A stretch of DNA of 64,000 nt, taken from the NCBI GenBank assembly GCA_023488905.1, contig JAMDCQ010000015.1:24324-88323 (forward strand). The letters are read 5' to 3'. The translations under genes were made by a program, and so were the position numbers. The stretch is from Candidatus Bathyarchaeota archaeon (GTDB lineage: Archaea; Thermoproteota; Bathyarchaeia; Bathyarchaeales; Bathycorpusculaceae). The notes under the pieces are model-generated. The model was not told the DNA's origin. It saw nothing but the letters and a program-made list of their open reading frames with translations, and ran no database searches. This document shows positions 1-64,000 of the stretch, one piece after another; within the stretch, counting starts at the first letter, position 1; every line of letters starts with the position of its first letter.

Positions 1-2
1 TA

Positions 3-656
3 GTTGATGCATATGACTGGGCGTTTTGCCAAATCCAGTACAACTACCTCGATGAGCACTACCAAGCGGGGGTTGAGGGCTTAAGGTACGCTGCAGCCAG
101 AGGTTTAGCCGTCGTAGTTATGGAGCCACTCGCGGGAGGTCTGCTTGCAGTACCGCCTCCACCGAACATCCAGCGCGAGTTGGACAAATCTGGCGTTAAG
201 CGCACACCAGCTGATTGGGGTTTGCAATGGGTTTGGAGTCATCCTGAAGTAGTCACAGCCTTGAGCGGCATGAATTCGATGACTCAACTGCAAGATAACT
301 TGGAGAGCGCAAACAATTCAGCAGTAAACTCGCTTACCCAAAAAGAAATCCAAGCATTAGCCAAGTCGCGTGAACTCTTCCAACAGTTCGGCTACATCGG
401 ATGTAGTAAATGCCGCTACTGTAGCAAATGCCCCCAACACATAGACATACCCCAAACCTTGACGTTTCTAAATGAATTTGCAACAAAACGCCGAGACTTA
501 AGCGCGCAAGCACAGATTAAGCGTGAATACACGGCTGTTGTGCCAACTGAGCGAAGAGCGAACAATTGTATTCGTTGCGGTCAATGTGAAAGCATCTGCC
601 CACAACATCTTCCCGTACGCAGATTGCTCTCTGAAACCGCCGCCTGTTTGCAGTAA
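3..656 (+). CDS. Aldo/keto reductase family oxidoreductase with C-terminal ferredoxin-type cysteine motifs (5'-truncated at window edge)
   Basis: Open frame from base 3 (VDAYDWAFCQIQYNYLDEHYQAG...VVMEPLAGG) then CSKCRYCSKCP and CIRCGQCESICP Cys motifs. Confidence 0.85.
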   Translation, partial: VDAYDWAFCQIQYNYLDEHYQAGVEGLRYAAARGLAVVVMEPLAGGLLAVPPPPNIQRELDKSGVKRTPADWGLQWVWSHPEVVTALSGMNSMTQLQDNLESANNSAVNSLTQKEIQALAKSRELFQQFGYIGCSKCRYCSKCPQHIDIPQTLTFLNEFATKRRDLSAQAQIKREYTAVVPTERRANNCIRCGQCESICPQHLPVRRLLSETAACLQ

Positions 657-882
657 GAGGGATTTTGTGGGTGCCATGCATGTGTAGCTAGTGCTTATTA
701 TCTGGAATATTGTTCGTTTATTGTGAGGCTGCTTTGTTCAATACGATTGATTCAACAAAAAACCAAGCGTCTTAAAGCTTGTATACACCTTCATCTAAGG
801 TGGTTCTTAACAGGTTCTTTGAATAAAAAAGTTAGCGCAGTCGGAATGAACATAGTGGCTTCTCCCCTTGAGGAGAACATTG

Positions 883-1635
883 ATGATCGTTTTTGTTCAT
901 CAACCCGAATACATGCCATGGCTTGGCTTCTTTGATAAACTCTCGAGATGTGACACCTATGTTATCTACGATGATGCCCAGTACCAGCACGGAGGATTTC
1001 ACAATCGAAATCGTATCCGAACACTGCATGGCTGGGAATGGCTCACTGTCCCCATCACACACGGGCACCCTCAAGTCATTAAAGATGTAAAAATCGCCAA
1101 CCATCAATGGAGAAACAGACAAATTGACAAGATAACACTGTGCTACGATAGAACTCCCTACTTCAAAGAATATTTACCAATCCTAAAAGAGGCAATCAAC
1201 TATAACCATGAACTTCTCATAGACTTAAACCTGCACATCATAAAAGCCATTACCAAACTGCTGGGTATTGAAGTGCAGATGCTGCGCTCCTCAGAATTCC
1301 CCCACGATGGCAAAGAAAAAAATGAAAAACTCGTCTCAATGTGCAAATTCTTAGGCGCTGACACCTACCTATGCGGCTCAGGCGGGAAAGCATACGTCAA
1401 CGAAGCGCTCTTTGCAGAAGCAAAAATCAAAGTACAATACCACAAATATGAACACCCAACTTACCGGCAAAGATTCGAAGATTTCCAACCCTACATGTCG
1501 ATTATTGATTTGCTGTTCAACGAAGGATCACACGCAAAAGAGATTCTCCTCAAGGGCGGCTCAATCGAAACGAGACGCCTAGATTTGAGACCGCTAATCG
1601 TTGAGCATCAAAACGTTTTGGCGCAGGCAGCTTAG
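883..1635 (+). CDS. WbqC-like family protein
   Basis: MIVFVHQPEYMPWLGFFDKLSRCDTYVIYDDAQYQHGGFHNRNRIR is WbqC-like; ORF start moved to ATG at 883. Confidence 0.8.
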   Translation: MIVFVHQPEYMPWLGFFDKLSRCDTYVIYDDAQYQHGGFHNRNRIRTLHGWEWLTVPITHGHPQVIKDVKIANHQWRNRQIDKITLCYDRTPYFKEYLPILKEAINYNHELLIDLNLHIIKAITKLLGIEVQMLRSSEFPHDGKEKNEKLVSMCKFLGADTYLCGSGGKAYVNEALFAEAKIKVQYHKYEHPTYRQRFEDFQPYMSIIDLLFNEGSHAKEILLKGGSIETRRLDLRPLIVEHQNVLAQAA

Positions 1636-1943
1636 AGCTTCATGATTTGAGCGTGAGGTACGCCCTCAATTTTTAGTACCGCCTCAGGGTGAACGTAGCC
1701 TTGGGCGATGGCTCTCTCAACACAGTTTTTGCCCACTAAATTCACGATGGTTGAGTTATTAATCAAGCCAACAGCCTCGTCTATGGTTGCTTTACGACCA
1801 TTGTAGAACTCTTCTTTGACGCGGAAAACGATTTTTCCTTCTCTTAGCGTTTTGCCCAGCAAATCGCAGTCACAAACCGCGAGGACAACGTTTTTGCCAA
1901 CTTTTCGTACGTTGAGGTAGACGTCCATTTCGTTTTCGCTCAA
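1632..1943 (-). CDS. DUF424 family protein
   Basis: Small archaeal protein (MDVYLNVRKVGKNVVLAVCDCDLLGKTLREG...) adjacent to aIF2-beta, as in many archaea. Confidence 0.75.
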   Translation of the reverse strand: MSENEMDVYLNVRKVGKNVVLAVCDCDLLGKTLREGKIVFRVKEEFYNGRKATIDEAVGLINNSTIVNLVGKNCVERAIAQGYVHPEAVLKIEGVPHAQIMKL

Positions 1944-2350
1944 AGCTGTTTAATGGAAGATTTTGCGCCGCAAGCGTTACAGACCAAGAAGGATAAGCGT
2001 TTTTCTTTTGAGATTTTTGTGTCTGGCCGCTTGCATACGGGGCAAACAACGTAGGCTTCTAGGTATCTTTGAAGAAGCCGTTCGAAGCTGTCTGCTCGGA
2101 ATTTGCCTTGGAATATTGCGCGTGAATCGTGGAAGGTGGCGGCGGTAGCCATCTCGCGGGTTAGGAATTTGAGGACATGCTGGGGGTCGCGGTCGAAGGC
2201 ATCGGCGATCTCTTTAAAGTTCGCGATGGTTGTACGCATGCCCGCGGTCTGGATTTGGATTCGGGGTAGTTCTAAGCGTTCCTTTTTTGCTTGAACTTCA
2301 GGCATATGCTCGCACGCACGTTTTAGCAGGTCATCGTAGTTGAAGGTCAT
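1940..2350 (-). CDS. Translation initiation factor aIF2 subunit beta
   Basis: IF2B/IF5 fold with C-terminal zinc ribbon CPVCKRPDT...CNACGAKSS. Confidence 0.92.
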   Translation of the reverse strand: MTFNYDDLLKRACEHMPEVQAKKERLELPRIQIQTAGMRTTIANFKEIADAFDRDPQHVLKFLTREMATAATFHDSRAIFQGKFRADSFERLLQRYLEAYVVCPVCKRPDTKISKEKRLSFLVCNACGAKSSIKQL

Positions 2351-2504
2351 GTTTCCACTTCACCCAATGAAGGGTAGCCGCATATATTTAAATTATAACA
2401 AGTCAAACGTAACAACAACGTTTTTTATGGAGCCTTCAGAGGTAAGTAATATAAATTCGAATGTTACATCGTAGGTAACAAGTCCCAATTCAGAAGGCTA
2501 ACTC

Positions 2505-3476
2505 TTGACCGAGAAACAAAACCCGAGCCAAATATCAAACATCAACCTCCAAATCGACAAGCTAAAACTGCAAACACGCGAGAATAACGAGCAGATCAAA
2601 AAGTTCATTGAAAAAAGAGACCAGCTTCACGAGAAGGTACGCAAGGTCCGTGAAGAGGTAAACCAACTGAAAACGGAACGAGACGCCTTAAACATCAAAG
2701 TTAAAGAGCTCAAGGCGCAGCGGGACGCCGTGAGGGTTAATGTTACCCCGATTATGGACGAAGTGAACGCCCTCAACGAGAAAATTGAGTCGCTAAAGAA
2801 AAACTTGCCTCGTATAAGCCAACGTGAACTTAAAAAAGAGCTGGACGCCATCGAATGGAAGATTTCTACGACCACGTTGGATTTGAAGGAAGAGAAACGT
2901 CTTGTCGATAACGTGAAGGAACTTGAAATTCAGCTTAGCGGATACAAAAAAATCGAGAGTCAACATAAAAAAATTAAAGACCTTCTTGAACACCGCAAAA
3001 CCTTCGACGTTCAAGCAGATGTTTATCACACAGAATTAACTGAATTAGCTAAGAAAAGTCAAGATTTGCATGCGCAGATGATGGAGAAGCTTAACATCAT
3101 GAAGCGCGACCGTACAGAAGCTGATAGCCTACACCAATCTTTCGTGAAAGCTAAAGAGCAAAACAACCTCATTTATGAGCAAATCAGGGAATTAATCAGC
3201 CAGTCAACAGGTATCCGGACTTCGATGCGGGAACAGTACCAAGCTCGAAGACGTGAAAATGATGCCCGCAGACAAGAAAGCGACGCCCGTCGCAAAGAAC
3301 AGGAAGAGAAGCGCAAGCAGGAACAAGCCGAACGCGCAGTAAAAGAAGCAGCCATAAAAGAGAAAATTGGTTCAGAAGCGCGTGAGAAACTCAGCCGCGG
3401 CGAAAAAGTCAGCTGGGACGAGTTTGCAATGATGCTGGGCGACGGCGAAGATGACGCGGCTGAAACGCAAGCTTAA
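2505..3476 (+). CDS. Coiled-coil protein of unknown function
   Basis: Long heptad-rich KE/RE-rich protein, 323 aa. Confidence 0.7.
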   Translation: MTEKQNPSQISNINLQIDKLKLQTRENNEQIKKFIEKRDQLHEKVRKVREEVNQLKTERDALNIKVKELKAQRDAVRVNVTPIMDEVNALNEKIESLKKNLPRISQRELKKELDAIEWKISTTTLDLKEEKRLVDNVKELEIQLSGYKKIESQHKKIKDLLEHRKTFDVQADVYHTELTELAKKSQDLHAQMMEKLNIMKRDRTEADSLHQSFVKAKEQNNLIYEQIRELISQSTGIRTSMREQYQARRRENDARRQESDARRKEQEEKRKQEQAERAVKEAAIKEKIGSEAREKLSRGEKVSWDEFAMMLGDGEDDAAETQA

Positions 3477-3511
3477 AGTTAAGTACTTGCATTAATGAGA
3501 TAGAGATTTCG

Positions 3512-4741
3512 ATGGCTAAGCGGGACACGAATCAGCAGACGCAAAAGCGCATCCTTATTTTATGTGTTGATAGAGATGGCGATCTGGAAGCTAAAGCAGC
3601 CATTAAAACGCCGCTTTTGGGAAGAGCCGCCAATTTAGATGGCGCCGTTGCGCTTGCGCTTAAAGATTCGGAGGAACCCGACGCTAATGCCATGTTTGAA
3701 GCCGTCAGTCTCTATGATCGTCTGACTGCAGGCAAACAAGCTGACGAAATCTTCGAAGTAGCAACCATTTCGGGAACAGACTTGGGTGGAGTCAGCGCTG
3801 ACCGCAAACTGGTCGCGGAACTCAACAGTTTACTGGAAACATTCAGCGCCAACGAAGTCATCTTGGTCTCCGACGGCTTCTCTGACGAAGCAGTTTTGCC
3901 GCTTGTTGAATCCCGCGTCCCCGTCTCCTCCGTGCGGCGCATAGTAATTAAGCACAGTGAATCCATCGAAGAAACCGCGGCGGTCTTCACCAAATACGTC
4001 CGCTTGCTGGTTGATAATCCACGTTACGCCCGTATGGCTTTGGGATTGCCGGGCATTTTGGTTTTGATTTTCGGTATCCTTTGGGCAATAAACTACTTTG
4101 TTCAGGGCGCAATCTACTGGTACGGTATAGCCATCGTTATTGTTGTTGGGGGATTCTTGTTGCTTAAGGGATTCGGTGTTGACCGCGCCACCAGGGATTT
4201 CTATCGATGGGCAAAGAATTACGAGCCGCCCGCCCTTCCGATTCAGATTTCCAACTATACCGTTATCGCTGGGATTCTCTGCGTAGCAGTCAGCATATAT
4301 CTGGGTATAACGAACGTTTTCATCAGTGCCCAGCCTTTCCCCACAGAGCTAGGTGGATGGATTAGCGCTACCCCCAACATTGCTGGATTTTTTATTTTGG
4401 GTTTAGAGGACTTGTTGTCGGTCGGCATATGTATCGTTCTTTTAGGTAGAAGTATACGGTTGTACTTTGAGCGGGATTCCAAGCTGCTTCGTAACGTTGC
4501 TTTGATAGTTTCGATTGCTTGGTCTAGGATGATTCTTGACGGCACCGCAAAGCTGATGATTTCTTATTATAAGGGGCAGTCAACGGTTGTGGGCTTAAAC
4601 GATCCAGTTTTCGCCAATTTCCTATTCACTATAATCGTCGGCATCCTCATCGGCGTCGCCTCAGTGCTACTCATATACATCGTTAACAAGTCAGCTAAGG
4701 GCTTCTTTAAGAAGCAAGATGAAAAGATAGAGGAAATCTAA
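3512..4741 (+). CDS. DUF373 family membrane protein
   Basis: N-terminal RILILCVDRDGDLEAKAAIKTPLLGR and C-terminal multi-TM region typical of DUF373. Confidence 0.85.
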   Translation: MAKRDTNQQTQKRILILCVDRDGDLEAKAAIKTPLLGRAANLDGAVALALKDSEEPDANAMFEAVSLYDRLTAGKQADEIFEVATISGTDLGGVSADRKLVAELNSLLETFSANEVILVSDGFSDEAVLPLVESRVPVSSVRRIVIKHSESIEETAAVFTKYVRLLVDNPRYARMALGLPGILVLIFGILWAINYFVQGAIYWYGIAIVIVVGGFLLLKGFGVDRATRDFYRWAKNYEPPALPIQISNYTVIAGILCVAVSIYLGITNVFISAQPFPTELGGWISATPNIAGFFILGLEDLLSVGICIVLLGRSIRLYFERDSKLLRNVALIVSIAWSRMILDGTAKLMISYYKGQSTVVGLNDPVFANFLFTIIVGILIGVASVLLIYIVNKSAKGFFKKQDEKIEEI

Positions 4742-4851
4742 CGGAACTTTTTCCCTATTCTTTTTGAAGGTGTGAGTAAACTTTAATTGAAAGTGTCATG
4801 GATTAGTTTTTAGAATCTTAATTGACGCAACGTTCATTACGGGGACCCTGA

Positions 4852-5634
4852 GTGCTTACAAGAATTCTTTCAATACTTGGAATCTACAAGGTTTATGAAA
4901 AATGGTTATGGAATCAGGTTAAAAATGGAGTGCCGCCTGAACACATAGCGATCATTTTGGATGGGAATCGTAGATGGGCTTCTGAAAAAGAAATCAATCC
5001 CTGGCTGGGGCACGAGAGAGGTGCAGAAACCGTCGAGAAACTCCTCGACTGGTGTCTAAAACTAAACGTGAAATATGTCACACTCTACACTTTCTCAACC
5101 GAGAATTTTACGCGCAACCCAAAAGAAGTAGAAGAAATCATGCGTATCGCGGGGGAGCGATTCCTAAAACTGCTCACGGATGAACGTATCCACAAAAACA
5201 AAGTCCATGTGAAAGTGCTGGGAAGAACCAACATGCTCCCCGATGATCTCCAGCAACGCATTCATGACGTAGAGAAAGCAACCGAAGGCTACGATAACCA
5301 ATTTTTGAATTTCGCTTTCGCATACGGTGGCAGGGCAGAAATCGTTGACGCTGCGAAAGCCATAGCAGAACAAGTTAAAGAAGGCAAAATAGAACCCGAG
5401 GACATACAGGAGAGCACGGTTGAAAAGTACCTCTACACTGCACACATGACAAAGCAGGACCCCGACTTAATCATAAGAACCTCAGGCGAAGAACGTCTAA
5501 GCGGCTTTCTTGTCTGGCAATCAGCCTACAGCGAACTCGTCTTTTTGGACGTGTACTGGCCTGACTTCCGCTTCATCGACCTGCTAAGAGCTATCCGAAC
5601 GTTCCAAAGACGTAAACGCCGCTACGGCACATAG
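4852..5634 (+). CDS. uppS: Polyprenyl diphosphate synthase (cis-prenyltransferase, UppS family)
   Basis: HIAIILDGNRRWA, GAE, YTFSTENFTR, and DLIIRTSGEERLSGFLVWQSAYSELVF motifs. Confidence 0.93.
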   Translation: MLTRILSILGIYKVYEKWLWNQVKNGVPPEHIAIILDGNRRWASEKEINPWLGHERGAETVEKLLDWCLKLNVKYVTLYTFSTENFTRNPKEVEEIMRIAGERFLKLLTDERIHKNKVHVKVLGRTNMLPDDLQQRIHDVEKATEGYDNQFLNFAFAYGGRAEIVDAAKAIAEQVKEGKIEPEDIQESTVEKYLYTAHMTKQDPDLIIRTSGEERLSGFLVWQSAYSELVFLDVYWPDFRFIDLLRAIRTFQRRKRRYGT

Positions 5635-5635
5635 G

Positions 5636-6859
5636 CTATGAACGTTTTTTGGCGCTGACTATGCTGATGACGTCTCGGTCTTTTAGGATGGCGTCTTCGC
5701 CGATTCGGCGTTTATCTCTGGCGTCTACTGCATAGAGGAAGTTGTCGCCTAGTTCACTGTGAATCACATAGGCGAATTGATGTACGGTGGTGCCTTTTGG
5801 AACCAGATATGTGTCTGGTAGGACGCGCCCGTTGTGGTCGGCGAGGTGTTCGAGGTCTTCTACGGGGTAGACGGTTATCATGTCAAGCAGCTTAAAGTAA
5901 GCAGTGTTTATGGCTTCTTGGACGCCTGTTGTTCCGTTAGTTTTAACAATTTTCTCTCTGATGCGTTCAAGCGCCTGAATCTGCCCCGCCGAGAGTTTCT
6001 CAGGTTGCTTTATGGTGAAGTCTTTGTCGCCGGGTTTATACTCGATTAAACCCTTTTCTGCCGCTCGGCGGAGTGCAAGTTCTGCTTCAGCGCTGGCAGG
6101 AATAACGATATAGTCAAGTTTCTTCATCCGCTCAACGTTAGCTTGAGCCGCTGGCAAATCAACCTTGTTAGCTACGATTAAGACCGGTTTAGAGATGCGC
6201 CTAAGAGTATCGACAAATCGGTAAAAGTCGTCGTCGCTCCAAGTCGCAGGTTTATCAACACTTAAGCCTGATTTTCGTATGGCTTCATTAACGTATTGTT
6301 TCTTTATGCTGAGGCCCGTTAGGCGGTCTTCGAGGTGGTGTGCGATTCCTTTTTTGTCCTGCTCTGCGGTGCGGGCGATTTTTGGCCAGTCTTTTTTGAG
6401 GATAGTAACCATCCACATGGTGATTTCTTTTTCGAGAAACTGTACGTCTTCGAGGGGGTCGTGTTCGCCGGATTTGCAGCTTTTGCCTTCGCAGTCGGTT
6501 CCGCCTGAAGCATCAACGATGTGGATGAGTGCGTCTGCGCGGCGGATTTCGTCGAGGAACTGATTGCCTAAACCTCGACCTTCCCATGCACCCGGCACGA
6601 TGCCCGCGATGTCTACTAGTTCAACAGGGACCATGCGAGAGCCATCTATGCAGAGGCTGTTTTTGGGGTTGTCTTTGACGTGGAATTCGTCGTGGACACA
6701 GGGGGTTCGCACGTAGCCGACGCCGCGGTTGGGTTTGATTGTGGTGAAGGGGTAGTTAGCGATTTCTACGGTTGCAAGTGTGGCGGCGCAGAAAAAGGTG
6801 GATTTGCCAGTGTTTGGCTTCCCCACGACGCCCAATAAACGGGAGTATGATCGCTGCAT
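5636..6859 (-). CDS. YchF/OBG-type GTP/ATP-binding protein with TGS domain
   Basis: [19 protein letters not shown]-terminal TGS-like domain; start adjusted to MQRSYS. Confidence 0.88.
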
Positions 6860-7054
6860 AAGTTTCACTTTGTTAATGTTGCTGTTTGATGTCCCTATAT
6901 TATTTGCGCTTATAGGCTGGGGCAATGTGTTGGTTGATTTTGTAAAAAGTGTTCTACATGTAGATTTAGAGGTAACAATCCATAAAAGAAGCCGCCCCTT
7001 TAAATAATCATCCATCGTTAATTTGGGCTTAGCGGTTGACTCTTCAGGGAATAT

Positions 7055-9436
7055 GTGGATAGGTTGAATGAGAAAAAGAAGCTCCCTCTCATAGTGGTTA
7101 CGGTATTTTTAGTAGGTATGATGCCCTTATGCTTCACAGAGCCCATTTCTGCCATTCCAGCTGACGATGATTGGGTGGCACACCCCATGTATATATCATC
7201 ATACGCAGGTTCAGCTTACTCAGGTTACACACCCGACCAAATCAAAACAGCATACAATTTACCCTCAACAGGCGGCAACGGAACCACCATAGCCATAATC
7301 ATAGCCTACCACACACCCAACATTGAACAATACTTCAACACATTTTCTTCGCAATTTGGTTTACCTGAAAACAATACCGAAACGGCTAACTTTATTGTCC
7401 ATCAAATGGCCTCAAATATTGAAGAAAAGAGCGATTGGTCGATGGAGGCTTGTTTGGATGTTCAGTGGGCTCACGCCATCGCGCCTCAAGCGAAAATTCT
7501 GCTAGTAGAAGCTGTCAACGCTTCGGATTCTTCCTTGATTGCTGCAGTTAATTACGCTACAAGTTATTCGGGGGTAGTTGCAGTTTCGATGAGTTGGGGT
7601 GGGGAAGAATTCGCTGGGGAACAATACTATGAAAGCGTTTTCTATAAAACAGGTATAGAGTTTTTTGTAGCGTCGGGAGATGATGGTACATCTGTGAGTT
7701 GGCCTGCAGCTTCGGCTGGTGTTGTTAGTGTGGGCGGAACTACGTTGAACCTTAACCCTGATGGTACCGTAATCTCTGAGACTGCTTGGCGCAACAGCAG
7801 CGGAGGGGTCAGCAAATACATTGACCGCCCTTGGTATCAAACAAAGTTCGGACTAACTTACGATAACCGTACTGTTCCTGATGTAGCCTATAACGGTAAT
7901 CCCTCAACAGGAGTAGCGGTTTACAATGGTACATGGTGGAGCGTTGGTGGAACAAGTGCGGGGGCACCTCAATGGGCAGCTATCCACGCGCTTAACCGAA
8001 CAGCAACCAACACTAACCTCTACACCTCCGCGAAAAACTCATATTCATCTTACTACAGAGACATCACGGTTGGATCCAACTATGTTGAAAATGCAACTGT
8101 GGGTTACGATCTTGTTACGGGGTTAGGCAGCCCGTTAACGATGAATTTTGGCACTCAACTATCCGTTTCACCCAATTCGGGACCAGCTCAAACAACAGTT
8201 ACCCTTAGCGGAGTAGGCTTCTCCGGCAACTCAGTCAACATGTCCTACCGCAACCCACTGACCGCTTCTTGGGTCTCAATCGCTAATAACACAGCAACAG
8301 TAAATGGCAATTTTACATACACATGGGATACGCTAGACCTCTTAGGATGCAACCCATCAGGCGACAATTCACCGCAATCTGACAACATAGTTTTCAGAGC
8401 TACCGACAACGGCGACGGTAATTCATACTTTACAGCTTTCACTGAGTTCAAACGGGGCCTAAGCCAAGTTGGGTCTGCAACTGCTCAGGGCTTGTACGGT
8501 AACAATACTGACTTGACCGCAACTGCGCTTGTGCCAAGAGGCGTCAGTGTACCTGTGGTTGGAAAATGGTTCCGCCCCGGCACCGCGTCCCTGCTTTGGG
8601 ATGGAGTAAATGTCGGGAGCGCTACGATAGATGCAACGGGCAGTTTCATGGCGGCTTTGACGTTTGGAGACACAACATTAGGTCAACACACCCTAACCGT
8701 CAGCGACGGAGCCCTAAACTTCTCTGTAAACGTGACCTGCGTTCCCAGAACAATACCCGATTACGTTGATACATGGCATACAGGTGATTATACAGTTACT
8801 TTGACTACTGATTCGCCAGTGAACGAGACTTTTTACCGCCTAAACGGTGGTGAGTTACAAAAAATCTCGACGGATGGGCATCCAACGATAACGCTGGAAA
8901 GTGGCAGCAATACGTTGGAGTATTGGAGCACATGGGACCCCACCGAAAACGCAACTATCGAGTTGCCCCATGTGACCCTGACAGGAATCAAATTGGATAA
9001 AACGCCGCCAACAGGCACAATATGGACTAACCCAACAACCACCTCAACTTACATCGTTTTGAGTGTTTCAGCCAGCGATGCCACTTCGGGAGTTTCGCAG
9101 ATGCGTTTCTCCGACGACGACAGCAACTGGTCACCCTGGGAGCCATATGCAAACTCAAAATCATGGGCAATCCCAAGTGGGCTGGGAACAAAAACAATCT
9201 ATGCCCAATTCAGCGACAACGCAGGCTTAACTTCAACAGCCAGCTGCACGGTTACTCTGCAATCTGTTCAGACAAGTTCGGGCACAGCCACACCGACTAC
9301 AACGCCGACGCCTCAGGCAACAGTTGAGCCGACACCTGCGGTGCCAGAACTCAACGCTCCAATCTTGTTTTTACTGATGCTTGCTTTGGCGTCAGTTTTG
9401 TCGGCAACTGTTCTCAAACGTCGTCGCTTGTTGTGA
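7055..9436 (+). CDS. Secreted S53-family (sedolisin/kumamolisin-like) serine peptidase with C-terminal TM anchor
   Basis: GGTSAGAPQWAA catalytic Ser motif, EACLDVQWAHAIAP, signal peptide, Pro/Thr-rich stalk and C-terminal TM followed by KRRR. Confidence 0.87.
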   Translation: MDRLNEKKKLPLIVVTVFLVGMMPLCFTEPISAIPADDDWVAHPMYISSYAGSAYSGYTPDQIKTAYNLPSTGGNGTTIAIIIAYHTPNIEQYFNTFSSQFGLPENNTETANFIVHQMASNIEEKSDWSMEACLDVQWAHAIAPQAKILLVEAVNASDSSLIAAVNYATSYSGVVAVSMSWGGEEFAGEQYYESVFYKTGIEFFVASGDDGTSVSWPAASAGVVSVGGTTLNLNPDGTVISETAWRNSSGGVSKYIDRPWYQTKFGLTYDNRTVPDVAYNGNPSTGVAVYNGTWWSVGGTSAGAPQWAAIHALNRTATNTNLYTSAKNSYSSYYRDITVGSNYVENATVGYDLVTGLGSPLTMNFGTQLSVSPNSGPAQTTVTLSGVGFSGNSVNMSYRNPLTASWVSIANNTATVNGNFTYTWDTLDLLGCNPSGDNSPQSDNIVFRATDNGDGNSYFTAFTEFKRGLSQVGSATAQGLYGNNTDLTATALVPRGVSVPVVGKWFRPGTASLLWDGVNVGSATIDATGSFMAALTFGDTTLGQHTLTVSDGALNFSVNVTCVPRTIPDYVDTWHTGDYTVTLTTDSPVNETFYRLNGGELQKISTDGHPTITLESGSNTLEYWSTWDPTENATIELPHVTLTGIKLDKTPPTGTIWTNPTTTSTYIVLSVSASDATSGVSQMRFSDDDSNWSPWEPYANSKSWAIPSGLGTKTIYAQFSDNAGLTSTASCTVTLQSVQTSSGTATPTTTPTPQATVEPTPAVPELNAPILFLLMLALASVLSATVLKRRRLL

Positions 9437-9446
9437 CGGAGCAGAG

Positions 9447-9609
9447 GCGTTGCCAACAACTACCAACAGAAAACAAGCCTTAAGCCCCAATCTACTTGCG
9501 GAACACTCCATAACCAGCCAGCAATCAGACACATAAACCAACAACAAAACAGAACAAAAACCAAAACCTGATGGTAGTTGTTGTGTATAGGGGATTTTCG
9601 GCAACAACT
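9447..9609 (+). repeat. Structured dispersed-repeat element (hairpin family), upstream of cdvB
   Basis: AGTTGTTGTGTATAGGGGATTTTCGGCAACAACT (9576-9609); segment 9447-9530 aligns with the reverse complement of 44260-44345. Confidence 0.72.
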
Positions 9610-9698
9610 TGTATCCAAAAAACTCTAACGTATATACCTGCATGTTAGCAACAAATAAAAGCCCAAACCGATGTATCGCCTATCAAGAGGATGTTTAC

Positions 9699-10346
9699 AT
9701 GTCTGAACGATTTGCAAAAAAATGGGAAGCAAAAAAAGAGGATGACACTTTCATAAACACAGTAAAACAAACAATTCAGCCTGAACCGCCACTAAAACCC
9801 CGCCTAGACTTCGCCGTACGGAAACTTGATATGCAGATAAACAAGCTGGATCAAGCCAACGAACGCTTCACCCAAAAAGACAAAGCACTCTTCGCCAAAC
9901 TCGTCGCAGCCTACACAAACCACGACCAAGCCCACGCCAACATCTACGCAACTGAACTGGCTGAAATACGCAAAATGAGCAGACTCATAATGAACGCGCG
10001 CCTCGCACTGGACCAAGTCTCACTAAGAATCAAGACCGTCTCAGAATTAGGCGACGTATGCGCAATGCTTGGACCATGCATCGGCGTTCTACGAAGCGTA
10101 AGCGCAGGCATAGGCGGCGTACTACCCGAAGCAGAAGGAGAACTAGGCGACATAGGCAACATGCTAAGCGGAATGATGTTTGAAGCAGGCACCTCAAGCG
10201 GAATGTCACTGAACTTCGAAAACGTCAACGAAGACGCCTCAAAAATCCTCGCCGAAGCAGCCACCGTTGCAGAACAACGTGTCAGCGCAAACTTCCCCGA
10301 TCTACCACCTGGAATGCCTGGTACGGCAAACAAATCCCAAGTCTAA
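9699..10346 (+). CDS. ESCRT-III / Snf7-like cell division protein (CdvB family)
   Basis: RPRLDFAVRKLDMQINKLDQANERFTQKDK...ASKILAEAATVAEQRV; helical Snf7-like pattern. Confidence 0.82.
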   Translation: MSERFAKKWEAKKEDDTFINTVKQTIQPEPPLKPRLDFAVRKLDMQINKLDQANERFTQKDKALFAKLVAAYTNHDQAHANIYATELAEIRKMSRLIMNARLALDQVSLRIKTVSELGDVCAMLGPCIGVLRSVSAGIGGVLPEAEGELGDIGNMLSGMMFEAGTSSGMSLNFENVNEDASKILAEAATVAEQRVSANFPDLPPGMPGTANKSQV

Positions 10347-10427
10347 ACTTTTCTTCCCCCTTCTCTTTCTTTTTTGTTTTAGCAATAGTTATATCGCATA
10401 AGTCAGCGTTAATTTAAGTAGAGAAAT

Positions 10428-10559
10428 ATGGATCCCACACGGTTATGCCCAGACTGCTACATCGAAATGAAAGCAAAATGCGACGAAAAGGGCAGAGTCA
10501 TCTACCACGAATGCCCCAAATGTAAAACCCGCATCCTGTTCACCCATTCAGGGCACTAA
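10428..10559 (+). CDS. Small zinc-ribbon protein (43 aa)
   Basis: MDPTRLCPDCYIEMKAKCDEKGRVIYHECPKCKTRILFTHSGH; two CxxC pairs; below the ORF-track size cutoff. Confidence 0.55.
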   Translation: MDPTRLCPDCYIEMKAKCDEKGRVIYHECPKCKTRILFTHSGH

Positions 10560-10608
10560 GCGACTGCTTTAGGCTCAAACTTAGAGAGAGAACAGTCTGT
10601 TCTAAAGC

Positions 10609-11103
10609 TTGGACTTATATGTTTCATGCCTCGATATGTGTGCTGGGGCACACTGCTTGAACGGGAGCAACGAAACAGAGTTAGAGTACGCCTTACGTGG
10701 CAAAGCATGGAAAGTATATTGGTTCCTTCTAAAGAACGGCAACCCAGTCGGCGTCCGCGAAGTCCAACGGGCACTCCGCTTCAGTAGCCCAAGCATAGCA
10801 TTTCACCATCTCGAACAGCTGCGCGAGTTGGGTTTGGTTGCGAAGCAAGAAGTCGGCGGACACTACGTGTTGGTAGGCGAGGTTAAAATTGGAGTTCTAC
10901 GGCATTATGTAAAGCTTGGAAAACTGCTGTTTCCACGGTTCTTCTTCTACGCCCTGTTTTCCACGGTATTCTATGGCTTGTATTTGGCGCTTATGGTTCA
11001 CAGTTTCACCCGAGACAACCTCTTCATCATTGCATTTGGAGCTATTGTCTGCGGTATCTTCTGGTACGAGGCTTATCGAGTTTGGGGTATGAGGCCATTC
11101 TAA
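10609..11103 (+). CDS. Winged-helix (ArsR-like) regulator with C-terminal TM segments
   Basis: wHTH (REVQRALRFSSPSIAFHHLEQLRELGLV) followed by two hydrophobic helices. Confidence 0.7.
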   Translation: MDLYVSCLDMCAGAHCLNGSNETELEYALRGKAWKVYWFLLKNGNPVGVREVQRALRFSSPSIAFHHLEQLRELGLVAKQEVGGHYVLVGEVKIGVLRHYVKLGKLLFPRFFFYALFSTVFYGLYLALMVHSFTRDNLFIIAFGAIVCGIFWYEAYRVWGMRPF

Positions 11104-11180
11104 TTGTTAGAACAGCATGTTCGCATGCTTAGCATAAAATAAACTCATCACCATTGGTCATTTAAGGAGAAAACAACTAC

Positions 11181-13187
11181 ATGGTTCAGAAAGAAATCAC
11201 GAAGAAAACACGAGTCTACGCAACAGCAGCTGTGCTTTCAGCTGTTCTGCTTGTATCTATGGTTTACGTTTTTGGCGCTGCCCCCATCCTTTTCCCAGAT
11301 CAAGCGCCCTCAGCGTCAGGTATGAGAACCTTCGCTTCCATGGCTGACATAGTTAATTACCTCAACACAAACGCGCAGGGCTCAAATTACGTCGGAGGCC
11401 CCTTGGATAACAAGTTCTTTGGTGAACGCGCGTCTGTTCCAGCACCGAATCCTATGACCCAAGGAACTTTTAGCGATAGTTCTGCAGTTCAAGAAACTTC
11501 TGGAACTGGTAGCAAAGGTTACTCGACAACCAACATTCAAGTCAGCGGTGTGGATGAGGCGGATACAGTGAAAACGGATGGCAACTACATCTACACCATA
11601 TCCTCTAAACAAAACAACTATTACTACTACGATGCTTACTCCTCTGGATACAGCAACACGGTCTACGTTTTAGACGCTGACCCACAGACCCCTCAAGTTG
11701 TATCCAAAATTACCATGGATAACAACACTCAAGCCGCAGGATTATTCCTCAGCACTGACGGCAACAAACTGGTCGTTGTAGCCAGCAAATACCAAAGCTA
11801 CTACGGCGTGCTGGGCATCGCAGAAGATTCGGCGCCACGCATTATGCCCTACTACAACAGCGACGTGTACACCTTCCTCTACGTTTATGACGTTTCAAAT
11901 AAAGCCAGTCCCGCTTTAACTCGGAACTTAACTATGAGTGGCAGTTACTTTAACTCCAGAATGATCGGTGACAACGTTTATGCAGTTATCAGCCAACCGG
12001 CAGTAGTTTATAACGGCTTAGTTACTCTTCCAGCCGTATATGACGATCAAGTTAGCTACAAAGCCGCTCCAACCACGATTTACTACGCCGACATGAACGA
12101 CACAAGCTACAGCTTCACAAGCTTCTACGGCATAGACATCGCAAATGACTTTTCCGCTCCGACTAACATGACGGTTATGATGGGCGGCGCAAGCACAATG
12201 TACGTTTCACCTGACAACATCTACATAACGTATCCCAACTGGGATAACTCTGCAGGCTCCTACACTGCAATCTACCGTGTAAGCATAAACGGCTTAGACT
12301 TGTCACTTCAGGCTCAGGGCAGCGTTCCCGGAAACCTGCTAAACCAGTACTCCATGGATGAGTACAACGGCTACTTCCGAGTCGCCACTAACTGGTATGG
12401 GCAAGATAGTCAAATGAACAACGTCTACGTCCTTAACACCGATCTATCGGTCACTGGCAAACTGGAAGGATTAGCACCCAACGAGAACCTCCACGCCGTG
12501 CGCTTTATGGGCGACAAATGCTACCTCGTCACGTTCCAACAAATCGACCCGTTGTTCGTCATTGACCTCAGCCAACCTACTAACCCCACCGTTTTGGGTG
12601 AACTCAAAATCCCCGGCTACTCAGACTATCTACATCCCTTTGATGAAACGCACTTAATCGGCGTCGGAAAAGAAGCAGTAGTAGCAAATGAAGGAAACTT
12701 TGCATATTATCAAGGTTTGAAATTGGCGCTCTTTGATGTAGGAAACGTAAACAACCCCGTGCAGCTATCGTACTATGGCATCGGAGACAGAGGCACAGAC
12801 TCTGAAGCTCTCTACGAACCTAAAGCGTTCCTCTTCAACAAAAATAACGGCTTACTAGTGATACCTGTGAGCTTAGCAGAAGTCAGCGAATCCGACAGAC
12901 AAACCTATGGCGATTCAGCGTATGGCCAAACCGTTTGGCAAGGCGCCTACGTGTTCACTGTAACCTTAGACGGCTTCACTCTCAAAGGCACCGTAACCCA
13001 CATCGACGCGTCACTGCTCAACGGACAAGGGCAAATCAGCAGCTATAGTGAATACTGGAATACCCAAAACCAATGGATAACCCGCTCTCTCTACATCGGC
13101 AACACACTCTACACCATCTCCAACAGCGAAGTTAAACTCAGCAGCCTAAGCGACCTCTCAGAAATAGCTACAGTAAACCTTGCCTAA
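11181..13187 (+). CDS. Secreted beta-propeller domain protein
   Basis: N-terminal TM, VSGVDEADTVKTDGNYIYTIS and repeated propeller blades (Beta_propel-like). Confidence 0.85.
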   Translation: MVQKEITKKTRVYATAAVLSAVLLVSMVYVFGAAPILFPDQAPSASGMRTFASMADIVNYLNTNAQGSNYVGGPLDNKFFGERASVPAPNPMTQGTFSDSSAVQETSGTGSKGYSTTNIQVSGVDEADTVKTDGNYIYTISSKQNNYYYYDAYSSGYSNTVYVLDADPQTPQVVSKITMDNNTQAAGLFLSTDGNKLVVVASKYQSYYGVLGIAEDSAPRIMPYYNSDVYTFLYVYDVSNKASPALTRNLTMSGSYFNSRMIGDNVYAVISQPAVVYNGLVTLPAVYDDQVSYKAAPTTIYYADMNDTSYSFTSFYGIDIANDFSAPTNMTVMMGGASTMYVSPDNIYITYPNWDNSAGSYTAIYRVSINGLDLSLQAQGSVPGNLLNQYSMDEYNGYFRVATNWYGQDSQMNNVYVLNTDLSVTGKLEGLAPNENLHAVRFMGDKCYLVTFQQIDPLFVIDLSQPTNPTVLGELKIPGYSDYLHPFDETHLIGVGKEAVVANEGNFAYYQGLKLALFDVGNVNNPVQLSYYGIGDRGTDSEALYEPKAFLFNKNNGLLVIPVSLAEVSESDRQTYGDSAYGQTVWQGAYVFTVTLDGFTLKGTVTHIDASLLNGQGQISSYSEYWNTQNQWITRSLYIGNTLYTISNSEVKLSSLSDLSEIATVNLA

Positions 13188-13229
13188 ACAGCAACCCTTT
13201 CTTTTTTTCGTGGTGGTTTTTGGTATCTC

Positions 13230-14084
13230 TTAGCGGATAACTCCGAAAATATATGCCAATAAACCAACCAAGAACAACAGCAAAACAACCTTCTTTATTC
13301 TACGCGCCTTCTCACGGGAAGGTTCACACAGCAAAACCACTGAGCAAACGATCAGCCCCACAGCTGTAACCAAAACGAGGGGAATGAACCAGAATCCCAC
13401 CAGCCCCAAAAACCAAGTAAGCGGAGTCAACGCAACTGCCGAAAGGTAAAACACTACAGCGACCACGGCAGCCTTCTTCTCGCCAAACCGCACCGCCAAA
13501 GTTTTCACTCCCTCAGCGTTGTCACCCTTAACATCCACTATGCCCTTGGTGATTTCTCGTCCAGTGTTGGAGAGAAACGCCATAAGCGCAAACAGCAAAA
13601 CATTGAGCTGCAGGGTGCCTGTGACGGCTATGCTTCCGTAGATGAAGGGGATGGCAACGCAGGTGCTGACCAAAAAGTTGCCTGGTAACCCGCTCCTTTT
13701 TCCCACAGTGACATAGGTTACGGTGATTACCCAAGAGGCGACTGCTACGAGCAGGCAGAGCAAACTGGTGAAATAGGCAAAAGCTAAGCCGACTACCGTC
13801 AACAAGATAACAAACGTCAACGCTGCTTTTGGGCTTATTAAACCGCTAGGTATCGGTCGGGTCGGTTCGTTTACCGCATCAATACCGCGGTCGTAGTAGT
13901 CGTTGATGACCATGGCGGCGGCGCAGAGCAGAAATCCTGTGAAAAAACCGTAAACAATGTAGAGCCAATTCGGCATCGGCAGCGACACCGCGAGCAGTGC
14001 ACCTACGAAAACTGCAAACCCCGTCATTGCACAGTTCACTGGACGCATTAACCGTATGAAACCGCCGAGTTTGTTCATGCACAT
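13230..14084 (-). CDS. UbiA-family prenyltransferase, likely digeranylgeranylglyceryl phosphate synthase
   Basis: NDYYDRGIDAVNEPTRPIPSG and second DxxxD motif (KGIVDVKGDNAEGVKT). Confidence 0.87.
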   Translation of the reverse strand: MCMNKLGGFIRLMRPVNCAMTGFAVFVGALLAVSLPMPNWLYIVYGFFTGFLLCAAAMVINDYYDRGIDAVNEPTRPIPSGLISPKAALTFVILLTVVGLAFAYFTSLLCLLVAVASWVITVTYVTVGKRSGLPGNFLVSTCVAIPFIYGSIAVTGTLQLNVLLFALMAFLSNTGREITKGIVDVKGDNAEGVKTLAVRFGEKKAAVVAVVFYLSAVALTPLTWFLGLVGFWFIPLVLVTAVGLIVCSVVLLCEPSREKARRIKKVVLLLFLVGLLAYIFGVIR

Positions 14085-14181
14085 ACCGTTTAGTATCCTA
14101 TGTTGGGCGAGGTTGGTTATAAAAATTCTATTTTTCCCGCAACGATTTTATTGCTCCAGTGAGATTAAAACTTGATTTATC

Positions 14182-14592
14182 ATGAGTAACAATGTTCAAA
14201 CGACAAAAGTGAAAAAACAGAAAGTCGTCAGGGCATTGTTGCTTGTTGCTGGCACCATCTGCCTTGCGCTGGGCGCTATCGGAATATTTTTACCTATTTT
14301 ACCTACGACACCGTTTCTGTTGCTTGCCGCCGCATGTTACCTGCGCAGCTCCGAGCGCATGCATAAGTGGCTACTGGGCAACCGATGGTTTGGCGAATAC
14401 ATCAAAAACTATCAAGCAGGCAGAGGCATCCCCATGAAAACAAAGATACTTGCCATAACTCTATTGTGGGCGGCTATTCTGTTCTCAATGTTCTTTATGG
14501 TTAGCGAGATTTTGATTGCACAAATCGTGCTGTTCGCCATCGCAGTCGGGGTTACTGTGCATTTAGCCAGGTTGCCCACCTTTAAAAAGTAG
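14182..14592 (+). CDS. DUF454 (YbaN-like) membrane protein
   Basis: ALGAIGIFLPILPTTPFLLLAAACYLRSSERMHKWL signature. Confidence 0.85.
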   Translation: MSNNVQTTKVKKQKVVRALLLVAGTICLALGAIGIFLPILPTTPFLLLAAACYLRSSERMHKWLLGNRWFGEYIKNYQAGRGIPMKTKILAITLLWAAILFSMFFMVSEILIAQIVLFAIAVGVTVHLARLPTFKK

Positions 14593-14647
14593 CTTTAAAA
14601 GTATTTTGGCGTACAGGCAGCTAATGAGAAACGTTAAAAGGATTAAC

Positions 14648-15979
14648 GCGCCCTATCAACATAGCAACTTATTGGTGAAGCCCGTGAGTGACAACTACGC
14701 CCCTCTAATAGGTGATAATTATTCCCCTGATAAAATCCGCGTCGTCATCCCCGTCGGCGGAAAAGCCACCCGACTTCTGCCCTTAACCGCTGAAACCAGC
14801 AAAGCATGCCTCCGCCTACTAAACCGCCCGCTCGTAGAATTCTCGCTTCTATCACTAGCAAGTCAGGGAATTAGGAACTTTATCTTCGGCGTAAAAGGCT
14901 ACACCAACTACAGAGACCTAACAGACTACTTCGAGTCAGGTTATGGCGTCTCCGCAAAATACTGCATAAAACCCCGCATACACATTAAATACCAACCCAA
15001 CGTACCCGACTTAGGCAGCGCAGATTCGGCACGCATAAACATTGACTACTACGAACTCAACAACCCCATATTTGCTGTGCAAGGCGATAACATATTTGAC
15101 ATAAAAGTCAAACACCTCCTTGATTTCCATAAAGAAAAAGGAGCATGCCTAACCATCGTGCTTCGTGAAGTAGACAATGTGGAAGGTTTAGGCTTAGCTG
15201 ACATCGACAAAAACGGCCGCATCAACAAATTTGTAGAGAAACCAGCGCCCAAAGATGCCCCAAGCAACCTCGCCAATACAGGTCTCTATGTCTTGTCGCC
15301 TGAAGTGCGAAAAATATTCCAAGAAAAAGGCGTGCAGCAAATCATCAAAGAAAAGAACCGCCTTGACTTCGGCTACGACTTCATACCCTACGTCATCTCA
15401 ACGGGTCGCCCAGTTTATGGCTACACACTCAAAGGCAACTGGTTCGATGTTGGCACACCTAAAAATTATTTGGAAGCCATGAAAAACCTGCTACACGGCG
15501 GGTTCTCAACCCTAAACGACTTCGGCGGAAGATTAAGCCAAAGCGAAAAGATCTGGGTTCAGGGCGACAGCACAGATTCCGAGAAGCGCCGCCAAGAAAC
15601 CATCTGTAAGATTAAGCAGAAAAAGATTGAGGTAGAAGAAGCCGTACTAATTGGGCGTCACTGCCAGATCGAAGATGGCGCACGCATTGTAAATAGTTGC
15701 ATCGACAACTTTACACGGATAGGCAAAAACGTTGTGATCAAGAACTCGGCGATAATGGATAGAGTCATCATCGGGGATAACGCGGAAATCTATGACAGCA
15801 TAATTGGCAGGCACGTGGTTGTGAATTCGAGTTGCAATAAACCCGCCAAAATCAGCGGCGTAAGCGTAATCGCGGACGACGTGACTTTAGAGGAAGGCTG
15901 CACCTTGGTTTCAACGAAAGTTTACCCGCATCAGCAGATAAGAGGCGAATTCCAAAACCAAACCATAATCGCCAACTAA
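14648..15979 (+). CDS. Sugar-phosphate nucleotidyltransferase with left-handed beta-helix domain
   Basis: IPVGGKATRLLPLTAETSKACLRLLNRPLVEF; C-terminal hexapeptide repeats. Start uncertain. Confidence 0.85.
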   Translation, partial: APYQHSNLLVKPVSDNYAPLIGDNYSPDKIRVVIPVGGKATRLLPLTAETSKACLRLLNRPLVEFSLLSLASQGIRNFIFGVKGYTNYRDLTDYFESGYGVSAKYCIKPRIHIKYQPNVPDLGSADSARINIDYYELNNPIFAVQGDNIFDIKVKHLLDFHKEKGACLTIVLREVDNVEGLGLADIDKNGRINKFVEKPAPKDAPSNLANTGLYVLSPEVRKIFQEKGVQQIIKEKNRLDFGYDFIPYVISTGRPVYGYTLKGNWFDVGTPKNYLEAMKNLLHGGFSTLNDFGGRLSQSEKIWVQGDSTDSEKRRQETICKIKQKKIEVEEAVLIGRHCQIEDGARIVNSCIDNFTRIGKNVVIKNSAIMDRVIIGDNAEIYDSIIGRHVVVNSSCNKPAKISGVSVIADDVTLEEGCTLVSTKVYPHQQIRGEFQNQTIIAN

Positions 15980-16051
15980 ACCTCTTTTTCTCAGCAACCT
16001 CTTCTTGCAAACAGTTTATCTATTCAAACTTTGAAATACCCTTGATGACTT

Positions 16052-16570
16052 ATGAATACTGAAGAGTTAAGGGCGATGCCCAAAACGGCCATACCGCAAA
16101 TAGCAAAAACGCTCTCCAAACAAGACGTTACCTTCCTCGTTGACACCTTAGCTGAAAAAGACGATGCTCTGAGGTACAATGCATTTTTGTTGCTGCAAGC
16201 CAACTCCAAGCTTACGCCAGACGTTCATGCGCATTGGGGTACTCTTGAGAGTAAACTGGAAAGTTCAAACTCGTACCAACGCAGTCTCGGACTTATGTTG
16301 ATGGCTGAGAACGTACGTTGGGACAGAGAAGAAAAATTCGGCAGAATCCTAAATCGATACTTGGAATGCTGTATGGACGAGAAATTCATCACTGCTCGAC
16401 AAGCAATCCAGGGGTTGACGAACGTGGTCGCAGCAACCAACAGCTATGACAGCAAAATCCAGCAGGCACTGACCACTTTGGCGCTGGATAAATACAAGCC
16501 TAACCAGCAGAACCTCCTTAAAAAAGACGCAGCAAACATCCTTAAACTGATCGAGAAAAAGCACCGCTGA
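16052..16570 (+). CDS. Helical-repeat (HEAT-like) protein of unknown function
   Basis: 172-aa helical protein. Confidence 0.5.
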   Translation: MNTEELRAMPKTAIPQIAKTLSKQDVTFLVDTLAEKDDALRYNAFLLLQANSKLTPDVHAHWGTLESKLESSNSYQRSLGLMLMAENVRWDREEKFGRILNRYLECCMDEKFITARQAIQGLTNVVAATNSYDSKIQQALTTLALDKYKPNQQNLLKKDAANILKLIEKKHR

Positions 16571-17125
16571 CTAAGCCTTAAACCACTTAAACATGAGGTA
16601 CTTTATCTTTTTAGAAGCCACATCGGGCACAGCGATTATGAAGCGTTTACGAACCGTCGTCGCCAACCGCCCATTCTTAACAATCTCAGTAGCGGAAATA
16701 TCTGAGTCTGCCTTTTTAACCGTCACCATATAAGGGGCATGCTCCACCCCGGGACCGTACTTGTAGACAGCGAAGTCGCAGCCAAACTTAATGCCCGGTG
16801 TAACAATCAAGCCGCTGTCACGTAAGTCATGGTAAACAGCGTATTTCTCTTCAAATTCATCATAGAGCTGTTTTGCTTTGACGCGGAGTTTTTTGAGGCT
16901 CACTCTAGTTTGATTGGTGCTCTCGTAGATGTCGATTTTTTCAGTTTCCGCCAAGTAGAGCCCTTCCATGAGGTCCAAAACTAGTGGGACGTCGAATTCG
17001 GGGATTTTTGGTTTGGGGATGCCGACGGGTTTGCCGTAGTAGGCGGTTTTGTAGAGTTGGGAGCCCTCGGTTGGGTTCCAGACTACAAGAAAGTTTTCGA
17101 GGAGCTCAACTTGGATTTTAGACAT
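16571..17125 (-). CDS. endA: tRNA-splicing endonuclease, catalytic-type subunit
   Basis: GIKFGCDFAVYKYGPGVEHAPYMVTV...TTVRKRFIIAV retains Tyr/His/Lys positions. Confidence 0.88.
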   Translation of the reverse strand: MSKIQVELLENFLVVWNPTEGSQLYKTAYYGKPVGIPKPKIPEFDVPLVLDLMEGLYLAETEKIDIYESTNQTRVSLKKLRVKAKQLYDEFEEKYAVYHDLRDSGLIVTPGIKFGCDFAVYKYGPGVEHAPYMVTVKKADSDISATEIVKNGRLATTVRKRFIIAVPDVASKKIKYLMFKWFKA

Positions 17126-17136
17126 ACGGCGTCCTG

Positions 17137-17796
17137 CTACATTATCATTGAAACCATGCGAGCTGCGTCTGCGGCGTCCTCAGCTTTATCGGCAGAGTTC
17201 TCCAGCAACTGCAAGACATCTCGAAGCAACAACAACACGGGGGTGTCGAGTTTGCTGGAAAGCACTTTAATGGTTAGGGCGCGGTATTGGTCGTCGACTA
17301 TGCGTTCAGCGATTTCTACGTCTTTGGCGCGTTCCAAAGTTTTCTGGGAACCATAGTTAAGCACCATAAGCGTTTCTCGAAGCTTAAGCGTAGCATCTAA
17401 TGTTGCTAGGCTGAGTTTTAGGAGGTCTTTTTTGATATCTGAGGGGATTGTCCAGTTGTGCTCCATGATTTCGAGCAGGTAGTAGGCGATGCCTTCTGAA
17501 AAGTCGGCGATTTCGCTTGAGAGGTTGGTGAATCTAAGGAAGTCTTCACGGGCGTAGAGTATAGCGCCGATTTCTGCTAGTTCTTGGCTGACCATGCGGC
17601 GGGCTTTGATGACTTCTTCTTCTCCTGCTTTGATTTCTGTGAAGAGTTTGCGTACGGCGGCTTTGTCTCCGCTGGCGAAGAATTCGACCAGTTGTGGGAT
17701 TTTTCTTGAGACATCGACTACTTTACGTAGGTTATCTTGACAAGCGTTGAGCGCACGCCGCTTCACGCGCTCTTCTGTTTCCGAAGGTAATACCAT
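17137..17796 (-). CDS. PhoU-like / DUF47 family protein
   Basis: Helical DUF47/TIGR00153-like pattern. Confidence 0.75.
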   Translation of the reverse strand: MVLPSETEERVKRRALNACQDNLRKVVDVSRKIPQLVEFFASGDKAAVRKLFTEIKAGEEEVIKARRMVSQELAEIGAILYAREDFLRFTNLSSEIADFSEGIAYYLLEIMEHNWTIPSDIKKDLLKLSLATLDATLKLRETLMVLNYGSQKTLERAKDVEIAERIVDDQYRALTIKVLSSKLDTPVLLLLRDVLQLLENSADKAEDAADAARMVSMIM

Positions 17797-17867
17797 ACTG
17801 TTTATCCCCTGCTATAATCAACCCTAATTATCAATCAAATTAACACTGTGTTTATTAAAAAAGGTAG

Positions 17868-19643
17868 CTACTTAACCTTTATTAATTCTCCCAAGCTTTC
17901 GAAGTTAATTTTACCCTCAAAGTACAGGTGTAGCAGTTTTGGCAACTCTGCGATTGCGGCTCGGACTTGCTGCCAGCTGTCGCGGTCGCGGATGGTTACT
18001 GTGCCGTCGCTTAGGGTGTCGTAGTCGATGGTTATGCCGAGTTGTATGCCTGCTTCGTCTGCGCGTGCGTAGCGTCTGCCGATGGAGCCTGTTTCGTCGA
18101 ATTCCGTCATGAACCCTTCACAGGCGAGGAGTTTTTGGACTTCTTTAGCTTTGGTGTCCATGCCGTCTTTGCCCATCAAAGGGTAAACACCAACTTGAAT
18201 CGGCGCGATGCTTCTTGGGAAACTTAGAACTACGCGATCATCTTTTAAGCCGTAAGCGTATTCGAGGGCGACGTAGAAGAGGCGGTCGCAGCCGAAACTT
18301 GGCTCCACCACATGGGGCACGAAGCGTTTGCCCCGCACTGTGGTTTTCTGTTTGCCTATTTCGACTTGTTCTTTGAAGATTTGGTAGCCTTCGACTAGGA
18401 TGCTGCCGTCTTTTTCCATGTCGTCCGCAACTTGCTGGGCGGGGACTTTGGCGAGTGCTGCGGCGGCTTTGGCTGCTTCGCCCTTGTAAACGGGGCCAAG
18501 TTTCGCCATGAGGGGTTTAACGGCTAATTCCTCAGTTTCCACTGGATTGGGGAACTCTTTGTAAACGGTCATGTCGACGCCGCTGGCTTTCATATGGCAA
18601 GTGAGGTCGTAATCTGTGCGGTAAGCATGTCCGCTGACTTCCACCCAACCCCAACGGTCAACCATCACCTCTTGGTCAAAACTCTGAGTGCTGTAGTGAG
18701 CTTTTTCCCATGTCAATTTTTCGAGGAAACGCTGTCGACTTGCGGGTACGCCCAGCTCGGTTAGGAGGCGTTTGGCTTGCGCCATGAAGTATGCTTGCCA
18801 CTCGTTTTTGATGATGCCTTTGTCGAGTGCTTCTCGTACAGTAAAGTTGGTTACGTCTTCGCATTCTTTGAGGCGCGTGTCGCATAGCAGTATTGGGAGG
18901 ACTTCGTTTTCTACCTCTGCAAGCCTTTCGCATGCTGGCTCTTCGGGGTCAAAGAAAAACTCTAAATCCGCTATGGTGAATTCTCGGAGGCGGATTAAGC
19001 CTTGTCGCGGTGAGATTTCGTTGCGAAGTGCCTTGCCGATGTTGATGCAGCCAAAAGGTAAGCGTTCGCGTGCGACGTTGTAGAGGCGGTTGAATTCTAC
19101 GAATATGTTTTGGGCTGCTTCGGGTCTGCCGTAGCCGACGGAGCCGCTGTATGGGCCGATGGTGGTTTCGAACATGGTTAAGTAGCGTGTGGGTTCGCTG
19201 AATTTGCCTTTGCAGTCGGGGCAGATGACTTCGTGGCGTTCGAGTTCGACTTTGATGTCGTCGAGGCTCATTTTTTCTGCTTCGGCGCTGCTTATGCCCT
19301 TGTCTTCGAGGAGGTGGTCTGCTCGGAATCGTGTGTGGCAGTTTTGGCATTCCACCATGGGTTCTTTGAAGTGGGCTACGTGGCCTGAGGCTTCGAAGAC
19401 TTTGGCGGGGGCGATGACTGAGGATTCCATTTCGTATATGCCGATTTTTTTGACTACCAGTTCCCGCAGTTTGGCTTCTATGTTCTGTTTTAGGCGTGTG
19501 CCGAGTGGTCCGTATGTGACAAAGCCGCCGCTTCCACCATAAATCTCAAAACTGCTCCAGAAGAAGCCTCGGCGCTTAGCGAGTTCGTTGACTGCTACGA
19601 ACTTGTCGCATTGTGCTTTACTGCATTTAGCTTCGCTACTCAA
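17868..19643 (-). CDS. glyS: Glycyl-tRNA synthetase (alpha2 type)
   Basis: Class II motifs (GPLGTRLKQNIEAKL; RNEISPRQGLIRLREFTIADLEFFF; PHVVEPSFGCDRLFY); probable TTG start. Confidence 0.95.
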   Translation of the reverse strand: MSSEAKCSKAQCDKFVAVNELAKRRGFFWSSFEIYGGSGGFVTYGPLGTRLKQNIEAKLRELVVKKIGIYEMESSVIAPAKVFEASGHVAHFKEPMVECQNCHTRFRADHLLEDKGISSAEAEKMSLDDIKVELERHEVICPDCKGKFSEPTRYLTMFETTIGPYSGSVGYGRPEAAQNIFVEFNRLYNVARERLPFGCINIGKALRNEISPRQGLIRLREFTIADLEFFFDPEEPACERLAEVENEVLPILLCDTRLKECEDVTNFTVREALDKGIIKNEWQAYFMAQAKRLLTELGVPASRQRFLEKLTWEKAHYSTQSFDQEVMVDRWGWVEVSGHAYRTDYDLTCHMKASGVDMTVYKEFPNPVETEELAVKPLMAKLGPVYKGEAAKAAAALAKVPAQQVADDMEKDGSILVEGYQIFKEQVEIGKQKTTVRGKRFVPHVVEPSFGCDRLFYVALEYAYGLKDDRVVLSFPRSIAPIQVGVYPLMGKDGMDTKAKEVQKLLACEGFMTEFDETGSIGRRYARADEAGIQLGITIDYDTLSDGTVTIRDRDSWQQVRAAIAELPKLLHLYFEGKINFESLGELIKVK

Positions 19644-19741
19644 AGATCATTACCTGTTTTATCCCTTTAGGCTGCATTAACAATTAAAACGTTGCCATGC
19701 CCCATTGATTTACTGACTTGTGGACTACCGTTTTTTTCGTT

Positions 19742-20395
19742 AGTTGTTGTTGCAGAAAAACCCCTATACACAACAACAACCAGTGGACTGGGCTGTGGTT
19801 TCTGTTTTGGTTTCGGCTGCTTTTGGCGGTTGCATGCTGGTTGTGGAGATTTCTACAAGCAACTCAGTTTAGCTGTGAGGTTGAGCGTAACTGCGATTCT
19901 TTGACTATACCCCCCCATTTAACAGCAGATCAAAAAATCAATCTTGGAAGATGCCGCTGACCCCTCTTATTTCATCTTCTTCCAGCAGGCTTGGCAGCGA
20001 CGTCTGTTTTGGGTTTAGCTGGTTTCTGCTACGGCAGGCTGGTTGTGGCGTTTTCCGCAAGCAGTCCCGCTTGGCAGACGCGGTTGATGTGGAACAGCCG
20101 CGTTTGCTGCTCTCAGTTGACCCCCCTCCCCTTATTTAAAGCCCCAAAAATCTGTCTTCTCTGCGTTTACACTCTTTATGTGGCTGCGGCGGCTTACGGC
20201 ACACCACAAGACGGCGACTGAGGGCGGTTGTGTTTTGGGTTTGCAACGTTTTTGTGCGTCTGTTTCGGTGTGGTGTGCGAGATTTTTTCCACAAGAACAA
20301 CATACCTCCATGTTGAAGCCGCTACCATGTGAGTGCGAAAAGCCTGTATCGACCGCATTTTCTCCACAAGAATCAACGAACATCAATTAACAGCG
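19742..20395 (-). repeat. Cluster of structured dispersed-repeat units (hairpin family plus ~220-bp element), upstream of glyS
   Basis: Contains AGTTGTTGTTGCAG...CACAACAACAACC, two 18-nt hairpins (19841-19858, 20043-20060), and a ~220-bp segment (~20160-20385) matching 61785-62000 in inverse orientation. Confidence 0.75.
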
Positions 20396-20757
20396 CAATG
20401 CAATCGGGCACTATCATGGCTCATTCAACGCGGATAATCGCCCACCAAACCCATGCACACCCGTGCCTATAAGCAACTTTGCTGTTAAAAAGCGCAACAA
20501 AAACAACCTAACTCAACGTACAAATCTAACCCAACAAGTCACGAAACAAAACAGCTACTAATCCCTCATAAAAAACCAAAACCAACCAACAAAACCACAA
20601 CACAAAAAGCAGTGGAAAAACAGCAATTCAAGAACAGAATTGCGACTTCCGCTTTCGAGAAGGACCCTACTATTTATGGTACAAATAACAGTTCAACGAC
20701 GCGCAAAATAGCACAACGGGAACTTAATCGTTAGTTAAACTGAGTCTGAATAAGTAT

Positions 20758-23700
20758 TTAGCTAATTTTTCTCACTCTGCTTGCTTCTGGCCCAAGCATA
20801 TTAAAGATAATTTCATAAGACACTCGATCGCCTACTCGCGGATTATCATATTGTAAATCTTGTTTTCGCACTACTAGCAGGTCCTCATATATTTGAGGGA
20901 AGGTTGTTTTGATTTTTCCGTGTAAATCAGTAGTGGGCAGTTTTGTTATTGTTCCACTGAGCCTCTGCGGATTAGCACCGTTATACCAGCGATCTTCGGG
21001 TTCTCTATGTGTTAGTAAACTCGGATGATTTTCTGCTTTTCGAGTTAATTCTCTAAATTTAATCTTTGCTTCTCGAACGTTTCCGTCAGCATATGTCTCT
21101 TTTGATAGTTCAAAAGCTAATTGAATATCAAATTTTTCAGGGGCTATTGCAGCATAGTCATCGATAGTGTTTCTGATAATGTTATGGTTACCAGGCGATT
21201 GGCGTCTTAAAATTGAGACCTTTAATCGCATTAGCCATATTGAGAGCGGATCAAAAGAGAGGCCCTTGTCTACTAGTCTAAGCGCATCAGGTAGGTGATC
21301 TCCTGAGTAGCGAATTTCTGCTAGATACGCATACCCATTTGCTTTACCAATCAAATCGCTCATCTGTTCTATTTGTAACTCATCAAAATGAGCCAAACTA
21401 AGGAGGTTTGTTATCTCTTGTTTGATAATATAACTTTCAGGTGTTTCGCCTAGAGATTTCTCGAGATAATTACATTCTTGTGCTGCAGTCAAAATGAAAT
21501 TTAGTTGGAGGTTTTTTTCGGTTATTAGCTTAGCTTTCGTTAAATAGGTTCTTGCAACACCTGTGTAGGGGTGCGGCGTTATTCTCGGATTAATTTTTGC
21601 CTCGGTGAATTTTCGTTCTGCTTCCTCAAGATGAGCCCATGCTAAATCCCGATGACCATTTACGATTTCATCTTCAGCGATTGCGTTTTCTAAACGACCT
21701 TCTGCATCTTTAACATGTTCTGCTCGTTCATCGAATCCGCTAACAAAAGCATCATGTGCCTCTCTGAGAGTTTTTCTTGCCTCAGAGAACTTGTGATTAT
21801 TTGTTTGCAAACGGCCTAAATGAATTAGCAGTGGCTTTGATTTTACGACTCGAATAGCCCGATTGTATAAGTCGATTTTATGGTCAAGGCTTACTTTCGG
21901 TCCAACATCTATTTCAATCCTAAAGTTTAGGAGGCTTTCAAGAAAACGCATTTCACTCTCTTCGCCATATGTCACAGAATTGATCATCGTTGATAACGCT
22001 TGTCGCCTTTCATCTGAGGTTCGGAATACAGCATCTGAAATGGCCTCGGCAATAACTCTTTGTAAAGTAAAAAGTGAACGTTGGTTATTGGCTGCCCTTA
22101 ATATTCCGCTCAAATTACCTTTCTCGTAACGCGGCTTTAAAACTTCGGGATTGATGTCCTGACTTTTCGTAATTAAAGAGACTAGTGGTTCAAGTTGATA
22201 TGCCTGTATTAATGAAACCGCTTGGTATATCTTCTTTGATTCACCATCTAACTTATCGTACTCTTCTTTTAGCAGTTTCTTGATCGATTTCCGCGAGCAG
22301 TGTAATGTAGAATATATCAAAGCGAAGAAAGACGTGTTAACATCTTTATCTCGTATGTTGTGATTAAAAATCTCTTCATCTATGACTCCGAAACGCTTAA
22401 AATGATTTAAAAAATTATCGACATCATGTTCAAAAATTGTATCATTGAGTCTATAAATCGCGTCGGGTTCATATAATTTTAATTTATCTATCGGTGACTC
22501 AGATTCCCTTGCAACCATAAAGATATCGGCAGGTTTTCCCGAAGCCATAAGGTGTTCCCAGAGGACCTTAATCTGACCAACAATTGGTCCACTGTCGTCA
22601 GCGATTATTAACCATTTTATAGGTCGAGGATTTTCGATACCTGCGCTCTTTGTCTTTTTGAGGTATTTATCTCTAATCTCATTCATCAAGCCGTCTAAGG
22701 CCTTAGTATCTATCGATGGGTCTTTTGGGTTGACAAAGAGAACAGGATTTCCAGTTTGGTGCCAATTAAACGCAATTCTTTTTGCAAAAACTGTTTTTCC
22801 TGAACCAGCGATTCCAACAAGAGCACAAAAAAGATTTTTGTTAAAATCGGTAATTGTTGCTCGCGCACTAAAGGTTGATAGGTCTTTAGGAATTAACCTA
22901 ATGCTATCGGGATTCAACCAAGCGATAGTGGTATTCCTATCAAAATCCCAGTGCCAAACGTACGGAAAATATGTTTTAGAGTTACCGCTAAGGAAATCTT
23001 CAATTTTTTCAGAATTTTGGCTCATCATTTCCTCATTTAAAAGCATAAACTTGTTCTTGATATTAGATAGCAATGATCTGTCTATATCTATTGCCTGTCC
23101 GTGAATTACCATTGTACCAACGTCGACTGGAGCACTTTTTGGTTTATCTCCAAAAACCTTTTTGGTTTCGTTGACAAAAATTTCGAGATCGCCTTTCACC
23201 CAGGTTATTCCTACCGACGTTAGCTTTTTGGCGACCGTTTCAGTTGGTTCATGAGGCATAATTGCATAGCCCGTCCAAGAATAATTATGCAAGACCTTTC
23301 GCATGTGACTCAGCAATAGAAAAACAAGATCATCGTTGAACGAATAACCTAAGTATATTATATGACCAGAGACCGCTAGAGTTCTAAATTGCTTGAAGAA
23401 ATTAGTTCTACGTTCGGAATCCGAAATTAGGTCGCTGTTTGAAAGTACCATCCATCCGCCTTGTGGATAAGAATATTGATAGTCGCCAAGTAATTTGAAA
23501 CAATATAAAAGTTCTTCCTTTTCTTGGTTAACTTCAGCGTTTGGATCTGATACTGAAACAATTTGCCTTGAACCATCCAAAGAGACGCCCACTAATTCAG
23601 GCAGCCTATCATAGTTTGTTGTCATGATTGCTTTCCAAGGAATCGAAAACAAGTATTTTTGACGTTCAGTTGGTGATATTGAGGCAAGTCGTTTACTTAT

Positions 23701-23916
23701 TATTGATTCGACTTCTTTTCTATGATCATCGTTATACCCAATTATCGACTGCATAAGTTGGAAAAAATCGGTTTCAGTCTTATCGGGGAACTTTTCCTTT
23801 ACAACATCTGTGAGTTGATTCCAATTGGGACCACCACAATCAATTGATACTCCTGCACCGTAGAAGAGGCTTATTGGGCTATTTCGCATCAAATTAACGA
23901 CTTCAGCTATCTCCAT
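20758..23916 (-). CDS. SIR2-like domain + STAND P-loop NTPase + helical/TPR repeats + C-terminal cold-shock/OB-like domain; putative Avs5-like antiviral protein
   Basis: LFYGAGVSIDCGGPNW, IPWKAIMTTNYDRLPE, YLGYSFNDD (SIR2-like); ALVGIAGSGKTVFAKRI Walker A and KWLIIADDSG Walker B; helical repeats; C-term SGTITKL...HGKIK...VGDRVSYEIIFNMLGPEASRV. Confidence 0.8.
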   Translation of the reverse strand: MEIAEVVNLMRNSPISLFYGAGVSIDCGGPNWNQLTDVVKEKFPDKTETDFFQLMQSIIGYNDDHRKEVESIISKRLASISPTERQKYLFSIPWKAIMTTNYDRLPELVGVSLDGSRQIVSVSDPNAEVNQEKEELLYCFKLLGDYQYSYPQGGWMVLSNSDLISDSERRTNFFKQFRTLAVSGHIIYLGYSFNDDLVFLLLSHMRKVLHNYSWTGYAIMPHEPTETVAKKLTSVGITWVKGDLEIFVNETKKVFGDKPKSAPVDVGTMVIHGQAIDIDRSLLSNIKNKFMLLNEEMMSQNSEKIEDFLSGNSKTYFPYVWHWDFDRNTTIAWLNPDSIRLIPKDLSTFSARATITDFNKNLFCALVGIAGSGKTVFAKRIAFNWHQTGNPVLFVNPKDPSIDTKALDGLMNEIRDKYLKKTKSAGIENPRPIKWLIIADDSGPIVGQIKVLWEHLMASGKPADIFMVARESESPIDKLKLYEPDAIYRLNDTIFEHDVDNFLNHFKRFGVIDEEIFNHNIRDKDVNTSFFALIYSTLHCSRKSIKKLLKEEYDKLDGESKKIYQAVSLIQAYQLEPLVSLITKSQDINPEVLKPRYEKGNLSGILRAANNQRSLFTLQRVIAEAISDAVFRTSDERRQALSTMINSVTYGEESEMRFLESLLNFRIEIDVGPKVSLDHKIDLYNRAIRVVKSKPLLIHLGRLQTNNHKFSEARKTLREAHDAFVSGFDERAEHVKDAEGRLENAIAEDEIVNGHRDLAWAHLEEAERKFTEAKINPRITPHPYTGVARTYLTKAKLITEKNLQLNFILTAAQECNYLEKSLGETPESYIIKQEITNLLSLAHFDELQIEQMSDLIGKANGYAYLAEIRYSGDHLPDALRLVDKGLSFDPLSIWLMRLKVSILRRQSPGNHNIIRNTIDDYAAIAPEKFDIQLAFELSKETYADGNVREAKIKFRELTRKAENHPSLLTHREPEDRWYNGANPQRLSGTITKLPTTDLHGKIKTTFPQIYEDLLVVRKQDLQYDNPRVGDRVSYEIIFNMLGPEASRVRKIS

Positions 23917-24136
23917 AAGTAAGGTCCCCGAACGAAGAGGTATAGTCTAGTTTGCTTTTAAGACTTTCACTACTACTGATGGTATCCTTTCTTTTTTTCA
24001 ATTTTGGTAACTGACTTAGTCGATAAACAATTGCTTCATACAAGCGTTCTATTCTTTTTGGGAATTATAGGGGTGTGTTTTGTGTTGCAGTTGGAAGAGA
24101 TGAAGGGAAATCGAAGCCCTCGTCATAGCTAAAGGG

Positions 24137-24421
24137 TTAATGTTCCAGTAGTTTTTGGATTTCTTCTAAATATTTTGCTACTTTTTCCCCTTTATCACTG
24201 AGTGTATACATGGGGCCATAGGGGAGTGTTGTTTTCATAGTTATTTCTATTAGTTGGTTTTCTTGGGCGTATTTTTTAGCTGAATAGATGGCGCGTTGGC
24301 CTGCGGTTGTGCCTTTAATGATGTCGGTTACATTGCATTTTGGATGCCGTTTTATGTAGAGAAGGAAGCGTAAGATAGCGGTTAATTCATCGAAGCGCTC
24401 AGTTGGGGGAAGTTTGGACAT
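24137..24421 (-). CDS. Winged-helix transcriptional regulator
   Basis: ILRFLLYIKRHPKCNVTDIIKGTTAGQRAIYSAKKYAQENQLIE...YTLSDKGEKVAKYL; start adjusted. Confidence 0.65.
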   Translation of the reverse strand: MSKLPPTERFDELTAILRFLLYIKRHPKCNVTDIIKGTTAGQRAIYSAKKYAQENQLIEITMKTTLPYGPMYTLSDKGEKVAKYLEEIQKLLEH

Positions 24422-24542
24422 TTTTGGTCTGTTTGCTACTTGCGGCTTGTTGCTTAAGTGGTTTCTTACGCATAAGGAGGTATTGATGTGCACAAAGCAT
24501 ATAAAGTATTGAATACGCATACGATGGTGTGGGGTACGAAAG

Positions 24543-24986
24543 ATGAATAATTTAATCAATAAATTGCCTGAAGATCTCAGGGCGAAATACCAGATGCAGG
24601 CTTGTGTGTGTTGTGATGTGGTTGAGTGTTTGAAGGTTGTGGCGGCGTTGAAGTTGTGGTGTAATCGTGGTTATCGGGATGTTGAGTTTAGTGTGCCGTT
24701 GACGTTGGGTAAAAAAAAGTTTTTTGTTGATGTTTTAGCGCGCAGGGAGGATGTGGTGGTTGGGGTTGAGTGCATGCCAAGCGCCAATTTGGGGTGGCTG
24801 CGTGCGCGGATGGCGTTGTTGCGTCGCTGTTTGCCGCCAAACACTTACTTTGTTTTGGTTTTTCCCTCAACCGTGGGTGAGCGGGTAGATAAGGCGGCGT
24901 TTTTAGCTGACGAAGTATGGGTAACAGATGAGGATAACAGTAAAGTGGCGAGCATGAGGTTTATCTCAGTCTGCCACAAAGGGTGA
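24543..24986 (+). CDS. Hypothetical protein, possibly restriction-endonuclease-like fold
   Basis: 147-aa ORF; alternating strand/helix pattern with KKFFVDVLARREDVVVGVECMPS. Confidence 0.45.
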   Translation: MNNLINKLPEDLRAKYQMQACVCCDVVECLKVVAALKLWCNRGYRDVEFSVPLTLGKKKFFVDVLARREDVVVGVECMPSANLGWLRARMALLRRCLPPNTYFVLVFPSTVGERVDKAAFLADEVWVTDEDNSKVASMRFISVCHKG

Positions 24987-25021
24987 ATCAACAGTTGCGT
25001 TTAGTTTGGCGAAGCAGTGGG

Positions 25022-26650
25022 TTAGCCTGTGTATTCTAGTATGAATATTCTTCTTGGGTTTTCTCCGAACGTGGCGTTCTCTGTGATGTGGGTGAAGTTG
25101 CCTGAGGCGTAGAGTTGCTGGTAGACCTGCTGCAGGTTCAGTGTTGTGTTGTAGTAGGGGACTGTTCCGCCGTACTCGTAAGTAAACACATACTGAACTT
25201 GCAATATTTTGCACAGATGGATAAGCTCTGTTATGTTGAAGTTGGGGGTGTAGGTGTCTACGGGTTTGCGGGGGTACTGGAAGACTGGGATCTTGTTGTC
25301 TCCGTCTGCCCAGAGGTAGAATCGCACCATTTCGCGGCTAAAAAAGTTGAAGGGACATAGCACCATGATTGATTTGTTGAAGCCTATGTTGTTATAGGCG
25401 TAGTCCGTGGCGCCCTTAATGTCGATGTTCACTTGGTATTTGGAAACGTAATCGTATGTGTCGTAAACGCTTACAGCCACGGAGCAGACCATCAAAGCAA
25501 CCAGCAACACCGAGGCAGCCTTAAAGAGACGTTTCTTGCTGATGCTGCTCTGCGTTTTCCAAGCCCCCTCTAAGCGCCCATAAAACGTAAAGAATGCGGC
25601 GGAGGCAGAGATGGCTATGACGGGAAACAGAGGCAACACGTAACGCCACTCTTTGTTAGCGATCAAAGTGAAGAACACGTAGATGCCCAAAAACCAGATC
25701 AGCATAAATTTGTCTTCGCGGCGGCGTCTCCATGCAAAAAAGCCCAAGCCCGCTATACCCGCGATGTAGATGAAAAGAGAAATCGGGTGCAGGGTGTCAT
25801 AGGGCCAGACCATCTCGATTAAGTAGAAGATGGGCATGGGGAATCGTTCGCTGTAGAGGGAGCGTTCGGGGTTGCCGACTTGCAGGGCGTAGAGCCATTG
25901 CCTCAAGATTTGGTCAGCGTACACCCTAAAGGCGATTATAACCCATGGAGCAACCACAAGTGCTGCCGTGACAAAGGTTATTGTGAGTTTTTTTAGGGCG
26001 AACTTGAGTTGGTTTCTGGCCAAAAACAGGATACTCAACAAGATTACTATGGCTGCCACAATCATCTGATATTTCGTTAACAGCCCCAGCCCAAGCGCCA
26101 AGCCACTAAAAACCAGCAAGCGGTCTTGGCGAGTTGTCAGCCACTTATAGAAGAAGAGCAGTGAGGCAGTTGTGAAGAACACCAAGGCTGTTTCAAGCAT
26201 CGAAAGGGTTGAGAGCCAAAAAAACCCGGGCATCACACCCAAAAAAACAGCTGAGAGTAACGCAACTCTGCCGCTGTAGAGGTGGTAAGCTAATTCGAAA
26301 ACTGCCCACAGTGAGAGCAAGGAGAACATGACGGGGACGAGGCGGGCTACAAAGAGGCTTACTCCGAAGACTTCAAAAAAAGCAAACGTGATAACGTCAT
26401 ACAGTGGGGGATAAAAGGCGTTTACGACGAATTTGTCATAGTTGCCCCAGGATAGAAAAGAGCCTGCGTTTAGGTGTATGACTTCGTCCCATTGCATCGG
26501 GGGATACGCTAAGTCAGAGAGGAGTATGATTAGGTACACTAAGAGGAAGCCGAAAAGGAGGAGCCGCCACCTGTTTAGCACCAGCCACAGATGGGGTAAC
26601 CGCTGCTTTATGCTTGGTTGATTAATCGTCATTTCAGCAGACAGCCACAC
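25022..26650 (-). CDS. ArnT-like / GT39-type membrane glycosyltransferase
   Basis: N-terminal MQWDEVIHLNAGSFLSWG, many TM helices. Confidence 0.82.
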   Translation of the reverse strand: MWLSAEMTINQPSIKQRLPHLWLVLNRWRLLLFGFLLVYLIILLSDLAYPPMQWDEVIHLNAGSFLSWGNYDKFVVNAFYPPLYDVITFAFFEVFGVSLFVARLVPVMFSLLSLWAVFELAYHLYSGRVALLSAVFLGVMPGFFWLSTLSMLETALVFFTTASLLFFYKWLTTRQDRLLVFSGLALGLGLLTKYQMIVAAIVILLSILFLARNQLKFALKKLTITFVTAALVVAPWVIIAFRVYADQILRQWLYALQVGNPERSLYSERFPMPIFYLIEMVWPYDTLHPISLFIYIAGIAGLGFFAWRRRREDKFMLIWFLGIYVFFTLIANKEWRYVLPLFPVIAISASAAFFTFYGRLEGAWKTQSSISKKRLFKAASVLLVALMVCSVAVSVYDTYDYVSKYQVNIDIKGATDYAYNNIGFNKSIMVLCPFNFFSREMVRFYLWADGDNKIPVFQYPRKPVDTYTPNFNITELIHLCKILQVQYVFTYEYGGTVPYYNTTLNLQQVYQQLYASGNFTHITENATFGENPRRIFILEYTG

Positions 26651-26745
26651 CTATGACCCGTTATGGATATAAAACTTAACTAAACACCCGCTTCAACCTT
26701 TAGAAACGCTAAAAAGCAGCCGCCTACTGTTCCATTAAGAAGCCT

Positions 26746-27786
26746 ATGCCCTACAATGAACTAAGAAAAGATTACCTACTTAACCGCTGGGTAGTAATCG
26801 CCACCGAGCGCAGCCGCCGACCCACTGGCCTCGCTAAACCCCGCCCAGAAAACCCAAAAACCGCCAACTGCCCCCTCTGCGTCGGCAACGAACACATGAC
26901 CCCACCCGCGGTTCTGCTCCTCCAAAAGGTAAACGGCAAAATCAAACGCTCACAAGACCCCCAAAGTGGGGAGCGATCTAAAAATTGGCTTGTCCGCACC
27001 ATACCCAACCTGTACCCCGCATTCACTCCACCCCAAACCCCGCAGGATACGGCTCAAATTTTTAGCGCAGAGAATTTTGGCTACGCAATCGGTCACCACG
27101 AAGTTGTGGTAGAATCGCCAAACCACGATGAAGACCCAGCCGACGCCGAACTCTCCCAGCTGGAACTTCTCATAGACGCCTATATCGACCGCTACCGCAA
27201 ACTGAGCGTCAAATCCTATGTTAAGTACGTTTCAATCTTCCGAAACTATGGGTTAGAGGCAGGCGCGTCGCTTTCTCATGCACATAGCCAAGTCATCGCG
27301 ACACCCATGGTTCCCCCCACCATCCAAGAGGAGCTGGATGCCAGCAAAACATACCACCTAAAGCAGGGCAGATGCGCCTTCTGCGACATAATCGAGCGGG
27401 AAGCAAAGGGGCCTCGGCTGATTTTGGCGAACAGGGATTTCTTGGTTTTTGCGCCATACGCGAGCGTTAATCCGATGGAGTTCTGGATTGCCCCAAAAAA
27501 GCACGCCGCCAACTTCCTCGGCTTAACAAAGGCAAAACAGGCCGCCTTCGCAAAAACCCTCAAAGCCAGCCTGGGTGCACTCAAGTCCGTGGTAAACGAC
27601 CCACCCTACAACTATGGCTTTCACCTCTCGCATAATCCGCTTGACTGCGACTCGTACCACTGGCATCTTGAGGTTTACCCGAAGCTGGCGACTTGGGCGG
27701 GTTTTGAGAAGAACACAGGTGTCTACATTAACACTGTGCCGCCTGAAGCCGCCGCCGAAGCCCTAAGAAAAGCAATTGAAGCTTAG
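26746..27786 (+). CDS. galT: Galactose-1-phosphate uridylyltransferase family
   Basis: NCPLCVGNE, SLSHAHSQVIATPMVPP, SYHWHLEVYPK motifs. Confidence 0.9.
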   Translation: MPYNELRKDYLLNRWVVIATERSRRPTGLAKPRPENPKTANCPLCVGNEHMTPPAVLLLQKVNGKIKRSQDPQSGERSKNWLVRTIPNLYPAFTPPQTPQDTAQIFSAENFGYAIGHHEVVVESPNHDEDPADAELSQLELLIDAYIDRYRKLSVKSYVKYVSIFRNYGLEAGASLSHAHSQVIATPMVPPTIQEELDASKTYHLKQGRCAFCDIIEREAKGPRLILANRDFLVFAPYASVNPMEFWIAPKKHAANFLGLTKAKQAAFAKTLKASLGALKSVVNDPPYNYGFHLSHNPLDCDSYHWHLEVYPKLATWAGFEKNTGVYINTVPPEAAAEALRKAIEA

Positions 27787-29840
27787 AATTTTTGGGGTTT
27801 AACTTCAAGCACGTCTTCTATGTAAGCCCTCAGCGGTTCCGCCACGCTCCACGCCTGCGAGATGCAACCTCGGGGCACGTTAGGCAGGTCACAGTCGTAG
27901 ATTTCATTGATTGTGCCCAGCCCGCTCTGTTGAACCCCGACGGTGAACAGAGGCAAAACCCAGTTGTCCAATGCGTTTTTACGGGCTTCCGCCGTGTAGT
28001 TGTTGGCTTTGAGGTATGCGGTGACGTATGGGCCCAGAAGCCATGGCCAAATCGTGCCGTTGTGATAGGCGGTGTCTCTGCTGCGTCTGTCTCCGATGCA
28101 TTTGCCTACAAACTTGGGGTCCTCCGGTGAAAGCGTACGCAGACCGAAGGGCGTGACGAGTTCGCTGTTTACGGCGTCTACGACTTGGCGGCTGGACTCT
28201 TGGTTGAGCATCGAATAATCCATTGAGACAGACAATATCTGGTTGGGGCGCATTGATGCGTCTATGCCTTTGGGTTCAAGCACATCGAAGAGGCAGCTCC
28301 GCTTGGGGTTCCAGAATTTCGCACTAAAACTCTTCCGAGTTAATTCAGCCATAGCAGCATACTTTTCGGATAGGTTTTCTTCGCTGAACTTGTCGGCGAG
28401 CAACTCCATGGTTCTAAGTGTATTATACCATAGCGCCTGTATTTCTACAGCTTTTCCCGTGCGGGGAGTGATTATTTCGCCGTCAACAAACGCATCCATC
28501 CAAGTAAGCCTTGGACCATGCAGCAACAACCCATCATCGTCGAGCCTGATGCCAAACATCGTGCCATGCTCATGGTTCTCAATTATTGACTGCAGGTTAG
28601 TCCATAATTCTGATTTAACCCAATCGAAGTCGCCTGTGTACTTCAGATACTGCAGAACCGCGTTAATGTACCAAAGCGTGCCGTCCACGGTGTTGTAGAC
28701 GGGTTCGCTTGTTTTGTCGGCGACGTAGTTAGGTATTATGCCGCCTTTGAGGTAATGCATGAAGGTTTGCAGGATGGCTTTGGCGTCTCGGAACCTGCCT
28801 GTAACCAGCAGAAGCCCCGGTAGCGCGATGAAGGTGTCTCTGCCCCACAGCTCAAACCAGTGATAGCCCGCTATAACCGATTTTTTGCCTTCTCGATCCT
28901 GCACCACAAAAGAATCAGCAGCGAGCAGCATCCAGTTTAGCCAGTCACTAACAGGCACAGTTGGGTGCAATCGATAGAAGCTGGATAACAAATCTTCTTT
29001 TGCCTTTAGCTCCAGATAAAGTAACGCGTCAACTTCTCTAAATGAATCCCCAGCCGAATCCAAATTTGCTTTTGCCTCGTTGGCTTCGCGACCTACTGCG
29101 CATGATACGGCAAACTTTTTCTCTTCACCCGCACCGATGTCTAATTCGAAGTACCCCGGCTGGAAGCAATCATCAAAATCCGCTTCCCCCCGCGACAACT
29201 CATCCCGATAATGCAGCCGATCCACCCAATTTAGACGCTCTACGAATTTGCCTTCGGTTATGCGGCACTGAAGTGTTGCATCTGGATGTGTGAAGGTGGT
29301 TTGGAAGGATGTGGTGGTGGTTTTTTGTTTGAAGTTGAGGGGGTTTCGGTGTCGGTCGACTACGTTGTGGTAGTATCTGGCGGTGAGCATGGGGTAGAGT
29401 CTGATTTTTGCTTCTGAATCGTCGTGGTTTGCGGCGTGGTATATGATGGCTGCGGTGTTGTGTAGTTTAGGTAGAAAAACAGTTTTCTGCAAGCTAACGT
29501 TGCCAGCATTGTATCGGTATGTTGGGTGGGGGTCAAGCAGGAACGTATCGATTTGTTTGTAGCCATCGGGGTAGATGGTTTTTTGAAACTCGTTGGATCC
29601 TAACCGAATAATGCTGCCGCCGACAAGGATGTCCTCGTCCATTTTGGCAAGGCAAACTGTACGTTCGCCGGGCGGATTGAGAGCGGCAACAAGCAACCCA
29701 TGATATTTCCTTGTGTTAATGCCCAGCACGCTAGATGAGGCGTAGCTGCCTAAGCCGTTGGTTATGAGCCACTCTTTTGCTATAACCTCGCCAAACAGTG
29801 CCAGAGCTTCTTTTGGGTAAGTTATAGCGGGCAGCTTCAT
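27783..29840 (-). CDS. Glycogen debranching enzyme (amylo-alpha-1,6-glucosidase-type)
   Basis: EWLITNGLGSYASSSVLGINTRKYHGLLVAAL; YHWFELWGRDTFIALPGLLL; DTAYHNGTIWPWLLGPY. Confidence 0.92.
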   Translation of the reverse strand: MKLPAITYPKEALALFGEVIAKEWLITNGLGSYASSSVLGINTRKYHGLLVAALNPPGERTVCLAKMDEDILVGGSIIRLGSNEFQKTIYPDGYKQIDTFLLDPHPTYRYNAGNVSLQKTVFLPKLHNTAAIIYHAANHDDSEAKIRLYPMLTARYYHNVVDRHRNPLNFKQKTTTTSFQTTFTHPDATLQCRITEGKFVERLNWVDRLHYRDELSRGEADFDDCFQPGYFELDIGAGEEKKFAVSCAVGREANEAKANLDSAGDSFREVDALLYLELKAKEDLLSSFYRLHPTVPVSDWLNWMLLAADSFVVQDREGKKSVIAGYHWFELWGRDTFIALPGLLLVTGRFRDAKAILQTFMHYLKGGIIPNYVADKTSEPVYNTVDGTLWYINAVLQYLKYTGDFDWVKSELWTNLQSIIENHEHGTMFGIRLDDDGLLLHGPRLTWMDAFVDGEIITPRTGKAVEIQALWYNTLRTMELLADKFSEENLSEKYAAMAELTRKSFSAKFWNPKRSCLFDVLEPKGIDASMRPNQILSVSMDYSMLNQESSRQVVDAVNSELVTPFGLRTLSPEDPKFVGKCIGDRRSRDTAYHNGTIWPWLLGPYVTAYLKANNYTAEARKNALDNWVLPLFTVGVQQSGLGTINEIYDCDLPNVPRGCISQAWSVAEPLRAYIEDVLEVKPQKF

Positions 29841-29841
29841 G

Positions 29842-30723
29842 TTAGGGCATCAGCTTGGCTACGTTTTTGTCTCTGGGTACACAGAAATAATTCGCCACAG
29901 GCGTGCATTTAGTTCGGAACATAAGCAGATGGGGTTTGGTCAGTTTATATTCGGTTAAGGTTTCAGCATATCCCATGCCTTTTGCGAAGACCAGTTCCGC
30001 GGCTTCGTAGACTTTTAGGAATTCTGCAGAGACCTCTTTCTTCTGCAAGCCCACGGCATCTGCACCTGTGGTTATGACTTCGTCGGCGAGTTTGTCCATG
30101 TTGCTGATTTCCACGTCTTCCATGGTGGCGTCGTTGATTACGGGGCCGCCTTTGACCACATAGATAACTTTTAACCCCATGTTTTTAAGCTGCTCAACTA
30201 GAAGCGTGTCAAAAACGATTTCGCCAGCGTTATCCGCTAAATACAACACGCTCTGGGCTTTTTTTGATAATTCGTAGGCTGCATCGATGTCGTCGATGAC
30301 GAGGTCTTTACTGGCTTCACGCATAACGGTCGCTAAACTGTTCAGCGAAAACTTGTTTCCGGGGATATCAAACTCCATAATGTTGCCTACGATGGCGCAG
30401 AGGCAGGCTTTTTTAAAGCGTTCCTGCTGAGTGTATCCTGATTCAACTACCTTCTTCACACGGGGCAGCATTTTTAGCGCTTTTTGGTTGGCTAATTTCT
30501 TGTTGTACTTGTATGGGTCGTCGCAGCCTGTTAACTTGCGGATTATGCGGTCGCGTTTAGTTCCTATTTCAGCAGCGCATGAAGTAGGCTTGAACTCTTT
30601 GTTTAGGAGTTTAACAATTTCAGCTAAGCATCTAAACCGCAAGGCAGGGTTAGTGGTGGCTTGGTAGGTTTGGATTTGTGCCCGGCTGAGCAGGCATGCT
30701 TCGCATTCGGGTTCAACCTTCAA
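29842..30723 (-). CDS. DUF89 / ARMT1-like family protein
   Basis: ECEACLLSRAQIQ, LYLADNAGEIVFDTLLVEQL, VVKGGPVINDAT. Confidence 0.88.
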   Translation of the reverse strand: MKVEPECEACLLSRAQIQTYQATTNPALRFRCLAEIVKLLNKEFKPTSCAAEIGTKRDRIIRKLTGCDDPYKYNKKLANQKALKMLPRVKKVVESGYTQQERFKKACLCAIVGNIMEFDIPGNKFSLNSLATVMREASKDLVIDDIDAAYELSKKAQSVLYLADNAGEIVFDTLLVEQLKNMGLKVIYVVKGGPVINDATMEDVEISNMDKLADEVITTGADAVGLQKKEVSAEFLKVYEAAELVFAKGMGYAETLTEYKLTKPHLLMFRTKCTPVANYFCVPRDKNVAKLMP

Positions 30724-30739
30724 GTGGAGTCACGCGAGG

Positions 30740-31471
<732 letters not shown>

Positions 31472-31500
31472 TTAAAACTAAAAGAACAGACATTTGAGGA

Positions 31501-33183
31501 CTACTGAACTGTGGCTTTCATTGGGAGAGCGGCTCGTTTGGCGGTTTCCTCAGTTAGCATCCCAATTAACTGCCCGTTTTTCACAATCGCTGCGCGCTTG
31601 AAACCCTTCTCAGCCATTATCTTCATCGCTGTCACCATGGACTCGTCACCCAGCAGAATAATCAGCGGAGTAAACTTGAGGTCTTTTGCGAGGGTCTTCT
31701 GCGGATTCTTGCGGGTATCTATGATTTCTCTTAGGACTTCGCGGTCGTTTATGACGCCGAGGGGTTTGTGGCGTTCAGTGATGAGCACAGCGTTCACGTT
31801 GTTTTGTAGCATCCGCTGCACGACCTGAGTGACGGTGTCGGTGCTTTCAACTTCGATGGTTGGCAGTTTTGTGCCGGCTTGGCTGCTGATTTCGGTGATG
31901 TCTATGCCGCGTTTCCAGATGTCGTTTAGCATTTCGCTTGTGCGTTCGATTTGGCTGGTGTCTGTTGAGTAGAAGGTGTCGGGTAAGTAGAAGGCGGACT
32001 CCGCGAATTCGTTTAGCGGGGGAGTTTTGAACATGAAGAGGTGTTTGTTGTCCACCAACATCATCGTTAGGTAGCTGATGGGGACATGCTTGATTTCGTA
32101 GTGTTTGGCAAGTTTCTGGGCGGGCTCCAAATTATCCAAATCAATTGACGCCATTAAGCGAATCTTGAGACCTTTCCTAAAAAAATTGATGAGGGGATCG
32201 TCTTCAGCGAGGCGATTAACGCTCTGCGAAGAGGCGATGATGACAACGTCTTTTTTGGCGGAGTCCAGCACTTTGGTTACTTTATTCCAAGCTTCCTCCG
32301 CGCCCTTAATCACCAAGGTTTCCCCGATTGGAATACCGCTTTTAAGCTCGTCGATGCGTCTTGAGGCGTCAACACCGCTCTGCCACATCTGCACAAAAAA
32401 CGCCTTCAAAACTGAAATGAACATTTTATCGTTAATCCACAGCCCTTCATCTTCCAAGTTGAGCACGGAGGCTTCGTTGCCAAAGGGCGCGTAGAGGATG
32501 GCTTCTTCCTCGTCTTTGATGAGGAAGCGTGGGAAGAATTTGGCGCCCATGTTGACGTGGCGGAGTTTTATGTTGAGTTCTTGGTTGTTTATGCTTCGGT
32601 CGAGGCGTTCAGCCACTTTGAGGTTCTCGTTGGACACGTTAGTTATGATTTGAACTTGCACGTTTCGGTCTTTAGATGGTTCCACTGCCGCATCAAAGAC
32701 GCCTGCGGTGTCTTCCTGAATCAGCCCCAGGGAAGTCGTTAAAACGATAATTTCAGATTTGGATTCCTCGATCATGTTGAGCATTTTTGAGTGAATCTTT
32801 TTCTTGCCTGTTATGATGGAGAATTTGGCGACGGGGTACTCGGATTCAGGGGCGCTTATTGATTGCCAGGCTGTTAAGAGGTTCTGTTTCTGATCGTTTA
32901 GGGTGACGACCTCGTTCTTTTTGGCGGTTATAAAGTTATCAACTAAGGCAGAGAACGGAACGATCGTGAAGCGTGTGGGGCGCTCCAAGGTTGCTTCTAT
33001 GAAGCCTTTTTCTTGGAGTTTTTTGAATGTGCGGTAAGCCTGCACGCGTTCCATCTTTAGGCGTTTGGCGACGAAGCTGGTGGATTGCACGCCGCTCTTG
33101 GCGAGAAACATGTACACTTGAATCTCTCGCTTTGACAAACCCAGAATCTGTAGAAAGCGGGTTACGTCTTTTTCACTCATCAA
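31501..33183 (-). CDS. TrmB-family transcriptional regulator with C-terminal CBS domain pair
   Basis: N-terminal TrmB HTH (LGLSKREIQVYMFLAKSGVQSTSFVAKRLKMERVQAYRTFKKLQEKG); C-terminal CBS repeats. Confidence 0.85.
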   Translation of the reverse strand: MMSEKDVTRFLQILGLSKREIQVYMFLAKSGVQSTSFVAKRLKMERVQAYRTFKKLQEKGFIEATLERPTRFTIVPFSALVDNFITAKKNEVVTLNDQKQNLLTAWQSISAPESEYPVAKFSIITGKKKIHSKMLNMIEESKSEIIVLTTSLGLIQEDTAGVFDAAVEPSKDRNVQVQIITNVSNENLKVAERLDRSINNQELNIKLRHVNMGAKFFPRFLIKDEEEAILYAPFGNEASVLNLEDEGLWINDKMFISVLKAFFVQMWQSGVDASRRIDELKSGIPIGETLVIKGAEEAWNKVTKVLDSAKKDVVIIASSQSVNRLAEDDPLINFFRKGLKIRLMASIDLDNLEPAQKLAKHYEIKHVPISYLTMMLVDNKHLFMFKTPPLNEFAESAFYLPDTFYSTDTSQIERTSEMLNDIWKRGIDITEISSQAGTKLPTIEVESTDTVTQVVQRMLQNNVNAVLITERHKPLGVINDREVLREIIDTRKNPQKTLAKDLKFTPLIILLGDESMVTAMKIMAEKGFKRAAIVKNGQLIGMLTEETAKRAALPMKATVQ

Positions 33184-33284
33184 TTAACCGCCGTGCAAAA
33201 CACCGCATAAACAATTGTAAAGTAGGTTGAAGCACCTAATAAATTGTATCTTTTTTGACACAACAAAACACAATAATTATGGAT

Positions 33285-33950
33285 TTAAACAAGCGTCCGC
33301 TGCTTGCTTCCATGCTCAGCCTTAGCGCGCCGGGCAGGCTCCCAAGATTTCCGCACACAACTCGGATAACAACCCCCATTCTCACACAGCAACCGCTTGA
33401 GGAACCCCATGGTTTCGTCGTCGGTTAAGTAGCCGCTGCCGAAGTCGCCGTACGTGACCTTGAGGGCGTTGATTTCTCTGTCCCGCTCTACCTTAGCTAT
33501 GATTGATGCGGCTGAAACCACTGGGTATGTGCGGTCTGCTTTATGCTTTGAAATGATTGTTGTTTGGGTTGTGAGGCACTCTTTGATGTGCTCGCCGAAG
33601 CGTTCCTGCCGCACGTCGGCGGCGTCCACGTAGGCTTCGTCTGGGTGAAGTTCATGGATGATTTTTGCCATGGTCTGAGCTTCGAGGCGGTTGAGTTTGT
33701 AGAGTGTGCGTTTGCTGCGGACGGCTTTGTCGATGATGTAGGGGGGGACTTTTATGGTGTGGTAGCTTTGGACGAGTTTTAAAATTTCTGGGTAGAGCGC
33801 TTCGCGTTTCTTAGGTGTGAGCAGTTTTGAGTCTTTGACGCCTAACCCTGCGAGTTGGGGCAGCTTTTCTGATTGTACACAGACACCCGCAACCACAAGT
33901 GGCCCAATTACGCATCCGCGTCCCGCTTCATCTACCCCCGCAACCAGCAT
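33285..33950 (-). CDS. rnhB: Ribonuclease HII
   Basis: VAGVDEAGRGCVIGPLVVAG; YVDAADV; VVSAASIIAKVERDREI. Confidence 0.95.
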   Translation of the reverse strand: MLVAGVDEAGRGCVIGPLVVAGVCVQSEKLPQLAGLGVKDSKLLTPKKREALYPEILKLVQSYHTIKVPPYIIDKAVRSKRTLYKLNRLEAQTMAKIIHELHPDEAYVDAADVRQERFGEHIKECLTTQTTIISKHKADRTYPVVSAASIIAKVERDREINALKVTYGDFGSGYLTDDETMGFLKRLLCENGGCYPSCVRKSWEPARRAKAEHGSKQRTLV

Positions 33951-34013
33951 AAGATGTTTCCTCTGTGAGATTGCATCGATTTCTAGTGTATAATGCTTTT
34001 CTAAAAAGGTAGG

Positions 34014-34568
34014 TTAGACTGGTAAGTGCATCTCGCCCACCGAGTAATGCACGATTTCGCCTCGACGGTTCATAACTGCCAAAACCAACTCTTTCTTTTG
34101 ACTCTGACACTTCTGCAACGCAGCCGCCAAGTCGCTAATGGGTAAAGGTTTGCCTTCCTGCGTCACCAAAATCAGATACGGCGCTGTATCCTTGCCGTAT
34201 GCCCCGCGCTCATAGATACGGAAGTCGATGCCTGCGCCGAAGCCTTCGCGCACCACGTACCCGCGGCTTCGCAGGTCACGGTAAACAAGGTAGTTTACCC
34301 AAGCGTTCTCGTTTTGCGCTTCGTAACAGTGGAGTACCGCCTGAAAATCCATATTTGCGCCATCTACATTTTGGACTTCCAGCATGCCCTTGTCTTGCAG
34401 GTAGAGTGACTCAAAAAACGCCAACGTGAAAACCTTGCCCTCAACTGTGCCGTATCCGCGGTTGGTAAGCTGGTCGATGCTGCTCTGCTCAGAGACGACT
34501 ACGCCCTCCTCTGCGATGGTGCCTGTGGTTCGGAATTCTACCAGTGCTGCTTTTTTTGGTTCACTCAT
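34014..34568 (-). CDS. tRNA-splicing endonuclease paralog, probable structural subunit
   Basis: YLVYRDLRSRGYVVREGFGAGIDFRIYERGAYGKDTAPYLILV; His at the HAPYMV position of the other paralog is replaced by Thr. Confidence 0.83.
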   Translation of the reverse strand: MSEPKKAALVEFRTTGTIAEEGVVVSEQSSIDQLTNRGYGTVEGKVFTLAFFESLYLQDKGMLEVQNVDGANMDFQAVLHCYEAQNENAWVNYLVYRDLRSRGYVVREGFGAGIDFRIYERGAYGKDTAPYLILVTQEGKPLPISDLAAALQKCQSQKKELVLAVMNRRGEIVHYSVGEMHLPV

Positions 34569-34593
34569 AATTATCCGCTTCGCAGGGGGTATG

Positions 34594-35652
34594 TTATAGT
34601 TTTCCTTTCTTAAAGGCGGGAAAGTCTTTGCTGTAGTATACTTTTGTTTCGCAGATAATCGCAGTAACATACTTCAGCGGCGTGGCGTCAAAAGCGGGGT
34701 TGTAGACGGCGACTCCATCTGGGGCGGTTTGCTGGCAACCCACATGGGTGACTTCTTCGGGTTTGCGTTCCTCTATGGTTACATCTGCGGCTTTGCATGA
34801 TAAATCAAAAGTGGATTTGGGCGCGGCGACGTAGAAGGGTATCTTGTGTTCATGAGCTAGGACCGCTACGCCGTAGGTGCCGATTTTGTTGAAAACCGCG
34901 TCCTGCACGATGCGGTCAGCGCCCACAATGACTTTGTCCACTAAGCCCTTGCTCATGACATGCGCAGCCATGTTGTCGGTAATTAGGGTGACGGGTATGC
35001 CATCGCGTTTCAACTCGTAAGCCGTTAACCTTGCACCCTGCAGAAGAGGCCGAGTTTCGTCAGCGATAACCTTGATTTTCTTGCCCCCCTCCCACGCAGC
35101 CCGTATGACTCCGAGGGCGGTGCCGTATTCGACAGTTGCAAGTTCACCCGCGTTGCAGTGGGTCAAAATCGTGTCGCCGTCTTCGATGAGGACTGAGCCG
35201 TTTTTGCCAATCGCGCGGTTCTGGGCGGCGTCTTCGTCGGCGATTTTCTGGGCTTCCTCAATAACTGCGGCTTTGAGCTCTTCTACGCCACCCGAGAAAG
35301 TTTTCGCCTTGCCCAATACGCGGTCAACGCCCCAAAACAAGTTAACTGCGGTGGGTCTCTGAGCCTTAATGAGCGCACCTGCCGTCTCGAGTTCTGCGAG
35401 TAATTGCTTTGTGGTTTTAGCTTTGGATCTGTAAGCGGCAATCGCAACACCAAACCCCGCTGCTGCACCCAAAAGCGGAGCACCTCGAACGCGGAGCGTT
35501 TTTATGGCTTCTGCCATTTGCTCGACGGTTTTGATTTCTAAGGTGGCTTCTTGTAGGGGAAGCTTGGTTTGGTCAGGAGTGATAACTGTACCGTTCTGCC
35601 ACTTAATCATTCGCATGTATAGTTCCTCTTTTGGCGGTTTAGCTACGATCAA
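34594..35652 (-). CDS. mtnA: S-methyl-5-thioribose-1-phosphate isomerase family (MtnA-like)
   Basis: LRVRGAPLLGAAAGFGVAIAA; LTHCNAGELATVEYGTALGVI; GADRIVQDAVFNKIGTYG. Confidence 0.9.
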   Translation of the reverse strand: MIVAKPPKEELYMRMIKWQNGTVITPDQTKLPLQEATLEIKTVEQMAEAIKTLRVRGAPLLGAAAGFGVAIAAYRSKAKTTKQLLAELETAGALIKAQRPTAVNLFWGVDRVLGKAKTFSGGVEELKAAVIEEAQKIADEDAAQNRAIGKNGSVLIEDGDTILTHCNAGELATVEYGTALGVIRAAWEGGKKIKVIADETRPLLQGARLTAYELKRDGIPVTLITDNMAAHVMSKGLVDKVIVGADRIVQDAVFNKIGTYGVAVLAHEHKIPFYVAAPKSTFDLSCKAADVTIEERKPEEVTHVGCQQTAPDGVAVYNPAFDATPLKYVTAIICETKVYYSKDFPAFKKGKL

Positions 35653-36388
35653 AAGGAGACTTGAGATGGGTAACGACTTCGACAGGAGAGTCTTCGCCTG
35701 ACTTTAGACGCTTCTTCCATTCCTCGCCCACCGCGATAAGCGAGAATATTCCTGAGACTTCGGCTTTGGATTTCTTCACCAAATTCACCAGCGCCTCCTG
35801 CGTCTCGCCGCTCTTAATCATATCATCCACCACAAGCACGCTGTCACGTTTCTTGATGGATTCCTTGGGAATATAGAGCGTCACTGTTACGCCGCTGTCG
35901 CGTCCCAAAATGTATGTTTCTTCAAGAAAAGCTTTGACCCCGACTTCCTTGTTGCGTTTCGCCACGATGAGGTTTACGCCGAGTGCGTTTGCAACCATAG
36001 TGGCTAAGGGGATGCCGTCGGTTGCTGCTGTTAAGATTTTTGTAACACGTTTACCCGCGAAATTGGCTAGGGCGTGGTTTGCGGCTTGTTGGAGTATATT
36101 GTAGTCTCCGACGATTTCGGTGTTGTCAAAGTAGCCGATGTCGTCGAATTTGATTCTACTGCGCAGTTCCGCTTCAAGCCCGACGAGTTTAGTGAGGACA
36201 CGCCAAAGTTGTTTAGCGCGGGTGGTGTTGGGCAACACGTGACCTTTGGCGTAGCGACTCAGCACTGTAACGGGTAAGCCTGTTTTGGAGGCTAACTCGC
36301 GGTAAGTGATGTTTCGCTTGTATTTTGCTGTGCGTAAAAGCTCGATTGTCATTAATCGAAGTTTTAGGTCTTCTGCGTGAGTGCTCAA
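35639..36388 (-). CDS. HTH plus phosphoribosyltransferase domain protein (GfcR-like)
   Basis: N-terminal HTH then VLVVDDMIKSGETQEALVNLV PRPP-binding motif. Confidence 0.83.
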   Translation of the reverse strand: MSTHAEDLKLRLMTIELLRTAKYKRNITYRELASKTGLPVTVLSRYAKGHVLPNTTRAKQLWRVLTKLVGLEAELRSRIKFDDIGYFDNTEIVGDYNILQQAANHALANFAGKRVTKILTAATDGIPLATMVANALGVNLIVAKRNKEVGVKAFLEETYILGRDSGVTVTLYIPKESIKKRDSVLVVDDMIKSGETQEALVNLVKKSKAEVSGIFSLIAVGEEWKKRLKSGEDSPVEVVTHLKSPFDRS

Positions 36389-36523
36389 CTTCCCTTTACC
36401 CCAATTTACACATATACGTCAATTAATATAATGATACCTACTAGTGCAGGTTGGAGATTTATAACTTTCCGTTAAAAAATCGAGGCAATAAAATGAAACC
36501 TGAAAAAGAAGCAGATTTCAGGT

Positions 36524-36889
36524 TTAGTATTTAGTGAAGTAGATTACGCCGTTTTCTTTGAAACCACGCAACAACTCACAGTGACGCAGAACCGCGAACT
36601 CCCGCTCCAAAGCCTCAGGCGAAAGGCCAAGCGCCTTCATGGTTTCTTCGCGGCTGATGCGCCCTTTCTGCACGACGAGGTCATAGATTTTCTTCTGCAC
36701 CCCGCTCAACCCGTCTGTGCCTGTTTGCCCAAGCTGTTTACGCACCATCAAAGTGGAGGAGACCGCGGTGGGGTCGCAGGTTTTGGGAGGATTCATCAAA
36801 TCAAAGCAGCAATCTTCACAAAGGGATTTGCCTTGATAGGTGTTAACTTCGTTTTCAGCTAGTTCTAAGCCGCAACGTTCACACTTCAT
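36524..36889 (-). CDS. Zinc-finger plus winged-helix protein
   Basis: CERCGLELAENEVNTYQGKSLCEDCC followed by wHTH. Confidence 0.7.
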   Translation of the reverse strand: MKCERCGLELAENEVNTYQGKSLCEDCCFDLMNPPKTCDPTAVSSTLMVRKQLGQTGTDGLSGVQKKIYDLVVQKGRISREETMKALGLSPEALEREFAVLRHCELLRGFKENGVIYFTKY

Positions 36890-37005
36890 ACTATTTGCCT
36901 CAAACGTCATACTGGCGACACAGTTTATTTCTCTTTCGCAGACGCGTAGAAAATATAGGTTTTTTAAATGGAAAAGAGACTGCTATAACAAACGGGGATA
37001 TTGGG

Positions 37006-37557
37006 ATGCAGCGGCTTCAGCGGCTATTCATACTTGCCTTGTTCGGCTCAATCATCTTTGTCGCCAACATGTTCCTGCCGCCACCGTTCAACTACCTCAT
37101 GATGGTCATCCAAGCCGTATTTTTGGCTTTAAGCGCTCTCTTCATTAAACGAGCAGGCGCAATGTATGCCGGTGCAATCGGCGGATTATTAACAGCGTTA
37201 CTAAGTGGTTCCGCTCTTGGACCCTTCACGTTCTTCTTCAGTTTCCTCTTCGGCGTCTTTGTAGACCTTTTCCTGTTCGCTTTCAGAATTAAAGGGACAC
37301 GAGAAGGCGTAAATCGCAACCGCCTCATAGCTGCGATGGCGCTCAGTACCTTAATGATTGCGGTTTCAAGTTACTCCGCTTTTGCGTTACTGCCCCAATC
37401 CTTTAATCTGGAAAAAATTGCTTTTGTCAGCCTCTTCATCCAGCCAAGCCCGATGCTGACGGTGTTGGTGTTGTTTATGGGTCCCGCAACAGGTGCCGTG
37501 GCAGGGTATGCCTCCGCTTACCTTTGGAACAGGTACCTGCGCTACATCAGCGTTTAA
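37006..37557 (+). CDS. Polytopic membrane protein, possibly ECF-transporter S-component-like
   Basis: MQRLQRLFILALFGSIIFVANMFLPPPFNYLMMVIQ..., ~5-6 TM helices. Confidence 0.55.
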   Translation: MQRLQRLFILALFGSIIFVANMFLPPPFNYLMMVIQAVFLALSALFIKRAGAMYAGAIGGLLTALLSGSALGPFTFFFSFLFGVFVDLFLFAFRIKGTREGVNRNRLIAAMALSTLMIAVSSYSAFALLPQSFNLEKIAFVSLFIQPSPMLTVLVLFMGPATGAVAGYASAYLWNRYLRYISV

Positions 37558-37828
37558 GTGTCCTTGAATTCAGCCTTGATTTTTTCATCCACAAGCTTAG
37601 CAATCATCAAATTAGAAATAAACACACACCGAACGCCCAAAAGCTCAGCGAGTTCAGCGGGTTTCTGGTCCTGCGTAACCAGCAGCAAATCGTGTTTGAG
37701 GGCGTATTCAACCACATCGCGGTCTTTAGCTGCCTTTAACCTGCTTCCTGAGCAGTCAAAACTTCATAGCCTAAAGTCTCGAAGTACTCTTTTAGGCCAG
37801 CGTACATCTCATCAAGTAAGAGCTTCAT
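37554..37828 (-). pseudogene. DUF5615/PIN-like protein, frameshifted
   Basis: Reads MKLLLDEMYAGLKEYFETLGYEVLTAQEAG then, after one missing base near 37738, LKAAKDRDVVEYALKHDLLLVTQDQKPAELAELLGVRCVFISNLMIAKLVDEKIKAEFKDT*. Confidence 0.7.
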
Positions 37829-37884
37829 AGCAACCGCTTACTCACTGAGAGAACAAAAATATTTAGGGTTTACCCAAAAAAGCT

Positions 37885-38517
37885 TTAGTCTATGAGCAGT
37901 AGCGCAAATGAGTCTGCGCTTTTCGTGAACGGGAAAGTGAATGCTATGCCAGCGTTGGCTGCAGTTTTCTTTACGTTTACGCCTATTGCGTCCTCGGACA
38001 TGCGTGCCAGTTCGGGGTGGCGGCAGATTTTTGTTTCTGTGTTACATTTTTCGCAGAGTTGACAATGCCCAGAAATGAACGAGATGGCAAGCGAGTAGCC
38101 TTGATTCATGGCGGCTTTTTCTAAGCTTACGACGCTTTCGAGCATTTGGCGTTTGGAGTCTTTCCAGTCCTGCCAGAACTTGGCGGCTTTTTCTTTGGAG
38201 TCTTTGGGGACCGTGGGGTCGGTTTCGTAGGTCATTAGGTACTTGTAGACTTCTGGTTCGGCGGTGGCGTTGGTGGTGAACTTCAGGAACATGGCGTAGC
38301 TGTATTCGGAAACGATTTTTCGGAATTGCTCAGCGGTGGGTGTGTAGGGTGGGCAGGCGAGGGTTTTGCCGTAGTGGTTGCAGCCGACTTTGCATTTTAA
38401 GACGACGCGGTCTTCGACGACGACTTTGCTGGTTTGGATGATTTTGGCGTCTGCTGCGCCTTTTTCGAGGGCTAACTTGACGAGGAACTCGAATTTTTGT
38501 GTATCATTCTCTGGCAT
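37885..38517 (-). CDS. DUF2284 metal-binding protein
   Basis: CNHYGKTLACPPYTPTAEQFRKIV; SGHCQLCEKCNTETKICRHPELARMSEDAIGVNV. Confidence 0.88.
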   Translation of the reverse strand: MPENDTQKFEFLVKLALEKGAADAKIIQTSKVVVEDRVVLKCKVGCNHYGKTLACPPYTPTAEQFRKIVSEYSYAMFLKFTTNATAEPEVYKYLMTYETDPTVPKDSKEKAAKFWQDWKDSKRQMLESVVSLEKAAMNQGYSLAISFISGHCQLCEKCNTETKICRHPELARMSEDAIGVNVKKTAANAGIAFTFPFTKSADSFALLLID

Positions 38518-38769
38518 AAGGGTCACTGGTTGCTGGGCTTGAAGTAGGCTTTTGATATAAACGTTTAGCAGCCCAAGCGGTTTTGGGTTGATTAAGATCG
38601 AGATGACAGTGGGCACATTTGGGGGTATTAGAATCAGTTGCGGAAACAATAGTGAGGGTGAACTTGGCTGCTTTAAATAAGGGAGGGGAGGTGACTGGTG
38701 AGAGGCCGCGTGGTTTAGCAGGTGGACTACTTTCACGGAAAACGCAGCCGCTGCCACGGAATCACTGTG

Positions 38770-38890
38770 TTTAGGTGCGTTTTTCGCCAACATATTAGGA
38801 TCCAAATATCAGACCCATGCAGAAACCTAAAGAGGGATCCTAACAGGCGGCAAGTGGGTGCGTTTAGCGCATTGCCCAGTGCAGAAAAAA
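38770..38890 (-). repeat. Dispersed intergenic repeat, ATATTTGGATCCTAATAT family, copy 1
   Basis: Core 38792-38809; aligns with 49300-49400 and 57974-58080. Confidence 0.65.
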
Positions 38891-38964
38891 CCACAATCTA
38901 ACCTTTGTGTTATATGCTGACCCGCCAAGTTGGTGGCAGAGGGTCTATGAGCGTTGCATGAAAG

Positions 38965-39870
38965 CTACTGTGGCGGGTTAATTTTTATCTGGTAGAGGTT
39001 GGGCCAGTTTTTGCCGGTTACGAATAAGCGATCGTTTTGGGCATCATATGCTATGCCGTTGAGCACTGCGTTTGAGTCGCTTGACTGGTAGATTCCAGTC
39101 AGGTCAATCCAGCCCTTAACTAGCCCCGTTTGCGGATTGATTACGGCGATTTTTTGTTCCATAAAAATGTTAGCGTAAATGTCACCGTTTACGTATTCAA
39201 GCTCGTTTAAGTAATGTATGGCTTTGTCGCCGTCTTTAACGCTTATTTGCCCAGTTACTGTGTAACTGTTGGGATCTATGAAGTACAGCGTCGAGGAACC
39301 GTCACTCATAATCAGCTTTGCACCGTCGTAGGTTAAACCCCAACCCTGTGTGGCATAACTAAAGTTTCCCAATAAACTAAACGTCTCTTTATCATAAACA
39401 AACCCGACATGCTCAAGCCAAGTTAATTGAATCAATGAACCATTAACTAACGTTAAGCCTTCGCCGAAAAACTCGCTGGAAAGCGCATATTCTTGTAGGA
39501 CGCTGCCGCTTGCAAGGTCAACCCGTCGCAGATATGAATTTCCATAGCCGCCTGTGCTTTCAAAAAGCGCTCCATCATGGAATATTAGGCCTTCAGTGAA
39601 TGCGTTAGTATCATGCGGATAGGTGTTGATAATTTGGTATGTGTATGTTGGGGCATTACTGGCGGGATTTGTCGGTATCGGTGAAGGTGTTATTGTAGTT
39701 GAAGGGTTATCTGAGGGTAAAGGAGTCAGGGTTGGTTTTATGGTGGGCTTTGGCGATGGAGTCGGTGCGGGTTGAGTTTGAGGAATAAAGCCGCCAAGAA
39801 GAAAAGCTGTTAAACCAAGTAAAAGTATGGCTAAAACTAAAATAACTGCTATTATTTGTCTTTTTTTCAT
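38965..39870 (-). CDS. Glutaminyl-peptide cyclotransferase (beta-propeller glutamine cyclotransferase)
   Basis: YPHDTNAFTEGLIFHDGALFESTGGYGNSYLRRVDL; signal peptide and Pro/Thr stalk. Confidence 0.87.
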   Translation of the reverse strand: MKKRQIIAVILVLAILLLGLTAFLLGGFIPQTQPAPTPSPKPTIKPTLTPLPSDNPSTTITPSPIPTNPASNAPTYTYQIINTYPHDTNAFTEGLIFHDGALFESTGGYGNSYLRRVDLASGSVLQEYALSSEFFGEGLTLVNGSLIQLTWLEHVGFVYDKETFSLLGNFSYATQGWGLTYDGAKLIMSDGSSTLYFIDPNSYTVTGQISVKDGDKAIHYLNELEYVNGDIYANIFMEQKIAVINPQTGLVKGWIDLTGIYQSSDSNAVLNGIAYDAQNDRLFVTGKNWPNLYQIKINPPQ

Positions 39871-40000
39871 CTTAAAACTAACAATGACGCCAGATGTTTA
39901 TATCTTCGACGCTGACGCCTAAAAACCATTGGAGCGAAACACTTAAGTGCACAGAAAAAGTAACATTTGTCTCAGACTACAAAATAGGTGTTGAAATCAA

Positions 40001-40555
40001 TTGGCTGTAGAAGGTTTTTTCGAAAACAAAAAGGAACCAGTAGAAGCCAAAGTCGGCGACTTAACCCCGCAATCTAAAGCAGTTAATGTCACGGCCAAGG
40101 TAGTATCCAAAACTGAAATACGCGAAATCCCAATGGGCAGAGACGGCTCACCACACAAAGTCAGCGATGCACTCATCGGAGACGAAACAGGTGTAGTCTA
40201 CCTAACATTATGGGATGACAACATTGAAAAAGTCAATGACGGCGACACCGTACGTGTTGAAAACGGCTATGTCACGCTATTCAAAGGCAACATACGCCTA
40301 AACATCGGCAAATACGGAAAACTAGAACCAGCAGCAGCCCCGCTCGCAGCAGAAGTAAACACAGAAAACAACGTATCAAGCAAAACATACGAACAAGAAC
40401 GCAGACCATTCAGAGGCGGAAGAGGCGGCGGCCGAGGATTCGGCGGAGGCGGCGGTTACGGCGGCGGTAGAGACCGACGCGGTGGCGGCGGCTTCGGTGG
40501 CGGTCGCGATAGAGGCGATCGTCGCGGTGGCGGCGGTTACAGACCAAGATACTAA
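40001..40555 (+). CDS. OB-fold single-strand nucleic-acid-binding protein with C-terminal RGG/G-rich tail
   Basis: VGDLTPQSKAVNVTAKVVSKTEIR...GDETGVVYLTLWDDNIEKVNDGDTVRVENGYV; tail RGGRGGGRGFGGGGGYGGGRDRRGG. Confidence 0.87.
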   Translation: MAVEGFFENKKEPVEAKVGDLTPQSKAVNVTAKVVSKTEIREIPMGRDGSPHKVSDALIGDETGVVYLTLWDDNIEKVNDGDTVRVENGYVTLFKGNIRLNIGKYGKLEPAAAPLAAEVNTENNVSSKTYEQERRPFRGGRGGGRGFGGGGGYGGGRDRRGGGGFGGGRDRGDRRGGGGYRPRY

Positions 40556-40713
40556 ACTTTCAATGGTTTAGAAGAAGAATTTTTTTCTTTTTTTGTTTAT
40601 TTTAATTCTTGATCGTATTCTCCACTCTTAGCGCATAGTTATCCATAATGGTGTTGCCATTCGGAAACGCTTAAAACCCTCCGCGGAGTAGCCGTCAATA
40701 GGAGAACACTACT

Positions 40714-42090
40714 TTGGTTTCCAACGAAAAAAGTAAACCCACAGTGGACGAGTTGCTTGCGAAGGCTAAAAAACCCGCCCAGCTCTCGCCACCCATGCAT
40801 AGATACTATGAGGGGAAAATGCAGGTTATCCCGAAATGTGCCATCCGAAGCGTGGATGACTTCGCAATATGGTACACTCCTGGGGTTGCGGCTGCATGTA
40901 GAGAGATTCAGGCTGACCCAGACAAATCTTTTGAATTAACCAACAGATGGAACTATGTTGCAATCGTTACTGATGGTACCCGTGTTTTGGGTTTAGGTGA
41001 CATTGGACCTGAAGGTGCCTTGCCTGTTATGGAGGGTAAGGCGTTAATTTTCAAGTATCTCGGCGGTGTGGATGCCTTTCCAATCTGTCTAAGAACTAAG
41101 GACCCCAAGGAAATCGTGAAAATCTGCAAGGCGCTCGAGCCGACATTTGGAGGCATAAATTTGGAGGATATCGAGAAGCCCAAATGCTTCCATGTGCTAG
41201 AGAAGGCGCGCGCGGAGATGAATATTCCTGTTTGGCATGACGACCAACAGGGCACCGCAACCGTTATTTTAGCGGGATTAATGAATGCCTTCAAACTTGT
41301 CGGCAAGAAACCCAAAGAAAGCCTCATTACGCTTGTCGGTTCAGGCGCCGCCAACATACGCACTGCCTATGTGCTCATGAAATGGGGCGTAAAACCGGGT
41401 AACATAATTCTCGCTGACACAAAGGGCGTAATCTACAAAGGCAGACCAGACATCACAGAGCAAGAAGACCCCTGGAAATACGATGTAACCCAGAAAACCA
41501 ACGCTGAAGGCCGAACAGGCGGCATCTCAGCAGCCTTCAAAGGAGTTGACGCAGTTGTTGCGGCATCAAAACCTGGTCCAGGCACGATAAAGAAGGAATG
41601 GATCAAAAGCATGGCTTCTGATGCGATTGTGTTTGCTTGTGCTAACCCGATTCCTGAGATTTGGCCTTGGGAAGCTGAAGAAGCAGGCGCAAAAGTCGTA
41701 GCGACTGGACGCAGCGATTTCCCAAACCAAGTTAACAACAGCATGGGTTTCCCAGCGATTTTCCGCGGCGTTTTAGACGTTAAAGCAAAAACTGTCACTG
41801 ACGACATGTGTGTTGCAGCGGCAACTGAGCTTGCTAATTACGCTCAAGAGAGAGGCATGACAGAGAAAGACATCTTGCCGCATATGGATGAGTGGGAAGT
41901 TTTCCCCCGGGAAGCAGTCGCGTGTGCGCTTAAATCGATTGAGCAAGGTGTTGCACGCGTTAAACCCAGTAGGCAGGAACTCTACGAGCGCGCTTCAGCT
42001 ATAATCAAGAACGCAAGAGCATCTACTGAGTTGTTGATGAAGCATGGCTTGATTAAGCAACCGCCAAGCGACGAAGAGCTTCTCAAATAA
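40714..42090 (+). CDS. NAD(P)-dependent malic enzyme
   Basis: WYTPGVAAACREI; VWHDDQQGTATVILAGLMNA; LVGSGAANIRTAYVL. Confidence 0.93.
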   Translation: MVSNEKSKPTVDELLAKAKKPAQLSPPMHRYYEGKMQVIPKCAIRSVDDFAIWYTPGVAAACREIQADPDKSFELTNRWNYVAIVTDGTRVLGLGDIGPEGALPVMEGKALIFKYLGGVDAFPICLRTKDPKEIVKICKALEPTFGGINLEDIEKPKCFHVLEKARAEMNIPVWHDDQQGTATVILAGLMNAFKLVGKKPKESLITLVGSGAANIRTAYVLMKWGVKPGNIILADTKGVIYKGRPDITEQEDPWKYDVTQKTNAEGRTGGISAAFKGVDAVVAASKPGPGTIKKEWIKSMASDAIVFACANPIPEIWPWEAEEAGAKVVATGRSDFPNQVNNSMGFPAIFRGVLDVKAKTVTDDMCVAAATELANYAQERGMTEKDILPHMDEWEVFPREAVACALKSIEQGVARVKPSRQELYERASAIIKNARASTELLMKHGLIKQPPSDEELLK

Positions 42091-42184
42091 GCTCTCTCTT
42101 TTTTCCCTAATTTAAAAAAATAAGGTTTAATAAACAATTAACATTAGCCTTTGGTTATCGCATATTTCTAAAAAATTAAGGAAG

Positions 42185-42454
42185 TTAAAGCGGAGTTATC
42201 TTCACAATATTCCTTTTTTCCAGTCTACGCAGGGCGTCGAGGCATTCGTCTTTCTTCGCGCCGTTGAGGTTTAGGTTCATCATAATATCTTTGATTGAAA
42301 CGCCTGGCTTGCCGAGGTTTTCATGTTTCTTATGCAGGTGCTTGACTATGGATTTTTCGAGTTTCCCGCATCGCCAAGTAGTGTTACGTATCAGAACAAC
42401 GATGGTTCGAACAAGAGTCTGCTCGTTTGATTTCCTTCCACGGGATTCTCCCAT
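42185..42454 (-). CDS. Small HTH-like hypothetical protein
   Basis: 89-aa ORF with helical HTH-like pattern. Confidence 0.5.
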   Translation of the reverse strand: MGESRGRKSNEQTLVRTIVVLIRNTTWRCGKLEKSIVKHLHKKHENLGKPGVSIKDIMMNLNLNGAKKDECLDALRRLEKRNIVKITPL

Positions 42455-42541
42455 TTCTCCCCACTGCTACTTTTTACCGCTCCTATTGATTTAAACATTT
42501 GTTCGGCTGCTGAGTAACGGGGCTTGTTTTGAGGCGGTTTT

Positions 42542-42988
42542 TTAGAGGGTTTTTTTGAGGTATAATCCATGTTTTTTGCCGTAGTAGCGTTCAAGTTTAA
42601 GCATGGTTTGGTAGCCGAGTTTGTGGTATAGTTTTATCGCGGCGTGGTTGTCTTCTCTTACTTCGAGCCGGCACTCTGATATGCCGCGCTGCTTAAACGA
42701 ACCTTCAAGTTCCTGCAGCATCTTTATGGCGATGCCTTTGTGCCGATAGCTCGGCGCAACGTTTAGGGTGATGATGTGCCCGTACTCTGTTTCGCCTGAT
42801 TCTATTTGGGCGATGATGAAACCAGCAACCTCTGTGTTGGCTTTGGCGGCTAAAGCGATGGTGTTGTAGTCAGTTAGCAAGTAGGCTATTTGGCGTTTAG
42901 AAAACGCTTCCTCGTCGAAGCACTGCATCTCTATCTTGTAGAGTGTGTCGAGGAGTTTTGTGGTTGCGGTTTCGATTTTTACTTCCAT
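42542..42988 (-). CDS. GNAT N-acetyltransferase (RimI-like)
   Basis: LNVAPSYRHKGIAIKMLQELEGSFKQRGISECRLEVREDNHAAIKLYHKLGYQ. Confidence 0.92.
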   Translation of the reverse strand: MEVKIETATTKLLDTLYKIEMQCFDEEAFSKRQIAYLLTDYNTIALAAKANTEVAGFIIAQIESGETEYGHIITLNVAPSYRHKGIAIKMLQELEGSFKQRGISECRLEVREDNHAAIKLYHKLGYQTMLKLERYYGKKHGLYLKKTL

Positions 42989-43025
42989 AAGTTTAGTCTT
43001 GATTACCTATAGGTCGGGTTTGTTT

Positions 43026-44087
43026 TTAGTTTTTTCCGTCTTTGCACTCAGGCGCGATAACGGGTTTTAGCTCGATGTATTGTTGGACTGAAAAACCAAT
43101 CAAGAAACGCAACCACAGGGTAATGATTCTTGTCAGTATAGTAGCAGTCGCAGCGAGTTCCACAGAGATACCCATCGAAAAATAGAGTGTGGTCATGGCT
43201 GCTTCGGGGAGCCCCACCTCAAAGGGTATACCCACCGGGATAGATTTTACGGCTAAAACGATGGCTGCTGTGACCAGAATCACGCTCCAAGACACGGGGT
43301 GCCCTAATGACCAAAAAACAAGGTATGGCACGCTTAAGCTGAAAAACCATGTTACGCCGAGGTAGAATAGGGATTGCGCGAGGGGTTTTCTGTTTCGGCG
43401 GAATTCGATCATGGCGTCGTGGAAGTGATCGGTGGTTTCTAAGGCGTGGGTTTGGAATTTGCTTAGTGTCCATTTTCCCAGTGAGAGTTTTGTGGTTATT
43501 TTTGTGAGCCAGTTGACGATTTTTAGCGTTACTGACTTCTTAAAAGACATGATTGCCAAAACGGCTGTTATAGCTGTTATGGCAGCTGCAACAAAGATGA
43601 TGATGTTAAAAACGGCGGCGGGAACTTGAACTTCAAAATACAGCAAAGCCACGCCTAAGATGAGGATGACTACGTTCATCGTCATACCCAAAAGTCGATG
43701 GGTAAATAGTGAAGCAACAACTTTTCCAAATGAGCCGCATCTGTCACGGGTAAGAAGGTAGGTGCGGACTACCTCGCCACTGATTGATTCTGCAGGCACC
43801 ACTATGTCGACGTATAAGCTGTACCAGAGGTAGAGGTAGGCTTTTTTGACGGTCATTTTGATGTTTAGGTGCTTGGTTAGTGACTGCCAGGAGACAGCGT
43901 AGAACAGGACTTCCAGTAATCCGCAGCCGACGGCTACAGCGAAAATCAGCAGATTCGCGGTTTTTGCGGTGTCTATGATGGCGAAAATGTCGACTTCGAA
44001 GAGGTAGATGTAGAGGAAGAAGGCTACTAAACCAAGCAGTGGAAACAGTAATGTTTTCCAAGTTATCTTCGGTTTAGGCGTTTCCAT
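43026..44087 (-). CDS. Lysylphosphatidylglycerol synthase TM region / flippase-like UPF0104 membrane protein
   Basis: Multi-TM protein with VPAESISGEVVRTYLLTRD and LGVTWFFSLSVPYLVFWSLG, LPEAAMTTLY. Confidence 0.8.
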   Translation of the reverse strand: METPKPKITWKTLLFPLLGLVAFFLYIYLFEVDIFAIIDTAKTANLLIFAVAVGCGLLEVLFYAVSWQSLTKHLNIKMTVKKAYLYLWYSLYVDIVVPAESISGEVVRTYLLTRDRCGSFGKVVASLFTHRLLGMTMNVVILILGVALLYFEVQVPAAVFNIIIFVAAAITAITAVLAIMSFKKSVTLKIVNWLTKITTKLSLGKWTLSKFQTHALETTDHFHDAMIEFRRNRKPLAQSLFYLGVTWFFSLSVPYLVFWSLGHPVSWSVILVTAAIVLAVKSIPVGIPFEVGLPEAAMTTLYFSMGISVELAATATILTRIITLWLRFLIGFSVQQYIELKPVIAPECKDGKN

Positions 44088-44172
44088 AGCAACCAGAGTA
44101 AAGATGGAGTTATGAATTAGCGATTATATACTTTGTTCAGATACTTGTTGATTGTGTTGTTTGTTTTTCTAT

Positions 44173-44462
44173 AGTTGTTGTTGCCGAAAAAGCCCTATAC
44201 ACAACAACAACCAGTGGGCTTAGCTGGCGCGTCTGTTTTGTTTTCGGTTGATTTATGTGATTGCTGTCTGGTTGTGGGTTGCGCCACAAGTAGATTAGGC
44301 TGGTTTGCTATGGTTGTTTTTTTTCTATTGATAGTTGTTGCCGAGACCCCCTCTTGTTTCAACAACAACCAACGGATTGCGTAGAAGATTGTGTTTTTGT
44401 TTCTGCGTCGAGTTTGGGTTGCAGACTGGTTGTGAAGTGCACCACAAGTGCATCCGCTCATC
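44173..44462 (-). repeat. Structured dispersed-repeat element (hairpin family), two tandem units, upstream of the flippase-like gene
   Basis: AGTTGTTGTTGCCGAAAAAGCCCTATACACAACAACAACC (44173-44212), TTGTGGGTTGCGCCACAA (44272-44289), second unit with TTGTGAAGTGCACCACAA (44430-44447). Confidence 0.75.
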
Positions 44463-44539
44463 TAATAGCAGAGCCTAACTGCTGTGATGCGGTGTCTTTT
44501 TAAATCTACAAACAACAATACTGTTAACTGTTGATATGT

Positions 44540-44868
44540 ATGGCTGAAACTGAAGGTTACGTTGCGCTCGCTGACGAAAAAGACATCGGCGAAGGTAAAA
44601 TGCGGCTTGTAAGAGCGAAAGGCATACCCGTACTCATAGTCAGGCATGACGGCGAACTCTACGTCCTCGACGACCGCTGTCACATATGGGCTGCAAGTTC
44701 TCCAACGGAAACCTCAACGGCAACTTCATCGTTTGCCCCTGCCATGACTGGCGCTTTAACCTAAAAACAGGCAAATACGAGAACCAGCCAAACTATGTTT
44801 TGGTTAAGTACCCGTTTAAGGTTGAAGCAGGAAAAACATGGATAAAACTTGAAGAAGACGATTTTTGA
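44540..44868 (+). pseudogene. Rieske [2Fe-2S] protein, frameshifted by one base in the first cluster motif
   Basis: Two overlapping frames reconstruct ...LYVLDDRC-(P)HMGCKFSNGNLNGNFIVCPCHDWRFNLKTGKYENQPNYVLVKYPFKVEAGKTWIKLEEDDF. Confidence 0.8.
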
Positions 44869-45092
44869 ATTGTTCCGCTGAACTTAGTTTATTTAAAGCA
44901 ACATCCTCAGCTTTATTGCGCTCAGAAGACCCTTCTCCCCCTAAAAGGGTCGCGAACAGTGGTTTCTAAAAAAAGTTGCTTAGAAACCCGATTTTTGGTC
45001 GAGGTATTGCTGTTAAACAGGTCGTATTGAACGAACACGCTTTTAAGCAAGAAAAAACAATTGTAACCAACCTGATAATTGAGGCTGACTGT

Positions 45093-45398
45093 TTGGGAAA
45101 GAAAAAAGTGTTAAACGAAGGCTCAATAAGCGAAATGACCTATCCCGGTCAAGGCGAAATCCTAGGCGTAGTAACAAAACTGCTGGGTTTTGATCGCATA
45201 ATGGTTAAATGCCAAGACGGCGCAGAACGTCTCTGCCGCATCCGCGGAAAAATGAAGCGACGCGTATGGATACGCGAAGGCGACATCGTCATCGTTTCAC
45301 CATGGGACTTCCAGACTGACACACGCGGCGACGTCGTTTGGCGTTACACGCATGCGCAGGCTGAAAACTTGAGGCGCAAGGGTCTCTTAACCATCTAA
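45093..45398 (+). CDS. Translation initiation factor aIF1A
   Basis: GKKKVLNEGSISEMTYPGQGEILGVVTKLLGFDRIMVKCQDGAERLCRIRGKMKRRVWIREGDIVIVSPWDFQ; probable TTG start. Confidence 0.92.
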   Translation: MGKKKVLNEGSISEMTYPGQGEILGVVTKLLGFDRIMVKCQDGAERLCRIRGKMKRRVWIREGDIVIVSPWDFQTDTRGDVVWRYTHAQAENLRRKGLLTI

Positions 45399-45491
45399 TC
45401 CCCATTTGTTGTATTCCCTAAATTGTTTGTTCAGCCTTTTCTGGTTTGGTTGCTTTTAAATACTTGACATCTAACTCTTCTGTGACTAAGT

Positions 45492-46301
45492 ATGTCCCAT
45501 AAAGCTCGTGAACGTCTAAACCACCGTGAAAAAGTAGTGGAACGCAGAGACAAAATGCTAAACCACGACAAGTCAAAAGACCGCGCCACCGTGGAGGAAG
45601 TCTTTGACAACACCACCCGCATGGTAGTTTTTAACATGATGAACAGCGGCATCATCCACGAACTCAACGGCAACTTCATCGTTTGCCCCTAGTAAGTTCA
45701 GGGAAGGAAGCGCGGGTTTACTGGGGCACCACCAAAGAAGGCACTGATTTAGCTGTAAAAATCTACTTAACCTCTTCAGCTGAATTCAAGCGGGGCATGC
45801 ACAAATACATCGAGGGCGACCCCCGATTCAAAGACGTCAAACATGACACACGCTCGTTGATCGCTGTTTGGGCGCAAAAAGAGTTCCGCAACTTAGGGGA
45901 AGCTTACGCGGCAAAGGTGCGTGTGCCAAAACCCATCGCAGTCAAGAGCAACGTAGTAGTTATGGAATTCATCGGCGAGAAAGGGGTTAGCGCGCCATCT
46001 TTTAAAGAGCAGACACCAGATAACCCTGAGAAAGCTTACAAAGTGATCGTTACTTACATCAAGCGACTCTACCAGAAAGCCAAGATAGTTCATGGCGACT
46101 TAAGCGAGTACAACATCATGATGTGGAAGGGTAAACCAGTTGTTTTTGATGTTTCACAGTCAGTTTCTATTCAGCATCCGCGGAAAAATCGCGGAGTTCA
46201 TGTTGCGGCGGGATTTGACGAATGTGAATAGGTTCTTTAGTCGGTTAGAGGTTAATGTTATTCCAGTTGAAGAATTGTACAAGTTGGTTGTTGGTAAATA
46301 A
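45492..46301 (+). pseudogene. RIO1-type serine protein kinase, reading frame broken twice
   Basis: MSHKARERLNHREK...NMMNSGIIHELNG | insertion | VSSGKEARVYWG...IVHGDLSEYNIMMWKGKPVVFDVSQSVSIQHP | insertion | AEFMLRRDLTNVNRFFSRLEVNVIPVEELYKLVVGK*. Confidence 0.85.
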
Positions 46302-46879
46302 TGCCCGGTCCAGATATGTTTGTAAAGATTCCTAAAGAGCGCGTCGGTATACTCATTGGTCCAGAGGGGAAAATAAAACAGCACGTTGAAGAGAAGCTTC
46401 AAGTAAAGCTGGACATTGATAAAGAAGGAAGCGTCAAAATAATCCTCTCAGAACAAGCCACGGATCCATCGTTGCTCCTAAAAGCTAAAGACTTGGTAAG
46501 CGCCATCGGCAGAGGCTTCCCGCCTGAAACCGCTTTCCGATTGATCCGCAACGAAGACGACATCTACGACATGATTGATCTGCGCTTGATTTTTGGTCGC
46601 TCTGAATCGGACATTAGACGCATAAAGGGCAGAATCATCGGCACGGAAGGCAAAACAAGAAAACTCGTTGAAGAATTAACAGAGGCTGACGTAGTCGTTT
46701 ACGGTCACACAGTTGGAATCATCGGCAGCTTTGTAGAAGCTGATGCAGCGCGCAACGCAGTGCAGATGATTATTGATGGCTGTGAACATCACACTGTCTA
46801 CAAGTACCTGCAGCGTAAACGCACCGAGATGAAGAAAGAGAAACTGGAGCTTTGGGAGAAACCGCCCGAAGACAGGTAG
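46301..46879 (+). CDS. KH-domain RNA-binding protein (archaeal Dim2/Pno1/Krr1-like)
   Basis: VKIPKERVGILIGPEGKIKQHVEEKLQVKL and RRIKGRIIGTEGKTRKLVEELTEADVVVYGHTVGIIG. Confidence 0.9.
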   Translation: MPGPDMFVKIPKERVGILIGPEGKIKQHVEEKLQVKLDIDKEGSVKIILSEQATDPSLLLKAKDLVSAIGRGFPPETAFRLIRNEDDIYDMIDLRLIFGRSESDIRRIKGRIIGTEGKTRKLVEELTEADVVVYGHTVGIIGSFVEADAARNAVQMIIDGCEHHTVYKYLQRKRTEMKKEKLELWEKPPEDR

Positions 46880-47155
46880 CACACTTTTCTTTTCAATGTC
46901 GGCGCCTGTTCAGAATAGAAACCTGCTCTGCCGTGACTAGACCCCCTTATTTAAAGGCGGATACGAAAACGTATGCGGAAGCTTGAGGAGTTTGTTGCTC
47001 TCAGCGACCTCCCCTCCCCCTATATAAAGACATAAACCCCGAGTTTGCTCCAACGGATGTGTTGTTCTAAACGAAATAAAAGCTATAAACAATTAGCGTT
47101 TTAATCATTTTAGTGATAAGACACGAAACCTCTATCAAGAAATCAGCAGTTAATT

Positions 47156-47338
47156 TTGAAATACTTGGAAATAAAACCTGAAATGACAACAAAAGAGCTA
47201 GCTGAAACTATTTATGGGCGAATCGTGGAGTACCAATCACATGAGTATTCATCGGTTAGTCGGAGTTTGCGGTCGCTTGAGCGGCGGGAATTAGTTAAAA
47301 GGGTTCAGGTACAGCTAAGATGGCGCCTAAAACAGTAA
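47156..47338 (+). CDS. Small winged-helix-like protein (60 aa)
   Basis: KYLEIKPEMTTKELAETIYGRIVEYQSHEYSSVSRSLRSLERRELVKRV. Confidence 0.45.
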   Translation: MKYLEIKPEMTTKELAETIYGRIVEYQSHEYSSVSRSLRSLERRELVKRVQVQLRWRLKQ

Positions 47339-47383
47339 CAAAAAAGCTGCAAGGTAGCATGCTAAAGCTGTGTGTGGGCTTCT

Positions 47384-47779
47384 CTATTTTGCCTGATAAA
47401 GTTTAAAGTTCGCCAGCAACAATCTCCTTTCAGTTACTAATCCATAGATGTTTTTGTCTTTAACAACTATGAGTCTTCGTATGTTGTTGTCCCTCATGAT
47501 CTTGAGGGCATCTTGAATTGTCCTGTCATAATCTATGGTGATGACTGGTGAAGTCATAATATCCTGAGCCACGATACCGTAAAGGTCCTTTTTTCCCAGT
47601 GCCACTCTTTCAACGATGTCCTTTTCCGTGACAATACCTAAAACTTCAAAGTCACGAGTTATCACGACCGCTCCAATGTTTTGCTTTGCCATTATCGAGG
47701 CAATCGTAGCAACTGGTGTGGATATGCCAACTGAGGGAACCGGTATTCTCGCTAATAACCCAACAATCTGATTGGACAT
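47384..47779 (-). CDS. CBS-domain pair protein
   Basis: VATIASIMAKQNIGAVVITRDFEVLGIVTEKDIVERV and DRTIQDALKIMRDNNIRRLIVVKDKNIYGLVTERRLL. Confidence 0.9.
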   Translation of the reverse strand: MSNQIVGLLARIPVPSVGISTPVATIASIMAKQNIGAVVITRDFEVLGIVTEKDIVERVALGKKDLYGIVAQDIMTSPVITIDYDRTIQDALKIMRDNNIRRLIVVKDKNIYGLVTERRLLLANFKLYQAK

Positions 47780-47800
47780 CTCCCTTGAATCCCACCCGAT

Positions 47801-48115
47801 TTATTGGTTAATTTTGACTACTTTCTTAAGGTTCGCATACTCTCTGATGCTATCAGCAGTCAAGGCTTCTCTAAGCTTATTCTCATCAAGGTGCTCTTTA
47901 TCTTTGGCGAAGGAATATAAATTTAGAAATAACTCGCCAAGTCTCTTGAATTCGTCAAGATTGCTAACATAGTCAACTCGGTCCCAGTTAGGCTTCTCGA
48001 TTCGTATGATGTATTTAACTGAACCAACCCCAGCATTTGCAGCAACCACAGAAAGCTGAAAACCACCACTATTTATCTCGGTAACTAATCTGTTTTCCCA
48101 ACTCTGCATGGGCAT
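47801..48115 (-). CDS. Hypothetical protein
   Basis: ~104-aa ORF immediately upstream of the CBS gene on the same strand. Confidence 0.45.
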   Translation of the reverse strand: MPMQSWENRLVTEINSGGFQLSVVAANAGVGSVKYIIRIEKPNWDRVDYVSNLDEFKRLGELFLNLYSFAKDKEHLDENKLREALTADSIREYANLKKVVKINQ

Positions 48116-48432
48116 CTCCTCCCATTTCAATATGGCGCAGAGGGTTTATAAATGGTATTAATCAAGAAAGGCTTCAAAAGTTATCTCGTAACAAGTTAGG
48201 TAGGCTCTTGTGGCGTTAACTAGACATTCAAGTCAAGCCTAAGTGTCGTCATCATCAACGTCGTCCGCACTCAAGATCCACATCATCCATTTGTCTGCGG
48301 GGCCAGACTCGTCATCGCCCACCCACCCAAAAACAGCCTCAAAAGCCTTTAAACATTCAGGTATCGGATACAACTTTGGTTAAAGTTTAAAGGTAGCCAA
48401 ACTATCTTCATCTAAAAAAGTAAAGTGAGCAT

Positions 48433-49290
48433 ATGCCGTTTTGCCGAAAATGCGGACGCAGACTCGTCGAGTACAGTGAAAGCTGCCCTGACTGCGGGAC
48501 CTCAACCACCGCGCCCATCATTAATCTCAAGAAGGGGCCGGGTTCAGGCCTCAACTTCAAGGCTGCCACTGGTTCAAAAAAGATTGCTAAAGCCATGATT
48601 CCAGCGAATACAATCGTTACAGTGAAAACCATACCCCAACCCCCCTCGCTTGGGAAAGTCAAACCTCAGAGTGAAATAGTCAAAATTACCATACTTAACG
48701 CGCAAGCTAAAGCTGTAACTCCGACCAAGAAGGCAGCATCAGTCACGCAAGCAAGGAACGTCGCTCCGGCAAAACTGATTGCACCAACAAAAACTGCTGC
48801 GCCACCCAAAGCGGTTCTTTCAGCTAAGCACATAGTTAAACCTAAGAGGGCTGTACAATCCAAGCCACGTGCCCCGTTTACGATCGCCCATGCCAGACCA
48901 GTGGCTACATTTACGCCTGTGCAGCATAAACCCGTTGCTTCACCTAAATCTATCCTTGTTGTTAATCCGAAACCAATAGCTCAAACTGCAGGTGTAACAA
49001 CTCCAGCCAAACCTGCATTGCCACCCAAACCCATAACCCCCGCCCCAGTCTACCCACCACACGAAATCATCAAAACCAATGTATCCCTAAAACAAGACAT
49101 ACTCGCCAACCCCCACGATTACGAAACAGAGGCCTTCGATTTTGACCTCGAATGCGTCCATAACCATTTTTGGCCAGCAGGCAGCGCTCTGCCCGTCTCG
49201 AAGGGGAAAGCATACTGTCTCCAATGCGGTGAAAGGTTAAGAAAACCCAAACCTAAAAAGCGCCATAGACGCCGAAGATATTTTACCTGA
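48433..49290 (+). CDS. Zinc-ribbon protein with long Ala/Lys/Pro linker and second C-terminal zinc-binding motif
   Basis: MPFCRKCGRRLVEYSESCPDCGTS; PK/PA-rich linker; CVHNHF...AYCLQCGERLRK. Confidence 0.7.
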   Translation: MPFCRKCGRRLVEYSESCPDCGTSTTAPIINLKKGPGSGLNFKAATGSKKIAKAMIPANTIVTVKTIPQPPSLGKVKPQSEIVKITILNAQAKAVTPTKKAASVTQARNVAPAKLIAPTKTAAPPKAVLSAKHIVKPKRAVQSKPRAPFTIAHARPVATFTPVQHKPVASPKSILVVNPKPIAQTAGVTTPAKPALPPKPITPAPVYPPHEIIKTNVSLKQDILANPHDYETEAFDFDLECVHNHFWPAGSALPVSKGKAYCLQCGERLRKPKPKKRHRRRRYFT

Positions 49291-49299
49291 TGTCGGGAT

Positions 49300-49400
49300 C
49301 CTAGTCTGCCAGCATTTTTGGGCGTCATATTTGGATCCTAATATTCAAGGTATGCACAGACCCTATAGAGGGGAGGTCATGCGCAATCCAAGCGCATTAG
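49300..49400 (-). repeat. Dispersed intergenic repeat, ATATTTGGATCCTAATAT family, copy 2
   Basis: Core 49327-49344 between convergent genes. Confidence 0.6.
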
Positions 49401-49951
49401 AGGGGTACCTTGATTTTGTCCAAGAACCGCGCCTGCAACTTGGCGATTTTGGGTGCGATGACGGCTTGGCAGTAGGGTTCTTTGGGGTGCAGTTTGTAGT
49501 AGTCTTTGTGATAGGTTTCAGCTTTATAGAAGACTGTTAGCGGCTCCAGTGTGGTTACGATGGGTTTGTCCCAGATGCCTTCACCGCCGAGTTCCTCTAT
49601 CAGTTTCTCAGCTGCCTCTTTCTGCTGCTGGTCATGGTAAAAGATGGCTGAACGATACTGCGTTCCCACATCCGCGCCTTGTCGGTTTAGCGAGGTCGGG
49701 TCATGCGTCGTGAAGAAGATTTCGAGGATTTCGCGGTAGCTGATGACTTTGGGGTCATAGTAAATCTGCGCTGCCTCAGCGTGGCCCGTTGCTCCAGTGG
49801 AAACTTGCTCGTAGGTGGGGTTAGGCAAAGCGCCGCCAGTGTAGCCTGGCTCGATGCGCTCGACGCCTTTGATGATGCTGAATGCTGCTTCGGTGCACCA
49901 GAAACAGCCCGCCGCCAAAGTGGCAACTTCAAGGTTTGGTTGTTGGCTCAT
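49397..49951 (-). CDS. msrA: Peptide methionine sulfoxide reductase A
   Basis: LAAGCFWCTEAAFSIIKGVERIEPGYTGG; YEQVSTGATGHAEAAQIYYDP. Confidence 0.94.
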   Translation of the reverse strand: MSQQPNLEVATLAAGCFWCTEAAFSIIKGVERIEPGYTGGALPNPTYEQVSTGATGHAEAAQIYYDPKVISYREILEIFFTTHDPTSLNRQGADVGTQYRSAIFYHDQQQKEAAEKLIEELGGEGIWDKPIVTTLEPLTVFYKAETYHKDYYKLHPKEPYCQAVIAPKIAKLQARFLDKIKVPL

Positions 49952-50064
49952 AAAACTCACACACCTATTGCTATTGTTTTTTAGGATTAATTGTTTATGG
50001 CACAGACGATGGTCGGGAAGGTTTTTACTGTTCAAGCACTAACCACTAAACAAGGTATGGCAGC

Positions 50065-51054
50065 ATGGAAGCAGGGCTAAAGAAAATCAGGGTTACGCCA
50101 TTGGCTTCGGAGAGTTTCGGCGTACGTTCCATGTGCACGCTCGTCGAAACCCCCGACGTAACGGTGCTTCTGGATGCAGGCGTCTCGCTGTGTCCGTACC
50201 GCTTCAATTTGCCCCCGCACCCCATCGAATTCCAAACCATCCAGCGCCTACGCCAAACCATAGCAGAAGCCGCAGACAAAGCCACAGTCACCACGATTAG
50301 CCACTACCACTTTGACCATCACACGCCCAGCTACGAGGACTGGGTCGTCAACTGGACCGACAACGGTGAAACGGCGCGGCAAATCTACCAAAACAAAACG
50401 GTGCTGGCCAAGAACCCCCAAGAGAACATCAACGCCAGCCAGCGTCAGCGGGCATGGATGTTTCAGAAAACAGGCGGCAAACACGCTAAAACGGTGGAGG
50501 CTGCTGATGGAAAAACCTTCGCTTTTGGAGAGATTAAACTGAGTTTTTCGGAAGCGGTTGCACATGGCTCGGAGGATTCGATGCTGGACTGGGTCATAAT
50601 GGCAACTGTCGAGTATGGTGAGGAGCGGTTTATGTTTGCACCCGACGTTCAGGGACCCATGTCAACACGCACGGCTGACCTGATTTTGGCTGCTAAACCC
50701 ACGGTGATCATGCTGGGTGGGCCGCCGCTTTACCTTGCAGGCTTCCGCGTCGAGGAGGCGCAGCTTGAGTTGGGCATCCGAAACCTTGAACGCATCGTTG
50801 CAGATGTGCCGACGGTGGTTTTGGAGCACCATGCACTGCGGGATGAGGCGTGGCGACCCAAGCTCGAGAGCGTTTTCCAAAAAGCCCAAGCGCAGGGGCA
50901 CAAGATTATGACTGCGGCTGAATACGCAGGCAAAGAAAACGTCTTCTTAGAGTCAAAACGCAAACAACTCTTCCATGACCACCCAGTTTCAGAAGAGTTT
51001 AGGCAGTGGACAAAAACCCTAAACGGCACAAAAATCGCTAAACCACCAATATAG
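50065..51054 (+). CDS. Metallo-beta-lactamase-fold hydrolase (UPF0282-like)
   Basis: VTTISHYHFDHHTPSYEDWV motif, MFAPDVQGP. Confidence 0.85.
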   Translation: MEAGLKKIRVTPLASESFGVRSMCTLVETPDVTVLLDAGVSLCPYRFNLPPHPIEFQTIQRLRQTIAEAADKATVTTISHYHFDHHTPSYEDWVVNWTDNGETARQIYQNKTVLAKNPQENINASQRQRAWMFQKTGGKHAKTVEAADGKTFAFGEIKLSFSEAVAHGSEDSMLDWVIMATVEYGEERFMFAPDVQGPMSTRTADLILAAKPTVIMLGGPPLYLAGFRVEEAQLELGIRNLERIVADVPTVVLEHHALRDEAWRPKLESVFQKAQAQGHKIMTAAEYAGKENVFLESKRKQLFHDHPVSEEFRQWTKTLNGTKIAKPPI

Positions 51055-51055
51055 C

Positions 51056-53056
51056 CTATTTCGCGTCTTGTCTGCGCAGTGTTTGGCTGTTAATCGCCAC
51101 CAGAACAGTTGAGAGAGACATCAAAATCGCCCCCACCGCAGGATCCACAACCACACCTAACCCTGCAAAAACCCCCACCGCCAAGGGAATCGCAAAGATG
51201 TTGTAGCCCGCAGCCCACCACAGGTTTTGCGCCATCTTTGAGTATGTGCGCTTTGAATAGTTGATTGTTCTAGTTACGTCTTGGGGATTGTTTTTAACGA
51301 GGATGACGTCTGCGCTTTCTATTGCAACATCAGTTCCTGCCCCGATGGCTATTCCAACGTCGGCGGTTGCGAGCGCGGGTGCATCGTTTATGCCGTCACC
51401 CACCATCGCAACTCGGTAGCCCTGCTGTTTTAGCTGTGCGATTTTTTGGGCTTTCTGGTCAGGCAGCACACCTGCGAAGAACTCATCGATACCTAACTCT
51501 TCAGCTACCGTCTGCGCTACTTCTTGGGCGTCACCAGTTAACATGTAAACCTTAACGCCAGCTGCCTTCAAATCCTGCACTGCCTTGCGGGATTCTTCGC
51601 GGATTCTATCTGACAATGCAAAAACTCCTGCAAGTTTGTTATCGACAACTGTGTAAACTACGGTTTTGCCTGCCCTCTGAAGCAGAGATATCTTCTCGTC
51701 TGTTAGGGAGATGTTGAGTTCCTGCAGAAGATTTGGGCTGCCAACATAGATGGTTTTGCCATTGACATCTGCTTTGGCGCCTTTGCCGGGGATCGCAAGA
51801 AAGCCACTGCTTAAAGGAATGGCAACTGCTTTTGTTTTTGCATGTTCAACTATGGCTTTTGCGATTACGTGCTCGGAGTTCTGCTCCACCGCTGCCGTCA
51901 CCGCCAACAACTCAGCCTCTGCAATGTAGGGTACGACGTCGGTTACGCCGAATTGCCCCATCGTCAACGTGCCCGTCTTGTCAAATACCACGGCATCAAC
52001 GGATTTGGCGTCTTCAAAGGCCTTTCTGTCCCGAATCAATATGCCCCGCTTGGCGGTTAGAGATGTTGACAGGGCAACCACGAGCGGGATAGCCAAACCC
52101 AACGCGTGAGGACAGGCAATAACGAGCACGGTTACAGACCTTGTGAGGGCAAACTGCGGGTTGCCGATTAACGCCCAAACCACAAACGTCACGACTCCGA
52201 CAACGACCGCGACATAGAACAAGAACGCAGCAGCACGGTTAGCCAAATCCTGCGTCCGCGACTTACTCTGCTGCGCCTGCTGAACCAGCTTAACCACCTG
52301 CGAGAGATACGTTTCTTCGCCAGTACGCTCGATTCTTGTTCGCAAAACGCCGTCGCCGTTAACAGCTCCCCCGATAACCTTGTCAGCTGCTACTTTGTGC
52401 ACTGGATTGGATTCGCCTGTTAGCAGCGCCTCGTTAACGTATGATTCGCCCTCAACGACCACGCCGTCGGAGGGGATTTTTTCGCCCGGCCTAACTAACA
52501 CAACAGTGCCAACCCGCAAGTGAGACACAGGCATATCCACAACGGCCCCATTCATGACGACGTGGGCAGTCGTCGGCATCACCTTCACAAGTTCCTCAAG
52601 TGCCCTTGACGCGCCGAGCACGCTGCGGGCTTCAAGCCAATGCCCCAACAGCATAACGTCGATTAAGGTGGCGAGTTCCCAAAAAAAGTCGCTGCCGACG
52701 GGGAAAAACACTGTTGCGGCTGAAAAATAGAATGCCACCGATATGGCTGTGCCCACCAGCGTCATCATTCCTGGTTGGCGCGCTTTGAGTTCCTGTATTA
52801 ACCCTGTTAGAAAGGGCCATCCGCCATAAGCGTAGAGTACCGCCGCTAAAATCAACAGAATGTATGATTGATAAGGTACAGTCAGAGTGTACTGGAACCA
52901 GATCTGAATCATTTCTGACAGCGCTAAAACAGGAATCGTAAGGAGGAGACAGACAAAGAACCTATTCCGCAGGGTTTTGGTGTGCATACTATGCGATGGT
53001 GCTTCATGCTTCATACCCTGCATATCTGCCTGATGCACTTTTCCGTGATGCTCCAT
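51056..53056 (-). CDS. Heavy-metal P-type ATPase, CopB-like (CPH motif, His/Met-rich N-terminus)
   Basis: VIACPHALGLAIPL, FDKTGTLTMG, MVGDGINDAPALATADVGIAIG; N-term MEHHGKVHQADMQGMKHEAPSHSMH. Confidence 0.92.
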   Translation of the reverse strand: MEHHGKVHQADMQGMKHEAPSHSMHTKTLRNRFFVCLLLTIPVLALSEMIQIWFQYTLTVPYQSYILLILAAVLYAYGGWPFLTGLIQELKARQPGMMTLVGTAISVAFYFSAATVFFPVGSDFFWELATLIDVMLLGHWLEARSVLGASRALEELVKVMPTTAHVVMNGAVVDMPVSHLRVGTVVLVRPGEKIPSDGVVVEGESYVNEALLTGESNPVHKVAADKVIGGAVNGDGVLRTRIERTGEETYLSQVVKLVQQAQQSKSRTQDLANRAAAFLFYVAVVVGVVTFVVWALIGNPQFALTRSVTVLVIACPHALGLAIPLVVALSTSLTAKRGILIRDRKAFEDAKSVDAVVFDKTGTLTMGQFGVTDVVPYIAEAELLAVTAAVEQNSEHVIAKAIVEHAKTKAVAIPLSSGFLAIPGKGAKADVNGKTIYVGSPNLLQELNISLTDEKISLLQRAGKTVVYTVVDNKLAGVFALSDRIREESRKAVQDLKAAGVKVYMLTGDAQEVAQTVAEELGIDEFFAGVLPDQKAQKIAQLKQQGYRVAMVGDGINDAPALATADVGIAIGAGTDVAIESADVILVKNNPQDVTRTINYSKRTYSKMAQNLWWAAGYNIFAIPLAVGVFAGLGVVVDPAVGAILMSLSTVLVAINSQTLRRQDAK

Positions 53057-53057
53057 A

Positions 53058-53492
53058 CTAAAGCAAACCTAAAAGGTGAACAAGAGCCCCATTGACAATT
53101 GAAATAACCCAAATAACCAAAAGTGGCGTCATCAATTTTTTCCATCGCACACAAGCCATCTTGGAAGGCCCCTTAATTACCCAAGCAACGACAAGGATGA
53201 TACCTACTACTTCCGCTGCTGTCCCCAAAATGACATGCGACCACACCGTAACAGAGCCAAACATCGAAAGTTCAAAAAGCTCCTCTGCCTCAGACGCAAA
53301 ACTGGGCACCATAACAATAAAGATTAAAACTGTGTGCAAAATTAAGGCAGCTACTGTTGAGTAACCATGCAGCATAAAGGTTTTTGTGCTTTTTTGTTTT
53401 CGGAAGAAAGGAAGCCCTAAAAGCAAAAAGATTATGATCAAGATTTGTAGTGACAGACTAACGTTTCCAATCGGGTCTAACCCCATCGACAA
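53058..53492 (-). CDS. Small integral membrane protein
   Basis: ~4 TM helices; adjacent to and co-directional with the P-type ATPase. Confidence 0.6.
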   Translation of the reverse strand: MSMGLDPIGNVSLSLQILIIIFLLLGLPFFRKQKSTKTFMLHGYSTVAALILHTVLIFIVMVPSFASEAEELFELSMFGSVTVWSHVILGTAAEVVGIILVVAWVIKGPSKMACVRWKKLMTPLLVIWVISIVNGALVHLLGLL

Positions 53493-53619
53493 AACAAATC
53501 AACCTCAAATCGCTTCTCCAATCAAGCGATATCATCTATTGGTTAAGCTAAGCTAAGCTCATAAACATTTCCAGTTTAACTCGTACATAAAACCGCTATC
53601 CATGATAAAAAAGGAAGAG

Positions 53620-53967
53620 TTAGGTGTTTTCTCTGTATGTGAAGCCGCATCTGATGCAACGTAGAAACTGTGTTGAAGACTCATCTGAGCCGCGGGTCTG
53701 CACCTGCCAGACGTTGGCAGTGTTGTTTCCGCATCGGGGGCACTCGACGTGTATGGTGGGCATGGGGTTTAGTTCCTGTTCTTCTCTGCCGATTACCGCT
53801 ACGAGTTGTTTGGGGTTGTGCTCGATGACTTTGGCGCTGAAGAGTTTCGCGTTGGCTTCTTGTTTTTTGCGCCCGCATTTGGTGCAGGCAAGCATTAAGA
53901 GGGGTTGGTTTCCTGAACGGATTTTGATTGGTTTTAGTATTGAACCGCATTCGCCACAAAATTCCAT
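53620..53967 (-). CDS. Transcription factor S (TFS / RpoM-like)
   Basis: FCGECGSILKPIK...CTKCGRKK; C-term CPRCGNNTANVWQVQTRGSDESSTQFLRCIRCGFTYREN. Confidence 0.93.
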   Translation of the reverse strand: MEFCGECGSILKPIKIRSGNQPLLMLACTKCGRKKQEANAKLFSAKVIEHNPKQLVAVIGREEQELNPMPTIHVECPRCGNNTANVWQVQTRGSDESSTQFLRCIRCGFTYRENT

Positions 53968-54240
53968 ACATATCATCTCCTACACAAACATTGGCAACCA
54001 ACGACTAGTTTTGACGCAAACCAAAAGCTGGGAAGAGAGGGAAAACCGCTTGTTGTCTGCGTCTCTGTTAAGCGTTGTTTTGCCTGTCGCATATGGATAT
54101 TACCTCATCCTTTGCGCATTACTCCATTAGACTGTTTTGAGTGATAAATAACGTTGTGACTGCAAGCCGCTAACAACAAGTCCCGACCGATCAACTTTTA
54201 TCGCCCTCGCGTAACAGTAGCAGGTAAGGTTGGTTTAGAT

Positions 54241-54477
54241 ATGAAAGTCGGTGTATGCGGAATCGCCTGCGAAAAATGCCCAAAAATGACACACGGCACA
54301 TGTCCAAACGGCAGCGTCGGCTGCGTCGCCAGAGAAAACAAGTTCTGTCAAATCTGCAACTGCGCCTTCACAAAAGGCGTCAAACTCTGCTTTGAATGCG
54401 CCGAATTCCCATGCGAAACCACCAAACAAGGCCCCATAAGCTACGGTTACTGCCAGTACCTTGCGGGGAAACAGTGA
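54241..54477 (+). CDS. DUF3795-like Cys-rich protein
   Basis: CGIACEKCPKMTHGTCPNGSVGCVARENKFCQICNCAFTKGVKLCFECAEFPCE. Confidence 0.7.
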   Translation: MKVGVCGIACEKCPKMTHGTCPNGSVGCVARENKFCQICNCAFTKGVKLCFECAEFPCETTKQGPISYGYCQYLAGKQ

Positions 54478-54514
54478 GAGTTACCCTTAATTGCGCGCAT
54501 CCGAATGATTAATT

Positions 54515-55441
54515 ATGGTTTCTAGAGAAGTCCTCATCGAAGCAAAAGGGCTAACCAAAAAATACGACGACTTCCTCGCCGTTGATCACATCGACTTCGA
54601 AGTGTACAGAGGCGAGTGCGTCGGGTTTTTGGGACCCAACGGTGCAGGCAAAACCACCACCGTACGCATGATGTACTGCTTTTTGGTTCCCACCGCAGGC
54701 GAACTCACCGTGGCGGGTTTAAGCGTTAAGTCGCAGTGCAGAGAAATCAAAGCCCTAATCGGTTTAGCGCCTCAAGAGGACAACTTAGACCCCGACTTCA
54801 CAGTCCTAAAAAACCTAACCGTCTACTGCCGATACTTTGACATCCCAAAAGAAGAAGCCCTCAAACGTGCTGAGGAGCAGCTAAAGTTTTTCCAGTTGGA
54901 GGAAAAGCGGGATGTGCCTATCTTGGCGCTCTCGACGGGTATGAAGCGTAGACTGATTTTTGCGAGGGCGCTACTTAATCAGCCGCAGATTCTGCTTCTT
55001 GATGAGCCGACGACGGGGTTGGATCCGCAGGCGCGGCATCTGGTCTGGGATGAAGTCCGCCACCTCAAAAAGCAGCACGTAACCATCATCCTAACCACAC
55101 ACTACATGGATGAAGCCCAAATCCTATGCGACCGCATACTCATTGTAGACCATGGCAAAATCATCGAGCAAGGCTCACCAGCTGAGTTGATTAAGAAGCA
55201 TGTGGGTGAAGAAGTCCTCGAACTCGACTACGACGAAAAAATGATTCCGCTTCTAAAGGAGGCTTTCCCGCAGTCTCGCATGGAACGAATCGGCGACCGT
55301 ATGCAAATCTTCACCGACCAACCGCACGGGGTCTTCGAAGGCTTCCTGCAGCAGCATAAACTTCAGAATGTTTCCATCCGCAACGCTAACCTCGAAGACG
55401 TTTTCTTGAAATTGACTGGCAGGGGGCTGCGAGCAGAATGA
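54515..55441 (+). CDS. ABC transporter ATP-binding protein
   Basis: GPNGAGKTTTVRMM, LSTGMKRRLIFARALLNQPQILLLDEPTTGLDP. Confidence 0.95.
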   Translation: MVSREVLIEAKGLTKKYDDFLAVDHIDFEVYRGECVGFLGPNGAGKTTTVRMMYCFLVPTAGELTVAGLSVKSQCREIKALIGLAPQEDNLDPDFTVLKNLTVYCRYFDIPKEEALKRAEEQLKFFQLEEKRDVPILALSTGMKRRLIFARALLNQPQILLLDEPTTGLDPQARHLVWDEVRHLKKQHVTIILTTHYMDEAQILCDRILIVDHGKIIEQGSPAELIKKHVGEEVLELDYDEKMIPLLKEAFPQSRMERIGDRMQIFTDQPHGVFEGFLQQHKLQNVSIRNANLEDVFLKLTGRGLRAE

Positions 55442-56271
55442 CAACACCCAACCTGCGCAAATCCCCCGCAAAATTCAGCATCCCCCACCTCACTTACAGA
55501 GTTTGGACTGTGTGGCACAGAAACCTAGACGTGTTCATAAAAACCATAAAAGTCAACTTTTTGCCCTCCCTTCTTGAGCCGATTCTCTATCTGGTGGCTT
55601 TCGGCTTCGGGCTGGGCGGGTTTGTGCAGAACATCAACGGGCAACCCTACATCAATTTCTTGGCGCCTGCGCTGGTGGCGATTGCAGTCATGAACGGCTC
55701 TTTCTTTGAGTGTACGTATGCCTCGTTTGTGCGAATGTACTTCCAAAAGACCTTTGACGCTATAGTCGCCACACCCGTGAGCGTGGAGGAGGTTGTTGCA
55801 GGCGAGCTCCTCTGGGGCGCCACACGCTCAACCATAAACGTAACCATCGTGCTTGCAGTCATCGCCGCATTCGGCTTAATCACAAGCCCCCTGTTTTTGC
55901 TGGTGCCGATTATCGCGTTCTTCGGCGGCTTAATGTTCGCCGCCATAGCCATGTGTTTCACCGCATTGGCACCAAACATAGACTTCTTCAACTACCCCGC
56001 ATTCCTCTTCATAACCCCGATGCTGTTTCTGAGCGGAACCTTCTTCCCCCTCACCGCCCTGCCAACAGCCGTGCAGGCATTAGCAATGACACTTTTGCCG
56101 CTTACGCATGTTGTGAACCTCTGCAGGGGCGCGGTTGTGTCCACGGTGGAGCCGATTTTAGGGTTGAGCACAGAAATGCTGTTGCTGGTCAGCTTGGTCT
56201 GGTTAATTGCGGTGACGGCGTTCTTCTTTATCTTAGCCATAAACATGATGAAGAAACGCCTAATCGCCTAA
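55438..56271 (+). CDS. ABC-2 type transporter permease
   Basis: ABC-2/NodJ-like, overlaps ATPase stop; multi-TM. Confidence 0.92.
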   Translation: MTTPNLRKSPAKFSIPHLTYRVWTVWHRNLDVFIKTIKVNFLPSLLEPILYLVAFGFGLGGFVQNINGQPYINFLAPALVAIAVMNGSFFECTYASFVRMYFQKTFDAIVATPVSVEEVVAGELLWGATRSTINVTIVLAVIAAFGLITSPLFLLVPIIAFFGGLMFAAIAMCFTALAPNIDFFNYPAFLFITPMLFLSGTFFPLTALPTAVQALAMTLLPLTHVVNLCRGAVVSTVEPILGLSTEMLLLVSLVWLIAVTAFFFILAINMMKKRLIA

Positions 56272-57206
56272 ACCACGACGCCTTTGACCTCGGCGAGTAT
56301 GAGGTAGAACGCGGCTAACCCCTGCCAGGTTCCCCATCCTTTTGCGATTTCACGGGCTTCCGTCGCCTTAATGGATCGGCCGCCACAGTAGTATGTTGAG
56401 ATTACTCGTCGGATACCGAAGTCGTCGGCGGGCAACACATCCCACCGCTGCATTCCACGCAACAACGTCAACTCCGCAGTCCAAACGCCAATACCTTTGA
56501 GTTCATCTAACTCAGCGATAACCGAATCTGCGTCAGGATTGTTTTTCATGCCTTCAAGGTCCAGCTTCCCCTCCACAATCAAGCGGGCGGTGTTGTAGAT
56601 GTATTCGGCTTTGCGTTCGCTTAAGCCGCAGCCGCGTATGTCGCTTATGCTTGCGTCATAGATGTTTTTGGCGGTGGGAAACGCATGGTAGGTTTCGGCT
56701 TCGAGTTCGAGTTTGTCTCCGAATTTTAGGGCAAGTCGTTCCTCGAGGGTGCGGGCGACTTTGATGGAAATCTGCTGCTCAACAATGGCATCGACTAATC
56801 CTTCGAAGGCTGTTTGGGTGGTGGGGAATTTGAAGCCGCGGAGTTGTTGGACTATTCTATGCATAGCGATGTCGTTTTCTGCTTCTTTGTAGAATGCTTC
56901 AAGGTCAAAGCTTAGGTTGAAAATGTGGGTTAGGGCTTCTTGGGCGCCCTGTTTCGTTTTGGATGTAATGGGCTTGTTTGATTTTAGCGTGATTTTCAGC
57001 TTTGGGTGCTCAACAGTCCCCTTGGAAACAACCTGAGCCAAAACAAGTCCCCCCTCAAGGCGGAGCACCTGATTAAACTCCCCGTTAACATATGCGCGAA
57101 CATGGGCGTCGCCACTTGAGAAAATCTGGCAGGTCAAATCGAAATCCAGCGGCCTCGTCGGCGCTAATGTGAAGGTTTCTGTGCTCACCATGCGTTTCTT
57201 TCTCAC
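56268..57206 (-). CDS. DNA-3-methyladenine glycosylase II-like (HhH-GPD)
   Basis: DAIVEQQISIKVARTLEERLALKFG; LDELKGIGVWTAELTLLRGMQRWDVLPADDFGIRR. Confidence 0.9.
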   Translation of the reverse strand: MRKKRMVSTETFTLAPTRPLDFDLTCQIFSSGDAHVRAYVNGEFNQVLRLEGGLVLAQVVSKGTVEHPKLKITLKSNKPITSKTKQGAQEALTHIFNLSFDLEAFYKEAENDIAMHRIVQQLRGFKFPTTQTAFEGLVDAIVEQQISIKVARTLEERLALKFGDKLELEAETYHAFPTAKNIYDASISDIRGCGLSERKAEYIYNTARLIVEGKLDLEGMKNNPDADSVIAELDELKGIGVWTAELTLLRGMQRWDVLPADDFGIRRVISTYYCGGRSIKATEAREIAKGWGTWQGLAAFYLILAEVKGVVV

Positions 57207-57287
57207 GTATGGAATATCTGCCTATTTTTTGAGTATTAAAGATTTTTTAACCCTCACCCACATAAGAAGCTACTAAGAGGAATCAAA

Positions 57288-57964
57288 GTGCGCATCGTTG
57301 TCCGAATAGGCGGCTCAGTCGTCGCCAACCCAATAAACACCGACTTGATGGCTAAGTACGCTGACGTAATCAAAACCATAAAAGCGCAGGGCCATGAGGT
57401 TGTGGTGGTTTTAGGCGGCGGCTCCTTGGCGCGTGAATTCATCGGTTTAGCGAAAAAGCTGGAGTTAGACATGAACGCGCAGGATGAAGTTGCGATTTCA
57501 TGTTCGCGGTTGTTTGCGCAGTTGTTCCTCAAAAAACTCGGCGACATCGCCTGCAGCAAAGTTGCGGTCGCGCTGAATGAAGCCGAGCAGTGTCTACGTG
57601 AGGATAAAGTGGTTGTGATGGGCGGTTTGAGGCCTGGAATCACCACCGACACCGTCGCCACACTCGTAGCTGAGAGGGTTCACGCGGATTTGCTTGTGAA
57701 GGGAACAGATCAAGATGGTGTTTACAGTAAAGACCCCCGAAAACACCCCGACGCAGTTAAACTTGACCGCATTTAAGCTTCGATGAATTGGCGGGGGTTT
57801 TTGAACAGAATGAGCATAAAGCGGGAATTCATCAAATCATCGACCCCGAAGCCGTCAAAGTGCTCAGGCGAAACCGCGTTAAAACAGTCATCTTTAGCGG
57901 TTTTAAACCTGAGAACATGTTAGCTGCTGTGGCCGGCGATAATATCGGTACCATAATAAGTTAA
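57288..57964 (+). pseudogene. pyrH: UMP kinase (archaeal PyrH), frameshifted near the 3' third
   Basis: VRIGGSVVANPINTDL...LLVKGTDQDGVYSKDPRKHPDAVKLDRI* then in another frame SFDELAGVFEQNEHKAGIHQIIDPEAVKVLRRNRVKTVIFSGFKPENMLAAVAGDNIGTIIS*. Confidence 0.85.
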
Positions 57965-57973
57965 AGTCGCCCT

Positions 57974-58080
57974 CACAGTGCCCCTCTGCGCATAACGCAC
58001 ATTCCTACCGCCGTTTAGAGTCCTCTATAGGTTTTTGCATGCCTCTGATATTTGGGTTCTAATATGTCCACGCAAAACGC
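57974..58080 (+). repeat. Dispersed intergenic repeat, ATATTTGGATCCTAATAT family, copy 3
   Basis: Core 58048-58065 (ATATTTGGGTTCTAATAT); flanks align with copy 1. Confidence 0.62.
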
Positions 58081-58188
58081 ACCAAAACAAAGTGATCACG
58101 TGGCAACAGTTGCGTTTCCCATGAAACCTCTTAAAAACCATAATCCTCACTGTAAACCTATTCTTAGCACGACTAAAAAAGTAAGATG

Positions 58189-59045
58189 TTAGTTTGCAGG
58201 TGGCATTCTGCTTAGAACGTCGTTGACCGCTTGGATTAACGCATTGCACGCTGTTTGTCTGGCAGTGACCGAGTTGTCGGTTTCAAGTTTCTCTAACTCT
58301 TTTTGCAGACTCTCAGAGGTTTCAGCGAGTTCTTGTTTGTGTTTCTCGTAGTTGTCATGTAGTTTTTCTTGTTCAACCTTGAAGGTTTGGGTTGTGATTT
58401 CTAATTCGTTTTTGGCTACTGTGAAGTCTTTGTGGGTTTGGTCAAGTTTTTCTTGAGCCCTTTTTTTCTCGCCGAACTGGTAAAATTTGAATTTAACTTT
58501 CTGCTGTGCAGAGATTTCGTCCTCTATTTGGCGTACTCTGTTGGATAATCGCCCAATTTCGCTGTTGTTTCGCTGTTGCGTCGGTTGCTGAGTTCACGTG
58601 TTTTCTGGGCGTATTCTTTGTCAGCTTCGACTATGAGGTGATTGTTGTCAGAGAGTGCTTTTGCTTCTTTGGTCAAGTTTGATTCAGCAAGCCGGTTCTC
58701 GGCAAGTGCAGCTTGGACATCTAAGAATATTTGTGTGTGCTCTTTTTGGAATTGGTCATCCACTTTTATGGCTGGGTTGGATTCGAATTCTGAAACAACC
58801 TGCCGAAGATTAAGTAACCAATCATCAAAGTATTGGCTAAACGGTGATAACGCAAAAACTTGGTTGCCGAGACGGTTCAATCCAGAGAGGGCTTTTTCAG
58901 TAACCTCTTTAGCGGAAACCTCAGGCGTCTCTTCTCGGAGGTATTTTGCGTCTGCCCGTTTCTTCTTTTCTTTAGCTTTTTTGTCATGAGCGCTTTTTGA
59001 TAGTCGCCCACTGCCTTTGCGGCTTGCTTGTGGTTTATAACTCAT
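58189..59045 (-). pseudogene. Coiled-coil protein, frame broken by an 11-nt tandem duplication
   Basis: ...RELSNRRNSE then, past the duplicated AACAGCGAAAC, IGRLSNRVRQIEDEISAQQKVKFKFYQFGEKKRAQEK...VLSRMPPAN*. Confidence 0.7.
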
Positions 59046-59125
59046 AATCAATTCTGTTGTAGCTGGAAATATTTAAAGGATGGCACATTCCACGGTTGCC
59101 CGCAGAGTGCACCTAAAAAATGATT

Positions 59126-60055
59126 TTATCGGCGCCGCCGTTTTTTGCTATGTACCCTTTTACTGGAGCTGTATTTGCCCCTTGGAGAAATGTCAGTTGA
59201 TCTGCGTCGCTTTATCAAAAGCCAGACTACTACCACAACGACAATTGCCACAACAAAGACAGCTATGTATACGGGAGACAAGTTATTAGTTGGTTCTGTG
59301 GGAGTTTGCGAGCCGCTTGGTCCAGTGACAGGGGTTTGTGCCGAAGGCAGAGCTCCCGAGAGCAGAGGCGTCTCAACTTGTACCATCAATGCGTACTTAC
59401 TGATCTGATTGTTTGAACCAGCAGTTGTTTGGTTTAGGTTAATTGCTGAAAGGCTGAAACTGTTAATGCCCTGAGGAGTCATAGTTGCAACTTTAGTTGA
59501 GTAGCCTGCTGCAATAGGTTTTCCTTCAGAATTGTAAAACGTTGCAACTACTGCAACGTTGCTTGCGGTTTCGGAGCCGGTGTTTTTGATTTCTCCCTCG
59601 ATTGTGTATCCGCCGGATGGTTGAGATGCTTCATGTGATGTTATCGTTACCCCTTGGTATTGGTACTCTGTAGTCGCTGAGGCTTGAATTACTCTTACAG
59701 TGACATCTGAGAGTCCCCCGGTCCATGCGCCAGTGTTGGTGAGGTTGGAGCGGAACTGCATGTAGAAAGGCGCTTTCTCGCCCGGCAACAGATTATTAGC
59801 CCAAACTAAGTCTCCGGATATAACTTCTGAACCGTAGGAGGGGATTGCAGTTCCAGAAATAATCACGGTGCTGATCACGTTTTGACCAATGTTTTGCACC
59901 TCTCCAACGACGACAAGAATGCCTGCGGAGTCAAAGCGGTAAGTGAAGTTTAGGATTTTTACATCTTCTGTCGCGCTCAAAGCTCCCGGAGTAAAGGATA
60001 GAGTTAGCGTAGATATCGCGAGCAGAAGTAGGATGCATACAATGGCTTTTTTCAT
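59126..60055 (-). CDS. Secreted, C-terminally anchored FxLYD/CARDB-like protein
   Basis: Signal peptide, GEVQNIGQNVISTVIISGTA, GEIKNTGSETASNVAVVATFYNSEGKPIAAG, C-term TM + KRRR. Confidence 0.75.
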   Translation of the reverse strand: MKKAIVCILLLLAISTLTLSFTPGALSATEDVKILNFTYRFDSAGILVVVGEVQNIGQNVISTVIISGTAIPSYGSEVISGDLVWANNLLPGEKAPFYMQFRSNLTNTGAWTGGLSDVTVRVIQASATTEYQYQGVTITSHEASQPSGGYTIEGEIKNTGSETASNVAVVATFYNSEGKPIAAGYSTKVATMTPQGINSFSLSAINLNQTTAGSNNQISKYALMVQVETPLLSGALPSAQTPVTGPSGSQTPTEPTNNLSPVYIAVFVVAIVVVVVVWLLIKRRRSTDISPRGKYSSSKRVHSKKRRRR

Positions 60056-60135
60056 TCAATCATGCCTTCGTTATCTTCAACGCCAACAAAAGCAATGTTG
60101 ACATATAAAATATTTTCCAAATTTATCCCTCTGAA

Positions 60136-61095
60136 TCACTTATGTTTCTTGTTTTTAGTTACTTGCTTTTTGGGAGTGGGTTTACTTGCAGGTTTGCGCC
60201 GTTTTAGTAAAACCGAAGCTGCTATAACGGCTATGACTACTGCCAGAACAACCGCCACATAGATCAGGTTTTGGTCTGTGTTTGTCTGTGACACATTTGA
60301 AGTTGGAGGAGTTGTCGCCACAGGTACCACTGTCGAGTTTGCTATAGGTGCGGTTCCAGTTTGCATTGGCGACCCCACTTGAACAAGGAGACTGTAGCCT
60401 GCAATTTTCAGATCTGAACTTACGATGGATTGGTTCAAGTCAAACGCGGCAACTTTGAAGGAATTTGTCGCTCCGGCTGCGAGACTGCTTATGGGGTTTG
60501 TATAACCTGCGGTTATGACTGAGCCTGAGGAGTTGTAGAATGTTGCGATAACAGTGACGTTGCTTGCCGTTTGTCCGCCGTTGTTTTTGAGTTCTCCATT
60601 AACCCAGTATTCGCCGCTTGAGGTCGGTGCAGGTTCGTCGGTTATGACTTCTACTTCTTGATACTGATATTGGGTAGTGGCAGGCGCTTTGTATACGCCT
60701 AAAGTGATGTCGCTGATTTGAACACCGTACCATGTGTAACTGTTGGTGTATTGGGCAAGGAAATCAAGATAGAATGGCGCTTTCTCACCCGGCAAAAGAT
60801 TGGTTGCCCAGACACGATTGCCCGCTTCAACGTAGCTGCCGTCTGAGCCGGTTATTGCTCCAGACACTATAACGTAGTCAATAACGCTGGAGCCGACATT
60901 TTGGACTTCGCCGACAACTACGATGTTGCCTATCATATCCATGAAGTAGCTGTAGGTGAGGATTTTTACGTTCTCTGTTTGAGCGGATGCACCCTCAGAA
61001 GTAATTACTGTTAAACTGGATATGACGAGTAATAGCAATATGCAGATGGATGATTTGTTTTTCAAGTTGCTTCTCCTCTTCTTTAACGCCAACAA
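60136..61095 (-). CDS. Paralog of the preceding secreted FxLYD/CARDB-like protein
   Basis: GEVQNVGSSVIDYVIVSGAI and GELKNNGGQTASNVTVIATFYNSSGSVITAG match the neighbour. Confidence 0.75.
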   Translation of the reverse strand: MLALKKRRSNLKNKSSICILLLLVISSLTVITSEGASAQTENVKILTYSYFMDMIGNIVVVGEVQNVGSSVIDYVIVSGAITGSDGSYVEAGNRVWATNLLPGEKAPFYLDFLAQYTNSYTWYGVQISDITLGVYKAPATTQYQYQEVEVITDEPAPTSSGEYWVNGELKNNGGQTASNVTVIATFYNSSGSVITAGYTNPISSLAAGATNSFKVAAFDLNQSIVSSDLKIAGYSLLVQVGSPMQTGTAPIANSTVVPVATTPPTSNVSQTNTDQNLIYVAVVLAVVIAVIAASVLLKRRKPASKPTPKKQVTKNKKHK

Positions 61096-61164
61096 TGCAA
61101 GGTTGTAGTATAAAATATTTTTTCCAAATCTACCTTAAACCGCCCTGACTTAGCTTGTGCAGCT

Positions 61165-61644
61165 TTATTGGCTGCTCTTCATCTCTTCCTTGAAGGTTTC
61201 CTCAAGCATCTTCTTGTTTATCCCTATTTCTTCCGCTAGACGTTTAACCTGCTTAACGTAGGTGCGGAAGAGGCTCTGGAGGATCTCGGTTTTTTCGCTC
61301 CCGGTGAGTTCTTGTTCTTCGGCTAAGAGGAGCGCAAACCATTTGCCCAAGTTGGTGAGTTGGTAGGCTTTAATCCAGATGACGCGGCCTTCTTTTTCGT
61401 TTTTCTCCATGCTCTCGTTTAATACGCCTAGGGCGGTTAGGGACTTGAGGTTTTCGATTATGGTTTTGTTTGAGTAGTTGAGTTTGTTTACGAGGTCTTT
61501 TTGGTAGATGTTTTTGGATATGCCTTGTTTGAGGGAGAAGCGTAGTATGTCAACGCCTGCTTTGGAGCCAAAAATTGCGCTTAGTATTTTGTCTTTTTTC
61601 TCGTTTGGAAGAAATACTACATATGGATGTAACTTTTCAATCAT
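61165..61644 (-). CDS. HTH transcriptional regulator
   Basis: LVNKLNYSNKTIIENLKSLTALGVLNESMEKNEKEGRVIWIKAYQLTNLGKWFA. Confidence 0.7.
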   Translation of the reverse strand: MIEKLHPYVVFLPNEKKDKILSAIFGSKAGVDILRFSLKQGISKNIYQKDLVNKLNYSNKTIIENLKSLTALGVLNESMEKNEKEGRVIWIKAYQLTNLGKWFALLLAEEQELTGSEKTEILQSLFRTYVKQVKRLAEEIGINKKMLEETFKEEMKSSQ

Positions 61645-61748
61645 GGGCGTCGCACTTAAACTGCTTAGGCACAGTTTTTGCTTTTAAGAATATCGCTTTT
61701 TCATTCCATCCATGAATTTGAGCAGCGGCAGATTACCGGACTTATTCT

Positions 61749-62016
61749 TATCAGTAGATCAAAAAAGAGTTGGTTGGGTTGCTTGGTTCTTGTGGAAGAA
61801 AAAAGCAGTCGATACATACTTTCACATTCACATGGCGGCGATTTCAACATAGAGATATGTTGTTCTTGTGGAGAAAAACCCACAGCCCACACCCAAACAG
61901 ACGCAGAAAAAAGCTGTAACCCCAAAACACAACCGCATACAGCTGCTGTCGTGTGGTGTGCCGTAAGCCGCCACACTCACATAAAGAGCGCAGAACAAAA
62001 TTTTGATCTACTGATA
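61749..62016 (+). mobile_element. MITE-like element: 16-bp perfect terminal inverted repeats enclosing a ~220-bp segment also found inverted at ~20160-20385
   Basis: TATCAGTAGATCAAAA (61749-61764) and TTTTGATCTACTGATA (62001-62016); interior ~80% identical by eye to the reverse complement of 20160-20385. Confidence 0.55.
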
Positions 62017-62264
62017 GGGGAGGGGCTCTCTGACAACAACAAACTCAAAATCAAAATGCACAACTACCCATAGAAACGATAAAAAAGTGGAAAATCGCAC
62101 GGTTGAATACCGTTCTTCCACTATAGATTTAGAGCAGGTCAAGCCTAAGCCTTATTGTTGACACGGTCCAGCTGAGCCATGTTTGGTCGCCACAGGTTCT
62201 TTATACCGCTTTAAACCTGCTGCTCAAGCCCAGATGCTTCAACATTAGGCAATGTCCAGCCCAA

Positions 62265-62363
62265 AGAGGCAAAGTCTTGGTCACACACCAATTTTTCGCT
62301 GTTTGAATTGGCGCGCTCTTGTGCCTCAGTGCATTGCATCTAAAGCTTGCTCCCTGACCTGCA
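62265..62363 (+). repeat. 99-bp repeat, copy 1 (inverted relative to copy 2 in leuS)
   Basis: Exact reverse complement of 63611-63709. Confidence 0.95.
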
Positions 62364-62748
62364 ATTACCTTATTGTATTTGGCAAGTAATATATTTTGCG
62401 ACAAATGCGGCACAAAAAAGTATGAAAATGCACCAATTGATACATACAGAAAAATCCACACCCTAACGTAGGTTACCCAAACAAACAGCGAAGCTACAAC
62501 TCAGTTCGCAAGTGTTGACGTCGCCGCACGTCTCTACGTTTCTGCTCCTCACGGAAATATTGATCACGGACGTCAATTTTTTCATTCAGCTGCATGTCTG
62601 CGTCTAGCAAATGCAGTTTATGACGTTCTTGTCGGTGTCGCTCTCTATCAGCATACCGATTCTCGGTCACCCCGATACGCCCCAAGATAGAACGACGCAT
62701 CCAAAAATTTATCGTTTTTTAGGAGACACCGCTATGCTACTGAAGCAG

Positions 62749-63300
62749 TCACTTGTGGTTCGCAGGCGACTTTTCTGTTAATTCACGGAATTTTTCCATG
62801 GCTCGGTTCACGATTTCTTCAGCGTCACATGCGTTCTTCCAAGCCCTGACTTTTACCCATTTATGGGGTTCTAGGCGCTTGTAGGTTTCAAAGAACTCCT
62901 GAATCTCAACTAAACGGTGCTTGTGGACGTTGTTTATGTCATGGTAACCTTCGAAGCGGGCATCGTTGACCAAAACAGACAGTAACTTTGCGTCTAGCCC
63001 TTCTTCGTCCTCCAGTATAAGCGCGCCTATAACTCGCACTTTGACTATACAGCCCGTCGTGAGGGGCGCGTAGCTTAACACCATGATGTCGAGGGGGTCT
63101 TCGTCATCGGACCATGTTTGGGGAACAAAGCCATACTCCACAGGAAACACAACAGACGAGGGAATAATCCGGTCCAACACGAAGGCTTCCCAGTTCATGT
63201 TATACTCGTATTTGTCCCGTGAACCGCTAGCAACTTCGATCACCATGTTTAGGAGTTTGGGCGGGTTATCGCCTGAGGGGATGTCTTTCCAGAAATTCAT
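62749..63300 (-). CDS. ppa: Inorganic pyrophosphatase
   Basis: NMNWEAFVLDRIIPSSVVFPVEYGFVPQTWSDDEDPLDIMVLSYAP. Confidence 0.93.
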   Translation of the reverse strand: MNFWKDIPSGDNPPKLLNMVIEVASGSRDKYEYNMNWEAFVLDRIIPSSVVFPVEYGFVPQTWSDDEDPLDIMVLSYAPLTTGCIVKVRVIGALILEDEEGLDAKLLSVLVNDARFEGYHDINNVHKHRLVEIQEFFETYKRLEPHKWVKVRAWKNACDAEEIVNRAMEKFRELTEKSPANHK

Positions 63301-63400
63301 GTCTAATCAGCCTTTTAGCTGACAGTGATTGAGCGATTTAAACATTAACCATCTCTAAAGCTGAGAATTTATTAGAAATAACAGAGAAAGAAGAAGCTGG

Positions 63401-64000
63401 TTATTCAATGTAGATTGCTGGCTGATAGGGCATTGTCATTGCTGCGCGGCTTTTGGGGTCAAAGCGTGCGGTGTCGGATTCACTGTAAACAGCGATTTCT
63501 GCGTTGAAGCGGTCTTTGTAGAATGCTGCCGCGCCCTCGAGGATTGTTTTTTCGTCTACTTCACGGATTTTTGTCATGTTAGCTTTGCGGTCGCCTGAAA
63601 CTTTGGTAAGTGCAGGTCAGGGAGCAAGCTTTAGATGCAATGCACTGAGGCACAAGAGCGCGCCAATTCAAACAGCGAAAAATTGGTGTGTGACCAAGAC
63701 TTTGCCTCTCATTGGTGCGATGTCCTTCATATGCGGCTTCAGTGCTGGGTCAGCGGCGAATTCCTTCATCAACTCGCTTATTTTTGCTTCGCCAGCAACG
63801 GTTTTCTCTACGATTTTGAGGTAAACCTGCCACTTCCATTCTGCCGCTGTGTAGTAGATTATGCGTTTAGGGGAGATTTTCATGGCTTTTAAGATGTTAT
63901 TCGTGTCCCCCATAACATCGGTCACAAGGTTTTCCTGCTCTTCAGCGGCCACATCAACCTTTGCGGGGTCATACACTGGCAGAATGGAAGTGGCAGGTTT
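63401..64000 (-). pseudogene. leuS: Leucyl-tRNA synthetase C-terminal part (truncated at window edge), interrupted by a 99-bp insertion with in-frame stops
   Basis: ...ILKAMKISPKRIIYYTAAEWKWQVYLKIVE...KPHMKDIAPM [99 bp] LTKVSGDRKANMTKIREVDEKTILEGAAAFYKDRFNAEIAVYSESDTARFDPKSRAAMTMPYQPAIYIE*. Confidence 0.82.
63611..63709 (-). repeat. 99-bp repeat, copy 2, inside leuS
   Basis: Exact reverse complement of 62265-62363. Confidence 0.95.

Follow-up and report, generated by a model that had tools for sequence, protein, structure and literature searches.

What is the hairpin that stands shortly before a CdvB-like gene in this archaeal genome: a regulatory element shared by unrelated genes, or one copy of a repeat that has moved? 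A preliminary description of the window (the whole stretch of 64,000 nt analyzed here) had placed the same hairpin upstream of cdvB, glyS, and a flippase-like gene at near-constant spacing, and had proposed that it is a common regulatory element or an ncRNA or, alternatively, a mobile repeat directed at promoter-upstream DNA. Here we report that the hairpin is probably the 3' terminus of a repeat that belongs to a non-autonomous, MITE-like family of ISH3 type.

The hairpin AGTTGTTG-N18-CAACAACT is an exact pattern match at 9576-9609 on the plus strand, and the pattern was present in 0 of 100 dinucleotide shuffles. Folded alone, it reaches -8.6 kcal/mol (z -2.5), and 89 nt separate its end from the ATG at 9699, exactly as described. 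The translation of the gene that starts there (9699-10346, plus strand) is CdvB-like (ESCRT-III/Snf7) and gives a Pfam Snf7 match (E 1.5e-4) that falls below the Pfam cut-off. When the own genome was searched with an 81-nt query centered on the hairpin region, 40 sites matched. Alignment of these with their flanks showed that homology spans a 136-nt core, 133-138 nt long in 39 of the 40, with the consensus CTGnnCTGCTTGTGGnnnnnnCCACAACCAGCCTGCAACC...GCCGAAnCCAAAAC...CGCTGGTTGTTGTTGTGTATAGGGGnTTTTCnGCAACAACTACTATAGAAAAAA. In the core at 9487-9622 (plus strand), the hairpin described above is the 3' one (hairpin 2).

A covariance model of the core, R1, was built and run on the own genome (1.79 Mb). 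In the window it identifies five clear copies, with the copy upstream of cdvB scoring 122 bits. The previously noted copies before glyS and the flippase-like gene proved real. The first (19732-19867, minus strand, 142 bits) is upstream of a gene (17868-19643, minus strand) whose product, a class II tRNA synthetase that includes an anticodon-binding domain, fits glyS; the second (44163-44298, minus strand, 134 bits) is upstream of a gene starting at 44087 that encodes an LPG_synthase_TM-type membrane protein. Two clear copies missing from the preliminary description stand in tandem with these, at 19933-20069 (minus strand, 55 bits, stem of the GAAGAAG type) and at 44320-44456 (minus strand, 100 bits, loop GAAACAAGAGGGGGTC). 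On contigs C14, C17, C4, C5, and C12 of the own genome, cores often form same-orientation pairs with a spacing of 143-205 nt (157-160 nt in four), and no convergent pairs within 800 nt were seen there.

The own genome contains about 110-120 core copies (119 at E<=0.01), nearly all of them 130-138 nt long, and the family makes up ~0.9% of the genome (119 x 136 nt). Gene context was read from the stretches around the copies with a simple gene finder, in which start sites are approximate. By this measure, 109 of the 119 copies overlap no called gene. Among 108 unambiguous copies, the gene 3' of the core shares the strand of the core in 58 cases and lies on the opposite strand in 50 (P 0.50), so that roughly every second copy points toward the 3' end of the neighboring gene. 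Spacing between core and gene is variable (quartiles 88-295 nt); only 9 of 108 copies are positioned 80-100 nt before a start. Thus, the copies show neither the uniform orientation nor the uniform distance to the gene that would mark a promoter-linked regulatory element, and a common regulatory element at near-constant spacing finds no support across the genome. The preliminary description had itself suggested this tabulation and had counted random orientation and distance against its proposal; orientation was random and distance variable.

Distances from the core to gene 5' ends have 10th percentiles of 70-122 nt, and those to 3' ends of 7-47 nt. Spacing appears constrained only because copies avoid the vicinity of gene 5' ends, whereas they come close to 3' ends. 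Such avoidance is expected if elements insert and selection then removes those that damage promoters, which accounts for the near-constant spacing in the three cases originally noted.

The flanks of many cores bear an inverted repeat, and the elements end in CAGTAGATCAAA...TTTGATCTACTG (12 bp). This motif has 131 matches in the own genome (69+62), compared to 23 (10+13) for a reversed-motif control. At least one terminal inverted repeat (TIR) lies within 60 nt of 56 of the 119 cores, and both TIRs at 21 (reversed-motif control, 4); in the window, sequence and motif scan place the right TIR of copy 19933-20069, TTTGATCTGCTG, at 19923-19934 (minus strand). About 33 TIR pairs shorter than 500 bp belong to the family, mostly of 162-184 and 254-278 nt. 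The short class contains the core, and the interior of the long class is distantly similar to it. A complete long-class MITE of 262 nt occupies 61752-62013 (plus strand), with TIRs CAGTAGATCAAA at 61752-61763 and TTTGATCTACTG at 62002-62013; it was delimited from the TIR pair, its flanks, the sequence, and an alignment of 14 such elements, and its interior gives a weak R1 match (16.7 bits at 61857-61987). Other long-class MITEs of the own genome are located at C5:45002-45279 and C5:48444-48721.

With the ends set at CAG...CTG, the four flanking bases are identical in 12 of 37 TIR pairs, compared to 5.3 expected (0 of 2000 shuffles). These duplications read TTAA, TTAT, or ATAA; among the 37 pairs there was no excess at 2, 3, 5, or 6 bp, and in the remaining pairs the 4-bp duplication is absent or decayed. 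Among the TIR-bounded elements of the long class, interior identity reaches 100% for two and 98% for two, and their flanks match no better than random sequence would. Copies that are 100% identical in unrelated flanks have therefore moved recently.

One TIR pair encloses 1113 nt. An insertion sequence of this length at C22:38857-39969 has the same ends as the MITEs (CAGTAGATC), is flanked by TTAT on both sides, and encodes a 347-aa DDE transposase. By far the best family for this protein is ISH3 (NF033541, E 4.3e-51), at 173.8 bits against an NCBIfam equivalog cut-off of 225; it also matches DDE_Tnp_1 (E 1e-11). The end of a second copy is found at C6:3-83, a contig end, and a 682-nt TIR-bounded element in G013 holds just a piece of the transposase. 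Judging by the shared ends, the transposase encoded at C22 presumably moves the core. An origin of the core as an internally deleted version of this insertion sequence was rejected, as no similarity was seen beyond the ends.

Comparison of species also bears on mobility. Copy #10 is present in G000 and absent from the syntenic site of the sister species G011, where the gap measures 73 nt rather than 215 nt, a difference of 142 nt; at single-base resolution, this empty site is not a clean one. At another syntenic place, G011 has one core and G000 two in tandem. These cases show a difference between the species and do not establish the direction of change. In related species with a core beside the same gene as in G000 (L134-L163), the shared gene nearly always lies on the 3' side, with rearrangement 5' of the core, albeit in small numbers.

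At the level of the family, we thus observe the features of a MITE: short elements with TIRs, a target duplication, no transposase of their own but an autonomous partner whose ends match theirs, and mobility. The suggestion of a mobile repeat consequently stands for a large subset of copies, based on TIRs, 4-bp duplications, a matching insertion sequence, and identical elements in unrelated flanks, whereas that of a general regulator finds no support genome-wide. There are observations against the assignment to MITEs. No TIR could be recognized at 63 of the 119 cores, which include the copy at cdvB and the majority of those with the highest scores, or at any of 24 cores sampled from G011 and G024. 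In most core-rich relatives (G009, G011, G014, G016, G024, and G029), a search for a close transposase found none. Moreover, the core shares only its ends with the insertion sequence, the empty site of copy #10 is unclean, the ISH3 score is below the cut-off, and hairpin 2 covaries, something not required of a passive passenger.

The covariation of hairpin 2 is pronounced. Across 111 distinct copies from nine genomes, its seven pairs form in 95.7% of cells, and 32 cells are changed on both sides compared to a shuffled mean of 4.8 (0 of 500 as high), in an alignment fitted to a model that contains hairpin 2 and so favors it. The exchanged stems are evident by eye (GTTGTTG/CAACAAC, GAAGAAG/CTTCTTC): pairing is kept while whole stems change. 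Selection for this pairing could act at the level of DNA, in transposition, or of RNA. The remainder of the core gives no folding signal, as the stability of the full-core fold does not exceed that of shuffles (z 0.2, -1.3, -0.6). By eye, TTGTGG...CCACAA forms an inverted repeat of 5-6 bp, a candidate first hairpin that RNAalifold on 40 copies did not predict, and a long-range pairing CAACCAGC...GCTGGTTG is suggestive in some copies, likewise by eye alone. A protein-coding core was rejected: frame 1 is open in only 36 of 100 copies, with no third-position pattern and no start codon.

The constant length and the conserved, covarying 3' hairpin would also fit a family of small non-coding RNA genes in which each copy is a transcription unit, and a TATA-like TTTTTATAAGGGG lies upstream of some copies. 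We regard this as extremely unlikely: Rfam has no match in the window at gathering thresholds and none at E<=1 over 9440-9700, a constant upstream promoter is absent, with a 5' flank that varies between subfamilies, and the whole core gives no folding signal.

The same hairpin, together with the missing TIRs, bears on a further alternative, namely, that the core is an independent intergenic repeat, REP- or ERIC-like in habit and spread by an unknown mechanism, whose ISH3-type ends reflect secondary capture by a MITE. Core length is constant in all genomes, the best-conserved cores mostly lack TIRs, as do the sampled cores of G011 and G024, and several different 5' modules precede the same core. 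These points, and the covariation, weigh in its favor, but TIRs occupy a consistent position in the 56 cores that have them, and TIR-bounded cores are found also in G013 and G016, i.e., in three species. REPs have the form of a tetranucleotide plus a short palindrome, which the core lacks, and the genome contains no RAYT-type (Y1) transposase. Overall, we consider an independent repeat rather unlikely. A REP/RAYT system proper was rejected, with 0 matches to PF01797 (Y1, IS200-like transposase) in the genome and matches in control genomes. An integron-like attC site, considered for its paired CAAC/GTTG arms, was dropped, as the copies are dispersed in both orientations.

The core was matched by a DNA query in 12 of 32 genomes of the genus, the own included, and in 0 of 29 genomes of other genera, a query of modest sensitivity. 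Seven related genomes have 16-85 copies each, almost all equal in length. For 86 of 110 sampled copies, the nearest relative lies in the same genome (17 expected).

How, then, did a core come to lie before cdvB? The gene was detected in every one of the 32 genomes of the genus. Upstream DNA was retrieved for 30 of them, and 28 of these sequences could be aligned with the start codon as anchor. A promoter/leader block of ~70 nt, ACGTATATACCTGCATGTTAGCAAC...GAGGATGTTTAC (9628-9698, plus strand), is conserved in all 28 readable species, whether a core precedes it or not; it contains a TATA-like sequence at about ACGTATATACCTGCATGTTAGCAAC. The spacing between core and cdvB is due to this block. 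A core directly precedes the block, in the same orientation, in six species (G000, G011, where it is decayed, G014, G022, G024, and G029), and none was detected at this site in the remaining readable species. The cdvB-site cores of G014, G024, and G029 give values of 73-77 against the best paralogue of their own genome and of 16-35 against the G000 copy. Only the pairs G000-G011 and G024-G022 look inherited together; the cdvB protein of G011 is 97% identical to the own one. As cdvB-site copies mostly resemble the repeats of their own genome and not one another, either the site was occupied about four times or its residents were homogenized within each genome. In G011, a synteny breakpoint falls within 5 nt of the 5' edge of the core at cdvB.

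This occupancy of one site in six species, in one orientation, speaks against a complete dismissal of a regulatory reading. Control of the downstream gene (cdvB, glyS, or the flippase-like gene) by a cis-regulatory element or a 5' leader RNA would agree with it, and with the compensatory changes in hairpin 2. Nevertheless, such a role is very unlikely: orientation is random genome-wide, with about half of the copies facing the 3' end of the next gene, the core is absent at cdvB in other readable species although the promoter block is conserved, and the full core folds no better than shuffles. At cdvB, the core precedes the TATA-like sequence and so probably lies outside the mRNA. We also think it improbable that the core is a structured element recognized in trans, with a hairpin evolving in step in each genome, that was repeatedly recruited or homogenized before the cdvB promoter and modulates cdvB in several lineages. 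The cdvB copy seems to have no general regulatory role. No TIR was recognized at this copy (9487-9622), and it would belong to the MITE-like family by homology of its core only.

For a MITE-like family, the following course of events is proposed. A full short-class element of ~162-184 nt would consist of 12-bp ends, CAGTAGATCAAA and TTTGATCTACTG, around the 136-nt core with its conserved 3' hairpin. The ISH3-like DDE transposase from the 1113-nt insertion sequence would recognize the shared ends in trans and move the element into TTAW sites, leaving a 4-bp duplication. Surviving insertions would be mainly intergenic and away from promoters. Ageing copies would lose their ends until the core alone is recognizable, as at cdvB, and copies without ends would accordingly descend from TIR-bearing ones.

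Other repeats are found near cores. A G-rich module, TTTATATAAGGGGAGGGGGTCTCGGTGAGAGCAACAAAC, stands upstream of roughly 20 cores and abuts many TIRs (in the window, 20120-20142 and 38670-38692); at C20:24286-24303 it makes a 35-nt near-perfect palindrome, GACCTCCCCTCCCTTATATAAGGGGAGGGGAGGTC. This module may be a preferred MITE target. A dispersed repeat, GACATATTAGGATCCAAATATCAGATGTATGCAGAAACCTATAGAGGG, occurs in the window as 80% identical inverted copies (38731-38844 and 58013-58126) and elsewhere upstream of some cores. A 105-nt inverted repeat, 99% identical, is located at 62265-62369 and 63605-63709, and a fold-back (63823-63850/63973-64000) at the end of contig C14, where the window also ends; both are possibly an assembly artefact.

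In conclusion, this looks like a MITE family of an uncultured archaeal lineage, which may be bathyarchaeal to judge by its gene content, with a likely partner insertion sequence; no description of it was found in the literature searched. Knowledge of the family keeps hundreds of intergenic hairpins from being taken for riboswitches or regulators. Its less ordinary features are an internal hairpin with compensatory exchange of whole stems and the repeated or homogenized occupation of the site before cdvB.

Among known systems, REP/BIME elements with RAYT are similar in high copy number and an intergenic palindromic part, but the core unit is much longer and the genome lacks a Y1 transposase. 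The ERIC elements of enterobacteria are roughly of the size of the core. Like these, the core is intergenic and varies in copy number between relatives, but its sequence is unrelated and its host belongs to a different domain. Insertion sequences of the ISH3 family have ends of CRGT, 4-5-bp duplications, archaeal hosts, and lengths of 1225-1500 bp (PMC2266710). The ends of the C22 element start with CAGT, its duplication is of 4 bp and AT-rich, and its host is archaeal; by contrast, its 1113 nt are below the range of the family (PMC2266710), and its transposase scores under the equivalog cut-off. Prokaryotic MITEs, for example, Sulfolobus SM1-SM4 and Correia elements, are <500 bp long with inverted repeats of 4-30 bp, duplications at part of the copies, an intergenic copy number from tens to >100, a partner insertion sequence, and an internal stem-loop (PMC10969869). 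The core family differs from these in that about half of its copies lost or never had TIRs and in its interior, a fixed 136-nt core whose hairpin covaries and whose variants are specific to each genome. It resembles them in size, inverted repeats, duplications in some copies, intergenic copy number, a partner insertion sequence, and a stem-loop (PMC10969869).
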